Assembly (NCBI GenBank): GCA_907163375.1
Contig: CAJQUW010008605.1
Location: forward strand, 124,001 to 188,000
DNA: 64,000 bases
From: Prostheceraeus crozeri
Lineage: Eukaryota > Platyhelminthes > Polycladida > Euryleptidae
Reading direction: 5' to 3'
The position numbers and the translations under genes are program-made. How positions within the stretch are numbered: position 1 is the first letter of the stretch; each line of letters starts with the position of its first letter. Positions 1 to 64,000 of this stretch are shown here, piece after piece. Below the pieces are notes generated by a model. It had not been told where the DNA came from. It was given only the letters and a program-made list of their open reading frames with translations, and made no database searches.

Positions 1-326
1 CCTACATCATATCATAGGCTTACCTGAACCTATCTTTAGTGATTATTGCTTCATCAATTATCAATCATTTTCGATGAAAGTTTGTCAAATGTCGCTTTCA
101 GTTTGATGCATGCGACTCGGCTCCTCCCATCTTGTTGATGTGTGCTTCACACGGTTTTTCTCCAGTCTCTACCAGGCAAGAAAATCCCCATCCTTCTCCA
201 AAAATATGAGTACACTTTCGATTTAATATGCGCTTTAGAGGAGAAATCACACACGATTAACGTGAGGGTGAGAGGTGATGTTCTCAAACAAACTAGTATT
301 TCATTTTTTTCTCTGATGTTACTTAC

Positions 327-440
327 CTTTGGTGCGTATGCGTGATCGAGGCTAGGAAGGCTTGTCTTCTCTACTAAATCACCGAGTGAAACGACAATCC
401 TCTTTTCACTACCACGGTTCATTCCCTCAACTATAACAAG
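327..440 (-). CDS. possible internal exon, unknown product
   Basis: On the complement, an open stretch of about 38 codons ends at AAAG followed by the donor GTAAGT (complement of 321-326) and begins after an AG at 441-442. It contains VVSLGDLVEK and SLDHAYAPK. The frame stays open further upstream, to about 524, so the acceptor position is uncertain, and the tract before it is not strongly pyrimidine-rich. The composition looks protein-like but I do not recognise the family. It could belong to a host gene or an old mobile element. Confidence 0.25.
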
Positions 441-669
441 CTTGCAGATTATATATTGCAAACTATAGACAATGCATGCAGCAATGTCTCTGCACTTTTG
501 TTTGACGGAGAAAGTTGACATCAAGACAGTGACAGCTTTGTACGAGGATAGATAATTTGTTTGTATTATATTTCGGGTCTAGTTATAAGCCGGAGTCCGA
601 TGTCCTATCATTTGATAGGACGACGACTCCAGCAAAAATGATATGACTCCGGGACTCCGACTCCGCATC

Positions 670-781
670 CCTGGTATATAACGCAATGAATACTTTATGA
701 CGTCTGGTATTTCCCTTTTCAAAAAGGCAATGCGCCCTTGGTGTTTTCCAATCATTGCAAGGGCACCATCCGTAGCACATC
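670..781 (-). pseudogene. hAT-family transposase relic
   Basis: Read on the complement, one frame gives CATDGALAMIGKHQG followed by IAFLKREIPDVIKY. This matches the conserved 'TDGAPAM.G...G' catalytic-domain segment of hAT-type transposases and their ZBED5-like domesticated relatives (family knowledge). Only about 37 codons survive; the frame then runs into a repeated ACTCCG tract. No ends or partner domains are visible. It is an isolated fragment just upstream of unit U copy A. Confidence 0.5.
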
Positions 782-3036
782 GAATAATGTTTCTTTATTA
801 ATTTGTTTTGATGTATTGGAAAGCGTACTGCCTTTTGTGTCGGTTGGAAGTTTCAGAACAAAGAGCATTCCTCTTGAATTTCTGATTTGAAGACAAATCG
901 AAAAAAGCCAAGAAGCAAAGATTCATTATCTCGTAAGGTTGATTCGTCGATTTGCAATGAATGTTTTGTCTTCGCTAGAATTGTAGCCAGCTGATTTTCA
1001 ACGTCATTTATGCCGAAAATATAATATATCTTTCTTCCAAAATATTTCCAAAAATTCTGAAATATATTAGAATATTTATCTTCACCCTTTGAGAAAAAAT
1101 TTCCACTTAGTATAGTTGTTTCATTTATAAATACGGCATTTTCCCCATCTCTCCTATATGAATTTTAGTTCGAGCATGTGGTGAGCTCACAACATGAGTT
1201 AAAGTTTATTTAATTTCTAACTGTTGTTAGGCAATTTTATATAATGCACTGTATGTCAAATGAAGAGGAAAAATATTTGGAATCAGAAAACATCACTTTT
1301 GTGATTCCTCATATTTACGGTGAAAAAGTTTGAGTGCACCCTCTTAGTAATCCTTTACTCTATGGTCATTACGTTTTAGGTCAATAATGTGTATGCTTAT
1401 GCAAAGTTATTCAGAAGCACAGATTATCTCCCAATTATTTCTTCTTCAATACGTTAACAATAAGGAAAATAAATTGAACGTCTTGTTCACTACTCGCATG
1501 AGACTTAAAAGTGAATCTTCATTTAGGTCCTTAATGTTTAATTTAAGTATTTTTTAAAATGTCAGTTTTTGCCATCGCCCACCAACTAAGCATCACTCCC
1601 TTTATCGCCCCGTAAAGTATTTTCGCCCATCAGAATCATTTCGTCGCACACCTTGAGAATCACTGGTCTAGATATTCCTTTCTTGTAGCGCAGATTATTT
1701 AGGCAATTGTCATTCACATCTTGACATCCAAATCACTTTCTGCTATGTTTTTGACTTAGCTATTTTTCTGGCTGCAATTTTTCAACTGTACAAATCAAGA
1801 AAAGCAACTGTACATTTGAATTTAGAGCTGCACAAATTATGTCCAGTTGCAGGTTAAAAAAAGCCCTGAGATATTGGATTAAATTGGTGATGGTGCTTAG
1901 GGAAAACGCCTTTAAAGGACTTCATATATTGTAGCTAATTTTCAGGTATGTTCAATGACTTTCCTCAGCCTAGAAAACATTGTCTCGTTTTATACACTTA
2001 TCAAAAAAGATCGAAAAAGTGGAAATATGCCGTTTGATCCCTTTTTGCAAAGTAATCATTAAAAGACTTATTTTGTTCAGAAAGTGGGAGAAAAATCCGG
2101 ATTTACCCAAGTACACTATCCAAAAATGCAACAAATTAGGAGATTAATACTGTGTTGACTTAAGCAATAAAAATCATATTGTGCGTTGTAGATACTTAAA
2201 TGTAATAATTACAAGTATGTGACAACTAAATGATAATGTAGAAATGTTTCCAACAGGTGCAAAACAGCGGCAGAATTGGAGAGGGTTAACGCGAGTTACC
2301 AATAAGCAGGTGATAACTCCTTTTGACAGCAATCCTATAAAGGTAGAATTGTTTTATCTTGAAGCGTTAAAGGACTGCATTACAGTGCCACATTCTGAAA
2401 ATCAAGAGATCGATGGCAATATTGAACTGTAGGAACGACAAATCTCTACATTCTCGATAATGTTGTACAAAACAACAATAAGATATTGTGAATCATTTTG
2501 AGCGTGACTTGTGTCCTGCATGTCAAAAACAATTCAATTTTCAAGAATAAGACATTGGAAGAAAAGGTTTGATATGTACACTTGCATGTTGACTTGGAGT
2601 AAGTCAAACCTTATGAAATAAAGAACAATGGTTAAACTTCATGTGTGTTGACAATACTTCCTTTTGAGAACAATGCATGAAGTGTTTGACTAATAACCTA
2701 GTGACCTACTTACCTCGTCTTTTACACATTCTTCTCCGATAGCATGACTTTAATAATGATATTCTAAATTATAAGAAAGTTCCTGCTTTCTGCTTGAAGT
2801 TGCTTATTACAAAATGTTCTAATGATTATGACAGAACGACTTAGGTTAGAAAACCTGAAATCATTTAAAAAGGTAAACATGTCTCAGATAACTTTGATTA
2901 TATCCTTTCATGGTCATCATCATAATTTCAATGACGATTGTTATTCTATTTCACACCTCAATAATGATTTTTTTGAAATTGTTTTATTCAAGCGCTTTAT
3001 GCGTAAAGACAGCTGTTTTAATCACAGAATTAAATA

Positions 3037-4692
3037 CAGTCCGTTTCATAAAAAGTGGATCATCCTAAAATTTGACTAAATGAAACATAAGTATGATACA
3101 GAAAGAATTTTTCATGTTATTTCATGTCCCTAATATGTTTAAATGTCCTTATATAATCTGATAAGCTATGATACAGTAACGGTTCTTAAGAAGCTAGTAT
3201 TTTGTGGCCCTACCCTTATTGTCAATGACATTACCAATTCGTCTAGGCATTGATTCGATGATATCGTTGATTTTTGACTGATCTAACTTTCTCCACTCTC
3301 TTTTTAACAGTGACGTAAGTTGTGATACGCCATCTGTAGGTAGCAGCGAACGACGAACGTTACGTTTTAGAATACTCCATACATTTTCTATGGGATTCAG
3401 ATCAGGAGAACGAGCTGGCCAAGATAATGTCATAAGCCCTAATTGAGACTTGCATAAGTTGACTCTACTACTCCTGTGACACGTAGCATTATCATCCATA
3501 AATAACCAAGTCGATTGATCACCAAGTTGATCTGTCATTTGGCCAATGTTCATTCGTAAAACATTCACATAGCGTTCAGAATTCATGGTTCCTTGCTGTA
3601 TGTGAAGTTCAGAGCGGCCATTGGTCCAAATGCCAGCCCAAATCAGTAGAGTCGCACCACCTTGTACCCGGGGACGATGTAAATGTCTCGGAATTTCCTG
3701 ATCAGATTTTATTCATAATCTCAATCGACCATCACTATCCTTCAGACGGACTGATGCCTCATCAGACCAGACAACCCGATCCCATTGATTTCGCCAGTGA
3801 CAATGACTCATTGCCCATCTGAGACGTCTTTTTGTATGCTGATCTGATAATTCGATCTGAGAGGGCCTCTTACAGCTCTTGAAATTCGACTCAATAAGTC
3901 TTCTACGAATAGTGGACTTAGAAATAGACGAGTCTAGTGCAGCCATCTCAGTTAACGAGAGACTTGGATCAACTTCAACAAATCTCAAAATTAGGCGGTC
4001 TCTACGTTTGGATGTTTTGCGTGGACGGCCAGAGCCCTCTTTACGACAGAGTCGAAAATCATCATTATGCCATCGATGCACATTTGTGTAAGGGACATTT
4101 AGTCGCTTGCTTGTAGCTCGCAAAGAAAACCCTAGTTCTAGCAAGGCTGACACTTTGCCTTTTGTGAATGCGATCTCGTTATTGTTCATTTGTGCTTTGT
4201 ATTGTTTTCAACCGGTAGGAGATAGATTTCTAGCTGAAAGCAATCAGGAGTGCTGCCAACACCACCGCAACGAAGTCAGGAAGCTATGGAACATGAAGTC
4301 CAGTTAATCACATGTAGCAGTTACATTATTGTTGATGAATAATGGTGCTATACTGGCTCTGATTGACCGATTTTCTTTATTTTTGTTTTGCTTTATAGCT
4401 TTTGGCTTGTAGAACAACATATTACATAACAAAGGAAACAAATGTAATTTTATAAGAGTGAGGTATGATTTTGTGTAACATTGCTAAATGAAGATCAAAT
4501 TATCTACTACTTTTTTATCTATAACAGGAAAACAACTCAATATTCATGCTTGAAATTTCCAACAATGATATTAGTGAGCACAACTGACATATCTTCCAAA
4601 TTTCAGAGAAATTCGTTCAAGTTTGGCGGAGTTAGACAAAGTTGAAGTTAAGGCGATGTTTAAGGGTGATCCATTTTTTATGAAACAATCTG
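3037..4692 (-). mobile_element. Tc1/mariner-type transposon Tc1-1 (1,656 bp)
   Basis: Imperfect terminal inverted repeats start CAGTCCGTTTCATAAAAAG on the left and CAGATTGTTTCATAAAAAA on the complement of the right end. They are flanked by TA at 3,035-3,036 and 4,693-4,694. The uninterrupted sequence exists in copy B near 29,507 (AATTAAATA then TTGTTTATCTGC), which confirms insertion at a single TA. TA duplication and this size are typical of the Tc1 family. The single gene runs on the minus strand. Confidence 0.95.
3194..4189 (-). pseudogene. Tc1-type DDE transposase, one in-frame stop
   Basis: One continuous minus-strand frame of about 331 codons, the usual Tc1 transposase length, broken only by TGA at 3,713-3,715 (codon ~159), where Tc1-2 encodes Trp. 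The N-terminus has a helix-turn-helix (KGKVSALLELGFSLRATSKR) and a GRPR-like motif (GSGRPRKTSKRRD). Catalytic motifs are WSDEA (first Asp), LFMDDNATCHRS (second Asp) and SPDLNPIENVW (third acidic residue). It would bind the element ends and cut and paste DNA in the nucleus. A single nonsense mutation suggests recent inactivation. Confidence 0.92.
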
Positions 4693-5236
4693 TATAATTG
4701 TTTATCTGCTTCGGTTTGCTGGAAGTGTGATTAATACCAAATTGATGGCACATAGAGAAACCCATGAAGTGGGCAAAAAGGAATTCCTGATGCCTTACTG
4801 CAGATATCTATGTCACACTTGATCGTGAACAACAGCTTGCCATATTGAATGAAATGAAAAACAGACATCTACCTCGATGTTAAACTGCAGCTGTGAGATT
4901 GCTTTGTGATGTAGAGAAAGCCATTCATCCTACTATGTTATTTTTACATGATCTAAATGATGATTCACACTATCGTCGGAAACTTGGCAAGGAGAATTCT
5001 ATGCCATGCCGAAACATGGACCAATATTCACCTAACAATCACCAGCGATAGCTATGCACGCATACCTTGCAAGTTGCATCAAATCGATAATTAGACAATA
5101 GAGAGTGAATTATGTTTACTGCAACGGACACATTTGCTCTGTAACTGTTAATTCACTCCTGCGTTATACCGAGTAATTGAAAGTCCGGATCATTTATACG
5201 TCCTATTCATCTTGAAGACGAAATTTTCACTTATAC

Positions 5237-5354
5237 AGATTGTTTCATAAAAAATGGATCACTCTTAAACATCGCCTTAACTTCAACTTTGTCTAACTCC
5301 GCCAAACTTGAACGAATTTCTCTGAAATTTGGAAGATATGTCAGTTGTGCTTAC
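5237..5354 (+). mobile_element. Tc1 end fragment (Tc1-3), split by Tc1-2
   Basis: Starts at a TA with CAGATTGTTTCATAAAAAATG and is the reverse complement of the last ~118 bp of Tc1-1. It is cut at a TA (5,355-5,356) by insertion of Tc1-2, and its sequence resumes at 7,008. The host site before it (CACTTATA) is found uninterrupted at 7,478-7,485. Confidence 0.85.
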
Positions 5355-5356
5355 TA

Positions 5357-7007
5357 CAGTCCGTTTCATAAAAAGTTGATCATCCTAAAATTTGACTAAA
5401 TAAAACATAAGTATGATACAGAAAGCATTTTTCATGTTATTTCATGTCCCTAATATATTTAAATGTCCTTATATAATCTGATAAGCTATGATACAGTAAC
5501 GGTTCTTGAGAAGCTAATATTTTGTGGCCCTACCCTTATTGTCAATGACATTACCAATTCGTCTAGGCATTGATTCGATGATATCGTTGATTTTTGACTG
5601 ATCTAACTTTCTCCACTCTCTTTTTAACAGTGACGTAAGTTGTGATACGCCATCTGTAGGTAGCAGTGAACGACGAACGTTACGTTTTAGAATACTCCAT
5701 ACATTTTCTATGGGATTCAGATCAGGAGAACGAGCTGGCCAAGATAATGTCCTGAGCCCTAATTGAGGCTTGCATAAGTTGACTCTACTACTCCTGTGAC
5801 ACGTAGCATTATCATCCATAAATAATCAAGTCGATGGATCACCAAGTTGATCTGTCATTTGGCCAATGTTCATTCGTAAAACATTCAAATAGCGTTCAGA
5901 ATTCATGGTTCCTTGCTGTACATGTATGTGAAGTTCAGAGCGGCCATTGGTCCAAATGCCAGCCCAAATCAGTAGAGTCGCACCACCTTGTACCCGGGGA
6001 AAATGTAAATGTCTCGGAATTTCCTGATCAGAATTTATCCATAATCTCAATCGACCATCACTATCCCGATCCTCATCAGGCCAGAAAACCCGATCCCATT
6101 GATTTCGGCAGTGACAATGACTCATTGCCCATATGAGACGTCTTTTTGTATGCTGATATGATAATTCGATCTGAGAGGGCCTCTTACAGCTCTTGAAATT
6201 CGACTCAATAAGTCTTCTACGAATAGTGGACTTAGAAATAGACGAGACTAGTGCAGCCATCTCAGTTAACGAGAGACTTGGATCAACTTTAATAAATCTC
6301 AAAATTAGGCGGTCTGTACGTTTGGATATTTTGCGTGGACGGCCAGAGCCCTCTTTACGACAGAGTCGAAAATCATCATTATGCCATCGATGCACATTTG
6401 TGTAAGGGACATTTAGTCGCTTGCTTGTAGCTCGCAAAGAAAACCCGAGTTCTAGCAAGGCTGATACTTTGCCTTTTGTGAATGCGATCTCGTTATTGTT
6501 CATTTGTGCTTTGTATTGTTTTCAACCGGTAAGAGATAGATTTCTAGCTGAAGGCAATCAGGAGTGCTGCCAACACCACCGCAACGAAGTCAGGAAGCTA
6601 TGGAACATGAAGTCCAGTTAATCACATGTAGCAGTTACATTATTGTTGATGAATAATGGTGCTATACTGGCTCTGATTGACCGATTTTCTTTATTTTTGT
6701 TTTGCTTGATAGCTTTTGGCTTGTAGAACAACATATTACATAACAAAGGAAACAAATGTAATTTTATAAGAGTGAGGTATGATTTTGTGTAACATTGCTA
6801 AATGAAGATCAAATTATCTACTACTTTTTTTATCTATAACAGGAAAACAACTCAATATTTATGCTTGAAATTTCCAACAATGATATTAGTAAGCACAACT
6901 GACATATCTTCCAAATTTCAGAGAAATTCGTTTAAGTTTGGCGGAGTTAGACAAAGTTGAAGTTAAGGCGATGTTTAAGGGTGATCCATTTTTTATGAAA
7001 CAATCTG
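5357..7007 (-). mobile_element. Tc1/mariner-type transposon Tc1-2 (1,651 bp), nested
   Basis: Full-length sister of Tc1-1 with the same TIRs and gene orientation. It lies inside the older Tc1 fragment Tc1-3: the TA in TTACTA is the left target, and Tc1-3 resumes just beyond the right end with a few bases lost. The near-identity of Tc1-1 and Tc1-2 indicates one family that was active recently. Confidence 0.92.
5514..6503 (-). pseudogene. Tc1-type transposase, inactivated
   Basis: Same gene as in Tc1-1, about 330 codons. It is broken by TGA at about 5,826-5,828, in place of the Trp that precedes LFMDDNATC. A short in-frame deletion next to the first catalytic Asp changes WSDEASVRLKDSDGR to WPDEDRDSDGR, and there is a two-codon insertion in LHIHVQQG. 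At the site of the Tc1-1 stop this copy is intact (RLRLWINSDQ), so the two copies carry independent lesions. Confidence 0.9.
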
Positions 7008-7059
7008 ATTGTTGGAAATTTCAAGCATAAATATTGAGTTGTTTTCCTGTTATAGATAA
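7008..7059 (+). mobile_element. Tc1-3 fragment, second part
   Basis: Reverse complement of about 6,830-6,883 of Tc1-2. It continues the Tc1-3 fragment that ends at 5,354. It stops where the motif block 7,060-7,374 starts. Confidence 0.75.
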
Positions 7060-7374
7060 AATCGTGAGTCAAATATTCAATATGCGTCAAAACGTCTGAC
7101 TTGAGTCAAATAGTCCAACGAGTCAGAATGCCGTCGTGAGGCAAAAAGTATGACTTGCGTCACTAAGAATAAAAATCTGGAGTCTCCGAAACCGAAACCG
7201 GCGGAAAGTATTGAATGCATGTATTGAATACATCTTATCAAAACTCACCTGTACACCAAATTTGGTGAGATGCGAGCGTGCGGAACAAAGTCCATTTGCG
7301 TCAAAAAGTCTGACTACGTCAAAATGACCAACTTGGCGTCATTTTGTCTGACTTGCGTCATCTCCTGACTATAT
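7060..7374 (+). repeat. subterminal motif block (TGAGTCA / TGCGTCA), copy 1
   Basis: Nearly identical to 43,104-43,416 and inverted relative to 29,931-30,215. It carries many TGAGTCA and TGCGTCA words, often preceded by TTT or followed by AAA, at both ends of the block. It abuts U at GGA (7,375-7,377). Dense repeats of this kind usually mark transposase-binding ends of a transposon (inference). Confidence 0.7.
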
Positions 7375-7746
7375 GGACACATTTGCTCTGTAACTGTTTA
7401 ATTCACTCCTGCGTTATACCGAGTCATTGAAAGTCCGGATCATTTATACGTCCTATTCATCTTGAAGACGAAATTTTCACTTATACATTGCAGGTGAGTC
7501 TTGCAAACCATTCGATTGCATTAAGTGTTATTTAAATCTTTATAAATTGATGCTTTAGCGTGATTATGTTTCCGGACCTTCCAATATGACTCTTAAAATA
7601 ACACATGGACCTGAGTGTGAAAGTGTGTGTGTGTATGAGAGAGAGAGAGAGAAGTGCACAGTGGAAATCGGGAACTCAACTGCTGACACACGCTAGGACA
7701 ACACGTTATCAGTTGAAGACGTTGTTAGAGTGAAATCAATCTTAGG

Positions 7747-8066
<320 letters not shown>

Positions 8067-8085
8067 GAGAGATCATCGAATCAAT

Positions 8086-8314
8086 GATATCATCGAATCA
8101 ATGCCTAGACGAATTGGTAATGTCATTGACAATAAGGGTAGGGCCACAAGATATTAGCATCTTAAGAACCGTTACTGTATCATAGCTTATCAGATTACAT
8201 AAGGACATTTAAATATATTAGGGACATGAAATAACATGAAAAATGCTTTCTGTATCATACTTATGTTTTATTTAGTCAAATTTTAGGATGATCCACTTTT
8301 TATGAAACGGACTG
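8086..8314 (+). mobile_element. Tc1 end fragment
   Basis: Reverse complement of the transposase C-terminal end and left TIR of Tc1-1 (the region around 3,037-3,265). It ends ATGAAACGGACTG followed by TA at 8,315-8,316. The inner boundary follows a short duplication of ATCATCGAATCAATG. It may be the far end of the same old insertion as Tc1-3, since both abut the two sides of the same host TA site. Confidence 0.85.
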
Positions 8315-8699
8315 TACATTGCAGGTGAGTCTTGCAAACCATTCGATTGCATTAAGTGTTGTTTAAATCTTTATAAATTGATGCTTTATCGTCATTATGT
8401 TTCCGGACCTTCCAATATGACTCGTAAAATAACACATGGACCTGAGTGTGAAAGTGTGTGTGTGTATGAGAGAGAGAGAGGGGAGAGAGAGAGAGAAGTG
8501 CACAGTGGAAATCGGGAACTCAACTGCTGACACACGCTAGGACAACACGTTATCAGTTGAAGACGTTGTTAGAGTGAAATCAATCTTAGGAGTATAATTT
8601 AAGGTGGGAAATAGATCTACCTGAATCTTAGGAGTAAATTATGAATGAGATGATGTCTACTGTATACGTAGTGTGACTCGCAAAGCATCAGATCACAGA

Positions 8700-9108
8700 G
8701 CGAGCCTCTTGGAGCACCGTCTAGAAGTTTTCTAAAATCGTCTCTCTGTTGAAGACTTGGAACAATAGCTGATTGCAATGTCCGTAGATGTTATAAGCTA
8801 TTGTGGAATCAAAAAAACAGGACCTACAATGTCAAAAGAAGAAGTGCCGTCCCAGACAGTGACACCACGCTCATTTAAATGCCTTTCGATCGTTATGTGA
8901 GGATTTTTGGAGCTTCAATGCATACAATTATGCCTATCGACTTGGCCCGACACCTTGAACTGCGCTTCGTCTGACCACGATTTTGTCAGGAAGATCAGGC
9001 GTCCCTTCACACTGGTTTACAAATACCTCACAAAATTGTAAACGGCGATCACAATCATCTGCCATGAGACCGTATATCAGCCGAGGCACGTAAGGGCGAT
9101 AATTCAAG
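8700..9108 (-). pseudogene. decayed DDE transposase (IS630/Tc1-like), copy B
   Basis: On the complement, frames read in turn give YVPRLIYGLMADDCDRRLQF, then WSDEAQFK after a frameshift, NPHITIERH and GVTVWDG after a stop, and IVPSLQQRDDFRKLLDGAPR near the end. These match the order RRLQFCE / WSDEA.F / GVTVW / QQDGAP of a mariner-related DDE family common in arthropods and other invertebrates (family knowledge). Several frameshifts and stops make it non-functional. Copy C has the same relic. Confidence 0.65.
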
Positions 9109-10283
9109 CATTGTAAACTAGTAATATATTTATAAGAACAGCAAAGAAATACAATATTCCAAGTTATGAAAAAGCTAAAAAGTAACTATGCAAAACAGAC
9201 ACATTCTAGCTAGAAAACCGATCTGGAAATTAAAGCTCGGGCAATAGCTCTCAATGCCGAGTCTAGTCAAAATAGTTGACTTAGCTTCCCCAAATGACGA
9301 ATTCGATTGGGTCGCCATACGAGTCGCTATCCGGCCAACTGTTTTGAATAGCATGCTCCCCTAGCTCGCCAAAGACGGAAATAGCGAGGGGGACGCATTA
9401 CCAACCTAACACGCTTCGGCGGAATTGTGATCAAGAGAGAAAAAAATTGACCCTCCAATCAACCTAGCTTCTGTAAGTATATGTCTCAGGCATACCTCCT
9501 ACAATGGTCTTCAAAATTGCAACCTAGCTATTCGACTTCTACAGCCATTACAAAAATTGTGCCAAAATCAATATTTTGCTGTTATTTGAGCAGGATAATT
9601 ACGGTAAGTGAAACTTCATTCATCAAAATAAATTTCTCATCCTTTTTAGATTCACTTCTAAGCTTCATTGCTTGATTGTTGATGTCTCTGGCATAAAGAT
9701 TAATTTTAAGAAATAGTGCATACCTGAGAAAGCTAATATTCATATCATGCTACTTGTTAATAACTCTCACATTTAAGTCCGTTATCCCGTATTTTTCATA
9801 TTTCAGCCGAAGCTACTGCCGATCCTTCAGTTGTGTTCGCATCAACAATATGTGTGATGTTTTGCGGATGCAAAACCGTCAATTCGACAGCGGCTGGCCG
9901 ACCCAAATTCCACACCGGAGTTAAAATGTCAGCAGGTCGAGTGATAGTGTAGTCTAAACCTGCACCAGACTCCAATTTCGGGTTTAACAGAGTTTGTCGA
10001 CAAAAACCGGCGAGGGCATTGCCTAGACTGTTATGATGAACGGCGCTATCTAGTACAACTGTAGGGTACTACTGTAGTACAGCTGTAGTTTTCAAGAGTT
10101 TTGATCCATCGGAACATGGAGCATTTAAAAGGGGCAGTTTGTTCCCATACCCGGACGCTAAAAATCGCCCGGTCCTGAGGGTTAATTGCTGTATACACAA
10201 TGCAATGGATCCTACGTGTACATGTGACAAATAATAGCATGTACAAATAATGCTAATGACAATGAGTTTGGATGAGTTAAATG

Positions 10284-10447
10284 ATAATTTGTTTTGATGC
10301 ATTGGAAACCGTACTGCCTTTTGTGTCGGTTTGTCGGTCTTTTTTTCGGTCTGATTTGAAAACAAATAGAAAAAAGCCAAGAAGCAAATATTCATTATCT
10401 CGTAAGGTTGATTCGTCGATTTGCAATGAATGTTTTGTCTTCGCTAG
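10284..10447 (+). repeat. unit U, copy B, left flank of the 17 kb insertion
   Basis: Matches 799-979 of copy A apart from a small indel. It ends in CTTCGCTAG, which is repeated (with one extra T) at the far side of the 17 kb element at 27,442-27,451. Confidence 0.85.
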
Positions 10448-10809
10448 TAGTAACCCCGTGGCAAATTCACGCGCAAAATGTGAAATGCTGAGTCATCATG
10501 CTGACTCAGCCCCCCTCTGTCAGGAAGTGTGAGGGAGAGGGTCAAGGATGTGTTGGAAGGAATGGGTCCGTGAGGAGGAAACAGGTCCCTCCCCCCCTCT
10601 GGAAGGAAGGAGTTTTCCAGCAAGGGTTGGGAAGGAAGGTGATAGGAATGTGGGAGGGATAGAGTGTGGAAAGGGTGGGTGTTGGTGGTTTTGGGATGAG
10701 AAAAGTTTGGAAATCGTAAGGAAGGAGGGTTCGGATGTGAAAGTGGAGTTCAGATTTGGAATTTACATGAAATTTTGGTTGGGGGAGGAGCAGCAAGGGG
10801 TAGAATCTC

Positions 10810-11750
10810 CGAAAACGTCAGAGTTGAAAAAGTCAGGTTTTGGAGGTTTTGGGATGAGAAAATCCTTGTTTTGGGCAGAAGGAGTGCTTGGATGGGAAAA
10901 CGGAGGCCAGATTCGGACTCTACGTGAAATTTTGGGTTACGAAGGATGTTTCCAGCGACATCGAAGTGAAAAAGTTCTGACCCCCCCCTCGGCAGCGATC
11001 TTCCAACTTTGGTTGTAGACATCGTAGAAAGTCGTGCAATAGCTCGTTCGAAAGCTAAAAGTGAGAAAAATGTAGTGGAAATCTCAGTTTGGACTAATTT
11101 TCCTGGGTTTAGGGAGGAAAATGGCAGGAAAACGTCAGAGTTGAAAAAGTCAGGTTTTGGAGGTTTTTGGATGAGAAAGTCCATGTTTTGGGCAGAAGGA
11201 GGTCTCGGATGGGAAAATGGAGTGCAAATTCGGACTCTACGTGAAATTTTGGGTTAGGAAGGATGTTTCCAGCGAAATCGGAGAGAAAAAGTTTTGAGGA
11301 CGTCCCCCCCTCCTGCTAAACTTCCAACTTTGGTTGTAGAGATCGTAGAAAGTCGTGCAATAGCTCGTTTGAAAGATGGGAGTGAGACAAATTCAGTGGA
11401 AAACATGGCTTGTTCGTATCTGCCTTCGTTTAGAGGTGAGACGTTATTGAAAATTTTGGACCTTGGCGAAAAACGACAGAGTTAGAATGTTTATGAAAAT
11501 CGCTCTAGCGGGTGAAGCAATCCTCGGACGGGAAAACAGACACCAGATTTGGAATCAGCGTCAAATTCTGCTTCGGCATGGTAAATTTGGAAGTCATCGG
11601 AGAGAAAAAATTTTTCATCATTTGCGATGGCTGTGGGCTGTAGAGCCAAAACGAAGCATCGGATGGGAAAATAGAGGCCAGATTCGGATTCAGCGTCAAA
11701 TTCTACATGGAAATGGCGAATTTTCAGCTCCATCGGAGCACTAGGACCGG
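10810..11750 (+). repeat. diverged ~320-bp tandem repeats, left arm
   Basis: The phrase CGTCAGAGTTGAAAAAGTCA occurs at about 10,815 and 11,132, with a diverged third unit at about 11,472. Each is followed by GGCAGAAGG-like and ATGGGAAAA-like sequence. Mirrored in the right arm at about 26,140-27,080. Subterminal repeats like these often bind a transposase (inference). Confidence 0.75.
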
Positions 11751-12024
11751 AGATAGACGGGTTTTTAGTGTTTGGATGATTGGTATTACGTCATCAGCTG
11801 ATCGCCACACACTATATAAGTGGAAACTCTGCTTGTGGAAATCAGTTCTCCTTCCGACTGGGTTGGCGTAGGTGAACTCCGGAGCTCCGATGATAGCATT
11901 GGAAATCTGAAAAAACCGGGCTTCTGTAAGAAACCGACTTAGAAAATTTCATTGCTGAAGTCAGCTAAGGCGTCAGACTTAGAGGTTCGCTGGGAGATGG
12001 CCTTCGTCTCCAGGCCATAAAAGA

Positions 12025-12885
12025 CTCCAAAACTTTAAAGGCTTGTAACTTTGCTTCTGCAAGTCCGTTTGACTTGATTCAAAAAAGGTTCGGTTGCTAT
12101 TGACCTGCCCTAAGTGATTAACTACTTATAAAATTTCATACGTAGTGCTAAAAAGTTGAAAAATTTAAATTCACTAGTTTTGGAGGTGTTCTGGGGTTTT
12201 CGACCCTGCTGAAGTCAATGAAAGGATTTTTAGTGAAGTCTGAGCCAGTCTTCTCATGTTACAAGCAGCTTTTCACTAAAAGTGAGCAAGGCACGGAGAG
12301 TTTTGCTGTAATATTCCACTGACAGGGTGTTCCTTCGGGACGGCGGACGATGCCGTAGTGATAAGTGTGGCAAGGGAGTGTGTCATAGTTTAGACCGAAA
12401 CCGCTGGGGCAACTCGTCTCATGTTGGGCATTTGACACAGTTCTCAACGTAGCACTTTGAACGCCAATCGGTTGAGTCTTAGCTATCTTGTCATGGGTGG
12501 CCTCTAAACATCTCCATTGCAAAACGCTGGTGAATCAAGCTCTCTACGGCTTGCGATCAAGCTGATCAAAACAACGACTTGCCAGCCTCCTGTAAATAAC
12601 TCCACCGCTTTTCATGTCTGGCGATCAAGTCATGGACGGTGCAAGTCACGGAGATTTTCGGTGTCATACTTCCTGTGTGTGGGCGTTCTTTCGAGACAGC
12701 GGTGAAGTCCGTAGCGATGAGTACTGCACGGGACGTGGGCAATGGTAATCCTTGTGAAACCTCTCTGCGTCATGTTTCCAAGTGGTTGCCTTTCGTCTCA
12801 ACGTTGTACTCTGACCGCCAAGGCGACATTTAGATATCTGCCACAGGTTACCTCATAAAATCTCCATTGCACTTTTCTCCCGACA
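12025..12885 (+). other. ~860 bp present only in the left arm
   Basis: Left and right arms align up to GTCTCCAGGCCA and again from GACAGTTGGCCAAGCATG. The intervening sequence is absent from the right arm, which instead has a ~20-bp filler with a repeated CGACAGTT. No convincing gene is seen in it. Most simply a deletion in the right arm. Confidence 0.7.
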
Positions 12886-13069
12886 GTTGGCCAAGCATGT
12901 GAGAATGAACCATCAGTTCTTCTTGTCTCTATCACGGAGACGAAATGATGAATGGAATGAAGGGAGGACATTCATGCGCCACACGCAACACATCACAGAT
13001 TTCTCTCTTCGCTAATGAACAAGGTCTTGTCAGTGTTGTCAGAAACTTTATCATGGTTTGTAAAAGCAA

Positions 13070-13990
13070 AGTTTAGTATAGTCAAATATTTTTACTGTAA
13101 CACAGGTTGATGTATAGTTAGAAAGTTTGATCATTGAAGTTGTATTCGTGACATGTTTTGTAAAGGTTTTGCCGCTACACAGGTTAATGCATGGTTAGAA
13201 AGTTTGATCATGACGTTTATTCGTAAGCATAGTCAGAAACTTTATCATTTTGTACAAACGTTTTATTGCAACACAGGTTGATGTATAGTTAGAAAGTTTG
13301 ATCATGACGTTTATTCGTGAGTGTCATCAGAAAGTGTATCATGGTTTGTAAAAGCAAAGTTTAGTATAGTCAAATATTTTTACTGTAACACAGGTTGATG
13401 TATAGTTAGAAAGTTTGATCATTGAAGTTGTATTCGTAAGTCTAATCAGAAAGTGTATCATGGTTTGTAAAAGCAAAGTTTAGTATAATCAAATATTTTT
13501 ACTGTAACACAGGTTGATGTATAGTTAGAAAGTTTGATCATGACGTTTATTCGTAAGTCTAGTCAGTAACTTAATCATGTTGTACAAAGGTTTTACTGCA
13601 GCATAGGTTGATGTATAGTTAGAAAGTTTGATCATTGAAGTTGTATTCGTAAGTCTAATCAGAAAGTGTATCATGGTTTGTAAAAGCAAAGTTTAGTGTA
13701 GTCAAATATTTTTACTGTAACACAGGTTGATGTATAGTTAGAAAGTTTGATCATGACGTTTATTCGTAAGTCTAGTCAGAAACTTCATCATGTTGTACAA
13801 ATGTTTTACTGCAGCATAGGTTGATGTATAGTTAGAAAGTTTGATCATTGAAGTTGTATTCGTAAGTCTAATCAGAAAGTGTATCATGGTTTGTAAAAGC
13901 AAAGTTTAGTATAGTCAAATATTTTTACTGTAACACAGGTTGATGTATAGTTAGAAAAGTTTGATCATGATGTTTTATGAAACACACATG
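13070..13990 (+). repeat. subterminal tandem repeat array, left arm
   Basis: The phrase GTATAGTTAGAAAGTTTGAT recurs eight times between about 13,110 and 13,945, spaced 93 to 168 bp. It alternates with ATTCGTAAGTCTA and TGTAACACAGG segments. The mirrored array is at about 25,020-25,710. Confidence 0.9.
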
Positions 13991-14583
13991 TCATGAAATG
14001 CAAGTGTTAGTGTAGTCAAATAATATTACCGCAACGCACGTTTGTGAAAATAAAGTTTGATCATTGACGTTCTATGACTGACCGAACCCATCACAGCAGT
14101 AAAAAGTTTTATTGAAAAGGTTTTACTGCACAGTGTAGATTGTCTTGTAACTTACCTTCACAACACTAGAAAGTTTTGTTGAAAAGGTTTTACTGCACAG
14201 TGTAGATTGTCTTGTAACTTACTTTCACAGTGTTAGAAAGTTTTAATGGAGACAGTTGCCAAATGTTTCCCTATTAGAAAATTCAAACTTAATGACTTAG
14301 ATTAGCTTCATCAGGTTTACTAAAAGCAGTTTTCTACTGCAGTAAGACTGAGAGTTTAGAATGTTGTATGAAAACAGTGTTCACCACAGCGCTAGAAAGT
14401 TTTACTGCACTGAGTAGATTGTTTCACACAAGGTCTTATAGTCAGCGTTGAATGTTTTATAAAACCAGATGTTGTTGCAAACGTTGAGTGTGCTTCCATG
14501 ACATTGAATCGTGTGGGTTGTAATGTCCATCATCCAAGGCTAGGCTCCTCTACGCTTGGATTTAGGGTTTTATATTACATGCG

Positions 14584-14880
14584 TTAGCCGTTCGTGTAGA
14601 ATAAGTGAAGCACATGTTTGCTTAAACGTAAATGTTGAAATAAGTTTTGTAAGAAGTCTTCGACAGGTTGTTGTGAAACGTAGCGAACGTTGAAACAAGT
14701 TTTATAAAATGTTTCTGCAGTCACACTCGTTAGGGTACCAGCTTTACTAATCGTGTTGTTTGCCTTTATCAAACTGAATGCGTGTGTTTTGTAAATAAAG
14801 ACAGACAGCGTGTTTGCACTCTGCATCGACAGCATACAAGTATAGACATAACAACCTGTAACGTTGTTAGTCGAATGCAT
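14584..14880 (-). CDS. 98-codon ORF in left arm, unknown
   Basis: ATG-initiated open frame (start MHSTNNVTGCYVY, end HLFYTNG) conserved open in the right arm at 24,112-24,408 with about four amino-acid differences. No known domain, no obvious promoter, and it lies in repeat-rich arm DNA. Arm copies this similar would stay open without selection, so coding status is doubtful. Confidence 0.2.
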   Translation of the reverse strand: MHSTNNVTGCYVYTCMLSMQSANTLSVFIYKTHAFSLIKANNTISKAGTLTSVTAETFYKTCFNVRYVSQQPVEDFLQNLFQHLRLSKHVLHLFYTNG

Positions 14881-15384
14881 ATGAGATAGGAAACATTATG
14901 TGTGAGATGAAAATCAACCTGCTAGATGAAGTGAAACACAAAAGTGTCACAACTAGTTTACGGGAAATAAAGGAGAACTGTGACAACGTTTACCCTCATC
15001 ATAGACAGATGAACATACAAATCTGACATTCAAATGAAAGTCGTAAACATGAACTGTGGTGTAGAAAACTTTATGTCAACAACTTTATGTTGGTAAAACT
15101 TTCATAGATGGCAGGCGTGTTTAAAGCTGATATAAAGACCTATAGAAACGCATAAATCTTAGTTCAACGGCTCGACCCTTGAACTCACACAATGAATACG
15201 TCTGTGTAGAAAACTCATTTGTAGGAAACAGCATTTTCTGTGCGAATGCAGACGATTTAAACATGACATTTAACATGGCTTGCAATAGTCAACACACTGC
15301 CATTCAGAATGTTTATTATAAAACCTATCAGTGAAAAAACCCCTCCTGTGCCCACAAAGAATCATAAGTGCACTCTGACGCCTG

Positions 15385-15545
15385 TTTTTCTCGCTAGCCA
15401 CTCAGCAGATAGAGTAGAACACAAAGATGAGTGACAGCGCAGCCGTTGGGCAATCGTCTGTCGCGCTAGCCCCTCAGCAGATAGAGTAGAACACAAAGAT
15501 GAATGACAGCGCAGCCGGTGGGCAATCGTCTGCCACATGAAACAG
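15385..15545 (+). repeat. ~79-bp tandem repeat, two copies
   Basis: Each unit contains CAGATAGAGTAGAACACAAA, GACAGCGCAGCCG and GGGCAATCGTCTG. The right arm has three copies (23,402-23,625), so the arms differ in copy number. Confidence 0.9.
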
Positions 15546-15780
15546 AGAGCTATCGCATCTGTCCCAGGATGCAGGAACATATCGTAGCACCCAGCTGATT
15601 CCCGCCTAGCTCATTGCTATCGCAACGGAAGAGAGATTCACGCGATGAATGAATCTAAGTTTGTTGAGTGGCTGAGGATGGCAGTCAATAAAAATATGTC
15701 TTCCCTTTTTTTCCTCCAACCATAAGTTTAGAGCAATATGATTGCGCGAACCAGACATTTGAAAGGCTGCATCATTCTCA

Positions 15781-15787
15781 TATAAAG
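15781..15787 (+). promoter_or_regulatory. TATA box before acidic ORF
   Basis: TATAAAG lies 31 bases upstream of the ATG at 15,818. A start site 25-30 bases downstream of TATA would leave a leader of only a few bases, so translation may begin from a very short leader or at a later ATG. Confidence 0.45.
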
Positions 15788-15817
15788 CAGAGTCACTTCC
15801 ATTTTACTATCTTAATC

Positions 15818-16291
15818 ATGTCTGAGAAGCCAACAGCGTGCGTGATACCTTTTCGCATCATACACCGCGGAGAGGAATTCCACAGTGACATCTATGGTGA
15901 GGATATCACTGTGGAATTTGTGAAGTACTATTCTTACTTCACCCTGCATGAAGATGTTAGCCGACGAGTACGACAAGAGGCCGAGACGGTGGCAAATGAC
16001 GCCGAGATGGTGGGGAGCGAGGCCGAGATGTTAACCAGCGAGAGCGAGACGGTCGAAATCGAGGACATGGAAAGTGAGGACTCGGAAAGTGATAACATGG
16101 AAAGTGAGGACATGGAAAGTGTGGATGTGATATCGTATGATGAAGTAAGAGTTGTACACTTGCATACGAATGGCTGTCATCTCAACTCGTTCATGTTTTC
16201 TTTCAGTGATGGAGTGAGTGATGGGCGTTCTTTAGTTCATAAAATCATCATGCACACATACAGCACACTGTTTCACCACATTTCCTCGTGA
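15818..16291 (+). CDS. acidic 157-residue protein of the 17 kb element
   Basis: ATG frame just inside the left arm. Residues 1-45 (start MSEKPTACVIPFRIIHRGEE) look globular. Residues ~50-110 are strongly acidic with repeated (E/D)ME(S/T)ED-type units, and the C-terminus (HLHTNGCHLNSFMFSFSDG) is again mixed. No signal peptide, membrane segment or known catalytic motif is visible. The acidic tract may serve nuclear protein interaction, but that is a guess. It is transcribed away from the left arm, opposite in strand to the coiled-coil gene. The end could instead be an intron: the acidic repeat zone stops abruptly. Confidence 0.45.
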   Translation: MSEKPTACVIPFRIIHRGEEFHSDIYGEDITVEFVKYYSYFTLHEDVSRRVRQEAETVANDAEMVGSEAEMLTSESETVEIEDMESEDSESDNMESEDMESVDVISYDEVRVVHLHTNGCHLNSFMFSFSDGVSDGRSLVHKIIMHTYSTLFHHISS

Positions 16292-16559
16292 ATGCATCAT
16301 GAGTTCTTATAAGAACTTCCTTCTAATGCAGCTAAAGCGGTCCCAAGCCCGCCACACATCTTCGGATATGGAATGCAGAGGGGAAGGATATATGAAGAAT
16401 GGAATGAAATGGGAGGACACTCTTGCGCCACATGAAGCCACAAACACATTTCTATCTTCATTAAGATGACATTCAATCACTTGAATTCTAATGTGACCTA
16501 ATCCTTAGATCTCAGTACAGTCAACTCTCTAACGTGCTTGTTAAACCTATTATCTCTAA

Positions 16560-17560
16560 CTTTACAAACACTGAAAGGATTCTAACATGATTTCAAACTT
16601 TACAAACATCAACTTTATTTCTAGCGTTACAAACAATGAAGTGAATCTGACTTCTTTTAAATTTCACCTATCTTACAAACAGCGACATGGTTATAACTTT
16701 ATTTCTAACTTTACAAACAGTGACATGTTCTTGACTTTATTTTATACTTCGCCTATCTTACAAACACTGAAAGGATTCTAACATGATTTCAAACTTTACA
16801 AACATCAACTTTATTTTTAACGTTACAAACAGTGAAATGCTTGTGACACTATTTTATACTTTACCTATCTTGCCAACACTGAAATGATTCTGATATTATT
16901 CCTAACTTTACAAACAGTGACATGGTCTTGACTTTATTTTATACTTCGACTATCTTACAAACACTGAAAGGATTCTAACATGATTTCAAACTTTACAAAC
17001 ATCAACCTTATTTCTAACGTTACAAACAGTGAAATGCTTGTGACACTATTTTATACTTTACCTATCTTGCAAACACTGAAATGATTCTGATATTATTCCT
17101 AACTTTACAAACAGTGACATGGTCTTGACTTTATTTTATACTTCGCCTATCTTACAAACACTGAAAGGATTCTAACATGATTTCAAACTTTACAAACATC
17201 AACTTTATTTTTAGCTTTGCAAACAGTGAAGTGAATCTGACTTCATTTATATTTCATCTATCTTACAAACAGCGACATGGTGATAACTTTATTTCTAACT
17301 TTACAAACATCAACTTTATTTCTAGCTTTACAAACAGTGAAGTGAATCTGACTTCATTTATATTTCATCTATCTTACAAGCAGCGACATGGCGATAACTT
17401 TATTTCTAACTTTACAAAAATCAACTATATTTCTAGCTTTACAAACAGTGAAGTGAATCTGACTTCATTTATATTTCACCTATCTTACAAACAGCGACAT
17501 GGTGATAACTTTATTTCTAACTTTACAAAAAGTAAAATGTTCGTAACTTTATTACTCAGT
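16560..17560 (+). repeat. AT-rich tandem array in the loop
   Basis: A ~197-bp higher-order unit beginning ATTCTAACATGATTTCAAAC recurs at about 16,580, 16,775, 16,972 and 17,172. It is built from shorter ACTTTACAAACA-type modules. The same repeats, same orientation, occur at 21,050-21,410. Frames through it (SNFTN... repeats) are by-products of the array. Confidence 0.85.
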
Positions 17561-18923
17561 CAATCCACTCTATTGAAACGACAGGAAAACGACACAGTAT
17601 GTACATGATATGTTATTGAAACCCACACAGCTTTTTTGTTATACTACCAATTCATTTCATGTCCTCTATCCTATACACTCAAAATCTGCAACGACATTTA
17701 TTCTATTACACCTGAAATCTATTGACATGTGATACATTACATTAAATCTTCGATATCAAATACTATCATGAAACAACTAGCAGTACCTGACTCTAAACAT
17801 GCACTGATTCCCACATTGATGACATTAGTAATTTTTCTATCATGTGTGACTACATGCTCATCAATATGAAAGGCTTGCAGTGACCTAACTCTTAATGTGT
17901 CCATGTCAAGCTTTTGGAAATAACTTTTCATGTACAGTTGACATACAATCAATTTCAACGGATGCTCCAGTCATAGCATGTTATTCCTGCTTTCGCACTC
18001 ATGGTGTCATGCTGCATCAACAAGTTGCCTCTATCTTACTTTTACATGAATAAACCAAACGCCCTGATGCTATATGATTATGGCTCGATATGCTATTGTT
18101 GTTTCTTTTAACTATGTTACTGATTCAAACAGTTAATTACACTACCTATTCATTAAACTTTGCAATCTCAATCTTTGCTTTCATCGAATATGAACCTCTA
18201 ATTTACATACAACAACTATGATATGTGTTCTATCTTATACACTCAACCAGTAGAAACATTCATTCTGTTACATCCATGAACATGATGTGATAAAATTCAC
18301 ATCATCTCAAAACCCTTTAACAGCGCTTGTCTTCAAACATATTCTGAATGCCATACAGCTTGTTTGTTACACTACCAATTCATTTCAATGTGAGGTAATC
18401 TTGTATAACTCATTTCATGTAACACAACTTTTCACTTTAATTATTCCCAGAATGTTACTGCATTGGTCTCAACACAATCCCTACAATGTATTCTAACACT
18501 CTAATCACTGTGCAATGACTGTTGTGAATTGTACCGCATTCATGTACATGACCCAGACTTGTAAATTCCTGTTACTCAGGTGTGAGAAGGTTATGAGAAC
18601 CTAAGATGCTTCAGCGGTCAATTTACACGAGTAACATTTGATGCTTTCATGTCTAGTGACATGTATGAGTTACTTCATCACTCTAGTTTAATGGAGACTT
18701 TGATTATTCATTCTTAGCTCGCTGAAGATGAGTGTTTTAAAATCATCACACTGTGAAGAGAGATTGCAAACTAATGAAGATAGAAATTTGATATCGGTAT
18801 ACGTTTGGCGTGTAAGTGGCCATCCTTTCATCTCTTTCATCAATTTTCAACCCATCCTCTGAATTCAACGGGCTCGGAACCGTCAGAAAGTGAAAACACT
18901 TTTTGGCCTCATCATGGGTAGCC
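17561..18923. other. loop DNA with no recognised gene
   Basis: AT-rich sequence with scattered CATTCATTTC and TTACACTACC phrases repeated imperfectly (for example near 17,640 and 18,370, and again near 21,480). No convincing coding frame, RNA gene or regulatory element was seen. Confidence 0.4.
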
Positions 18924-20161
18924 TCATAAAGGCTGCTTGGGACATTCACTAGCCTCATGAAGGCTGTTTGTGGCGTTCTCCGACTCCTCTCTACTTTTGC
19001 TCGAAGATGTCTGTAAGAAAGAAAAAATGGTGTTAGAGTTGATTGAGAGGCAATGACGTTCGAGTAACTTACTAGGAATTTTCCTCTTCACTTTTCTCAC
19101 TGAAAAATCATGCAGTCGACCGTCTACCACCATACTGATATAAATGCAGGTAACCCCACCTCCGTCGTAGCACTCCTGCGTGGTGTTTGAATCATTTGTA
19201 CCAGTAGGCACGTCACATACTTGGTTTCTGTAGATTGGCAGGTGTACCTCTACGTCTCTTCTCTTCATTTCCTTGTTGATGTCTTCAGCCTTACTAGGGC
19301 TCCTCTTCAGGTCATGATTTTCTTCTCTCATCCCTTGACAGTTCCTCTCTATCACACCAAGTCTGGTAGCCTCCTGCCTCTGATGATTCAACTCGGATAG
19401 TACATGTACCTCCTCATAAGCCATCTCCTTCTCCTTCCATTCCCGCCTCTCTTTCATTAATGTTACCTCTCTCTTCTGCAGCTGTAATACTTCCTCCTGT
19501 AAGATTTTCACCGTTCCCACTTTAATTTCTAGTTTGGCTATGTCCTGCACCATCTCTTTATTTTGTCTATTCACGGCCTCATAGCGATCTTTGAGCAGCA
19601 TGTAATGGACTTGCTGTGATGCCTTCGCCTTCAACTCATCTCTATCTAGAGCTCTTGTTTGTTCGCGTATACCACCTTTCTTTGGCGTGGAAGTGTTAAG
19701 TGGCTCCTCTACATGTTCAGATGCACGCTCAGATACATGTTCAGATTCCTGTTTACCACTCATGAAAACAGCTCTCACCTCCTGTACTTCCCCTTCCTCC
19801 TCACTGCTGCTTGTATTGCTGAGGAAATGATCGCTCCCATCATCATCCAAGTCGACAATGTGTCTTACAGCCGCCATCTCCTCCTGCCTTCGTCTATACA
19901 AGTCATCAAAACCACTTTTTGAAGTGGCAGTTAGAAATAGAAGCACTAGGACACTGGTCATGTCTTTTCCAAAATTCGACAAAGTCAGAGTCTGCTTCCA
20001 CAGCATGATGGACACATGTCTTTATTTCAAAGACCTTCTTATGCTCCCCAATGTGTTCCACCTGTCTCAAGTGCTTTTTGTATTCGGTCCCTCTGTATAC
20101 GTTATCGCATGAACATCTTGTGACGCTGTAGCGCGAAGACTTTGATAAAACCATGTTAAAA
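18924..20161 (-). CDS. coiled-coil protein with N-terminal Cys/His cluster; +1 frame change
   Basis: On the complement an exon starts after TCTTGCAG (acceptor at 20,162-20,164) with ATG at 20,154. The first 82-codon frame has a Cys-x-Cys-x12-His-x4-His cluster (CSCDNVYRG, HLRQVEHIGEH), like a degenerate zinc finger. It meets TGA right after TTT at about 19,906-19,911. A +1 shift there gives a long frame with an acidic Ser-rich stretch (DLDDDGSDHF, SSSEEEGEVQEV) and ~150 residues of heptad-like coiled coil (QLQKREVTLMKERREWKEKE). A 62-base intron with GTAAGT and TTTCTTACAG (19,011-19,072) would end the protein at 18,991; unspliced it runs to 18,924. Family unknown; a DNA-binding, self-associating protein of the element is plausible. 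The frame change may be mutation, sequence error or programmed. Confidence 0.55.
19011..19072 (-). other. predicted 62-bp intron
   Basis: Donor CTA|GTAAGT and acceptor TTTCTTTCTTACAG|AC on the complement, with a pyrimidine-rich tract. It contains no in-frame stop, so reading through is also possible. Splicing changes the C-terminus to a short ending before TAG at 18,991. Confidence 0.55.
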
Positions 20162-21049
20162 CTGCAAGATAAAAGTTAGTTATTTACTACAGTTCTCACA
20201 AGAAAGCACTGTTTATCAGAGACATGTTTGTAATAAATGGCATAGGACAGACAATGATGGTCCTAACCTTAAGACCCTAGTGTTAGAAAGTGTATCAGTG
20301 ATGTCTGTAAGATCTGACTTTAAATCTGTAACTTAGAACGTTTGGTAGCAAACGTCAGACGACTCACCGTTGAAAGGAGGAAACAGGAGTGACATTGGGT
20401 AGGGAGAAGCGCCTTACATACTTCTCTCTCACAAAGACATAATATGCCAATGTCCAAATTTGGTCATGTCTCCTTCAAACGATTTCATCTCGCCATACTT
20501 GGAATCTCAACCGCTGATTTTCCTCACTGACGCAGGGAGTCAAGATTGCCATTAATGGACAATCTCGCTTCGTTGTGACTGAAGGGGAATGACGCTCGGC
20601 TCACGCTTTGTGACAGCGATCTCTTTATCCTGAGTGGCAAGTTTGTATGAACCTCAAGTGAACTGAATGTATACGAAGATGAAAAGATGAAAAGATTGAA
20701 TAGTTCCTAGCGTGTGATAAAATAGATGGAATGACCAACGTACAGATGCTCACAATGATACTTAGGGGCTTCATACCATTTGAATGTTTTCTTATATCAT
20801 GCTCACTTTCGAAGAGCTTTGATTCAATGGTTCATTTGAAGGATGCTTGTAAAGTTCAATACTGAATTCCCATGACATTTCAATTTTATGTGTTTATAGA
20901 AGTGTATAAGCTTTCACTGGACTCGCATCGTCTTATAAAGTGTTCGTTTACGCAGTGCATGAAGTTATATCTCTCAATGACGTTGAACTCAATCTCTATC
21001 TCACACACACACACATTGTCACTTTGACCATGACTGGAATACAGTTCTT

Positions 21050-21410
21050 ACACATGAACTTTATTTCTAACGTTACAAATACTGAAAGGATTCTAACATT
21101 ATTTTATAGGTCCCCTATCTTACAAACACTGAAAGGATTCTAACATGATTTCAAACTTTACAAACATCAACTTTATTTTTAACGTTACAAACAGTGAAAT
21201 GCTTGTAACACTATTTTATACTTTACCTATCTTACTAACACTGAAATGATTCTGACAAAATTCCTAACTTACAAACAGTGAGATGACCACGACTTTATTT
21301 TATACTTCGCCTATCTTGCAAACACTGAAAGGATTCTGATATTACTCCTAACGTTACAAACAGTAAAATGGTTGTAACTTCATTACTAAGTCAATCCACT
21401 GTGTTTGAAG
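21050..21410 (+). repeat. AT-rich tandem array, second block in the loop
   Basis: Same modules and same orientation as 16,560-17,560 (AACGTTACAAACAGTGAAAT, CTTACAAACACTGAAAGGAT). It lies on the other side of the coiled-coil gene, so that gene is bracketed by direct repeats. Confidence 0.8.
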
Positions 21411-22790
21411 CCCAACTTTATGTGAAAAGAAACGACACAGTATGTACATGATATGTTATTGAAACCCACACAGCTTTTTGTTACACTAACAGTTCAGTTC
21501 AATGTGAGCTAGTCTTGTACCACTCATTCATACGACATAACTTTCACTTTATTTCTTCCTGTAATGTTACTACTATGTGTTCTAAACTTTATGAGTTCGC
21601 TTTCACTTCTATCTCACACTTTCTTCATCATCTAACCAAGTGAATGACATTGATGATACATTATCTGACTAAACGCATTGAGTCACATTCTACACAAACA
21701 GATATTACTAACATGGATCATATAAAACGCTACGTCTTGTCATAGGGTTGACTATGTTATGGTCTTAGTGATTTATCTATGTAACTTGCACTTTTAAAAG
21801 GCTAAATCCTTAAATCTTAACACATGGACACCTATCCTATGGATTTAGGAGTTTTGCTGTATAATTTAGTAAACTTATGTCTCTGTCAGCATACGACTTT
21901 TAAAATACAACACTGACTGATGAATGATGTTCATATAGTCCTAGCTTGGATAACAAGAAACTTTCCTGCGTTGACTATTGCATATTTTCCTCATCAACTC
22001 TTTACACACTTATGATTCCAATCACTAAGTTACATACAACGCTTCTATTGAACATGTATCAATCACCTTTCAGCTGACCACATCAAATGTAAAGTGTATG
22101 AGCATGTAACTATCTCTCATCAATGATATGAAATCTGTCTTTTCACTACGAAAATAAAGTCTTGCCTTCAAAGTCATTTTATAAAGCGAACATATGCATC
22201 ACGTATTCTACACTAAAAGAGATCGTTCATTTGTGTTATCCAAAGTCCTAAGTCCCTAACTCCAATGGTAGGTAACCCTACCCCTTAGATGATGAACTTT
22301 AGCAATTTAGCTATGTCATTCACCAATGGCTAAGTTAGTAAATGCATGTATACACTCTACAACAACAGTTATCATTGATGTATGTTATAAAAAACGCTAA
22401 ATCTCTAAGTCCAACCGTCACTGTCATTGCCTGCATTACTACATTATACAACATGTTGCTCTGATGATTCTTCCACCACCCTTACTATTTCCATTTGAGG
22501 GGTAGTGAAGAAATAAATTCATGACTTCAGGTCAAAACCTCTCTCTACACACGTTTATATTTCACACCATGTAAAAGATCCTTGCTACTTATCATAGGGG
22601 CTTTAGAACTTTAAACATGATGATTTCATGGCAGTTAGATCTTTGAAGATGTGTGTTGGACAAGTTTAACACTTGTCATGAAGTTGCGTTCTCATCAGAT
22701 GAATTTAATAAGAGCTTCTTCATTTTCTAAGAAAGATAGAGATCCTTGAATCTAGTGTTTGTGTGTGGCACAGTCTGTAACTTTTCTTTG
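21411..22790. other. loop DNA with no recognised gene
   Basis: AT-rich. Several CCCTAAATC/CTTAAATC-like phrases recur imperfectly. No coding frame with conserved features was found. Confidence 0.35.
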
Positions 22791-22798
22791 TCAATAGG

Positions 22799-23080
22799 AT
22801 GGCCTCCAACGAATTGGTGACCGGGCCCTCGGAAGGACCGATGGAATACTTCGATTACTCGAAGTATTCCGGACGCTGATTTCTCAGCAACGCCAGATAT
22901 TCTAGCGCCATATCCCTAAATAAAGGGTTCTCCACAAGCTCATGTGGAATAAGATGGACGGGGCAGCGAATTGCTTAGCCTTTCTCTGCCTGCAAAGCAG
23001 CCGGAAGAAAGACTTTCCCCATCTTCACTCTGCATCCACAGCGGAGCTCAAGGGTTCGGCTCATGTCAAAGAAAGCGATA
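22799..23080. other. GC-rich structured block, possible small gene
   Basis: A block much richer in GC than its surroundings. On the plus strand a 26-codon frame starts at 22,799 after AATAG and stops at 22,879. On the minus strand 39 open codons (22,974 to 22,855) read PHELVENPLFRDMALEYLAL then LRNQRPEYFE and stop; this looks more protein-like and could be a 3' terminal exon. A perfect 12-bp hairpin overlaps the minus-strand stop. I cannot name the product. A retroelement fragment is an alternative. Confidence 0.35.
22843..22870. other. perfect 12-bp stem-loop
   Basis: GGAATACTTCGA, loop TTAC, then TCGAAGTATTCC. A second small stem (GCTGA, loop TTTC, TCAGC) follows at 22,875-22,888. It might be an RNA structure or a protein-binding palindrome. 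Confidence 0.8.
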
Positions 23081-23401
23081 TCGAACGACATTGCTTCAAA
23101 CGACTTGTAATTGATGAATGAGTGTAAACGTCTCCCTTATTTTATTATATTTCTCCCACATTTTTGTAACTGGCTAGCAAGACATTGAAGAATTGAACAA
23201 ATCGGCAGTGTCCATGCTTTAGCAGCAAATGGTTTCTTGCGCGCGCAGAGTGCACAGTAATGAATTGTCAACGTGAAAATCCTTTCAGCCGCCCACGATA
23301 ATCTCTCCGACGCGATTGCAATGAGCTGTGTTTGAATCAGCTAGATGCTACGATACGTTCCTGCATCCTGGGACAGATGCGATAGCTCTCTGTTTCATGT
23401 G

Positions 23402-23625
23402 ACAGACGATTGCCCACCGGCTGCGCTGTCATTCATCTTTGTGTTCTACTCTATCTGTTGAGGGGCTAGCGCGACAGACGATTGCCCACCGGCTGCGCTG
23501 TCACTCATCTTTGTGTTCTACTCTATCTGCTGAGTGGCTAGCAAGACAGACGATTGCCCACCGGCTGCGCTGTCATTCATCTTTGTGTTCTACTCTATCT
23601 GCTGAGTGGCTAGCGAGACAAACAG
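23402..23625 (-). repeat. ~79-bp tandem repeat, three copies
   Basis: Reverse complement of the two-copy array at 15,385-15,545. Units contain GACAGACGATTGCCCACCGG and TCTACTCTATCTG, separated by GGCTAGCG or GGCTAGCA. Confidence 0.9.
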
Positions 23626-24111
23626 GCGTCAGAGTGCACTTATGATTCTTTGTGGACACAGGCGGGGTTTTTTCACCGATAGGTTTTATAATAAACATTT
23701 TGAATGGCAGCGTGTTGACTATTGCAAGCCATGTTAAATGTCATGTTTACATCGTCTGCATTCGTACAGAAAATGCTGTTTCCTACACAGACGTATTCAT
23801 TGTGTGAGTTCGAGGGTCGAGTCGTTGAACTAAGACTTATGCGTTTCTACAGGTCTTTATATCAGCTTTAAACACGCCTGCAATCTATGAAAGTTTTACC
23901 AACATAAAGTTGTTGACATAAAGTTTCTTACACCACAGTTCATGTTTACGACTTTCATTTGAATGTCAGATTTGTATGTTCATCTGTCTATGATGAGTGT
24001 AAACGTTGTCACAGTTCTCCTTTATTTCCCGTAAACTAGTTGTGACACTTTTGTGTTTCACTTCACCTAGCAGGTTGATTTTTATCTCACACATAATGTT
24101 TCCTATCTCAT

Positions 24112-24408
24112 ATGCATTCGACTAACAACGTTACAGGTTGTTATGTCTATACTTGTATGCTGTCGATGCAGAGTGCAAACACGCTGTCTGTCTTTATTTA
24201 CAAAACACACGCATTCAATTTGATAAAGGCAAACAACACATTTAGTAAAGCTGGTACGCTAACGAATGTGACTGCAGAAACATTTTATAAAACTTGTTTC
24301 AACGTTCGCTACGTTTCACAACAACCTGTCGAAGACTTCTTACAAAACTTATTTCAACATTTGCGTTTAAGCAAACATGTGCTTCACTTATTCTACACGA
24401 ACGGCTAA
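24112..24408 (+). CDS. 98-codon ORF in right arm, unknown
   Basis: Mirror copy of the 14,584-14,880 frame, starting MHSTNNVTGCYVY. The few differences (for example NLIKANNTF against SLIKANNTI) are non-synonymous, which does not suggest purifying selection. Listed because it is open in both arms. Confidence 0.2.
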   Translation: MHSTNNVTGCYVYTCMLSMQSANTLSVFIYKTHAFNLIKANNTFSKAGTLTNVTAETFYKTCFNVRYVSQQPVEDFLQNLFQHLRLSKHVLHLFYTNG

Positions 24409-25019
24409 CGCATGTAATATAAAACCCTAAATCCAAGCGTAGAGGAGCCTAGCCTTGGATGATGGACATTACAACCCACACGATTCAATGTCATGGAATC
24501 ACACTCAACGTTTGTAACAACATCTGGTTTTATAAAACATTCAACGCTGACTATAAGACCTTGTGTGAAACAATCTACACAGTGCAGTAAAACTTTCTAG
24601 CGCTGTGGTGAACACTGTTTTCATACAACATTCTAAACTCTCAGTCTTACTGCAGTAGAAAACTGCTTTTAGTAAACCTGATGAAGCTAATCTAAGTCAT
24701 TAAGTTTGAATTTTCTAATAGGGAAACATTTGGCAACTGTCTCCATTAAAACTTTCTAACACTGTGAAAGTAAGTTACAAGACAATCTACACTGTGCAGT
24801 AAAACCTTTTCAACAAAACTTTCTAGTGCTGTGAAAGTAAGTTACAAGACAATCTACACTGTGCAGTAAAACCTTTTCAATGAAACTTTTTACTGCTGTG
24901 ATGAGTTTGGTCAGTCAGAGAACGTCAATGATCAAACTTTATTTTCACAAACGTGCGTTGCGGTAATATTATTTGACTACACTAACACTTGCATTTCATG
25001 ACATGCGTGTTTCATAAAA

Positions 25020-25710
25020 CATCATGATCAAACTTTTCTAACTATACATCAACCTGTGTTACAGTAAAAATATTTGACTATACTAAACTTTGCTTTTACA
25101 AACCATGATACACTTTCTGATTAGACTTACGAATACAACTTCAATGATCAAACTTTCTAACTATACATCAACCTATGCTGCAGTAAAACCTTTGTACAAC
25201 ATGATGAAGTTACTGACTAGACTTACGAATAAACGTCATGATCAAACTTTCTAACTATACATCAACCTGTGTTACAGTAAAAATATTTGACTATACTAAA
25301 CTTTGCTTTTACAAACCATGATACACTTTCTGATGACACTCACGAATAAACGTCATGATCAAACTTTCTAACTATACATCAACCTGTGTTGCAATAAAAC
25401 GTTTGTACAACATGATAAAGTTTCTGACTAGACTTACGAATAAACGTCATGATCAAACTTTCTAACTATACATCAACCTGTGTAGCGGCAAAACTTTTAC
25501 AAAACATGTCACGAATACAACTTCAATGATCAAACTTTCTAACTATACATCAACCTATGCTGCAGTAAAACCTTTGTACAACATGATGAAGTTTCTGACT
25601 AGACTTACGAATAAACGTCACTATCAAACTTTCTAACTATACATCAACCTGTGTTACAGTAAAAATATTTGACTATACTAAACTTTGCTTTTATAAACCA
25701 TGATAAAGTT
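25020..25710 (-). repeat. subterminal tandem repeat array, right arm
   Basis: Mirror of 13,070-13,990, with the phrase ATCAAACTTTCTAACTATAC recurring. Some units differ in number or order from the left arm. Confidence 0.85.
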
Positions 25711-27441
25711 TCTGACGACACTGACAAGAGCTTGTTCACTAGGGAAGAGAGAAATCTGTGATGTGTTGCGTGTGGCGCATGAATGTCCTCCCTTCATTCC
25801 ATTCATCATTTCGTCTCCGTGATAGAGACAAGAAGAACTGATGGTTCATTCTCACATGCTTGGCCAACTGTCGACGAACTGTCGATGCTTGGCCTGGAGA
25901 CAAAGGCTGACGCCTTAGCTGACTTCAGCAATGAAATTTTCTAAGTCGGTTTCTTACAGAAGCCCGGTTTTTCAGATTTCCAATGCTATCATCGGAGCTC
26001 CGGAGTTCACCTACGCCAACCCAGTCGGAAGGAGAACTGATTTCCACAAGCAGAGTTTCCACTTATATAGTGTGTGGCGATCAGCTGATGACGTAATACC
26101 CATCATCCAAACACTAAAAACCCGTCTATCTCCGGTTCTAGTGCTCCGATGGAGCTGGAAATTCGCCATTTCCATGTAGAATTTGACGCTGAATCCGAAT
26201 CTGACCTCTATTTTCCCATCCGATGCTTCGTTTTGGCTCTACAGCCCACAGCCATTGCAAATGATGAAAAATTTTTTCTCTCCGATGACTTCCAAATTTA
26301 CCATGCCGAAGCAGAATTTGACGCTGATTCCAAATCTGTTGTCTGTTTTCCCGTCCGAGGATTGCTTCACCCGCTAGAGCGATTTTCATAAACATTCTAA
26401 CTCTGTCGTTTTTCGCCAAGGTCCAAAATTTTCAATAACGTCTCACCTCTAAACGAAGGCAGATACGAACAAGCCATGTTTTCCACTGAATTTGTCTCAC
26501 TCCCATCTTTCAAACGAGCTATTGCACGACTTTCTACGATCTCTACAACCAAAGTTGGAAGTTTGGCAGGAGGGGGGGACGTCCTCAAAACTTTTTCTCT
26601 CCGATTTCGCTGGAAACATCCTTCCTAACCCAAAATTTCACGTAGAGTCCGAATCTGCACTCCATTTTCCCATCCGAGACCTCCTTCTGCCCAAAACATG
26701 GATTTTCTCATCCCAAAACCTCCAAAACCAGACTTTTTCAACTCTGACGTTTTCCTGCCATTTTCCTCCCTAAACCCAGGAAAATTAGTCCAAACTGAGA
26801 TTTCCACTACATTTTTCTCACTTTTAGCTTTCAAACGAGCTATTGCACGACTTTCTACGATGTCTACAACCAAAGTTGGAAGATCGCTGCCGAGGGGGGG
26901 GGACGTCCTCAAAACTTTTTCTCTCCGATGTCGCTGGAAACATCCTTCCTAACCCAAAATTTCACATAGAGTCGGAATCTGGCCTCCGTTTTCCCATCCA
27001 AGCACTCCTTCTGCCCGAAACATGGACTTTCTCATCCCAAAATCACCAAAACCCGCCTTTTTCCAATTCTACCGTTTTCGGAGATTCTACCCCTTGCTGC
27101 TCCTCCCCCAACCAAAATTTCATGTAAATTCCAAATCTGAACTCCACTTTCACATCCGAACCCTCCTTCCTGACGATTTCCAAACTTTTCTCATCCCAAA
27201 ACCACCAACACCCACCCTTTCCACACTCTATCCCTCCCACATTCCTATCACCTTCCTTCCCAACCCTTGCTGGAAAACTCCTTCCTTCCAGAGGGGGGAG
27301 GGACCTGTTTCCTCCTCACGGACCCATTCCTCCCAACACATCCTTGACCCTCTCCCTCACACTTCCTGACAGAGGGGGGCTGAGTCAGCATGATGACTCA
27401 GCATTTCACATTTTGCGCGTGAATTTGCCACGGGGTTACTA

Positions 27442-29930
27442 CTTTCGCTAGAATTGTAGCCATCTAATTTTCAACATCATTTATGCCGAAAATATAATAT
27501 ATCTTTCTTCCAAAATATTTCCAAAAATTCTGAAATATATTAGAATATTTATCTTAACCCTTTGAGAAAAAATTTCCACTTAGTATAGTTGTTTCATCCA
27601 TAAATACGGCATTTTCCCCATCTCTCCTATATGAACTTTAGTTCGATCATGTGGTGAGCTCACAAAATGAGTTAAAGTTTATTTAATTTCTAGCTGTTGT
27701 TAGGCAATTTTATCGAATTCACTGCATGTCAAATGAAGAGGAAAAATATTTGGAATCAGAAAACATCACTTTTGTGATTCCTCATATTTACGGTGAAAAA
27801 GTTTGAGTGCACCCTCTTAGTAATCCTTTATTCTATGGTCATTACTTTTTAGATCAATAATGTGTATGCTTATGCAAAGTTATTCAGAAGCACAGATTAT
27901 CTCCCAATTATTTCTTCTTCAATACGTTAACAATAAGGAAAATAAATTGAACGTCTTGTTCACTACTCGCATGAGACTTAAAAGTGAATCTTCATTTAGG
28001 TCCTTAATGTTTAATTTAAGTATTTTTTAAAATGCCAGTTTTTGCCATCGCCCACCAACTAAGCATCGCTCCCTTTATCGCCCCGAAAAGTATTTTCGCA
28101 CATCAGAATCATTTCGTCGCACACCTTGAGAATCACTGGTCTAGATATTCCTTTATTGTAGCGCAGATTATTTAGGCAATTGTCATTCACATCTTGACAT
28201 CCAAATCACTTTCTGCTATGTTTTTGACTTAGCTATTTTTCTGGCTGCAATTTTTCAACTGTACAAATCAAGAAAAGCAACTGTACATTTGAATTTAGAG
28301 CTGCACAAATTATGTCCAGTTGCAGGTAAAAAAAGCCCTGAGATATTGGATTAAATTGGTGCTGGTGCTTAGGGAAAACGCCTTTAAAGGACTTCATATA
28401 TTGTAGCTAATTTTCAGGTATGTTCAATGACTTTCCTCAGCCTAGAAAACATTGTCTCGTTTTCTACACTTATCAAAAAAGATCGAAAACGTGGAAATAT
28501 GCCGTTTGATCCATTTTTGCAAAGTAATCATTAAAAGACTTATTTTGTTCAGAAAGTGGGAGAAAAATCCGGATTTACCCAAGTACACTATCCAAAAATG
28601 CAACAAATTAGGAGATTAATACTGTGTTGACTTAAGCAATAAAAATCATATTGTGCATTGTAGATACTTAAATGTAATAATTACAGGTATGTGACAACTA
28701 AATGATAATGTAGAAATGTTTCCAACAGGTGCAAAACAGCGGCAGAATTGCAGAGGGTTAACGCGAGTTACCAATAAGCAGGCGATAACTCCTGTTAACA
28801 GCAATCCTATAAAGGTAGAATTGTTTTATCTTGAAGCGTTAAAGGACTGCATTACAGTGCTACATTCTGAAAATCAAGAGATCGATGGCAATATTGAACT
28901 GTAAGAACAGTAAATCTCTACATTCTTGATAATGTTGTACAAAACAACAACAAGATATTTTGAATCATTTTGAGCGTGACTTGTGTCCTGCATGTCAAAA
29001 ACAATTCAATTTTCAAGAATAAGACTTTAGAAGAAAAGGTTTGATATGTACACTTGCATGTTGACTTGGAGTAAGTCAAACCTTATGAAATAAAGAACAA
29101 TGGTTAAACTTCATGTGTGTTGACAATACTTCCTTTTGAGAACAATGCATGAAGTGTTTGACTAATAACCTATTGACCTACTTACCTCGTCTTTTACACA
29201 TTCTTCTCCGATAGCATGACTTTAATAATGATATCCTAAATTATAAGAAAGTTCCTGCTTTCTGCTTGAAGTTGCTTATTACAAAATGTTCTAATGATTA
29301 TGACAGAACGACTTAGGTTAGAAAACCTGAAATCATTTAAAAAGGTAAACATGTCTCAGATAACTTTGATTATATCCTTTCATGGTCATCATCATAATTT
29401 CAATGACGATTGTTATTCTATTTCACACCTCAATAATGATTTTTTTGAAATTTTTTTATTGAAGCGCTTTATGCGTAAAGACAGGTGTTTTAATCACAGA
29501 ATTAAATATCTTGTTTATCTGCTTCGGTTTGCTGGAAGTGTGATTAATACCAAATTGATGGCACAATTTAGTGGGCAAAAAGGAATTCCTGATGCCTTAC
29601 TGCAGATATCTATGTCACACTTGATCGTGAACAACAGCTTGTCATATTGAATGAAATGAAAAACAGACATCTATCTCGATGTTAAACTGCAGCTGTGCGA
29701 TTGCTTTGTGATGTAGAGAAAGCCATTCATCCTACTATGTTATTTTTACATGATCTAAATGATGATTCACACTATCGTCGGAAACTTGGCAAGGAGAATT
29801 CTATGCCATGCCGAAACATGGACCAATAATCACCTAACAGTCACCAGCGATAGCTCTACACGCATGCCTTGCAAGTTCCATCAAATCGATAATTAGACAA
29901 TAGAGAGTGAATTATGTTTACTGCAACGGA
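27442..29930 (+). repeat. unit U, copy B, right half
   Basis: Continues U from the 17 kb insertion site and matches copy A 971-5,128 with the Tc1-1 insertion absent. It ends in GCAACGGA at 29,930, where the motif block starts. At 29,294-29,650 a 118-codon frame is open where copy A has the Tc1 insertion (YLVYLLRFAGSVINTKLMAQ); beyond its stop, protein-like sequence continues in other frames. Confidence 0.85.
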
Positions 29931-30215
29931 GATTTTCAATGACGCAAGTCGGACAATTTGACTCAGAAAACCATGTTTACCAACTGAATTCGCCACTTCA
30001 GATACGTGACGTGATGCAAGTCGGTCTTTGTGACGCAAATGGTATATTAGACGCAAGAAGTATATTTGACTCAAGCTGAAGTAAATGAAAATTGAAGTCA
30101 AACTTTTTGACGCACTTCGTATATTTGACTCAAAATCATGAAGTAAATTCTGAAAACTTCCTGGCCGCGTCCGGACAATTTGACGCATTTGGTATATTTG
30201 ACTCAAAAACGATCG
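29931..30215 (-). repeat. subterminal motif block, copy 2 (inverted)
   Basis: Inverted homologue of 43,104-43,416. It carries four TTTGACTCA and about four TGACGCA words, starting AATGACGCAAGTCGGACAAT and ending TATATTTGACTCAAAAACGA. It forms the left boundary of the 13.5 kb segment. Confidence 0.75.
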
Positions 30216-31363
30216 ATAATGCAATGCAGTATATTAATGTCTAAATATACGGTCAGAAGTCCTCTCAACAATTTTATGTATCGAATAAAGCGCTTATCTC
30301 AAGAACAAGTTAACATGGAATCAAATAGGCCTACATTAAATGATGCCCAAGATTAACAATCTTATTTCAGACAGCGGTTCATGGTAAATTTTACACAACA
30401 GAAATAAGGCGATCATGCTTTCTTCTAATTCAATGTTATCCGCTGTTAGAATTATTTGTCAGGACAATTTGCTCAAAGTTTCAATGATCATCACATTATA
30501 ACTGAGCTAATCGTACGAGGGATCGTTATTCAAGGGATCGTGAAGTAGACATGTCATTCCTTGAAAATGCATGAAACTGAGAGAATTGTTTAGGTCTAAT
30601 TTTTGGAATGTGAATTTAGCAAAGATGTGGATGGGAGCACTGTATGGAAGCTACAATATCCGAAAGCAATAGGCCTATTGCCAATAAAAACTTTGTAAAG
30701 GGATAAAACAGCAGAGCATTTATAAGCCTCACACCAAGTGAGCAAAAATTAGAGGAAAAACTTGGCTACAAATAATAAATATGAATAGGACAAAGAACAA
30801 GAATAGAAGGACATCAGCAGATGTCACTTTCCTTCAGGTAGTTTTCAATGATTTTTGTTATTTTCTTGATATTGTTATTTATGAATTGAAGCCAAAAGTA
30901 GGTTACCAAAATTCACTCAAGGCATTCGATAGGGCCCTGAGGTTCTTGAAGATATTTTTATAATGCTGGGATTGGAAAATGAGAGAATCTAAAAAAACGA
31001 AATCGCAGTGGGCAGCAATGGTAAATACACATGCAGATATACGATAATTAGACTTCTGAAATATCTTTCACATGCATATGCAGATATCATCATTACGAGA
31101 AAACATTGCTGTCTACTTTCGTCTACATTGTGTTTAGGTTCGTATATCATCCTTAGTTAAAATACTGAACCACTATATGCCGGTTTGGCATATTGCAGTT
31201 CAGAATGAAGAACGTAGATATATGAAAAACATTTTAAGCATTCCATTTAAGTCCAAATTTGAATTAGAATTCTATGATGTTGAACAGCAATATGTTTCGT
31301 GGGTATATTGCGGTTCAATAGTAGCATATTGCAGTTCAGTTACATAGAAAACCGAAACACAAT

Positions 31364-31469
31364 GATATTACAGTTTAGACATCGGAACCGCAATAAGCTA
31401 TGGCTTCGGGCATGACGGCCCTCAGCCTCATAGCATATTGCGGTTCAGCTGTCTAAACTGCAATATTAC
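31364..31469. repeat. imperfect ~40-bp-arm inverted repeat
   Basis: The left arm from GATATTACAGTTTAGACA pairs with the right arm TGTCTAAACTGCAATATTAC, and continues through GGAACCGCAATA against TATTGCGGTTC. Extra copies of GCATATTGCAGTTCAG lie just upstream (31,187-31,340). A small hairpin MITE or hairpin RNA is possible. Confidence 0.7.
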
Positions 31470-32115
31470 ATTGTACCATAGCTAAGTTACACACAATGAT
31501 GATGCTGAAGCGCTACAGCATCATCATTGTCGCCTTCTTTAAATCGCACCCCTCCGAGGAAGCGGATCAGATCAGCATCTTATAGTTCCGCCGGTTATCA
31601 ACGGATCTTCACGGTTGAATGGAAGCACACCATCATTTCTGCGTCAGAAGCCGTTTGGATATCCAGTCTATCTCCGCGGATAACAAATTTTTATCCGAAG
31701 GAGATCCGCATTTTTGACGAATATCCGTGCTATCGGCTGTGAATTCTGGTTATCCGCTTGGCATCCCTTAACTAACAATGGATATGTAACAGTGATTTTA
31801 AGTGTTTGGCCATTCCTGGAGCAATGGTGTGTTTTTGTAAAATGAATTGCATAATCGCTTTAACCAGGAAAATAAAAACCACTAGGGTTGTCCGACGTTT
31901 CGAATATCTTTTACGAGGACGAATTACACAATGGCTAACATTGCCTTATATATCGAACTTAGAGCAGGTCAAAATTTGAAAAAAGTACAAATTATACAGA
32001 AGTGTGAAGATTATAGTGAAAATGCATAGAAGTCAAAATTATGTTGGGAAATCATGGATAGGAAAAATGTTCAGACAATATATCTGATGCTGGCTACATC
32101 ATGCAATGAAAATAG

Positions 32116-32211
32116 AAATCTTATGGGAATTTTGATACCAGTAGGGATAAATGCAATAAATGTACATTTATTGCATTTATCCCTACTGGCATCAAAATTC
32201 CCATAAGATTT
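32116..32211. repeat. 96-bp near-perfect palindrome, no spacer
   Basis: 48-bp arms centred on TGTACA (32,161-32,166), from AAATCTTATGGGAATTTTGA to its complement, with a single mismatch (ATACCA against TGGCAT). Confidence 0.95.
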
Positions 32212-33663
32212 ATGCAACAGTCGCGACTTAAATGTCAGTTTGCTATCCCTACGCTGTCATCTAGTACCTACTTTCGATCTTTGTTGGTTATACATTCGAT
32301 GCGTGAAGCTATCCGCCAATGATGAACAATCCAAAAACCAACTAATCCTCAGATCGGACAGACAATTGTAATTTGTACAATCCGGGGATCCACTGGCTTC
32401 TGGCACAATTTTTGGCTGAAAACCGAATAACGATTCTCATCTTACCTACTTATACGTACACACAACTAAAAACATTCATGCAATTCATGCAATAACAGAA
32501 AAACAGAGATGCCGACAAGCCTCAAGCAACGTAATTTTTAATCCAGTGGATACAGCAACGCATCCATAACGATTCAAAACTACCGAATTTGAGGTATACA
32601 TGAAAAATTACTGAAAATATTTGTATTTTTCAACATTAGGAGGCTTGCCACATCTGAATGTGGCTAGCCTCACAGACAGGTTTGCATGCATAGAAAATGA
32701 CCTGAAGAAACTGCATATAAAAAAATTATGGCTCTAGACAGTATTTTTAACTGTCGGAAACATAGAAAAATTGCTTCCAAAAACTGCAATCTTCGTTCTA
32801 TTGCATTAAAATGTGCTTTTTCTTTGATCGTGTCTGACAAGATAAGGAACCGGATAGAACTCGGCAGACGCGCAGCTTCGTGGTAGGCTTCTGTGAAAGT
32901 CTCATTTTCGGCATCGTTCCCTGCAGAATCTCGTTCTGGCTTTTTGACTATTTCTGTGCAACTAGTGATCTTTGAACTCGTGCTATCAGGCCATAGAAAT
33001 GGACTTGGTCTATTTGTGTATTCGACCGCCCCTCGAAAGGAAGTAACACTGAAATCGATGACATATCACCGGGCCATAATAGATTGGCAAAAAGAATGTT
33101 TAGGCCCACATAATAGTGTCCAGTGGGTGAAATGTTTCCGAGTTTTATTCAAGTAGGCTAAACCTTCTTCAGATAATTCTCGTGGGGCTTGCACTTCTCC
33201 TCTTCTATAATAAGATTGTCAATTCGAAGATGAAGCAAAACAAGATATCCTTACGACGTTATGTTTCTGGCAACTTCTGCAAAAGATTTTGACCAATTAT
33301 TGCAAGGATAGAATTCTTTTACCCACTGCGTAAATAACTATGTTTCTCTCTCCTGACGCTCGATCTATACTGACTTTTTGTTGATTGTTAGCTCTTTTGC
33401 CCCTTAAGAAGCGTGAATACGCGAAACGTCGGTCCTGTAACCCTACATAGTTTTTATTACAATTTTATAGCCAATACATTTTTTAAGAAGACACCTCAAC
33501 GTACTTTTGGTTCATCATGAAGAATCGTCTGTTTGCTACAATCGTATTCATAATATACTGTGAATTCCAAAAACAATAATTGGTGTTATAGTATATATAT
33601 AGTAGTTTTATTTAGTATATCTATTAGCATATTATATATTAGTAGTTATAGATACTAGTTTAT

Positions 33664-33664
33664 T

Positions 33665-33695
<31 letters not shown>

Positions 33696-33940
33696 GGGTA
33701 TTTCTTTCTCCCTTCGGAGGAACCCCTCTCTCTTCAGCGTCCACAAAACTTTGTCTTTAGCCATGCGCCTCCATGTGCGTCTGATGTTGCGTTCCAAATC
33801 GTCGCGCCATCTTGATTTTGGTCGTCCACGTGATCTTTTGTAGTTGCGCGGAGTCCATTCTGTAACCCGTGTTGTCCATCGGTTGTCATTTGGTCGCGCC
33901 ACATGTCCTGCCCATCGGCAACAACCTCTATGAAAGTAGT
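33664..33940 (-). mobile_element. 5'-truncated RTE-like LINE, 3' end
   Basis: The complement encodes CRWAGHVARPNDNRWTTRV, then TEWTPRN, RSRGRPKSRWRDDLE and a final Trp-rich segment. This is the characteristic extreme C-terminus of RTE-type endonuclease-reverse transcriptase proteins (family knowledge). The frame ends at 33,693, and right after it on the element strand is a GAT trinucleotide tail (ATC repeats at 33,664-33,695 on plus). A microsatellite tail and severe 5' truncation are typical of dead-on-arrival LINE copies. Confidence 0.8.
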
Positions 33941-36888
33941 TTCTTATAGTAGTTCTATATTAGTATTGCAGCATTAAAGAACAATGATAGCAGTATCATT
34001 AATTCTCCAACGTTATCAAAATATTGCTAATAGTTCAGGCCTCCCCAGCCAAAATACAAATCTTTCTAGGTTTTTACGTTTTCAAAAATCTCTCGAAATC
34101 TGCACAAGCGAGATCAAACAAAAATGGGAGGCATTAATTTGGGACGGCACAAAATGGGAAGCATCATCAGCAAAGCTATAGCGAAGGATGTAAGCCTAAT
34201 ATCATCCATGAAGACTGGAAACAAATGGAATAAGATGAAAAGCAAGTAGGCCTACTTGTAGTCTACCAACTACGTTCAACTAGAATACTGCATGTACTAT
34301 AGTACTGTCCCAAATCGGAATTCCCAGTTAACACACATGTAAATACAAATCTGGTTGATACACCACACTATCCCGAAGAAGGATTCTTCAGATACCCTCA
34401 CCGATATGCCCTCAAGCACAGTCTATTAATCAGGACTTTCGACTTTGATGCTCAGAGAAATTGATGAGCCAGTCGCTGCAGTGTCGATTTTATCCTTCTA
34501 GATGAATTTTGATAACTATGAAGCAATGGGAAAAATTCTCCTAACAAATTATACTTTGGTGTAAATAACGAATCTTTTCTAAGAGATGAACGAAGAAATA
34601 GAGACGGGCTGATGATACTGTAGTACATGAAAAAGTGCATGCATAGGCTATACTCTCATTCAGGCTAAAATTCAAACCGGAGGCCATATCCATTATTATA
34701 ACAATGATATGAGACAAATCATTGCTCAAAATGATGTATCTTTCAATAAAGCACGAAGACCAAAAGTCTGAGTGCTTTATTGTCTTAGAGTATGGCAATA
34801 AAGCACTCTATTTGATTTAAAGCATATTTACCATTTGAAAGCAGTGCTATATTTTCTTTTAGAAAATATAACACCGGTGAGGAAAATAAAGTTCAGTTAT
34901 CTTGGATCCACATTTGTCTCAAGTTGTCCTAGGTAAATGATGTGCATCTGTGATTTACGGCAACTCTAATTTCAGATTCCCAGATTTATTTAAAGCAGTG
35001 CACCATTTCTGTTAAGAATTAAATAATTTTGGTCGGAAACAAAGCAATATTTTGACAAATGAAGCGTTTGCCGGTATATCATTTCAACTTAGAATTACAC
35101 AGTAGTGAAACATATCTTCTCTTTCTTTTTTGGCACAATGTTGATCAATTTAGAAACTTTATCTGTCTAGAGATATGTCGGAATCCCAGGATTTGGAAAG
35201 TCCTGGGGATTGCATCACATTGTCCTTATACACAAAAGCCTGTCATGCCTCATGCAAAATTCTCTTGTCACTTTATTATACCATTTTTGTGGTATAAATG
35301 AGCTTATTAGTAACTTAAAAATTCTTGAGGTTGAAAAAATCTGATCAAAATTTAGCTAGACTTGTAAATGTATGCTTGACCACTTAAATCGTCACACACC
35401 ATTGCAACTTAGTGATTACCATCATGACAAATTATAAACCTATCTTGATAATAAGAAATAGCTCGAACTTGGATTCCCTAAATTGTACTTACATGAACTT
35501 TCAAAATACGCCTGAGATTGCCGAATGATTAAGAGTGAAAAGCAAAGGTAATTGAGTTTTACTTCATACAGTACAAATAAATCACTCTTATAACCCTAAA
35601 ATTGACCATCTGACGCTGCAACGAGTTGTAATGATGCATAAACTACACACTAAGGAAAGGCGAGCGATTATCAAACAGTATCTGATCCAAGTCGCAATTG
35701 CACGGCGTGTGACAGAAGAAGATAATTGACTAACAGATGCTGAGCTGACTAATCGGTCGCTTATGAATCCCGAACTTAAGGTTTATCTCCAACACGTTAA
35801 CACAGTTGTTACTATCCATCCACTCAGCTTAAAGAAGCATAGAAATACTGTCTCTTATTGAATAGCTCTATCATTCTTGCTGTTGAGAATGTAAAATGTA
35901 CATGTGTTTATGACTACAAATTCGGAATTCCAATGTCGTGGAAAGTTTCAGTCCCGGATCAATGCGGAATCCCAGGATTGAACGAGTCCCGGTTGAGATT
36001 GAGTATTGAGTAGGGACTGCAGTCCTGGTTACTTTTCCAAATCCCGGCATTTAGAGATTTTGGAAACCCAATCCTGGGATTTCGGGATCCCAAAAAATTA
36101 CAATCTCGGGATTATGAAACAGGTCGATTCATAATGTCTTACATGTAGACGATGAATGTTACTTTCTAATTGTGAATTAGTATGAGTAGGCCTAATATGA
36201 GTAGCAGCATATTTGATGTTTGTTACTTGTTGTATATATCATGCCTACAAAATAGAGGATGCTACTTAAAATTCACAATTACATGTAAGCTTTACGATAC
36301 TACTATTTTTTACATATTTTTTGTTATCGGAGAAATATGAAGTGTCATCTTCCCTGCAGCACAGACTTCCACAATAAAAAACGATTATTTTGTACAACTG
36401 CTATCCGTATTCAATAATAGGTCATTACAGGTATTTGATATAATTTCAGTGACAGCATGGTCGCACATTATATGAGCGACATGCAACCATATGCATATTG
36501 GTCACCCATCCCCGGGATTAAAATCCCAACTCTCAATTTCAATAAGTTTTTGCATTTGATCTTTGCTAATCTTAAGCAAGCACGTGAATTTGTGCTTTGA
36601 AATTTTAGGTTCATTCATGAAGGGACTACTATACAAAGTTTTCTAATCTGCGAAGTATATAGCATATTACAGAACTTCCACAGTATTTTAAGTCTGATGA
36701 TTTATTCACTTTCACGAGCTTTAGGGAGGCATGAGATGGGAGGAGATAAAGCAACAGTATTATAAATTATGTTCCCCGTGCGTGGTATTTAGTGAATGTC
36801 TAGACCTACCAGCACTTGTGAGCACTTGAGCAGACTTCGTCACTTGCATTGCATTAAACCGATTCAAAAATTCTAGATGAAATCGAGA
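33941..36888. other. AT-rich DNA, no recognised gene
   Basis: Holds a perfect 13-bp stem hairpin (34,770-34,808). The words AATCCCAGGATT, GGAATCCC and CCCGGGATT cluster at 35,170-35,215, 35,960-36,110 and 36,510-36,530 in both orientations, possibly a decayed short repeat. No coding frame with recognisable domains was found. Confidence 0.4.
34770..34808. repeat. 13-bp perfect stem hairpin
   Basis: GAGTGCTTTATTG, 13-base spacer, CAATAAAGCACTC. A third related word, CAATAAAGCAC, precedes it at 34,744. Confidence 0.85.
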
Positions 36889-39800
36889 TCAATTCACAGG
36901 TGGGTAAAATGAAAAATAATCGAAAAAAATATACCAGACTTGAGACTTGGCAGGATGACTAAGCATATTACGGATAATAATAAGCTAAATTTTAAAAAAA
37001 ATCCTACGAGCAGTTTTTGAGAAAATCGCAAAAAACGACTTTTTTCATACTACTTATAAGTGATTTATTGGTTGTATAAGATAAAAAAATATACCAACCT
37101 CCAGTCTTGCACCCCTTTATCTAGATATAAAATAGTGCTCTATGAACAATTTTGAAGAAAATCGTACGAGCAGATCAATCGCAAATAGGTAATATACATA
37201 ACATTCTTGATTTTTTGCATATAAGTAGTATATAGGCTGGAATACCAAGTTAAAAAAATATACCCGATTTGATATCATGTGTCTATGTCGACAATGACTC
37301 AAATAAGATATATATTTACTTTCAAGCGATTTGTACGAGTAGTTTTTTTGAAATCATACTTTTTTCGTAAAAAATATTTTTATCAGTAGTATATTTCGAG
37401 CATTTAGTATACCCCCTTAAAAAATATACCAACCATAGAAATCTCATAAATTGTTATTGTATGTATGAATTATGCCTCTTTCAATTTTTAGCAAAATCCT
37501 ACCAGTACTTCCTGAGATATTTGATGATAAGTGACAGGTATTTTAGTGATATGAATAAGAAAACGATTGAATTTTTCTGAGTATATATTTCATGATAATC
37601 ATTATACTTTTGCAATTTACTCTATGGATTTCGTTTGCACGAACGTATGAGTTAGTCCATATAGTACAATACCGTCAGTCTTCCTAAAACGTTACTGGAA
37701 TCGGTGGAGCCCCTAAGAAGGTACTGATAACTTCTCCTAAACAAGTTTCACTGGAAACACGATCTCTCCCTTTGCGAAGTTTGATTGGTTTGAAGACCAT
37801 TTCATCCACCATATCAAATAACACACTAAAACAGTTGAATAAATGCACCGGTGGCTCCAAACTTACCGGTATTCGATTTCCTAACATCAAGGAGATGTAT
37901 TCCGATCGAGATGCTGCAATTGGACGGTTTTTCGCTTCCGAAACCTTATACCTGGAGGTATCGAAGGAACTGGTTGCGAAGCAGGTGATCATTTGTACCG
38001 ATATTGCTGATCTGATACTGAAATGGACCTCCTCAACTGATGAAGAAGAAAATGGAATTTCCCTGAAGATCAGTGTGGACCACGGTCAAGGGTTTCTGAA
38101 AATTGGAGCTCAAGTTATTGGCAAGCCGGATTATTCTAACTCAGTTTCTGACTTTCTGTTGTTGTGTGTGGCTGAGGTGTCAGAATCCAGACATAATTTG
38201 TTATCGTTGTTGTCTTTGCCACCTTTTGTGAAACTGTTCGAAAACACAAGTTTCACTATATTACTGAGCGTTGATTTGAAATGTCTCCAGCTTCTCTCTG
38301 GCATCTCAACCGGAAATGCCAAATATTCTTGTGTGTTTTGTGACTGGAGGAGTGGCGAGGGATTCTCTGAAAGAGAATTAACCCTGCGCACTGGACGTGA
38401 CCACCAAGAACAGCTCCAACGCTTCAAGACCGAATTTTCTGGCAATTTGCTCCGAGCCTCAGAATGTTTCAATTGCATCGATGAATCGTATTTTGAGGAT
38501 CAAGCACTGAATATTTACAAATGTGCATTCCCAATTCTTCATGTCACATTGGGAATCGTCCAGAATCTTTTTGAAAAGATGACTGCATCTTTGTCCGAAG
38601 AGGAAGAACAGGAAGTTGAACTCATCCTGAAACAAATCGATGCAGTGCGATCACCGTATCACGGAAACGCATTCGAAGGCAGGGGCGCACACGCTATTTT
38701 GGATAATTTGGATAAGTTTCCTGTGTGTGTCACTCGTACCTCTGCTTACAATGCGTTGAAAAGTTACCCTAGATTTCTGTTGTTGTGTGGCGGAATTCGT
38801 CGCCAAGAAGGATGGCTGGATGCAGCAGTTGATTTTCAAATTGCATTTCAGCAGTCCGGTTTGAAGCCATTCTTGAAAGTTCACATGATTTCCCATGTCC
38901 AGGAATACTTGGCCATTATTGATAGCTTTTGCACATTCGAAAACCCCGGTTTAGCTTGGACATGCGAGAAAAGCTATTGAATCCTCTCATCACCACTTCA
39001 AAGAGGTATTGGATAGATTCAAAAGCTCCCCAAAATCGAAAAACCCCTTACTCTTGGCGGTTATCGATTTCAATTACGTTCGATATTTTACCTGCTTTTC
39101 GGACTAAGTGAAAGTAGAACACTACTCCCCGATGAACTGTTTTGAACTGTTTTGTATACAATTACGTGTATAAAGTATTGATATTTTTGTGTTGTTGTTC
39201 ACACCCACATGCTTTTTATCGATTTGTTATAATACTCGATATTGTACCACAGTAACGGTATTGTACTATATGGACTAACTCATACGTTCGTGCAAACGAA
39301 ATCCATAGAGTAAATTGCAAAAGTATAATGATTATCATGAAATATATACTCAGAAAAATTCAATCGTTTTCTTATTCATATCACTAAAATACCTGTCACT
39401 TATCATCAAATATCTCAGGAAGTACTGGTAGGATTTTGCTAAAAATTGAAAGAGGCATAATTCATACATACAATAACAATTTATGAGATTTCTATGGTTG
39501 GTATATTTTTTAAGGGGGTATACTAAATGCTCGAAATATACTACTGATAAAAATATTTTTTACAAAAAAAGTATGATTTCACAAAAACTACTCGTACAAA
39601 TCGCTTGAAAGTAAATATTTATCTTATTTGAGTCATTGTCGACATAGACACATGATATCAAATCGGGTATATTTTTTTAACTTGGTATTCCAGCCTATAT
39701 ACTACTTGTATGCAAAAAATCAAGAATGTTATGTATATTACCTATTTGCGATTGATCTGCTCGTACGATTTTCTTCAAAATTGTTCATAGAGCACTATTT

Positions 39801-40042
39801 TATATCTAGATAAAAGGGTGCAAGACTGGAGGTTGGTATATTTTTTTATCTTATACAACCAATAAATCACTTATAAGTAGTATGAAAAAAAGTCGTTTTT
39901 TGCGATTTTCTCAAAAACTGCTCGTAGGATTTTTTTTAAAATTTAGCTTATTATTATCCGTAATATGCTTAGTCATCCTGCCAAGTCTCAAGTCTGGTAT
40001 ATTTTTTTCGATTATTTTTCATTTTACCCACCTGTGAATTGA
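36889..40042 (+). mobile_element. 3.15 kb DNA transposon with 787-bp inverted arms
   Basis: Arms 36,889-37,675 and 39,255-40,042 are near-perfect inverted repeats. If the ends are taken as CACAGGTGGG, an AATT target duplication flanks them, but AATT is itself palindromic so the exact boundary is ambiguous. Each arm carries four AAAAATATACC words, likely binding sites. A single plus-strand gene fills the interior. The superfamily is not assigned; ends beginning CAC with a 4-bp duplication would be compatible with a CACTA/Chapaev-type element. Confidence 0.9.
37691..39107 (+). pseudogene. transposase-like protein of an uncharacterised invertebrate family, one frameshift
   Basis: The frame is open from 37,691 and runs to TGA at 38,980. 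One base too many in AAAA at 38,969-38,972 breaks it; corrected, it continues EKAIESSHHHFKEVLDRF to a stop at 39,107. Landmarks are ISVDHGQGFLKI (possible first Asp), LLSVDLKCLQLLSG followed by CVFCDW (Asp plus a Cys-x2-Cys), SPYHGNAFEGRGAHAILDNL, and KVHMISHVQEYL. The order recalls a large family of unnamed proteins in cnidarian and other invertebrate genomes with D..GGGF.K / DLK...CPWC / FEGN.C / HEAIESVH-type motifs (recollection, not searched). Its place between perfect arms makes it the element's likely transposase. Confidence 0.7.
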
Positions 40043-43000
40043 GTACCCGATCCGTCGACCCAAATTTTTTTGCTCAACACAAGCCTATATTATCAAAATT
40101 CAAATTATTACTGTATGTAAAGACGCTCACAAATGTGGAGCATGTGAAGAAACGTATAGGCCATGAATAATGTGTATTAGCCTATGTGTAAGTCATGAAT
40201 TTGTAGTTTTCATCGTATATAATGTACCTTAAATGTCAAGACAAAAGCTATGAAGTTCCCGAAAAAATGATAAGCATAAAATTTATTATTAAAAATGTTT
40301 TTGATATCAACCTAAACCCGAGCAGAAGTTGACAAAATTAAATGCATTTTAGTTTAATAAGGTGATCAATTATATCGTTGCAATTATGTGAAACACTGGC
40401 AAGCAAACAATTGCAAGAAATTATTTCTTGCTATATCAGCGATATCTTCTCATCATTCTAAGACGAACGCCGTCGAGTAAATCAAGCAGGAATGCTGAGC
40501 TGTGTAATCGTTTTTTCTCATTCTTTTAATTTGGAATAGCTGTTATTACATGTACATTGTCAGCCATAGCCGAGGGGCATATTTTGTCACTCTGAGGAGT
40601 TTACTGCAGCTATGCGTTTTGTGTAACAAAATTAGGCCTAATTGTCGTTATAATCGAAATTACGCAGCTTTTGTAATCAGTAAACTAATCTTTATGATAT
40701 AGCAATCAACGAATCGCAATAAGGAGTTTCAATCAATTAATATTCACTATCATTTGTATTTCTTGTCAATCTCTGATCCCTGCTGCACACGGGAATTTGC
40801 ATAATTGTAATCTTAGATAAGTTACAAAGAGCCTGCCAAAAAGAATGAACAGTCAATGGAACATTCAGACATTACGAAATATTATTATTATTACATAAAT
40901 ACCATGCTTATAGCCGCAGCACAACAGATACACGACATTGCAGCATACCCGGTACATGCAATAATGGGAAATTGCACGAGTTTTGTAGAAAGATAATTTA
41001 TGGACCTGTGTAAGAGCAACCTATATCATTTTTATCAGACTTATTAGGCTTTTAATTAAACAGAAGCCTGATTGATGACATGCCGATCGGTTTCAAAAAA
41101 GAGACTACTAAAATTGACATGATAAAATCAATGTGTTCATTGTTCATACAATATTAAATATGCCTACCCATAATTATAACCTTTGCGATAGTCTATTCAA
41201 TATTAATCTCCTGGTGTCTGCTTTTGGATTTATAATCAAATTATGTGCTACTCTGAGAGATAGGCATATGTAGTAATTTGCGCTATGCTTTCGACAGCAA
41301 AAATGCAGCTTCAAAATTTGTTTCACGACAGGCCTATGTGAAATGGAGAAGATCCTTTTCAAGAACTCCTATACCTAAATTGCTGCCTCGTTCCTATGCC
41401 GCTATCTAGTTAACTGCTTCTTGACAAGCATCCTTCCTTTCGGTCCATATTTTTTACAACCAAGTTTGTGTACATACGCATCAGGATAATTGTATTACCT
41501 AAATCGATGAATTAATCTATAGATTATTTACTGGTTTTAACGATGACTTTACTGTGTTTTGTAAGCCCACTGCTATATAGCCGTTTTTCATTTGAAGCAA
41601 AATATAAAATTATAGTAGAACTGTATATGAAATTATTTTCTTTTCCATTCCTGCAAATGCGAATATACCTAACACTATGCATAACACTATTCGTAGCAGT
41701 AATAGGATGTTGCCAATTTTATGTTGCATGCAAATTCCAATGAACAGACAGGTGAAACATGCCCATACACGCTTTCCAAAAGTTATATGTAATTGAAGCA
41801 ACTGCAAAAACGTGAATTGTGGTAAACGCAATTATAGAAATGACACTATTTTGTAGCATGCAGCTACTTGGGGGACTGGAAATGGACTTTCAATTTAGAT
41901 ATTGTTGAAATTTTGGTTCGTAGGCATTAGAATGATAAGGTGGACCTGGGCAAGCTGTTAACAAAGTGACCTTGTAGAGAAGAATGTCGAATAAAAGCAT
42001 CTTAATTGACAAAGATGTCCCCTAGCTTTGTTAAAGTATAGGCCTTAATATTCAATTCATAGCACTATTTGTAAACTGCAGATTGAATCTGTTTTTCGTA
42101 GTGAGTAGTTCGGCATTTTTTTACTTTTTTGACCACGTTATTATTGTATGCGTATTAATTCATCATCTCAAACTAAAGGGTCATTTTCACAGTTTTCTGC
42201 TTGAGGTTCATGTGTGCTCTTAAGATTGCAGGCTTGTCAATTTTTCACGATTTCTATTGATTTTAGCTGTAGAGAATTTTGCTATGGGAATGCTATAATG
42301 TGCAAAATTTGCAAGCGTGGCGCGGCAAAATTCTTTCCCTGAGGAATCGTTTTTTCAAGGTGATAAATAAGTGGTGATTGGATTCGCGCACGAGTCGACA
42401 CTGAGAATTAGGCCTATCTTTCAATGTCACGCTTGTGAATACAGAACATTTAAGAAATCGCATGAGACTTGGCAGTTTTACTACCCGTTTGTATATTTTC
42501 TGTACCCAGAAACTATACAAATATTTTTATATTTTGTAGACCATTGAATATTGATATTTTGCGAACTTCTGCCAAATTATGGTTACATTATTGTGCAAAT
42601 GGTTATCATTTGATCAAGATGAATAATTCTAGGATATGTATGGCAACTTGCCCTGAGCATTTTGACGCACTTTTCATTTTCTGTTTTTAATTGCATTTGT
42701 GCAAAATTTCTGCATGTCGCAAGTGACGACTAAAAATTGCTGAGAGTTATTTGCCAAATCTGTCTAGTGCTTTATCATCAGTGTCTAACTGATGAGACTG
42801 GAAAAAATTAATTTCTCGATTTAATATGATGCATTTATGCAAGACAGGCGGTCACCCTACTATATAGTCATGGAATTCGGCACCTTGAAATTTCCCCACT
42901 TCAATTAGATTATGGTAGCCTATTTATTGACTATCTTGAATAATAAATTCTAAGGGGACCTCGTTAACCAGTCCATCTGATTCTACCAGGCCATATTTGC

Positions 43001-43103
43001 ATGCAAGCCTAAACTATATGAAGAGGTAGACATTTTGTAACTTACTCTGTGATGGTTGATCGCGATTATGAATGCATGATTCTCCACTCCAACTTATTAT
43101 GCA
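40043..43103. other. AT-rich DNA, no recognised gene
   Basis: Frequent TAGGCCTA-like words (for example near 40,637, 41,328, 42,050 and 42,410), a feature I also see at 30,330 and 34,250. No coding frame with recognisable domains or RNA gene was found. Confidence 0.35.
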
Positions 43104-43416
43104 ATCGTGAGTCAAATATTCAATATGCGTCAAAACGTCTGACTTGAGTCAAATAGTCCAACGAGTCAGAATGCCGTCGTGAGCAAAAAGTATGACTTGC
43201 GTCACTAAGAATAAAAATCTGGAGTCTCCGAAACCGAAACCGGCGGAAAGTATTGAATGCATGTATTGAATACATCTTATCAAAACTCACCTGTACACCA
43301 AATTTGGTGAGATGCGAGCGTGCGGAACAAAGTCCATTTGCGTCAAAAAGTCTGACTACGTCAAAATGACCAACTTGGCGTCATTTTGTCTGACTTGCGT
43401 CATCTCCTGACTATAT
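43104..43416 (+). repeat. subterminal motif block, copy 3
   Basis: Near-identical to 7,060-7,374 and inverted to 29,931-30,215. TGAGTCA occurs at the inner end; GCGTCA words occur throughout and end at GACTTGCGTCATCTCC. Confidence 0.75.
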
Positions 43417-43813
43417 GGACACATTTGCTCTGTAACTGTTAATTCACTCCTGCGTTATACCGAGTCATTGAAAGTCCGGATCATTTATACGTCCTATTCA
43501 TCTTGAAGACGAAATTTTCACTTATACATTGCAGGTGAGTCTTGCAAACCATTCGATTGCATTAAGTGTTATTTAAATCTTTATAAATTGATGCTTTAGC
43601 GTCATTTTGTTTCCGGACCTTCCAATATGACTCTTAAAATAACACATGGACCTGAGTGTGAAAGTGTGTGTGTGTGTATGAGAGAGAGAGAGGGGGGGGA
43701 GAGAGAGAGAGAGAGAAGTGCACAGTGGAAATCGGGAACTCAACTGCTGACACACGCTAGGACAACACGTTATCAGTTGAAGACGTTGTTAGAGTGAAAT
43801 CAATCTTAGGAGT

Positions 43814-43830
43814 AGAGAGGGAGAGAGAGA

Positions 43831-43892
<62 letters not shown>
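43814..43892 (+). repeat. (GA)n microsatellite, interrupted, ~79 bp
   Basis: Orthologue of the 313-bp tract in copy B, with GGG and AAA interruptions. Confidence 0.95.
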
Positions 43893-43895
<3 letters not shown>

Positions 43896-43907
43896 ATCGA
43901 ATCAATG

Positions 43908-44135
43908 ATATCATCGAATCAATGCCTAGACGAATTGGTAATGTCATTGACAATAAGGGTAGGGCCACAAGATATTAGCATCTTAAGAACCGTTACTGTA
44001 TCATAGCTTATCAGATTACATAAGGACATTTAAATATATTAGGGACATGAAATAACATGAAAAATGCTTTCTGTATCATACTTATGTTTTATTTAGTCAA
44101 ATTTTAGGATGATCCACTTTTTATGAAACGGACTG
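43908..44135 (+). mobile_element. Tc1 end fragment (copy C)
   Basis: Same fragment as 8,086-8,314, ending ATGAAACGGACTG before TA. Confidence 0.85.
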
Positions 44136-44519
44136 TACATTGCAGGTGAGTCTTGCAAACCATTCGATTGCATTAAGTGTTGTTTAAATCTTTATAAATT
44201 GATGCTTTATCGTCATTTTGTTTCCGGACCTTCCAATATGACTCGTAAAATAACACATGGACTTGAGTGTGAAAGTGTGTGTGTGTATGAGAGAGAGAGG
44301 GGGGAGAGAGAGAGAGAAGTGCACAGTGGAAATCGAGAACTCAACTGCTGACACACGCTAGGACAACACGTTATCAGTTGAAGACGTTGTTAGAGTGAAA
44401 TTAATCTTAGGAGTATAATTTAAGGTGGGAAATAGATCTACCTGAATCTTAGGAGTAAATTATGAATGAGATGATGTCTACTGTATACGTAGTGTGACTC
44501 GCAAAGCATCAGATCACAG

Positions 44520-44929
44520 AGCGAGCCTCTTGGAGCACCGTCTAGAAGTTTTCTAAAATCGTCTCTCTGTTGAAGACTTGGAACAATAGCTGATTGCAAT
44601 GTCCGTAGATGTTATAAGCTATTGTGGAATCAAAAAAACAGGACCTACAATGTCAAAAGAAGAAGTGCCGTCCCAGACAGTGACACCAAGCTCATTAAAA
44701 TGCCTCTCGATCGTTATGTGAGGATTTTTGGAGCTTCAATGCATGCAATTATGCCTATCGACATGGCCCGACAGCTTGAACTGCGCTTCGTCTGACCACG
44801 ATTTTGTCAGGAAGATCAGGCGTCCCTTCACACTGGTTTACAAATACCTCACAAAATTGTAAACGGCGATCACAATCATCTGCCATGAGACCGTATATCA
44901 GCCGAGGCACGTAAGGGCGATAATTCAAG
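44520..44929 (-). pseudogene. decayed DDE transposase (IS630/Tc1-like), copy C
   Basis: Same relic as 8,700-9,108. The first frame reads YVPRLIYGLMADDCDRRLQF; after a one-base shift the complement gives WSDEAQFKLSGHVDRHNCM, a stop, then NPHITIERHFNELGVTVWDG. The first catalytic Asp and the GVTVW motif are visible; later parts are scrambled. Shared lesions with copy B (stop after NCMH or its equivalent, Trp-Asp-Gly in place of the usual WCG) show that decay preceded duplication. Confidence 0.65.
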
Positions 44930-46195
44930 CATTGTAAACTAGTAATATATTTATAAGAACAGAAAAAAATACAATATTCCAAGTTATGAAAAAGCTAAAA
45001 AGTAACTATGCAAAACAGACACATTCTAGCTAGAAAACCGATCTGGAAATTAAAGCTCGGGCAATAGCTCTCAATGCTGAGTCTAGTCAAAATAGTTGAC
45101 TTAGCTTCCCGAAATGACGAATTCGATTGGGTCGCCATACGAGTCGCTATCCGGCCAACTGTTTTGAATAGCATGCTCCCCTAGCTCGCCAAAGACGGAA
45201 ATAGCGAGGGGGGACGCATTACCAACCTAACACGCTTCGGCGGAATTGTGATCAAGAGAGAAAAAAATTGACCCTCCAATCAACCTAGCTTCTGTAAGTA
45301 TATGTCTCAGGCATACCTCCTACAATGGCCTTCAAAATTGCAACCTAGCTATTCGACTTCTACAGCCATTACAAAAATTGTGCCAAAATCAATATTTTGC
45401 TGTTATTTGAGCAGGATAATTACGGTAAGTGAAACTTCATTCATCAAAAATAACTTCTCATCCTTTTTAGATTCACTTCTAAGCTTCATTGCTTGATTGT
45501 TGATGTCTCTGGCATAAAGATTAATTTTAAGAAATAGTGCATACCTGAGAAAGCTAATATTCATATCATGCTACTTGTTAATAACTCTCACATTTAAGTC
45601 CGTTATCCCGTATTTTTCATATTTCAGCCGAATCTACTGCCGATCCTTCAGTTGTGTTCGCATCAACAATATGTGTGATGTTTTGCGGATGCAAAACCGT
45701 CAATTCGACAGCGGCTGGCCGACCCAAATTCCACACCGGAGTTAAAATGTCAGCAGGTCGAGTGATAGTGTAGTCTAAACCTGCACCAGACTCCAATTTC
45801 GGGTTTAACAGAGTTTGTCGACAAAAACCGGCGAGGGCATTGCCTAGACTGTTATGATGAACGGCGCTATCTAGTACAGCTGTAGGGTACTACTGTAGTA
45901 CAGCTGTAGTTTTCAAGAGTTTTTATACATCGGAGCATTTAACATTTAAGGGGGGCAGTTTGTTCCCTTCCGCGGACGCTAAAAATCGCCCGGTCCTGAG
46001 GGTCAATTGCCGTATACACAATGCAATGGATCTGCAACTTGAGGACGCCCTCTTTTACGTTAGACGATGACAGTTGCTGTTGAAGACAAGAGTTTTTGAA
46101 GAAAACGACGCAACTTCACAAATTCTGCAGTCACAATGACCTTGAGATTTTGATCGAAGGCGGCGCACTTCCGACAGCAATAATAATAGCATGTA

Positions 46196-46378
46196 CAAAT
46201 GATGCTAATGACAATGAGGGTGATGGTGATAACGATAATGATAGCGACATTGATGGCGTTAATGATAACAACGACAATGACAGTGGTAACGACAATGATA
46301 ACGATGACGATAGCGATGATGATAAGGACAACAACAACGATAATGATAACGATAGCGATGATTGTATCAATATACAAT
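46196..46378 (+). repeat. GAT/GAC/AAC-rich imperfect simple repeat
   Basis: Degenerate GATAACGATAATGATAGCGA-type repeat. Asp/Asn-rich and Ile/Val-rich frames in it are artefacts of composition. Confidence 0.85.
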
Positions 46379-46381
46379 GAT

Positions 46382-46802
46382 CCACGTTCATTGTATGGAC
46401 AATTTACTCAAGTGACTTTGTTCCGTGTAGCTTACTTCAGCTAAATGCATCCATATTGGATAATAGACAGAATTGCTAGAAGTTTGTTATTTTTAAGAAC
46501 TTACCAATTTTGGACAGGACATTTTGTTAATTTGCCGTTGGGTGCTCGGAGACCCACTTTCAGCAAAACGTATAATACAATATTTCATGACAATATTTCA
46601 TGAATGAAGTTTGATTCAAATTCATCGTTTTACAGATTCGGATATCAGATGAAAATTCAACATTCTCAATTCATTCCGATGACATGTTTCAGCCACTTCT
46701 GATTGGTCATTCACCTTTGAAGTGCTCAAGAAATGTTTGGATCGTGTCATCGATCATTTTATTCAATTACATGATCACAAAGTCAATGTTCCAGTACAGT
46801 AG
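46382..46802. other. upstream region of the Kunitz gene
   Basis: No coding signal. An inverted CCAAT word (GATTGGTC) occurs at 46,701. TGATCACA/TGTGATCACAG words occur near 46,770 and 46,820. Confidence 0.35.
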
Positions 46803-46807
46803 CCAAT
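46803..46807 (+). promoter_or_regulatory. CCAAT box candidate
   Basis: AGCCAATCAA lies about 60 bases upstream of the TATA-like word and about 90 bases before the likely start site, a usual CCAAT position. Confidence 0.4.
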
Positions 46808-46862
46808 CAAATCGACTATCGTGTGATCACAGTGATAGACTTATGAGATTGACGATAGATGA

Positions 46863-46871
46863 ATTTAAATA
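46863..46871 (+). promoter_or_regulatory. TATA-like box of the Kunitz gene
   Basis: ATTTAAATA lies about 30 bases before an initiator-like TCACTCATTC at 46,887-46,896 and 41 bases before the ATG. Confidence 0.5.
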
Positions 46872-46911
46872 CACGATCCCACAATTCACTCATTCATTGA
46901 AATCTTCTACA

Positions 46912-46981
46912 ATGACAGCTTTAGTCGCTCTCTTTGGACTTCTGTCCATTCAAGCCGCTGTGGCTATAGTTACTCCTGAAG
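46912..46981 (+). CDS. Kunitz-type inhibitor, exon 1 (signal peptide)
   Basis: Starts MTALVALFGLLSIQAAVA, a typical secretory signal peptide with a hydrophobic core and small residues at the likely cleavage site, then IVTPE. It ends after the first base of a codon at G|GTAAGA (donor 46,982). The frame is open upstream, but this ATG is chosen because it gives a clean signal peptide and sits just below the TATA-like box. The phase-1 donor fits the phase-1 acceptor of the Kunitz exon at 62,594, 15.6 kb away; other exons in between cannot be excluded. Confidence 0.7.
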
Positions 46982-48177
46982 GTAAGAATTATTGATGTCA
47001 TTTCGTATTGTATTTGAATTGATCTCTGTATATTGAATACGAAGCCTTGAAGGAGGCAATTATGGTCAGTGATTGCATGAGAAACGTAGATATTTGAGGA
47101 TTGCGTTAGGAATGTCCTCATGGGGCGAAGTCTAAGGTAAAGACCATAGAAATCTGATTCTCAGTAATAGGAAAATAGAGAACCGACATGGACATGAAAG
47201 CAATACTATGTCGTGGGTGTGCATCTAGCCGATGTCGGCTTCCAGCGCCTCACAATGACAGCGGCACTTTGTCAGTGTACTTCGTGAAGGAATTCATTGT
47301 TCAGTTCAATTCAAACTAAAGAAGATGACTTCAACAGTTTTTATAACTGCAAAGGACAGTCAATTTGACCTTCAGCTGTTGAAGCTGACAGCATTCCGTG
47401 TGATATTGCTATTATTCACGTAAAAAGTGCATAGAAGCACTCGTGTATGAATGAGCACGATGATGACAACTTCATTTGCTCTTACTCAATGGTCTATAAC
47501 TGATTCGAATTGATAAAGATGATTATTTTGTAAGAAATTCACAAAATCTGTCGATTTTCAGAAAGTTGTTTAAATCAAAGTTCAAATTTTTCACGAATGC
47601 ATGGGTCAAATTTAATGAAGTTTGGATTGGCTGTCACAAATTCATTTACGCATAATCAATGATCACTTGAAACTGAAGCTGCAGTTATTACAGATCGTGA
47701 TTAATGTCAAAGAAAGCTTTGGGGGAAACACCATGGCTGAGGGCTAATGATTGCATTGACTGTTTTTGCAAAACAATAACATCACCACTTACAAGACATT
47801 GATTAGGAACATGGATGAGGTTTGAGCAATTCATGCGATTTTGTGGACGTATAGATCATTATAAGATTACATGTTGTTGATATGAAAGTCATCTGATCGA
47901 CACATTTCATTAAAAAAGCTGTCAGCTGTCGAATAATGCGTGACACGATTGACACGTTTTTGATCAGCTCTGTAAAACGATAAAAATATTGGCAATTTTG
48001 CAAATGTGCCTTTGAATCTGATTATGTCATATTTGAGCCAATTGTGTCCCGAAGCGTGGCATTAGTGGATAACGATGAAGTCAGCAAAATTTAATATCTT
48101 GATGTCACAGTGTTCTCAGATCACACAGGACACCCACTCTGATGATGATGCTGCGGTTCATTACAATGCTGTGTTTG

Positions 48178-48422
48178 TCAAATCTCAACAGATGTAACCA
48201 CCACGAGATATGTTCGGCAGTGCCTTTCTGGCTAATTCACGCTCTCAACAGATGGTCCGATGGCCTTGTGGTTAGAGGGTATGCTTGCACGTCCTCTTGC
48301 TCCAACGTCGCTGGCTCAAACCTACCCACGACTGATGAGGCCCAACAGGCCGAAACATGTCTCGTGGTGGTTACATTTGCTGAGAATTGATAAATTTATC
48401 AATTGCCAGGTTACTTGTCTTA
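48178..48422 (+). mobile_element. tRNA-box retroposon carrying a hammerhead ribozyme
   Basis: A 245-bp body flanked by perfect 13-bp direct repeats AATGCTGTGTTTG (48,165-48,177 and 48,423-48,435), a target-site duplication of retroposon size. It contains an A-box-like TGGCCTTGTGGTTAGAGGG (48,261-48,279) and a B-box-like GGCTCAAACCT (48,313-48,323) with tRNA-like spacing. The complete hammerhead motif follows directly. A reversed partial copy of the ribozyme's 3' half lies near its start (48,190-48,215). It resembles a SINE or metazoan retrozyme. Confidence 0.75.
48326..48367 (+). ncRNA. type I hammerhead ribozyme
   Basis: All parts are present in order. Helix I strand CCACGA (48,326-48,331); core CTGATGA (48,332-48,338); helix II GGCC, loop CAACA, GGCC (48,339-48,351); core GAA (48,352-48,354); minimal helix III AC, loop AT, GT (48,355-48,360); cleavage-site C at 48,361; helix I return TCGTGG (48,362-48,367). 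Helix I extends past an internal loop by AACC (48,319-48,322) pairing with GGTT (48,369-48,372), the usual place for tertiary contacts with loop II. A very short helix III is known for hammerheads of Penelope-like elements and animal retrozymes. Predicted self-cleavage falls between 48,361 and 48,362. Confidence 0.88.
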
Positions 48423-48423
48423 A

Positions 48424-48520
48424 AATGCTGTGTTTGCAAGAAGTCTTACCGTGCATCTTTGAAGTGCTGTGCTTGTAATTTGTGGGCCCATGAGAAGTGT
48501 GGCATTAGTGAGAAACGATT
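48424..48520 (+). pseudogene. PHD-like zinc-finger fragment
   Basis: One frame reads LKCCVCKKSYRASLKC followed by CACNLWAHEKCGIS, with Cys-x2-Cys, Cys-x2-Cys and Trp-x-His-x2-Cys spacing. PHD-type fingers of this kind occur in ORF1 of some LINEs and in host proteins. The retroposon duplication falls inside the CCVC codons. A similar string (GTGGCATTAGTG) occurs at 48,054, so a partial duplicate lies upstream. Too short to assign further. Confidence 0.4.
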
Positions 48521-48523
48521 TAT

Positions 48524-50132
48524 TATTATTGCAATAACTGCAATTAATATATCAGCATATTTATTACATATTTTATGTCTTAAAGGTTTCCTTTAACCTA
48601 TACTGATACTATTCAACCTATACTGATACACTGACCAATTAAAGATTTTTGACTCAATGATGATTGATTTACACATTGCACAAAACAAAGTAATTGTTCA
48701 TTTTATTAGTCAGAAGCATAATCAGACTTATTAAATGGCATAGCTGTGTAGTGAGTGCATTATTTAACATATTAAAGATAGGTAATTAAAGTAAATTCAT
48801 TTTTGGATAAATGGCGGTTGTCACAGACATTTTAGGTGTTCGATGATAACTGCGTATAGATGTAATATATGAAACATATGATATGTAAAAAACACATGTA
48901 AGCTTGCAGTAAATACAATGTCCGAACTTTATATGCGCGGTTTTTTCAAGCCAAAAATGAAATAGCTAATGACCATCATGTATTTCTTATTTGAAATATT
49001 CTATGAATTGAGTAAAATTTTGGTCTTAACTTCAAGTTCTTATCACATAAGCCCAGTTCTCCTAAGATTCAAATCAACAAATAAATAAATTTTTATAACT
49101 TGATTTGTATATATGCAGCATTACTAGAAGATCGAAACTCAATCGAAGTTTACATGAATGGCGATGTCGTTAAAAGGATCTTGCTTGATCAGACAGCATA
49201 TCAACTGATGTTTGAGGTGCTTGTATTTTTCCCGTGACATTCTCTTTAGTACGAGTATAAGAAACAATCTCTTGTAGCGTGACCTTTCTCCAATCATAGT
49301 GAATAATTGCTCGAGTTGATTTCTCACACTACATAACCGCATGAATATTGTGTGAAATTTCTATGTACATGAAAATAAACACATCTCTACTCTACCTCCC
49401 ATCTACATTGTATTCCCCGCAAATAATATAAGTATTTCAACTGTTTCAGTCTTTGTTTCATGACCCATCACATTCATTCCACCATCTGTCACCGCATACA
49501 TCCCAGCTACTAATTCTTTGATAGTAGAAAAAAAGTTGTAACCCTTTGTAACCTTTTGTAGAAAAAACTTCATCGTGCTTGATTTATATTCTACTTATTT
49601 TATATTTTTTACTCTATATTTCTATATTCTCTTATTGCGCTTTATACGTTGTTATCCTATTTTGTAATATGGGCGAGATTAAGAGACATTATGTCAATCT
49701 ATCAGCATAATCGTAGCATAAGTTGTAGCTTTAGTATCTTTATTTGTTCAACGGCGAACGACAAGTAAGGGCTCAGTGTAAGTAAGGGCGACAAGTTATT
49801 TGCTTCACAAGAGCACTTGTCAGATTATCACTTGTCGGCACTCCAACGAATGAGGCGCATGAGGTGCGGTGCTACCCTCAAATTCAGTTGTGCAAGCAAG
49901 ATGGAAGACGTCAAATTACAACTAGAGGTTGTCACGGCAATTGTTTCTGAGACGATTGCGCAATAGCGGGGCAAACATCAAATTTAAGGTGTCAAGAAGA
50001 AGATGATTAAGATGAATTTTCCTGAAGTCAGTTGTGGAACGACAGGGAAATTAACAATATATTGGAAGGAAACTCCAATTACAGTATCTCAAGGAGTCAT
50101 TATAGTTGTAAAACCTACAAATTGCCTAATTA
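48524..50132. other. intronic AT-rich DNA, no recognised element
   Basis: No coding frame with recognisable features, RNA gene or repeat boundary was found. Confidence 0.35.
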
Positions 50133-50351
50133 CACTCTAAACCAGCACCTCCTAAATCACACACTGAAGCGAGACACTATTCGTAACTAATAAAAAAATC
50201 CTAAAGCAAAGCGTTTTAGGAGGCTAGCGCACTAGTGTTATTGTTCTCTTTAGTATGTCAGCATTCTATTTCACGTAACCTCCTAAAATTCTAGTGTGTC
50301 GCGCTTTAGGATGCAGATTTCTTCGATTTTAGGAGGTGACAGTTTACAGTG
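50133..50351 (-). mobile_element. 219-bp MITE, copy a
   Basis: Ends CACTCTAAACCAGCACCTCC and, on the complement, CACTGTAAACTGTCACCTCC form ~26-bp imperfect TIRs. Flanked by TA on both sides (50,131-50,132; 50,352-50,353). Opposite orientation to copies b and c. No coding capacity. Confidence 0.92.
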
Positions 50352-50649
50352 TACGAATGCTTCTAAGTCAGCCTTAAATAGATCTGAGGATTATTGAATA
50401 ATGTAATACTCGTGAATGCTAAAATTGTAAATAATTAAAATGGTAGGCCTATCCTAAACTATATACATGAATGACAAAGGATACAAATACAGAAATGAAA
50501 AAACATCTTTTAGCTCCAATTTGATATTGTGCCTATAGATTATATCAGAGAATATTAGAAAATACATATTTGACAACATATTGGTCTAGAGCAGTGTGCT
50601 ATCTCATTGTTAGATAATAGAGTAGGACAAAATGTTAGAGTAGGCATAA

Positions 50650-51617
50650 CCATCCAATAGTCTCGCATAGCCTTCGTCAAAACACAGAATCCCCAAAAGG
50701 CTTAGTTGGAGTGCCATAAAAACTCAAATTAGTAATTCATTAGATGAGCATGTTACAAAAATAAGTAAGAAAGAGAAGCATGAGGCTACTTTATTCTCAG
50801 CGTGGAAATCAAGAATCATGGCACTGATTAAAGATCGAATATATCTTGCCAAGAACTCTTTGAATAGATTTCGCGTACACATTAATCGACACAAGATTGA
50901 TGTCAAAATGGGTAAAAATCTGAAAGAATTGCAGAATGACGTCATAATTACGCCAGTTGATAAAGCATCTAATAATTATGCCTTCATTTGCAAAAAGTTT
51001 TATCTCCAAATTCTCTTAGCCGAGTTGAGAAATGATATTTCCACGTCGAACATATCGGGTAATGATACCTATGGTCCAGAGCAAATTTTAGCGCAGCATG
51101 TAATTGAGCAACATATACAACAATTATGAAAAGCGAGTTTAAACTATCTGTCTGTGAAAAAGACAGAAAATTACCAAAATCATATTGGATTCCAAAATTT
51201 CACAAAACTCCATGCAAATTTAGATTCATAGCAGGAGCACGACAATGCACATCGAAAGAGCTTTCCATCAAAGTAAACTCAGCCTTAAGTATTTTGCGTG
51301 ACAATTTTCAGAAATATTGTATGGCAATTATGAGAAACAGCGGTTTCGATTGTTTCTGGAGTATAAAGTCCACACAAGAATTTCTACACAGATTAAATTC
51401 GACGCAAGTTCATTCATTGCAAGTTTTCGATTTTTCAACCTTATATACGAATCTTGATCAAAAATTGATTGAAGATCACATATTCGCTATTATGGATTTG
51501 GTGTTTAATTCCTCAAATAGAAAATTTATTTGCATTGGATATGATAAGTCCTTTTGTTCAATGAAAAAATATAATGGCTATCACTGTTTTGATAAACAGA
51601 AGTTAAAAGAAGCCATG
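50650..51617 (+). pseudogene. Penelope-like element 1, N-terminal and RT part 1
   Basis: Frames give HVTKISKKEKHEATLF, ALIKDRIYLAKNSLNRFRVH, DVIITPVDKASNNYAFICKK, KSYWIPKFHKTPCKFRFIAG and LQVFDFSTLYTNLDQKLIED. The order KLHK(T/N)P...RFI and (D/T)F(S/T)TLYT.(L/I) is that of Penelope-like reverse transcriptases. A stop near 51,127 and small lesions split the frame. The first ~30 bases differ from the second copy at 55,457 onward, so the 5' part is truncated or rearranged. It is cut by MITE copy b at 51,618. Confidence 0.85.
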
Positions 51618-51836
51618 ACTGTAAACTGTCACCTCCTAAAATCGAATAAATCTGTATCCTAAAGCGCGACACACTAGAATTTTAGGAGGTTGCGTGAAAT
51701 AGAATGCTGACATACTAAAGAGAACAATAACACTAGTGCGCTAGCCTCCTGAAACGCTTTGCTTTAGGATTTTTTTTATTAGTTACGAATAGTGTCTCGC
51801 TTCAGTGTGTGATTTAGGAGGTGCTGGTTTAGAGTG
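51618..51836 (+). mobile_element. 219-bp MITE, copy b, inside the RT gene
   Basis: ACTGTAAACTG to GGTTTAGAGTG; about one base at the left end is lost. It interrupts the Penelope-like RT between KLKEAMT and the TYVTFGN motif. The target duplication is unclear (possibly AC). Confidence 0.9.
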
Positions 51837-52500
51837 ACATTTCCTATTATCACAGACCTACGTCACATTCGGTAATTTAGTTTTCAGGCAGATTGAAGGC
51901 ATTTCAATGGGAGGAAATTCTAGTCCACTTCTAGCTGACCTATTCCTCTTACACTGCGAATATGTTCTTATGCAAAATTTGATAAAAACTAAGAAATATC
52001 ATTTAGCACGCTTGTTATCACCTACATCAAGATACATAGACGACATATGTGTTGTCAATTATAAAAACTTTAATTAATTCGTTGATTCAAAGAACGATCC
52101 ACCTGACTTGTTGGCGGAGAGAAATGGTGATAACAATAAAGAGGTAGTCTACCTTGATGTGAAAATACAAATCTCACAGAACAGCTTGAGAACTTCCGTA
52201 TATCACAAAGTAGATGACTTCTCTTTCTTTGTGGTGCAACTGACTTTCCAGAGAGCATGATCCCATTACAAATCTTCATGTTTTCGCGTCGCAAGTAGTC
52301 AGATATTGTAGAATATGCTCGAAGTTACAAGACGCATTACGCAAAACTAACAAGACAATAAATATCATGAAATCCAGAGGTTATTCTCAGCATGACTTGA
52401 TGAGTTACACAGAAAAGGCTCTCACAAGGCATAATGAATCGCTTAACAAATATGGTCTTTTCTCGGCTCGACAATTCACTTCACTCTGTGAATTTCAATG
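51837..52500 (+). pseudogene. Penelope-like element 1, RT part 2 and thumb
   Basis: After the MITE the frames give TYVTFGNLVFRQIEGISMGG, NSSPLLADLFLLHCEY, SRYIDDICVV and, further on, GYSQHDLMSYTEKALTRHN and ESLNKYGLFS. The YIDD box is the RT catalytic core (the usual form in this class is (R/Y)(Y/F)(I/V)DD). FGN..FRQ..GI.MG is diagnostic for Penelope-like enzymes. Several frame changes and a stop at about 52,077 show decay. Confidence 0.85.
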
Positions 52501-52613
52501 AGGCACGCGACCAACAAACGATTCACATTTTCCTTAATCCCTTGCTGCATAGGTGAATAAACGACTAACAATGACTTGTAGACATCACATGGGGGCGGTG
52601 AAGAGTGAATACA

Positions 52614-52832
52614 CACTGTAAACTGTCACCTCCTAAAATCGAAGAAATCTGCATCCTAAAGCGCGACACACTAGAATTTTAGGAGGTTGCGTGAAATAGA
52701 ATGCTGACATACTACAGAGAACAATAACACTAGTGCGCTAGCCTCCTAAAACGCTTTGCTTTAGGATTTTTTTATTAGTTACGAATAGTGTCTCGCTTCA
52801 GTGTGTGATTTAGGAGGTGCTGGTTTAGAGTG
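52614..52832 (+). mobile_element. 219-bp MITE, copy c
   Basis: CACTGTAAACTG to GGTTTAGAGTG, flanked by CA on both sides (52,612-52,613; 52,833-52,834). Same orientation as copy b. Confidence 0.92.
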
Positions 52833-54279
52833 CAGAGCGCTTTGCGTGGCTTACGGGAGATGAGAGAGCTCCCATTGTTAAGTCTTGATGCATGAGGCGA
52901 AGTTTGTGTAAAGGCGGATTACATATTTATCACACAGCGATTACATCTTTATGGGATTCGAGGATGAACAGGATCTGTTTACTTGTGGGAATCGAAAAGG
53001 CAAAGATTGATGTACAGGATTTGTTTACATGTGCGGATCGCAAAAAGCATACTGTATTTATTGATGGGATGAATTTAATGACAGGATGAGTTTACATGTA
53101 GGATACGTAACAATTGAATGATGTCTGATTTATCTTTGTGACATATCTTTCAGGACATATCATTACCTATTCAGTATTTTGTCAGCCACAATGTGTGAGA
53201 TTCCGCTCGTCTGGGTTTGAGTGTTCAGGTTAGGGGTCGAAACACAACTAGACGAGTACCTACTGATGACTGACGGACTGCAGTATTATGTTTTATATCC
53301 CTTAATCGGTAACTGAAGTAGTGGTCGATGTATTGTAATTCAAATGAAGAAATGTGGAATTACATGAATTATTGTAGACGGATGAAGAAACTGGCGATAA
53401 CAAATTCAAGTGAAGAAATAGTATTTTCCATGTGTAGTCTTAGGTATAGTGTGTATGGTTTCATTGCTTTCGGTGTAGTAGAGTGTCATTGTAGTTCTAT
53501 TGTCTACCTCGATTATCCACTTTCCACTTATCAACTCTTACCATTATCCACTTTGTGTAGTGTCAGATATAGTTCACTTGTAATCGGTGCAGTAGCATCG
53601 TTGTGTTTCCATATTTTACCTCCACTTTTCCAATTTTTACTCATCGGTTTCCTGTTGTTTTATAATATCCATTTTTAATTTCCTTAACCTATGGTGACCA
53701 TTGTCCTATTCTGTTTCCACTATCAGCATTTGTAGTCGGTACAGTATATTAGACGTCTGCTTTGAACGTGTATGCGGCAGTGTTTGGAATATATGGTATT
53801 AGTATATTAACAGCAAGAATGAGTAGTAAGCTTAATACAAGTCTTAAGATTTCCATTTTTACCAGATATTAGGCCAAAGCTGATCAATTTTAATTCGTTG
53901 CCACGAGAAAGCTCCATTGAGTTCTTTTAAGAACTGATTAATCCAATGGTTACAGTAGCATTGTCTTTGTACACTTTCGGATTGGAGAATGCCATCAGTC
54001 TTCATTAGGACTACTTTAACTAATAATTTGAATTAGTAAGCATTATATTCTATTATAAATGGCTGCTGGTATGACTTTTATCATCGTATGAGAATTACTT
54101 GGATAGTATGTCTTCAGATGCAGGTGGTTTCACGACCCAGCTACTGGACCTCTGCTAGCTGGCGAAATGCCTAATTTGTCCCACATCTTAATAATTATCA
54201 TACATTGTCACTTAGGCTCAAATGCCAATAGATAGCATGAATTTGAAAGTCCAACCTCGGCAAATTCCTCGCTCTTTTT
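52833..54279. other. insert between the RT and endonuclease parts
   Basis: Interrupts the Penelope-like element. 52,960-53,115 is a degenerate minisatellite of ACAGGATTTGTTTACATGTG-type units (four). 53,430-53,760 has TAGTGTCAGATATAG and GTAGTAGAGTG-like words repeated imperfectly. No credible gene was found, including the 116-codon frame at 53,328. Confidence 0.4.
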
Positions 54280-55131
54280 GAGGCTTTGGCAAATTTTCTC
54301 ATGGTTTACTATATGGTACGAAAAATGTTCAGCGTTAATGCGAAGGAGTGGATAGCGCCCTCTAATTTGAAAAACATTAGATTTTGTGGTAGCAATAGCT
54401 GTCTTTGCTGTAAATCTTTGAATAACGAAAATTGCTACGAAAGTTTTAGTACAGGCAACCGGTTTATCTTTGATCAGCCAAGTGTTTTTACTTGTAAAAG
54501 TAGAAATGTTATTTATCTTATATCATGTAGCAGATGTGAAATGCAATATGTAGGACAAACAAAGCAACCGCTACATTGTAGATTAAATGGTCATCGTCAT
54601 TCAGTATTAAAAGGTCACTTAAACACATATCTTAGCAATCACTTTAAGCAAGATCATCATTCTTGGACTGATGTTGAATTGCAAATTTGTGATCATGTTG
54701 GTGACAATATATACCCATCACCGGAAGAGATAACCAGAGAGCTCAACCGCAAGGAAAACATGCATATCAAGATGCTCAATACCTTATACCCTTTGGGTTT
54801 GAATGATTGAATTTTGGGAGGTGGATGTGTATCTCAGCAGTCTATATCCAATGATCAATTTTTTAGTTATCCGATTAGCAGACGAAAAAGGAGTCATGGA
54901 ATAAGAAAATCGGGTAGAAAAAGCTCAAGTATTATGGAACTTGACAATACTTATCAAGAATTGCAAGATTATTTTGAGACGCGTAGGATGTCAAAGTTTT
55001 ATCATCATCTAAAATCTCTCCCTAAAACTATGCTAAGAGCCATTCTAGGCAAGACAAGGGATGAGGCAAACATGATGACACTTGTACTAACAGAATGCAT
55101 TCAAAATAAACTTACCGGTAACCTAGACTCG
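54280..55131 (+). pseudogene. Penelope-like element 1, GIY-YIG endonuclease and C-terminus
   Basis: The frame gives WIAPSNLKNIRFCGS, CLCCKSLN, VIYLISCSRCEMQYVGQTKQ and LHCRLNGHRHSVLKG: the Cys-x2-Cys linker and GIY-YIG nuclease (VIYLI...YVGQT, Arg and His downstream) that nick target DNA in these elements. TGA at 54,808-54,810 follows LYPLGLND. The same frame continues ILGGGCVSQQS and RRKRSHGIRK, which matches my memory of the longer C-terminus of many Penelope-like proteins, so the stop is probably a point mutation. It ends at 55,131-55,133. Confidence 0.88.
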
Positions 55132-55149
55132 TAGAACAAAAATGTAAAA

Positions 55150-55745
55150 GAACTAGCAACCATGATCATCCCGTTCGAATCTCAGACAACAGACTCACTC
55201 AATCCCATGTCTATATTCTGCGATCACAGTGTGTGCAAGCTTATTCCAAACACAATTCAAGAACGTTATCCACCGAAAATATAATATAAATTAGATAAAC
55301 CCACTGCATTAAAGTTTTGAAATTATGGGCGTTTTTTGAATAACCTGAAGTTTCAGGATGTGATCCACATCATGAACAATCCATGCTCATGTAGCAAGAG
55401 GTAATCCTTTGTTTACCGACATTATGGTCACGTAACATTATGGTGATCTGGATATTGTGGATGATGAAGACTTACGTCAACTCGTCAGTTTTGGTACCAA
55501 ACACAGAATCCCCAAAAGCCTTAGTTGGAATGCCATAAAAACTCAAATTAGTAATTCACTAGATGAGCATGTTACAAAAATAAGTAAGAAAGAGAAGCTT
55601 GAGGCTACATTCTACTTTATTCTCAGTGTGGAAATCAATAATCATGGCACTGATTAAAGATCGAATAGATTTCGCGCACACAGTAATCGACACAAGATTA
55701 ATGTCAAAATGGGTAAAAATCTGAAAGAATTGCACGCACAGTTCT
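55150..55745 (+). pseudogene. Penelope-like element 2, N-terminal fragment
   Basis: Starts about 20 bases after element 1 ends. Frames give YKLDKPTALKF, NYGRFLNNLKFQDVIHIMNN, PCSCSK, YRHYGHV, VDDEDLRQLVSFGTKHRIPK and SLSWNAIKTQISNSLDEHVT. The last part is a close copy of 50,667-50,945. The Cys-x-Cys followed by HGHV(I/T) is the conserved N-terminal motif of this class. Head-to-tail arrangement is common in Penelope-like elements. It is truncated at about 55,745. Confidence 0.75.
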
Positions 55746-56015
55746 TCAATTTGCTTCATATTTGTTCTAATATAAGAAAAGCAGAATCAATTCCTTTTTT
55801 CCAAATAATCTGTATGCAACTAGAGAAGAATGCCTGAAGATTAATTTCATTAAAACCTTCTCTAACGCATACTTATCTACTAATTACTTAAGATTGTACA
55901 CGAAAGAAAAAAATGCAAGAGTCAAAAAAGATAGAATATATTATGTCAATTCATTGTAGAAAGTCAGTAAAAAAGTGAGCACACGAAGTAATTCTTGAAG
56001 TTATTCTACTCAATC

Positions 56016-56768
56016 TCAACTGTAAAGTAGTAGGGTTTGTCGTAAGAAGAAGAAGGGTCCCTTATGAAAAATCCTCCGCGGGATTCTACGCAAATTCTTT
56101 TCTTCTATCTCTAATGCTTTCATGTTATTTTTTGAAGTTCTAAAATATGTTGCTACAGCCATCAGTTCTGTTTTCCATGCTCTTAGTTCTGGAACTGAGC
56201 TCATCATATCCTCAGTTGCAAGGTCAGTCCTGTGAGTGCAGCACCAAATAGTTAGCAATTTTCTGTCAAAATGGTTGTTGAGTCGACGCCACAGACCTGC
56301 TCTTCTCCCTGTATTGGCAGATTCTCCGTCTGTTGTGATACCTGCACATTTAGACACATCAAGTTTTAAGTTTTTCATGACTGACAGAAGGCTTTGTAGA
56401 AGTCCCTGAGCTCCGGCGCTGTCTGGACAATGCAGTCCCAAAAATACAGTTTTGAGTTCAAGCTCTTTTGTGAGTAGGCGAGCACACTTGTTGTCTCGCA
56501 TTGTCTTCGAAACAGATCCGTCAATCTGAATAGAAAAGACTATGCATTCGCGAAGACAGATGACTAGTCTCTTCTTTTCCTGTCTTGCGACACAGGATAG
56601 CATTTCAGCATAATTATTTGGATCCCTGTAATGCAGTTGAGAAACCTCTGGTTCATAAGCTCGAACTTCACAATCATATCCTTCTGCATCTATTCTTGTC
56701 AGAAATCGATCGGATGCAAGTTGCGTTAGAGATGAGTGCGCGCAGTGATTGATGCAAAAGGAGGCCAT
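56016..56768 (-). pseudogene. hAT-like transposase (KIAA1586-like), catalytic part
   Basis: About 250 codons. Motifs are FSIQIDGSVSKTMRDNKCAR (first Asp region), LKLDVSKCAGITTDGESANT (the hAT 'TDG' segment), NHFDRKLLTIWCCTHRTDLA (CxxH) and ATYFRTSKNNMKALEI. The combination is that of hAT-derived, KIAA1586/ZMYM6-like proteins frequent in invertebrate genomes. The C-terminal dimerisation domain is missing and the frame ends at YS-stop, so it is truncated. The N-terminal part lies at 57,028-57,747 with about 260 bases in between. Confidence 0.75.
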
Positions 56769-57027
56769 ACAAAATTCTAACGATTGAATAATTGTTTTAA
56801 TAATATAATTGTGTTATAAATGAGATTATCCATTTGCATAACTCTGGTTTTGCTTAAAAATGAAAATTTGTTTTTATCTGCGATTAAGCCGTCTTTTCTA
56901 TCTCTCCCAAGTAATTTGGCGCGCAATATTTATGCATACGACCATATTTGCTGCCTTTCATAATGAATAACAGAGCCGAAAACTACAGGCCAAGTAACTT
57001 ATGACCCAAGTCACAATCAAGCAGCAT

Positions 57028-57747
57028 TTAGTTCAAATTGAAGTAACGTTGTAAAATGTAGGCGATAATAACTGAAAAAGCAGGTGTCCCAAGTAATGTG
57101 GCGCGTACTGTAACTGCAAATTCTAGAACTTGCCCTTGATGCTTCTTCAAAACTTTGATCCACGGATGGTCATCGGATGCTAAAGTCCATGTTTCCTGGA
57201 GTTTTATGTGCTCCTTTGTTTTCATGTGCAAATCTGATAGCAGATGATCAATAACTAGACATAATCGATGTTTTGACTCCGCTGGAATTCCAGATGCGAT
57301 TGGTACAACACCATTCTTCGATAGAGTCTCGGCAAAGTATTCATATTCATGACATGAAGTGCACTGAATATATGGTCTTTGTTTACCTCCACCTGCTCCT
57401 TGAGAAAACCTCTTCAAACAATCATTCCTTGCCACCAGCCATGTCAAATCAACTTTCATGCCGCGATACCATAATGTACTGCCCTCTGAAGTCATTGACG
57501 ATGATGCTATCGGTTCTTCATTTTCCGACTCATACTCCAAATCGACATTTCTGCCTTCTGAATTTGGATCGGTGGAGATAATGGGTATTGCAGCAAGAAT
57601 AACATCTTCGGTGATTGTGTGTGGGTTAAACACATCTGCTTGCTGATTGTCACTCTTTCCTACACATGCCGATCTGCTTTTGGAGTTCCTGCACATGCTT
57701 CTGTACTTATATTTGCTCTTTGCCAGAATACATCTAGCTTCTAACAT
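57028..57747 (-). pseudogene. hAT-like transposase, N-terminal part
   Basis: The same strand and order suggest the same gene as 56,016-56,768. It has an acidic stretch (DLEYESENEEPIASSS), a finger-like IQCTSCHEYEYFAETLSKNG and the conserved LVIDHLLSDLHMKTKEHIKL and SDDHPWIKVLKKHQGQV. In relatives the Cys/His cluster is a DNA-binding zinc finger and HPW..VLK. precedes the catalytic part. The joining 57,027-56,769 could be an intron or lost sequence; no clear splice sites were identified. Confidence 0.6.
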
Positions 57748-58060
57748 TTGGACGCCTCTTGTACCATTAGTTTGCCTTGCAGTTTTCTGTTTCTCTCTTC
57801 TGTCGGATTTTTCCTTAAATTACCTGAAAAATGATATTATTTTTTAAGCGAATGCTGTGCTGTATTATAAATCTATATAATGATGTAGTACATAATACTA
57901 ATACTATATTATATTATAATACTAATAATATGTATATATCATGTTGATAGGAAATTATTTTCTGCCGTGTTCTCGCTAACAGTTCGCCACTAGCTCAACG
58001 AATTACAAGGAAATATAGTACAGACAAATTGTAAAATAGCAAATTGTCTCGCACAACTAC

Positions 58061-58420
58061 ACTGTAAACCGCTGGATACGAAAATTACATACAAACATAT
58101 ACCAAAATTACATACAATTTGAAACTAACATCTGATACGAGATTCTCGTACAGAGATCTGGTATGTTTTTCATACGAAATCTCACTTACTTTTGTATGTG
58201 ATTGGTATGTAGCGATACAAACTATTCTATCTGTGATTGGCTGTTTTACACTAACATACGAGTTGTTGGTATGTTTTATATGCGAGACTCGATGCAAATT
58301 CATCCTTATTCGTATGCCTCTGGTATGTGTTTCGTATCTAGAGCTTTAAGTCACATAGCAACAAAATATATGTATTACATGCTACTGTCAGATAACTTAT
58401 TTCGGTAATACCAGTCGTGA
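58061..58420. repeat. CACTGTAAA-started repeat with GGTATGT words
   Basis: Begins CACTGTAAACCGCTGG at 58,061. It contains many GGTATGT/CATACGA words on both strands. A related start (CACTGTAAATCGATCAATAC) occurs at 62,088, followed by GTATACC/TTGTATGC words. These look like two decayed MITEs of one family, distinct inside from the 219-bp MITE but with a similar terminus. Confidence 0.45.
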
Positions 58421-60123
58421 ATATTTTTTGCTTGATACATGTGGAGTGATATTTAACTAGATAAGATTTATTGTGAATTTTACGCTCCACGAGATTGACG
58501 TCTTTGCTACTTGTCTAGCAATATTAATATATATCGTCGTATCTTTTATTGAATATGTTAGTGCAGACCTTGTTAAGAAAGAAAATTCACATACTCGAGA
58601 AAGAAAACGCCACGGTTTTGATTGAGGCTTGTTTATTTGCTGGCAACAAATGTGGCCAATGGCCAGTAACGTAAGCAAAATTTTCCACAAGCTCACCAAA
58701 AGTTATTTGGAATGATAAAGGGCTTTGCATTCCAAATGCAGGGGGACGTTGCATTTCTCGCATGTTAGAGTTGTACGCCGTCCACAGTCTTTGCAACGGC
58801 AGTATCGTGGTGATGCTCGAACCAAGTCGTGGCCAGTTCCATCTGTACGCACGGCATCTGCCGATGCTCATCGAAGAATCGACGGCCGCCCACCGACCCT
58901 CGGTTGAGTGCTGTACGTTGAGACTAATTGCTGCACAATTTGTCGTTGAAATTGAAGCAAAGTCGTCTTCTTATTCTCAACACGGCGAAACAGAATCCAA
59001 CCGTTTACCATCGCAGCGGTCAAGCCCCATCCCAAGAAAGGTCACCACCATTTTTTTGATCTTAGACGAATTCGGTATGTTGCCACAAATTGGTCGAATA
59101 AGTCAACACCTCCCATTTTGTCGTCGTAAATCTGCAGAGGAAAAGGCATTGAAACATCAAATCGTTTTCTATCTTTTCTTGAAAAACGGCGAACGACCTT
59201 TGTGAGCCCACAAGGCAAATAGTTTGTGGCCACTGTCGCAGCTTTGTTATCATTCCAGCGAACCAACATATTTGTGCCATCATGAACGCTTTCAAACGTC
59301 CCCCTTGTCTTTTTTTCCATCTCCTTCTTTGGCGTTACGGGAGCTTTCTGCAGTCTGTTGTCCCTTATTGTTCCCTCAGCATCAATCTTTTTTTCTGCCA
59401 GTTTATCTAGCAACGGCAACGACGTGAAGAAATTGTCAAACGTAAGTGCGCATCCTTTCGTTGACAGAAGATTTCTCCAGCAATCCAATGCCCACATCAG
59501 ATCCTCGACCATTTCCTGTCGTCGGGAAGTCGGTGTGTCCGCCACAATACGGCTCCGTGTGTAGGAGATAGCCATCCGTCGAGGTCATCAAACACCATAA
59601 TTTATAGCCAAAGCGGATCGGCTTGTCTCTGACGAACTGCTTTGTACCATGCCGACCATAGTAGGGGATAATGCTTTCGTCCACACTGAAGTCGATGTAT
59701 GCTGCACATGACTTGAAAGCCTCGTTCAAAATGCGAAACATGGGCCTAACCTTGTAATAGCGGTCATTATTCATTTGCATGTTGTCAGCCATGTGAATGT
59801 AACGAAAAACTTCTCGAAACCGATTTCGTCGCATAGCGTTGGTAACGAAGCTCTGATGTGAATGTGGCGATAGTTCCCAGTACATGTCTGTAGTAGGTAG
59901 ACGCGCGCAACCTGTTAGATGCAATAACCCAATAAACGTGAGCATTTCGTTTGTCACTGGATCGAAGTTTTCATTTGATAGTGCTGCATACAGGTTAGTC
60001 CGTTCCACCAGATGGACAATGAAGGTTTCCGGAAACACTTTTTTGAAGGCCGCCATCTCAGAATCGATTGAATTACTGATTTCTGGACTCAAATCTTGAG
60101 ATCCTCTCACATCAACAGTTGGC

Positions 60124-60670
60124 CTGAAACAAATAAATAAACATGTCAGTTTGCAGTGTAGCTTGAGTGCTAATCAATTCACATTTACATGTAAGCCAAT
60201 ACGTATCAAGGTATAAAGTATATTGTGAAAGAGCATATACATGCACTGGATATGTAAACGTAAGTCCACTTATGAAGTATATACGAACGCTTTAAAGAAA
60301 TATAGTTTACGTATACAATGTAAAATATATTACATTTTATATGTTTATGCATCAAGCATTAGTTTATAGGACTATATTATACAGAACAATTATATAATCC
60401 ATTTCATACATTGTAGAGGCCAGCATGTTATATTGGGGCAGCCAAAAAATTCGTTTTTTCTTAACTTGGATGTATTCAAACATACGCTCGTACAACTATG
60501 ACAGTGTTATGAGGATCAATAACTAACAAAGCTTATACATATCGTAGGGGGTCACGTGAACAGTCACAGTGCGAAATTAGGCGCGTTTAGAAATACGAGA
60601 AAAGAAACGATTTTTTGCCGGCCCCTATACATACGAGCGCTCGTACATGTATATGTGTCTTTTCTCTTAC
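60124..60670 (-). other. intron of the piggyBac gene
   Basis: 547 bases with consensus GT and AG ends and a pyrimidine-rich TTTATTTATTTGTTTCAG. The join gives Arg-Pro in frame. It contains a ~191-bp inverted-repeat element. Confidence 0.75.
60435..60625. mobile_element. ~191-bp MITE candidate in the piggyBac intron
   Basis: Ends GGGGCAGCCAAAAAATTCGT and, on the complement, GGGGCCGGCAAAAAATCGTT. TAT-containing sequence flanks both ends but the duplication is not exact. A 14-bp palindrome TACGAGCGCTCGTA lies just outside at 60,632-60,645. Confidence 0.55.
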
Positions 60671-60999
60671 CTGAATTGTGATCGTTTCCAGCGTCGCTCT
60701 CTTGGTCGTTGTACTTTTGATACGCTGTTGTCCGCAGCTTCGTTATTTTCGAGTTCCTGGACTTCCGCGTTCAAAACACGACGTGGTAGATGTGAAATTT
60801 CGCCCAAGTTTTCATCGTCATATTTTTCAGAATCACAGTCAGTCTCGACTGCGGGACGCTCAGTCGGAGGCTTCATGAAAATAACATTTCGATCGTCTTC
60901 ATCGTCGGAATCCTCGTCGTCGGCGGTGACAGTCTATGACGTCGTTCAACGTCCATTTTCTTGACATTCTGTCTAGCTCTACGCACAGGGTCGCAGCTT

Positions 61000-61734
61000 G
61001 AAGCACAGAGTTACATGTACAATGAGATGAAAACCCTGTTGGCGTGATGAAGGAAGGCGGAGTGGAACACGGAGGAACACAATTCACTCGCACAATGAAT
61101 AAAAGAAGCCATGGTTACGCACGCATTATCTTGATAAAAATGGCTTGCTCTCACACATTACTGATTTCCAACGCATGCACCGCGTGTGGAGACAGAACAA
61201 TAGCCAGTTTTCAAGCAGCTGAAGTTGTGCGAAATTCGTTCAGCTTGTTGAAAAATTGATACTGCTACTGGCGGTTGACAGAATTTGTTGCCATTCATCT
61301 TCAATAGGTTACCAAATTTACGAAACACTTCCGATTTACATGATATGGAAATACAGGCACTCTTATTATTAGATAAAGCTTATTTCGTTCCTTTCATCAA
61401 AATATCTAGTCAGTCTAGGCTTCTGCACCGGCTTATTATTGAAGGTTTTTTACTACAATAAAATTCAAAAATATCGATGCAAAATTTTTGGGAAAGTTGA
61501 GTCATAATTCATAATTTTCACACTGTAAACTGTTAATAACATCCATGAGATTTAATTTGAATGTACAATTTGATTAACAATGCCAACAATAAACAAGAGA
61601 TAAGAAGAGAAACTATGAGTGGCAACATTTGTTGCCAATGGCCATTAATGGATTAAGATGCTAACAAGAATGATGTCGAACATCTAAAGAGAATGACAAC
61701 TATTAAGTCAATGAAGGACACCGACACCTTTGAG
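61000..61734. other. intronic DNA, no recognised gene
   Basis: Contains GGCAACATTTGTTGCCAATG at 61,621, similar to GGCAACAAATGTGGCCAATG at 58,642. The two straddle the piggyBac gene in the same orientation, significance unknown. Also a CACTGTAAACTG word at 61,522. Confidence 0.35.
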
Positions 61735-61830
61735 TCCCCGACGGCACTCGCTTGACCCAGGAATCGAATCGAAGTCCGCGGTGTAGACGAGCTTGCACCT
61801 TCTTCACTAGGCCACGCTGACGGTACAAAA
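61735..61830 (-). mobile_element. tRNA-derived SINE head
   Basis: On the complement: A-box-like GCGTGGCCTAGTGAAGAAGG (61,798-61,817) and B-box-like ACTTCGATTCGATTCC (61,760-61,775) at tRNA spacing. The anticodon arm does not fold as a functional tRNA by eye, so a SINE promoter region is preferred. The 3' tail boundary is not identified. Confidence 0.55.
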
Positions 61831-62593
61831 GGAATGCCACGAAAACAATGATGTCAAGTGGAAGGCATCAAATTAAAGATGCATGCATGTTTACAACTGC
61901 ATGTTTCAAAATGATATGATTGTGAGCTGCAAATGATTTATTTGAGACTAAATCCAGGTGCATGAGTTACAATAAAAGTGAACATGGAGAATAGAGATCA
62001 TATACCATAACAATTGCAGAGGAGGCGCTCCCAGATGATGAAATGAGAGACGATTTCAACAGAATTCTAGTCAGTATGAGTACTACACTGTAAATCGATC
62101 AATACCAATCACATGCGAAGGATGTATACCAAAATATTTTTTTGGCATATTTCTGTATATATTTGTATGCTTTTCGTATGTTATTTCAAGTGTGGCAGGC
62201 TTTACATACTAAAGCCATTATGTTAAAAGAAAGCATCAATTATGTCTAAAGCATGTTGATTTAAGGCCCTTTGTCAATAAAGATAACACTAATGTTACTG
62301 CTGTTTTGTAAGTAGTGAAATAATGACATTAAAGAGTCAACCTCTCAATACTGAATTCGATTTTAATACATGTAAGACATTTCATAAATAATAAATAAGT
62401 ATTCAACCATCAACAATGATGCATCATTTAATTTTGAAATTCAGCATATTATCAATCCGAAATAAAAGCACATTATAATTCATGAATGCAAACATAGTTA
62501 TGTTTCAGATTTATAAGTCAACATGGAAGCATAATGAACCCGAAGACTCCCGCTCTTTACCTTGTCATCTAAAAAAGTGCTCTCATTTTACAG
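61831..62593. other. intronic DNA before the Kunitz exon
   Basis: AT-rich, with a decayed CACTGTAAAT repeat start at 62,088. The pyrimidine-rich acceptor TCATTTTACAG is at 62,583-62,593. No other feature seen. Confidence 0.4.
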
Positions 62594-62785
62594 CAAATGT
62601 CTGTGTCCTACCAAGGGTCACAGGACCCTGTCGCGCTAGTTTAACGAGATATTATTTTGACTCTGAAAGACAACGATGTCAAGGATTTTTGTATGGAGGC
62701 TGTCAAGGAAATGACAACAACTTCCTCACACGTGCAGCATGCATGCAGCGCTGTGGAAATATTTCTTCACGAAGAGTTCCTGAAC
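62594..62785 (+). CDS. Kunitz/BPTI domain exon
   Basis: A 192-base exon between TTTTACAG and C|GTAAGT, phase 1 at both ends as is classic for Kunitz exons. It encodes NVCVLPRVTGPCRASLTRYY, FDSERQRCQGFLYGGCQGND and NNFLTRAACMQRCG. The six Cys have canonical spacing (8, 15, 7, 12 and 3 residues between), giving three disulfides. The residue after the second Cys is Arg, the P1 position, predicting trypsin-like protease inhibition. FxYGGC and the paired Asn (NN.F) are family hallmarks. Secreted if joined to exon 1 at 46,912. Further exons are expected beyond 62,785 but none is seen before the window ends. Confidence 0.93.
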
Positions 62786-63431
62786 GTAAGTTTGAGCTCG
62801 CATTTGACCTTAATATTCAAAATTCAGTCACTTTCAGTTTTCAATTCACCTATGGGAGCAGTTAGTCTGCTGTGTTCATTTGCTTAATTATGACATTGGA
62901 GCATAAATGACAGAAATTAACAAAATCAAAGCACGACAAAACAATAGGTCTAATTGAAGACTTAACGACACACCATGAAGATTGTCAGAGAGGTCGAGGA
63001 AAGTGGTAAGGTAGTAAGCGTGCGCCAATTCAAATGTTGCATCTGAACATGTGCAATGAATATCGAAAGCTTAGAACAGGAGAAATTTCAATGAAGAAGA
63101 CACAGTATGGAGACATTTTCGAATCTACAGGAAACACGGATGAGGCAGCCAATGACCTGTAATTAATATAATTATGTAAAATCAATGAAGCCATATTGAG
63201 TAGGGTGCGGCGATGTTTTATTTTCCCCAACGATCGATTTAATTTCGATTTTTCAGAAAATTTTCGATTTTTTTGTAAACCAAAAACGAAATCATTTCAA
63301 AACAGTCTGAGCTTTACTTTCTAATACGTGTAAGTGGGCGATACATGTATGACAAACGTCTTAAAATTTCGGCCAATACTGAATCATATGAAAGCATATT
63401 GTGAAGTCTAATTAGAAAAACGCATTACCCC
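62786..63431. other. downstream intronic or flanking DNA
   Basis: No second Kunitz exon or poly-A context that closes the gene was recognised. An A/T-rich TTTTTCGATTTTT tract lies at 63,225-63,280. Confidence 0.35.
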
Positions 63432-64000
63432 TTACTCATTTAAAAGTTTACTGTTGCGTCTGATTTTGATCAGTTGCCGTGCGCGCAAGCCACTCAAATT
63501 TGCACGACTGGGCGTTATCGTATTGCCCGTTACACTTCCTAGTCTTTCCGAAGCCGTGTTTGTTGCTGGAATACACAAGAATTGTCGGGCAATCCTGGCT
63601 AAATTTGGAAGATTCTGCAGTTGATTCGTCCAGAAGGCAAGAACGTCAAATTTCTTGTGGTCGGGTGCAGGATTTGTTTGCTCCACCAATTCGACATATC
63701 GCTGCCACTCCATCATAGCTCGGTCTTTGATGTTTTGCTATCTGATTGCACCGGAGATCTAATTTCCATCTGCGACCACAAGGAAACACGTTGTCGTTTC
63801 TCATCAGACTTTTCTTGGCTCACTCCTGCAGTAATCACCTTCTCTTTTGTGTGAGATTCTTTCTGCATGAAGTCGACAATACGCGCGACGATAATATTTT
63901 TCGCAACATCAACTTGTGTGGAAAAGAGTATACTAGAAGTCGTGGATCAATCGCAGAGGTGACCAACAGAATTGGTTGTTCATTACCAGGTGTCACTTGT
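63432..64000 (-). pseudogene. hAT transposase, C-terminal part, frameshifted
   Basis: On the complement, from the window edge: PILLVTSAIDPRLLVYSF, a frame change, VDVAKNIIVARIVDFMQK and GVSQEKSDEKRQRVSLW, another frame change at about 63,717, then FDVLAFWTNQLQNLPNLARI and ARQFLCIPATNTASERLGSV, ending RRNSKLLNE at 63,432. 'DPR' followed by the W...P.L...A..FL..PATN..SER..S block is the hAT C-terminal dimerisation domain. At least two frameshifts. It is a different hAT lineage from 56,016-57,747, and its N-terminal part is outside the window. Confidence 0.88.

What the first reader, a model, noticed from the sequence alone, without database searches (positions are those of the whole stretch)
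48178..48422. SINE-like retroposon with a complete hammerhead ribozyme and 13-bp target duplication
Every conserved hammerhead nucleotide and all three helices are present at 48,326-48,367, with an extended helix I. It sits directly after tRNA-like A and B boxes in a 245-bp body flanked by perfect AATGCTGTGTTTG repeats. Hammerheads are known in Penelope-like elements, satellites and retrozymes, but a pol III-promoter SINE with an embedded ribozyme is uncommon and could generate self-cleaved or circular RNA.
Basis: partly seen in the sequence, partly recalled or inferred. Interest (0 to 1): 0.85.

Follow-up and report, generated by a model that had tools for sequence, protein, structure and literature searches.

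The report
Ribozyme retroposon carrying Penelope insertion marks
A short repeat with a self-cutting RNA motif, present in thousands of copies in this animal genome, carries insertion scars typical of Penelope-type jumping genes, which points to the machinery that copies this kind of element.

Summary
The hammerhead is real and belongs to a large family, but the 245-bp "SINE" is one reduced copy of a 303-bp tandem element. The genome holds 2,017 exact ribozyme cores against 0 for the reversed pattern. Copies occur as tandem units and head-to-head inverted arms: in the window 48174-48218 is an inverted stub of the ribozyme's 3' part and 48217-48423 is the direct part. None of 10 sampled copies of the flanking repeat holds the insertion.

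Insertions have two kinds of outer end, about 27 nt apart and both past the ribozyme cut; 39 of 41 classifiable head-to-head loci have one of each, often with 8-17-bp target duplications. This is the inverted-copy-plus-"tail" signature published for Penelope-like elements (PMC3846280, PMC11167929). Hammerhead-bearing Penelope-like elements lie in the same genome.

Best reading: a metazoan retrozyme, probably pol III-driven, copied by Penelope-type machinery from circular or uncleaved multimeric RNA. A 2020 review called that partner likely but knew no motif identifying it and no promoter (PMC7761336). Self-cleavage, circles and transcription are untested; the partner element was not found.

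The parts
48165..48177 (.). left target-site duplication AATGCTGTGTTTG (9-13 bp; the last TTTG may belong to the element's end)
48174..48218 (-). inverted stub: minus arm of the insertion, unit positions u33 back to u291, outer end of type B
48217..48423 (+). direct arm, unit positions u159 to u61, outer end of type A
48253..48263 (+). best-scoring A-box-like site of the pair (TGGTCCGATGG); an alternative is TGGCCTTGTGG at 48261-48271
   Evidence: score of the pair 15 of 17 in this copy; consensus recalled; the A box is not more conserved than the rest
48313..48322 (+). B-box-like site GGCTCAAACC (GGTTCAAACC in the family)
48326..48367 (+). type I hammerhead ribozyme, predicted cut between 48361 and 48362 (u303 and u1)
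48388..48403 (+). palindrome TTGATAAATTTATCAA downstream of the ribozyme; type B ends of insertions fall near its centre
48424..48436 (.). right target-site duplication AATGCTGTGTTTG

Best explanation
The window holds one reduced insertion of a non-autonomous hammerhead retrozyme family. The family unit is 303 nt, without a long frame, with a likely internal pol III-type promoter and no run of four T's (sequence shown; transcription inferred). Transcripts of tandem copies would be cut by the hammerheads into 303-nt monomers that a host ligase closes into circles (inferred from published retrozymes). A Penelope-type reverse transcriptase/endonuclease cuts AT-rich DNA, often a TA repeat, and each of the two broken strands primes copying of retrozyme RNA at one of two internal start sites, near u34 on one side and near u61 on the other. 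The two cDNAs run towards each other and are joined, leaving head-to-head arms of variable length between short target duplications (ends, arms and duplications shown; enzyme and order of steps inferred). Arms run through the ribozyme cut site, up to about eight turns, so the usual template was a circle or an uncleaved multimer. In the window the minus arm is a 45-bp stub and the plus arm is less than one unit; the sister copy L009 has three ribozyme-bearing units.
For: 2,017 exact cores against 0; nine cut sites at eight spacings of exactly 303 bp in L014. Of 76 loci analysed, 49 are head-to-head and 0 tail-to-tail; 39 of 41 with both outer ends classifiable have one A and one B end, 20.5 expected if independent. 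Target duplications of 8 bp or more in 25 of 41 loci without TA repeats against 7 of 200 mispaired flanks; a TA repeat at a boundary in 35 of 76. None of 10 paralogous target sites holds the element. Published Penelope signature: inverted pLTR, 31-bp tail, 9-bp duplication, head-to-head (PMC3846280, passages); two adjacent internal start sites that explain the tail, both strands cut, AT-rich targets (PMC11167929, parts 1-3 of 4). In the same genome: Penelope-type hammerheads 134 + 140 against 14 + 29 reversed, an 830-aa frame with RVT_1 (E 5.2e-14) beside such hammerheads, and a short head-to-head insertion of that family with an 11-12-bp duplication and unlike ends (L097).
Against: No partner element sharing the start-site region was found. 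The excess of one-turn arms that circles would predict is not significant (9 of 49, P 0.25), so circles are not distinguished from uncleaved multimers. The A-box result is partly post hoc, the A box is not specially conserved (P 0.27) and the hammerhead as a whole is not either (P 0.14). In vitro, ribozyme mutants did not affect insertion by a Penelope-like protein (PMC11167929). The two start sites were not strand-specific there, whereas here the two flanks differ. GC is 50.5%, a little above the <50% reported for animal retrozymes. No RNA data.
Confidence: 0.77

Rival explanations
1. An ordinary tRNA-derived SINE moved by a LINE, in which the hammerhead is a passenger and the inverted stub is a twin-priming accident.
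For: Short, without a long frame, A/B-box-like sites, target duplications.
Against: 49 of 76 loci are head-to-head with overlapping arms, and the two flanks end at two fixed, unlike positions in 39 of 41; classical twin priming inverts without duplicating (recalled). 303-bp tandem multimers. No simple-sequence tail at the right ends printed, apart from TA-repeat targets. No tRNA recognised.
Confidence: 0.08
2. A solo or internally deleted pLTR of one particular Penelope-like element rather than an independent retrozyme.
For: Same layout of hammerhead, start sites, head-to-head arms and duplication as L097/L106.
Against: No similarity of the unit to the Penelope-like stretches read beyond the ribozyme core and matches of chance size; CGAAACATGTC instead of CGAAACGTC; tandem arrays of exactly 303-bp units without coding sequence. 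Only a few of the many Penelope-like families were read.
Confidence: 0.1
3. A foldback or MITE-like DNA element with terminal inverted repeats.
For: Inverted arms near both ends and a strong fold of the window copy (-96 kcal/mol).
Against: Arms are unequal, inner joins vary, direct-only copies of about one unit exist, the two outer ends differ by about 27 nt, and duplications vary in length.
Confidence: 0.03
4. A satellite repeat spread by unequal exchange or extrachromosomal circles of DNA, with the ribozyme of no use.
For: Long tandem arrays of nearly identical units (L014).
Against: Dispersed insertions with target duplications, uninterrupted sites, fixed ends; ribozyme core intact in 56 of 66 copies.
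Confidence: 0.02

Closest known systems
Metazoan (non-LTR) retrozymes (Cervera and de la Pena 2020, PMC7229834)
   Same: Type I hammerhead, about 170-400-nt unit without a long frame, tandem copies, target duplications longer than 4 bp, co-existence with Penelope-like elements.
   Different: Here an A/B-box pair inside the unit, head-to-head inverted arms with two fixed unlike ends, preference for TA repeats; the words inverted and head-to-head do not occur in the main text of that paper. GC 50.5%. Circular RNA not tested.
Smalpha / Sjalpha SINE-like hammerhead retroposons of schistosomes
   Same: SINE-like short retroposon with a type I hammerhead (described so in PMC8490949, passages).
   Different: Smalpha sequence and insertion ends were not available here; the original papers are not held and their pol III promoter is recalled only.
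Penelope-like elements (canonical, hammerhead in pLTR), e.g. L106 in this genome
   Same: Hammerhead upstream of two alternative cDNA start sites, tail on one flank, head-to-head inverted arms, target duplications around 9-12 bp, AT-rich targets.
   Different: The retrozyme unit has no RT or endonuclease frame (longest stop-free stretch 70 codons); its helix III has CAUG where Penelope-type cores read GAAACGTC.
tRNA-derived SINEs
   Same: Short, dispersed, A/B-box-like sites.
   Different: Tandem units, no recognisable tRNA, Penelope-type ends.
Newt and axolotl hammerhead repeats
   Same: Very weak helix III closed by a palindromic tetraloop (PMC7229834).
   Different: Unit 303 bp instead of 330-350 bp; no sequence comparison was made.

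Membership tests
metazoan retrozyme | type I hammerhead | tested here: met
   helix III minimal, Rfam score under gathering
metazoan retrozyme | small (about 170-400 bp) tandem unit without coding sequence | tested here: met
   303 bp
metazoan retrozyme | target duplications longer than 4 bp | tested here: met
   8 bp or more in 25 of 41 loci without TA repeats, null 7 of 200
metazoan retrozyme | low GC content (<45-50%) | tested here: inconclusive
   50.5% in the consensus unit
metazoan retrozyme | expressed as linear and circular RNA with self-cleavage | not testable with these tools
   no RNA data
tRNA-derived SINE | internal pol III promoter (A and B box) | tested here: inconclusive
   16 of 17, 3 of 2,000 shuffles after 446 of 2,000 with another A motif; B box less mutated (P 0.0015), A box not (P 0.27)
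tRNA-derived SINE | recognisable tRNA-like head | tested here: not met
   ARAGORN and Rfam
tRNA-derived SINE | LINE-type ends: 3' tail shared with a LINE or simple repeat, 5' truncation | tested here: not met
   two fixed internal start positions on opposite flanks; no LINE was searched for
Penelope-like element | frame with RT (and usually GIY-YIG endonuclease) | tested here: not met
   longest stop-free stretch 70 codons
Penelope-type insertion (works like) | head-to-head inverted partial copy | tested here: met
   49 of 76 loci, 0 tail-to-tail
Penelope-type insertion (works like) | about 30-bp tail on one flank only | tested here: met
   39 of 41 with unlike ends about 27 nt apart, 1 A/A, 1 B/B
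Penelope-type insertion (works like) | AT-rich target | tested here: met
   flanks 71% AT; TA repeat at 35 of 76; window 62% AT
Penelope-type insertion (works like) | identified partner element starting at the same sites | tested here: inconclusive
   hammerhead-bearing Penelope-like elements present, none with a shared start region among those read

The most novel reading that the evidence does not exclude
This is the missing link for animal retrozymes: a self-sufficient pol III transcription unit whose hammerhead makes a 303-nt circle, the circle being the template of a Penelope-type enzyme that primes from both broken DNA strands at two fixed start sites, so that each insertion again carries promoter, ribozyme and start sites in tandem. 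It would be a SINE-like parasite of Penelope rather than of a LINE.
Probability: 0.4. Interest if true: 0.8.

Novelty: new variant of a known kind. Interest (0 to 1): 0.62.

Why it matters
Which enzyme moves animal retrozymes has been an open question. A 2020 review names Penelope-like elements and Terminons as likely candidates from co-occurrence and shared hammerheads, and says that no conserved motif reveals the partner and that promoters seem absent (PMC7761336, sections 8 and 9). The end signature found here ties a retrozyme family to the published start-site behaviour of a Penelope-like enzyme (PMC11167929) and offers a family with thousands of copies, two mapped start sites and a candidate promoter on which the cycle can be tested. 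It is also a natural data set on how Penelope-type machinery treats the two strands of its target. In nine full-text searches of open-licence papers I saw no listing that reports this signature for retrozymes; subscription journals and preprints were not searchable.

Tried and rejected
Rfam at gathering thresholds gave nothing in the window; the sub-threshold match came in E-value mode. A first A/B-box motif was not significant (446 of 2,000 mononucleotide shuffles); the second, with a variable D-loop gap, was chosen after that, so its 3 of 2,000 dinucleotide shuffles is partly post hoc. A one-turn excess of cDNA arms, expected for circular templates, was not significant. Stops at the ribozyme cut, expected for linear cleaved templates, were not in excess either: 3 of 122 inner ends, 5.2 expected. 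The Penelope-like element inside the window has its GIY-YIG domain before the RT-like part, and no hammerhead was found in 49000-56500 or in L095, so it is a poor partner candidate. A pattern joining a Penelope-type hammerhead half to the retrozyme tail found 6 places (1 in the control): 2 retrozymes, 3 of a small palindromic element with a degenerate core (L107-L109) and 1 other, not read. Six 451-bp stretches upstream of Penelope-like RT hits, of 150 hits listed, held no hammerhead by my expression and no shared tail; they may start too far downstream. A resemblance of u13-u36 to a stretch of L106 lies inside its coding frame and was taken as chance. Scans of viral contigs and genome contigs for the core gave 0. 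PDB and Pfam with the window RT-like fragment found no relative; GIY-YIG matched only weakly, below cut-off. For L106 Pfam finds RVT_1; its C-terminal GIY-YIG part is called by eye, Pfam did not list it. The host was not identified beyond animal (COX1 with 8 TGA).

Rows set aside before counts: L014 (array ends not held), L009 and L010 (sister copies of the window insertion) and L062 (two insertions), leaving 76 of 80; pieces under 29 bp and second clusters in L038 and L078. L065 and L066 are probably one duplicated insertion (same duplication); counted once, 39 of 41 becomes 38 of 40. L057 and L058 are neighbouring stretches and may be one broken insertion. Conservation counts leave out L014, L009 and L010, and one search takes at most three units per locus. 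The Fisher tests are uncorrected and treat related copies as independent.

Full report
What is there. The sequence at 48326-48367 has the complete type I hammerhead core: CCACGA / CTGATGA / GGCC-CAACA-GGCC / GAAA-CATG-T-C / TCGTGG, cut predicted between 48361 and 48362. The Rfam model HH9 aligns over its full length at 33.7 bits, E 7.3e-07, under its gathering score of 52 (none at gathering). The weak point is helix III, a single A-U pair capped by CAUG, a palindrome. PMC7229834 describes a helix III of one pair and a palindromic tetraloop in axolotl HHR_Amex1, which cleaves poorly as a monomer and well as a dimer.

The body is composite. Positions 48174-48218 are an inverted copy of 48349-48394 (87% identity). 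In the fold of the whole body this stub pairs with the ribozyme region, and forcing the hammerhead costs about 25 kcal/mol (-71.4 against -96.4). In a transcript starting at 48244, as an internal pol III promoter might give (start assumed), the cost is about 1.6 kcal/mol (-50.5 against -52.1).

The family. The genome (2,048,925,868 bases, 14,165 contigs) gave 1,034 candidates, 40 scored, 114 printed matches, and 2,017 exact cores (1,104 + 913) against 0 + 0 for the reversed pattern. The unit is 303 bp: L014 shows nine cut sites at eight spacings of exactly 303 bp, the eight units identical but for one base in one of them. I number it from the cut (u1 = 48362). The window insertion has two sister copies on the same contig in duplicated flanks (92-95% identity): L010 has the same short form, L009 has three ribozyme-bearing units. 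In the sample found by similarity to the window copy (a query that includes the ribozyme but does not demand it intact), the catalytic core is intact in 56 of 66 copies and in at least one copy at 35 of 37 loci.

Insertions. I mapped 80 loci: the window and 39 found by similarity plus 40 taken from the head of the exact-core list. Four were set aside. Of 76, 49 are head-to-head and none tail-to-tail; the rest are one-armed. Outer ends fall mostly at u57-71 (type A..TTACTTGTCTTAA|) or u28-43 (type B..GAGATTTGATAAAT|). Of 41 head-to-head loci with both ends classifiable, 39 have one of each, 1 is A/A and 1 B/B; 20.5 unlike pairs would be expected (P 4e-10; loci not fully independent); the other 8 head-to-head loci have an end of neither class. 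Alignment ends in TA repeats can run some bases into the flank, hence the broad classes. A shared stretch of 8 bp or more at the two boundaries occurs in 25 of 41 loci without TA repeats, in 19 of 25 of the head-to-head ones, and in 7 of 200 mispaired flanks. A TA repeat of 8 bp or more lies at a boundary in 35 of 76; flanks are 71% AT. For the window copy empty sites are visible: part of the left flank is an old interspersed repeat (35 matches to the flank query). None of the 10 further copies that I read holds the retrozyme; 9 continue into the right flank with the target sequence present once, and L110 diverges just past the site.

Template. Arms started at A (66) or B (56) run through the ribozyme cut, up to 2,507 nt; 3 of 122 inner ends lie within u297-u6, 5.2 expected. 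So linear cleaved monomers were not the usual template. Circles and uncleaved multimers remain. A one-turn excess, which would favour circles, is not significant (9 of 49, P 0.25), although direct copies of almost exactly one turn exist (L028, L034, L046, L077).

Penelope. PMC3846280 (passages) describes Penelope copies with an inverted pLTR at the head, a 31-bp tail optionally present on one of the inverted pLTRs, a 9-bp duplication, and head-to-head as the most frequent arrangement. PMC11167929 (parts 1-3 of 4) shows that a purified Penelope-like protein cuts both strands of AT-rich DNA and starts reverse transcription at two adjacent internal sites, the stretch between them being the tail. 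It also reports that ribozyme mutants do not affect insertion in vitro and that start sites do not differ between strands, which does not match the strict pairing seen here. The retrozyme's ends have this form, about 27 nt apart, near 34 and 61 nt past the ribozyme cut. In this genome a pattern for Penelope-type minimal hammerheads gives 134 + 140 matches against 14 + 29 reversed. One family has an 830-aa frame beside its hammerheads (L106) with Pfam RVT_1 at E 5.2e-14; its C-terminal GIY-YIG part is my reading by eye. A search with 203 residues of it printed 150 matches of 25,291 candidates. L097, a short insertion of the same family, shows a head-to-head pair, ends near 19 and 42 nt past its cut, and an 11-12-bp duplication (read by eye). 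I take this as good evidence that the retrozyme is copied by Penelope-type machinery. The particular partner was not found.

Promoter. The unit has the B box GGTTCAAACC, mutated less than the rest (20 of 1,345 against 761 of 27,412 base cells, P 0.0015), while the A box is not (P 0.27). In the similarity sample CTGATGA is less mutated (5 of 478 against 401 of 14,278, P 0.008), and so is the 5' strand of helix I (2 of 264, P 0.022), but GAAA (P 0.16) and the hammerhead as a whole (P 0.14) are not. The box pair scores 16 of 17 (A at u195, B at u255), reached by 3 of 2,000 dinucleotide shuffles and by no place in the 64-kb window, after a first motif gave 446 of 2,000. No tRNA is recognised. The longest T run is three, so pol III would not be stopped inside an array (inference). 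A pol III promoter is thus probable, not shown. Box consensus sequences are recalled.

Novelty. SINE-like hammerhead elements of schistosomes (cited in PMC8490949, passages) and animal retrozymes (PMC7229834, parts 1-4 of 6) are known, and PMC7761336 already says that animal retrozymes could be regarded as a novel family of SINEs (section 9). The same review says that retrozymes seem to have no promoters and no motif that names their partner, and calls Penelope-like elements and Terminons likely candidates (sections 8, 9). The paired end signature and the internal A/B boxes address both points. Hence: new variant of a known kind. Confidence in the best explanation is 0.77, a little lower than I would give without the in vitro result that start sites there were not strand-specific.

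Noticed in passing
50671-55734: Fragments of a tandem Penelope-like element with the GIY-YIG domain before the RT-like part (clade name Naiad recalled, not tested). It is very abundant: 4,750 candidates, 150 scored, many stop-free frames of about 947 codons in arrays of about 4.35 kb.
   Followed up: partly
50133-50352, 51618-51836, 52613-52832: Three copies of an approximately 220-bp element with imperfect terminal inverted repeats, MITE-like, one in the opposite orientation.
   Followed up: no
48078-48164 and 48432-48520: The retrozyme sits in an old interspersed repeat (about 80% identity among copies) whose frame reads like a Cys-rich PHD-type finger (by eye: DYKCCVCKKSYRASLKCCSC.LWAHEKCG), so possibly coding sequence of another mobile element.
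   Followed up: partly
L104 and L100: Minisatellites whose short unit (about 41 bp in L104) repeats hammerhead-like cores such as CTGATGAGTCCCTCCAAGACGAAAC: tandem mini-hammerhead satellites.
   Followed up: no
L107, L108, L109: A small palindromic, partly decayed element with a hammerhead half (CGAAACGTC) and a TTACTTGTC motif like the retrozyme's tail, without the CTGANGA core by my expression.
   Followed up: partly
G000:C46:47576-59868: Three retrozyme clusters at a constant spacing of 5,833 bp: a larger tandem repeat that carries the retrozyme along.
   Followed up: no
3194-4207, 5826-6521, 59042-60173: DNA transposon remnants: Tc1/mariner-type (HTH_Tnp_Tc3_2 for 3713-4207; the others by eye) and DDE_Tnp_1_7 (piggyBac-type) for 59436-60173.
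   Followed up: no
62479-62865: A Kunitz/BPTI domain frame (Pfam E 7.5e-21).
   Followed up: no
7697-8185: A GA/CT dinucleotide array of some 350 bp that gives long Arg-Glu and Ser-Leu frames.
   Followed up: no
L096: In the contig with COX1 a COX2-like frame lies directly upstream on the same strand, an order that I recall as unusual in animals.
   Followed up: no
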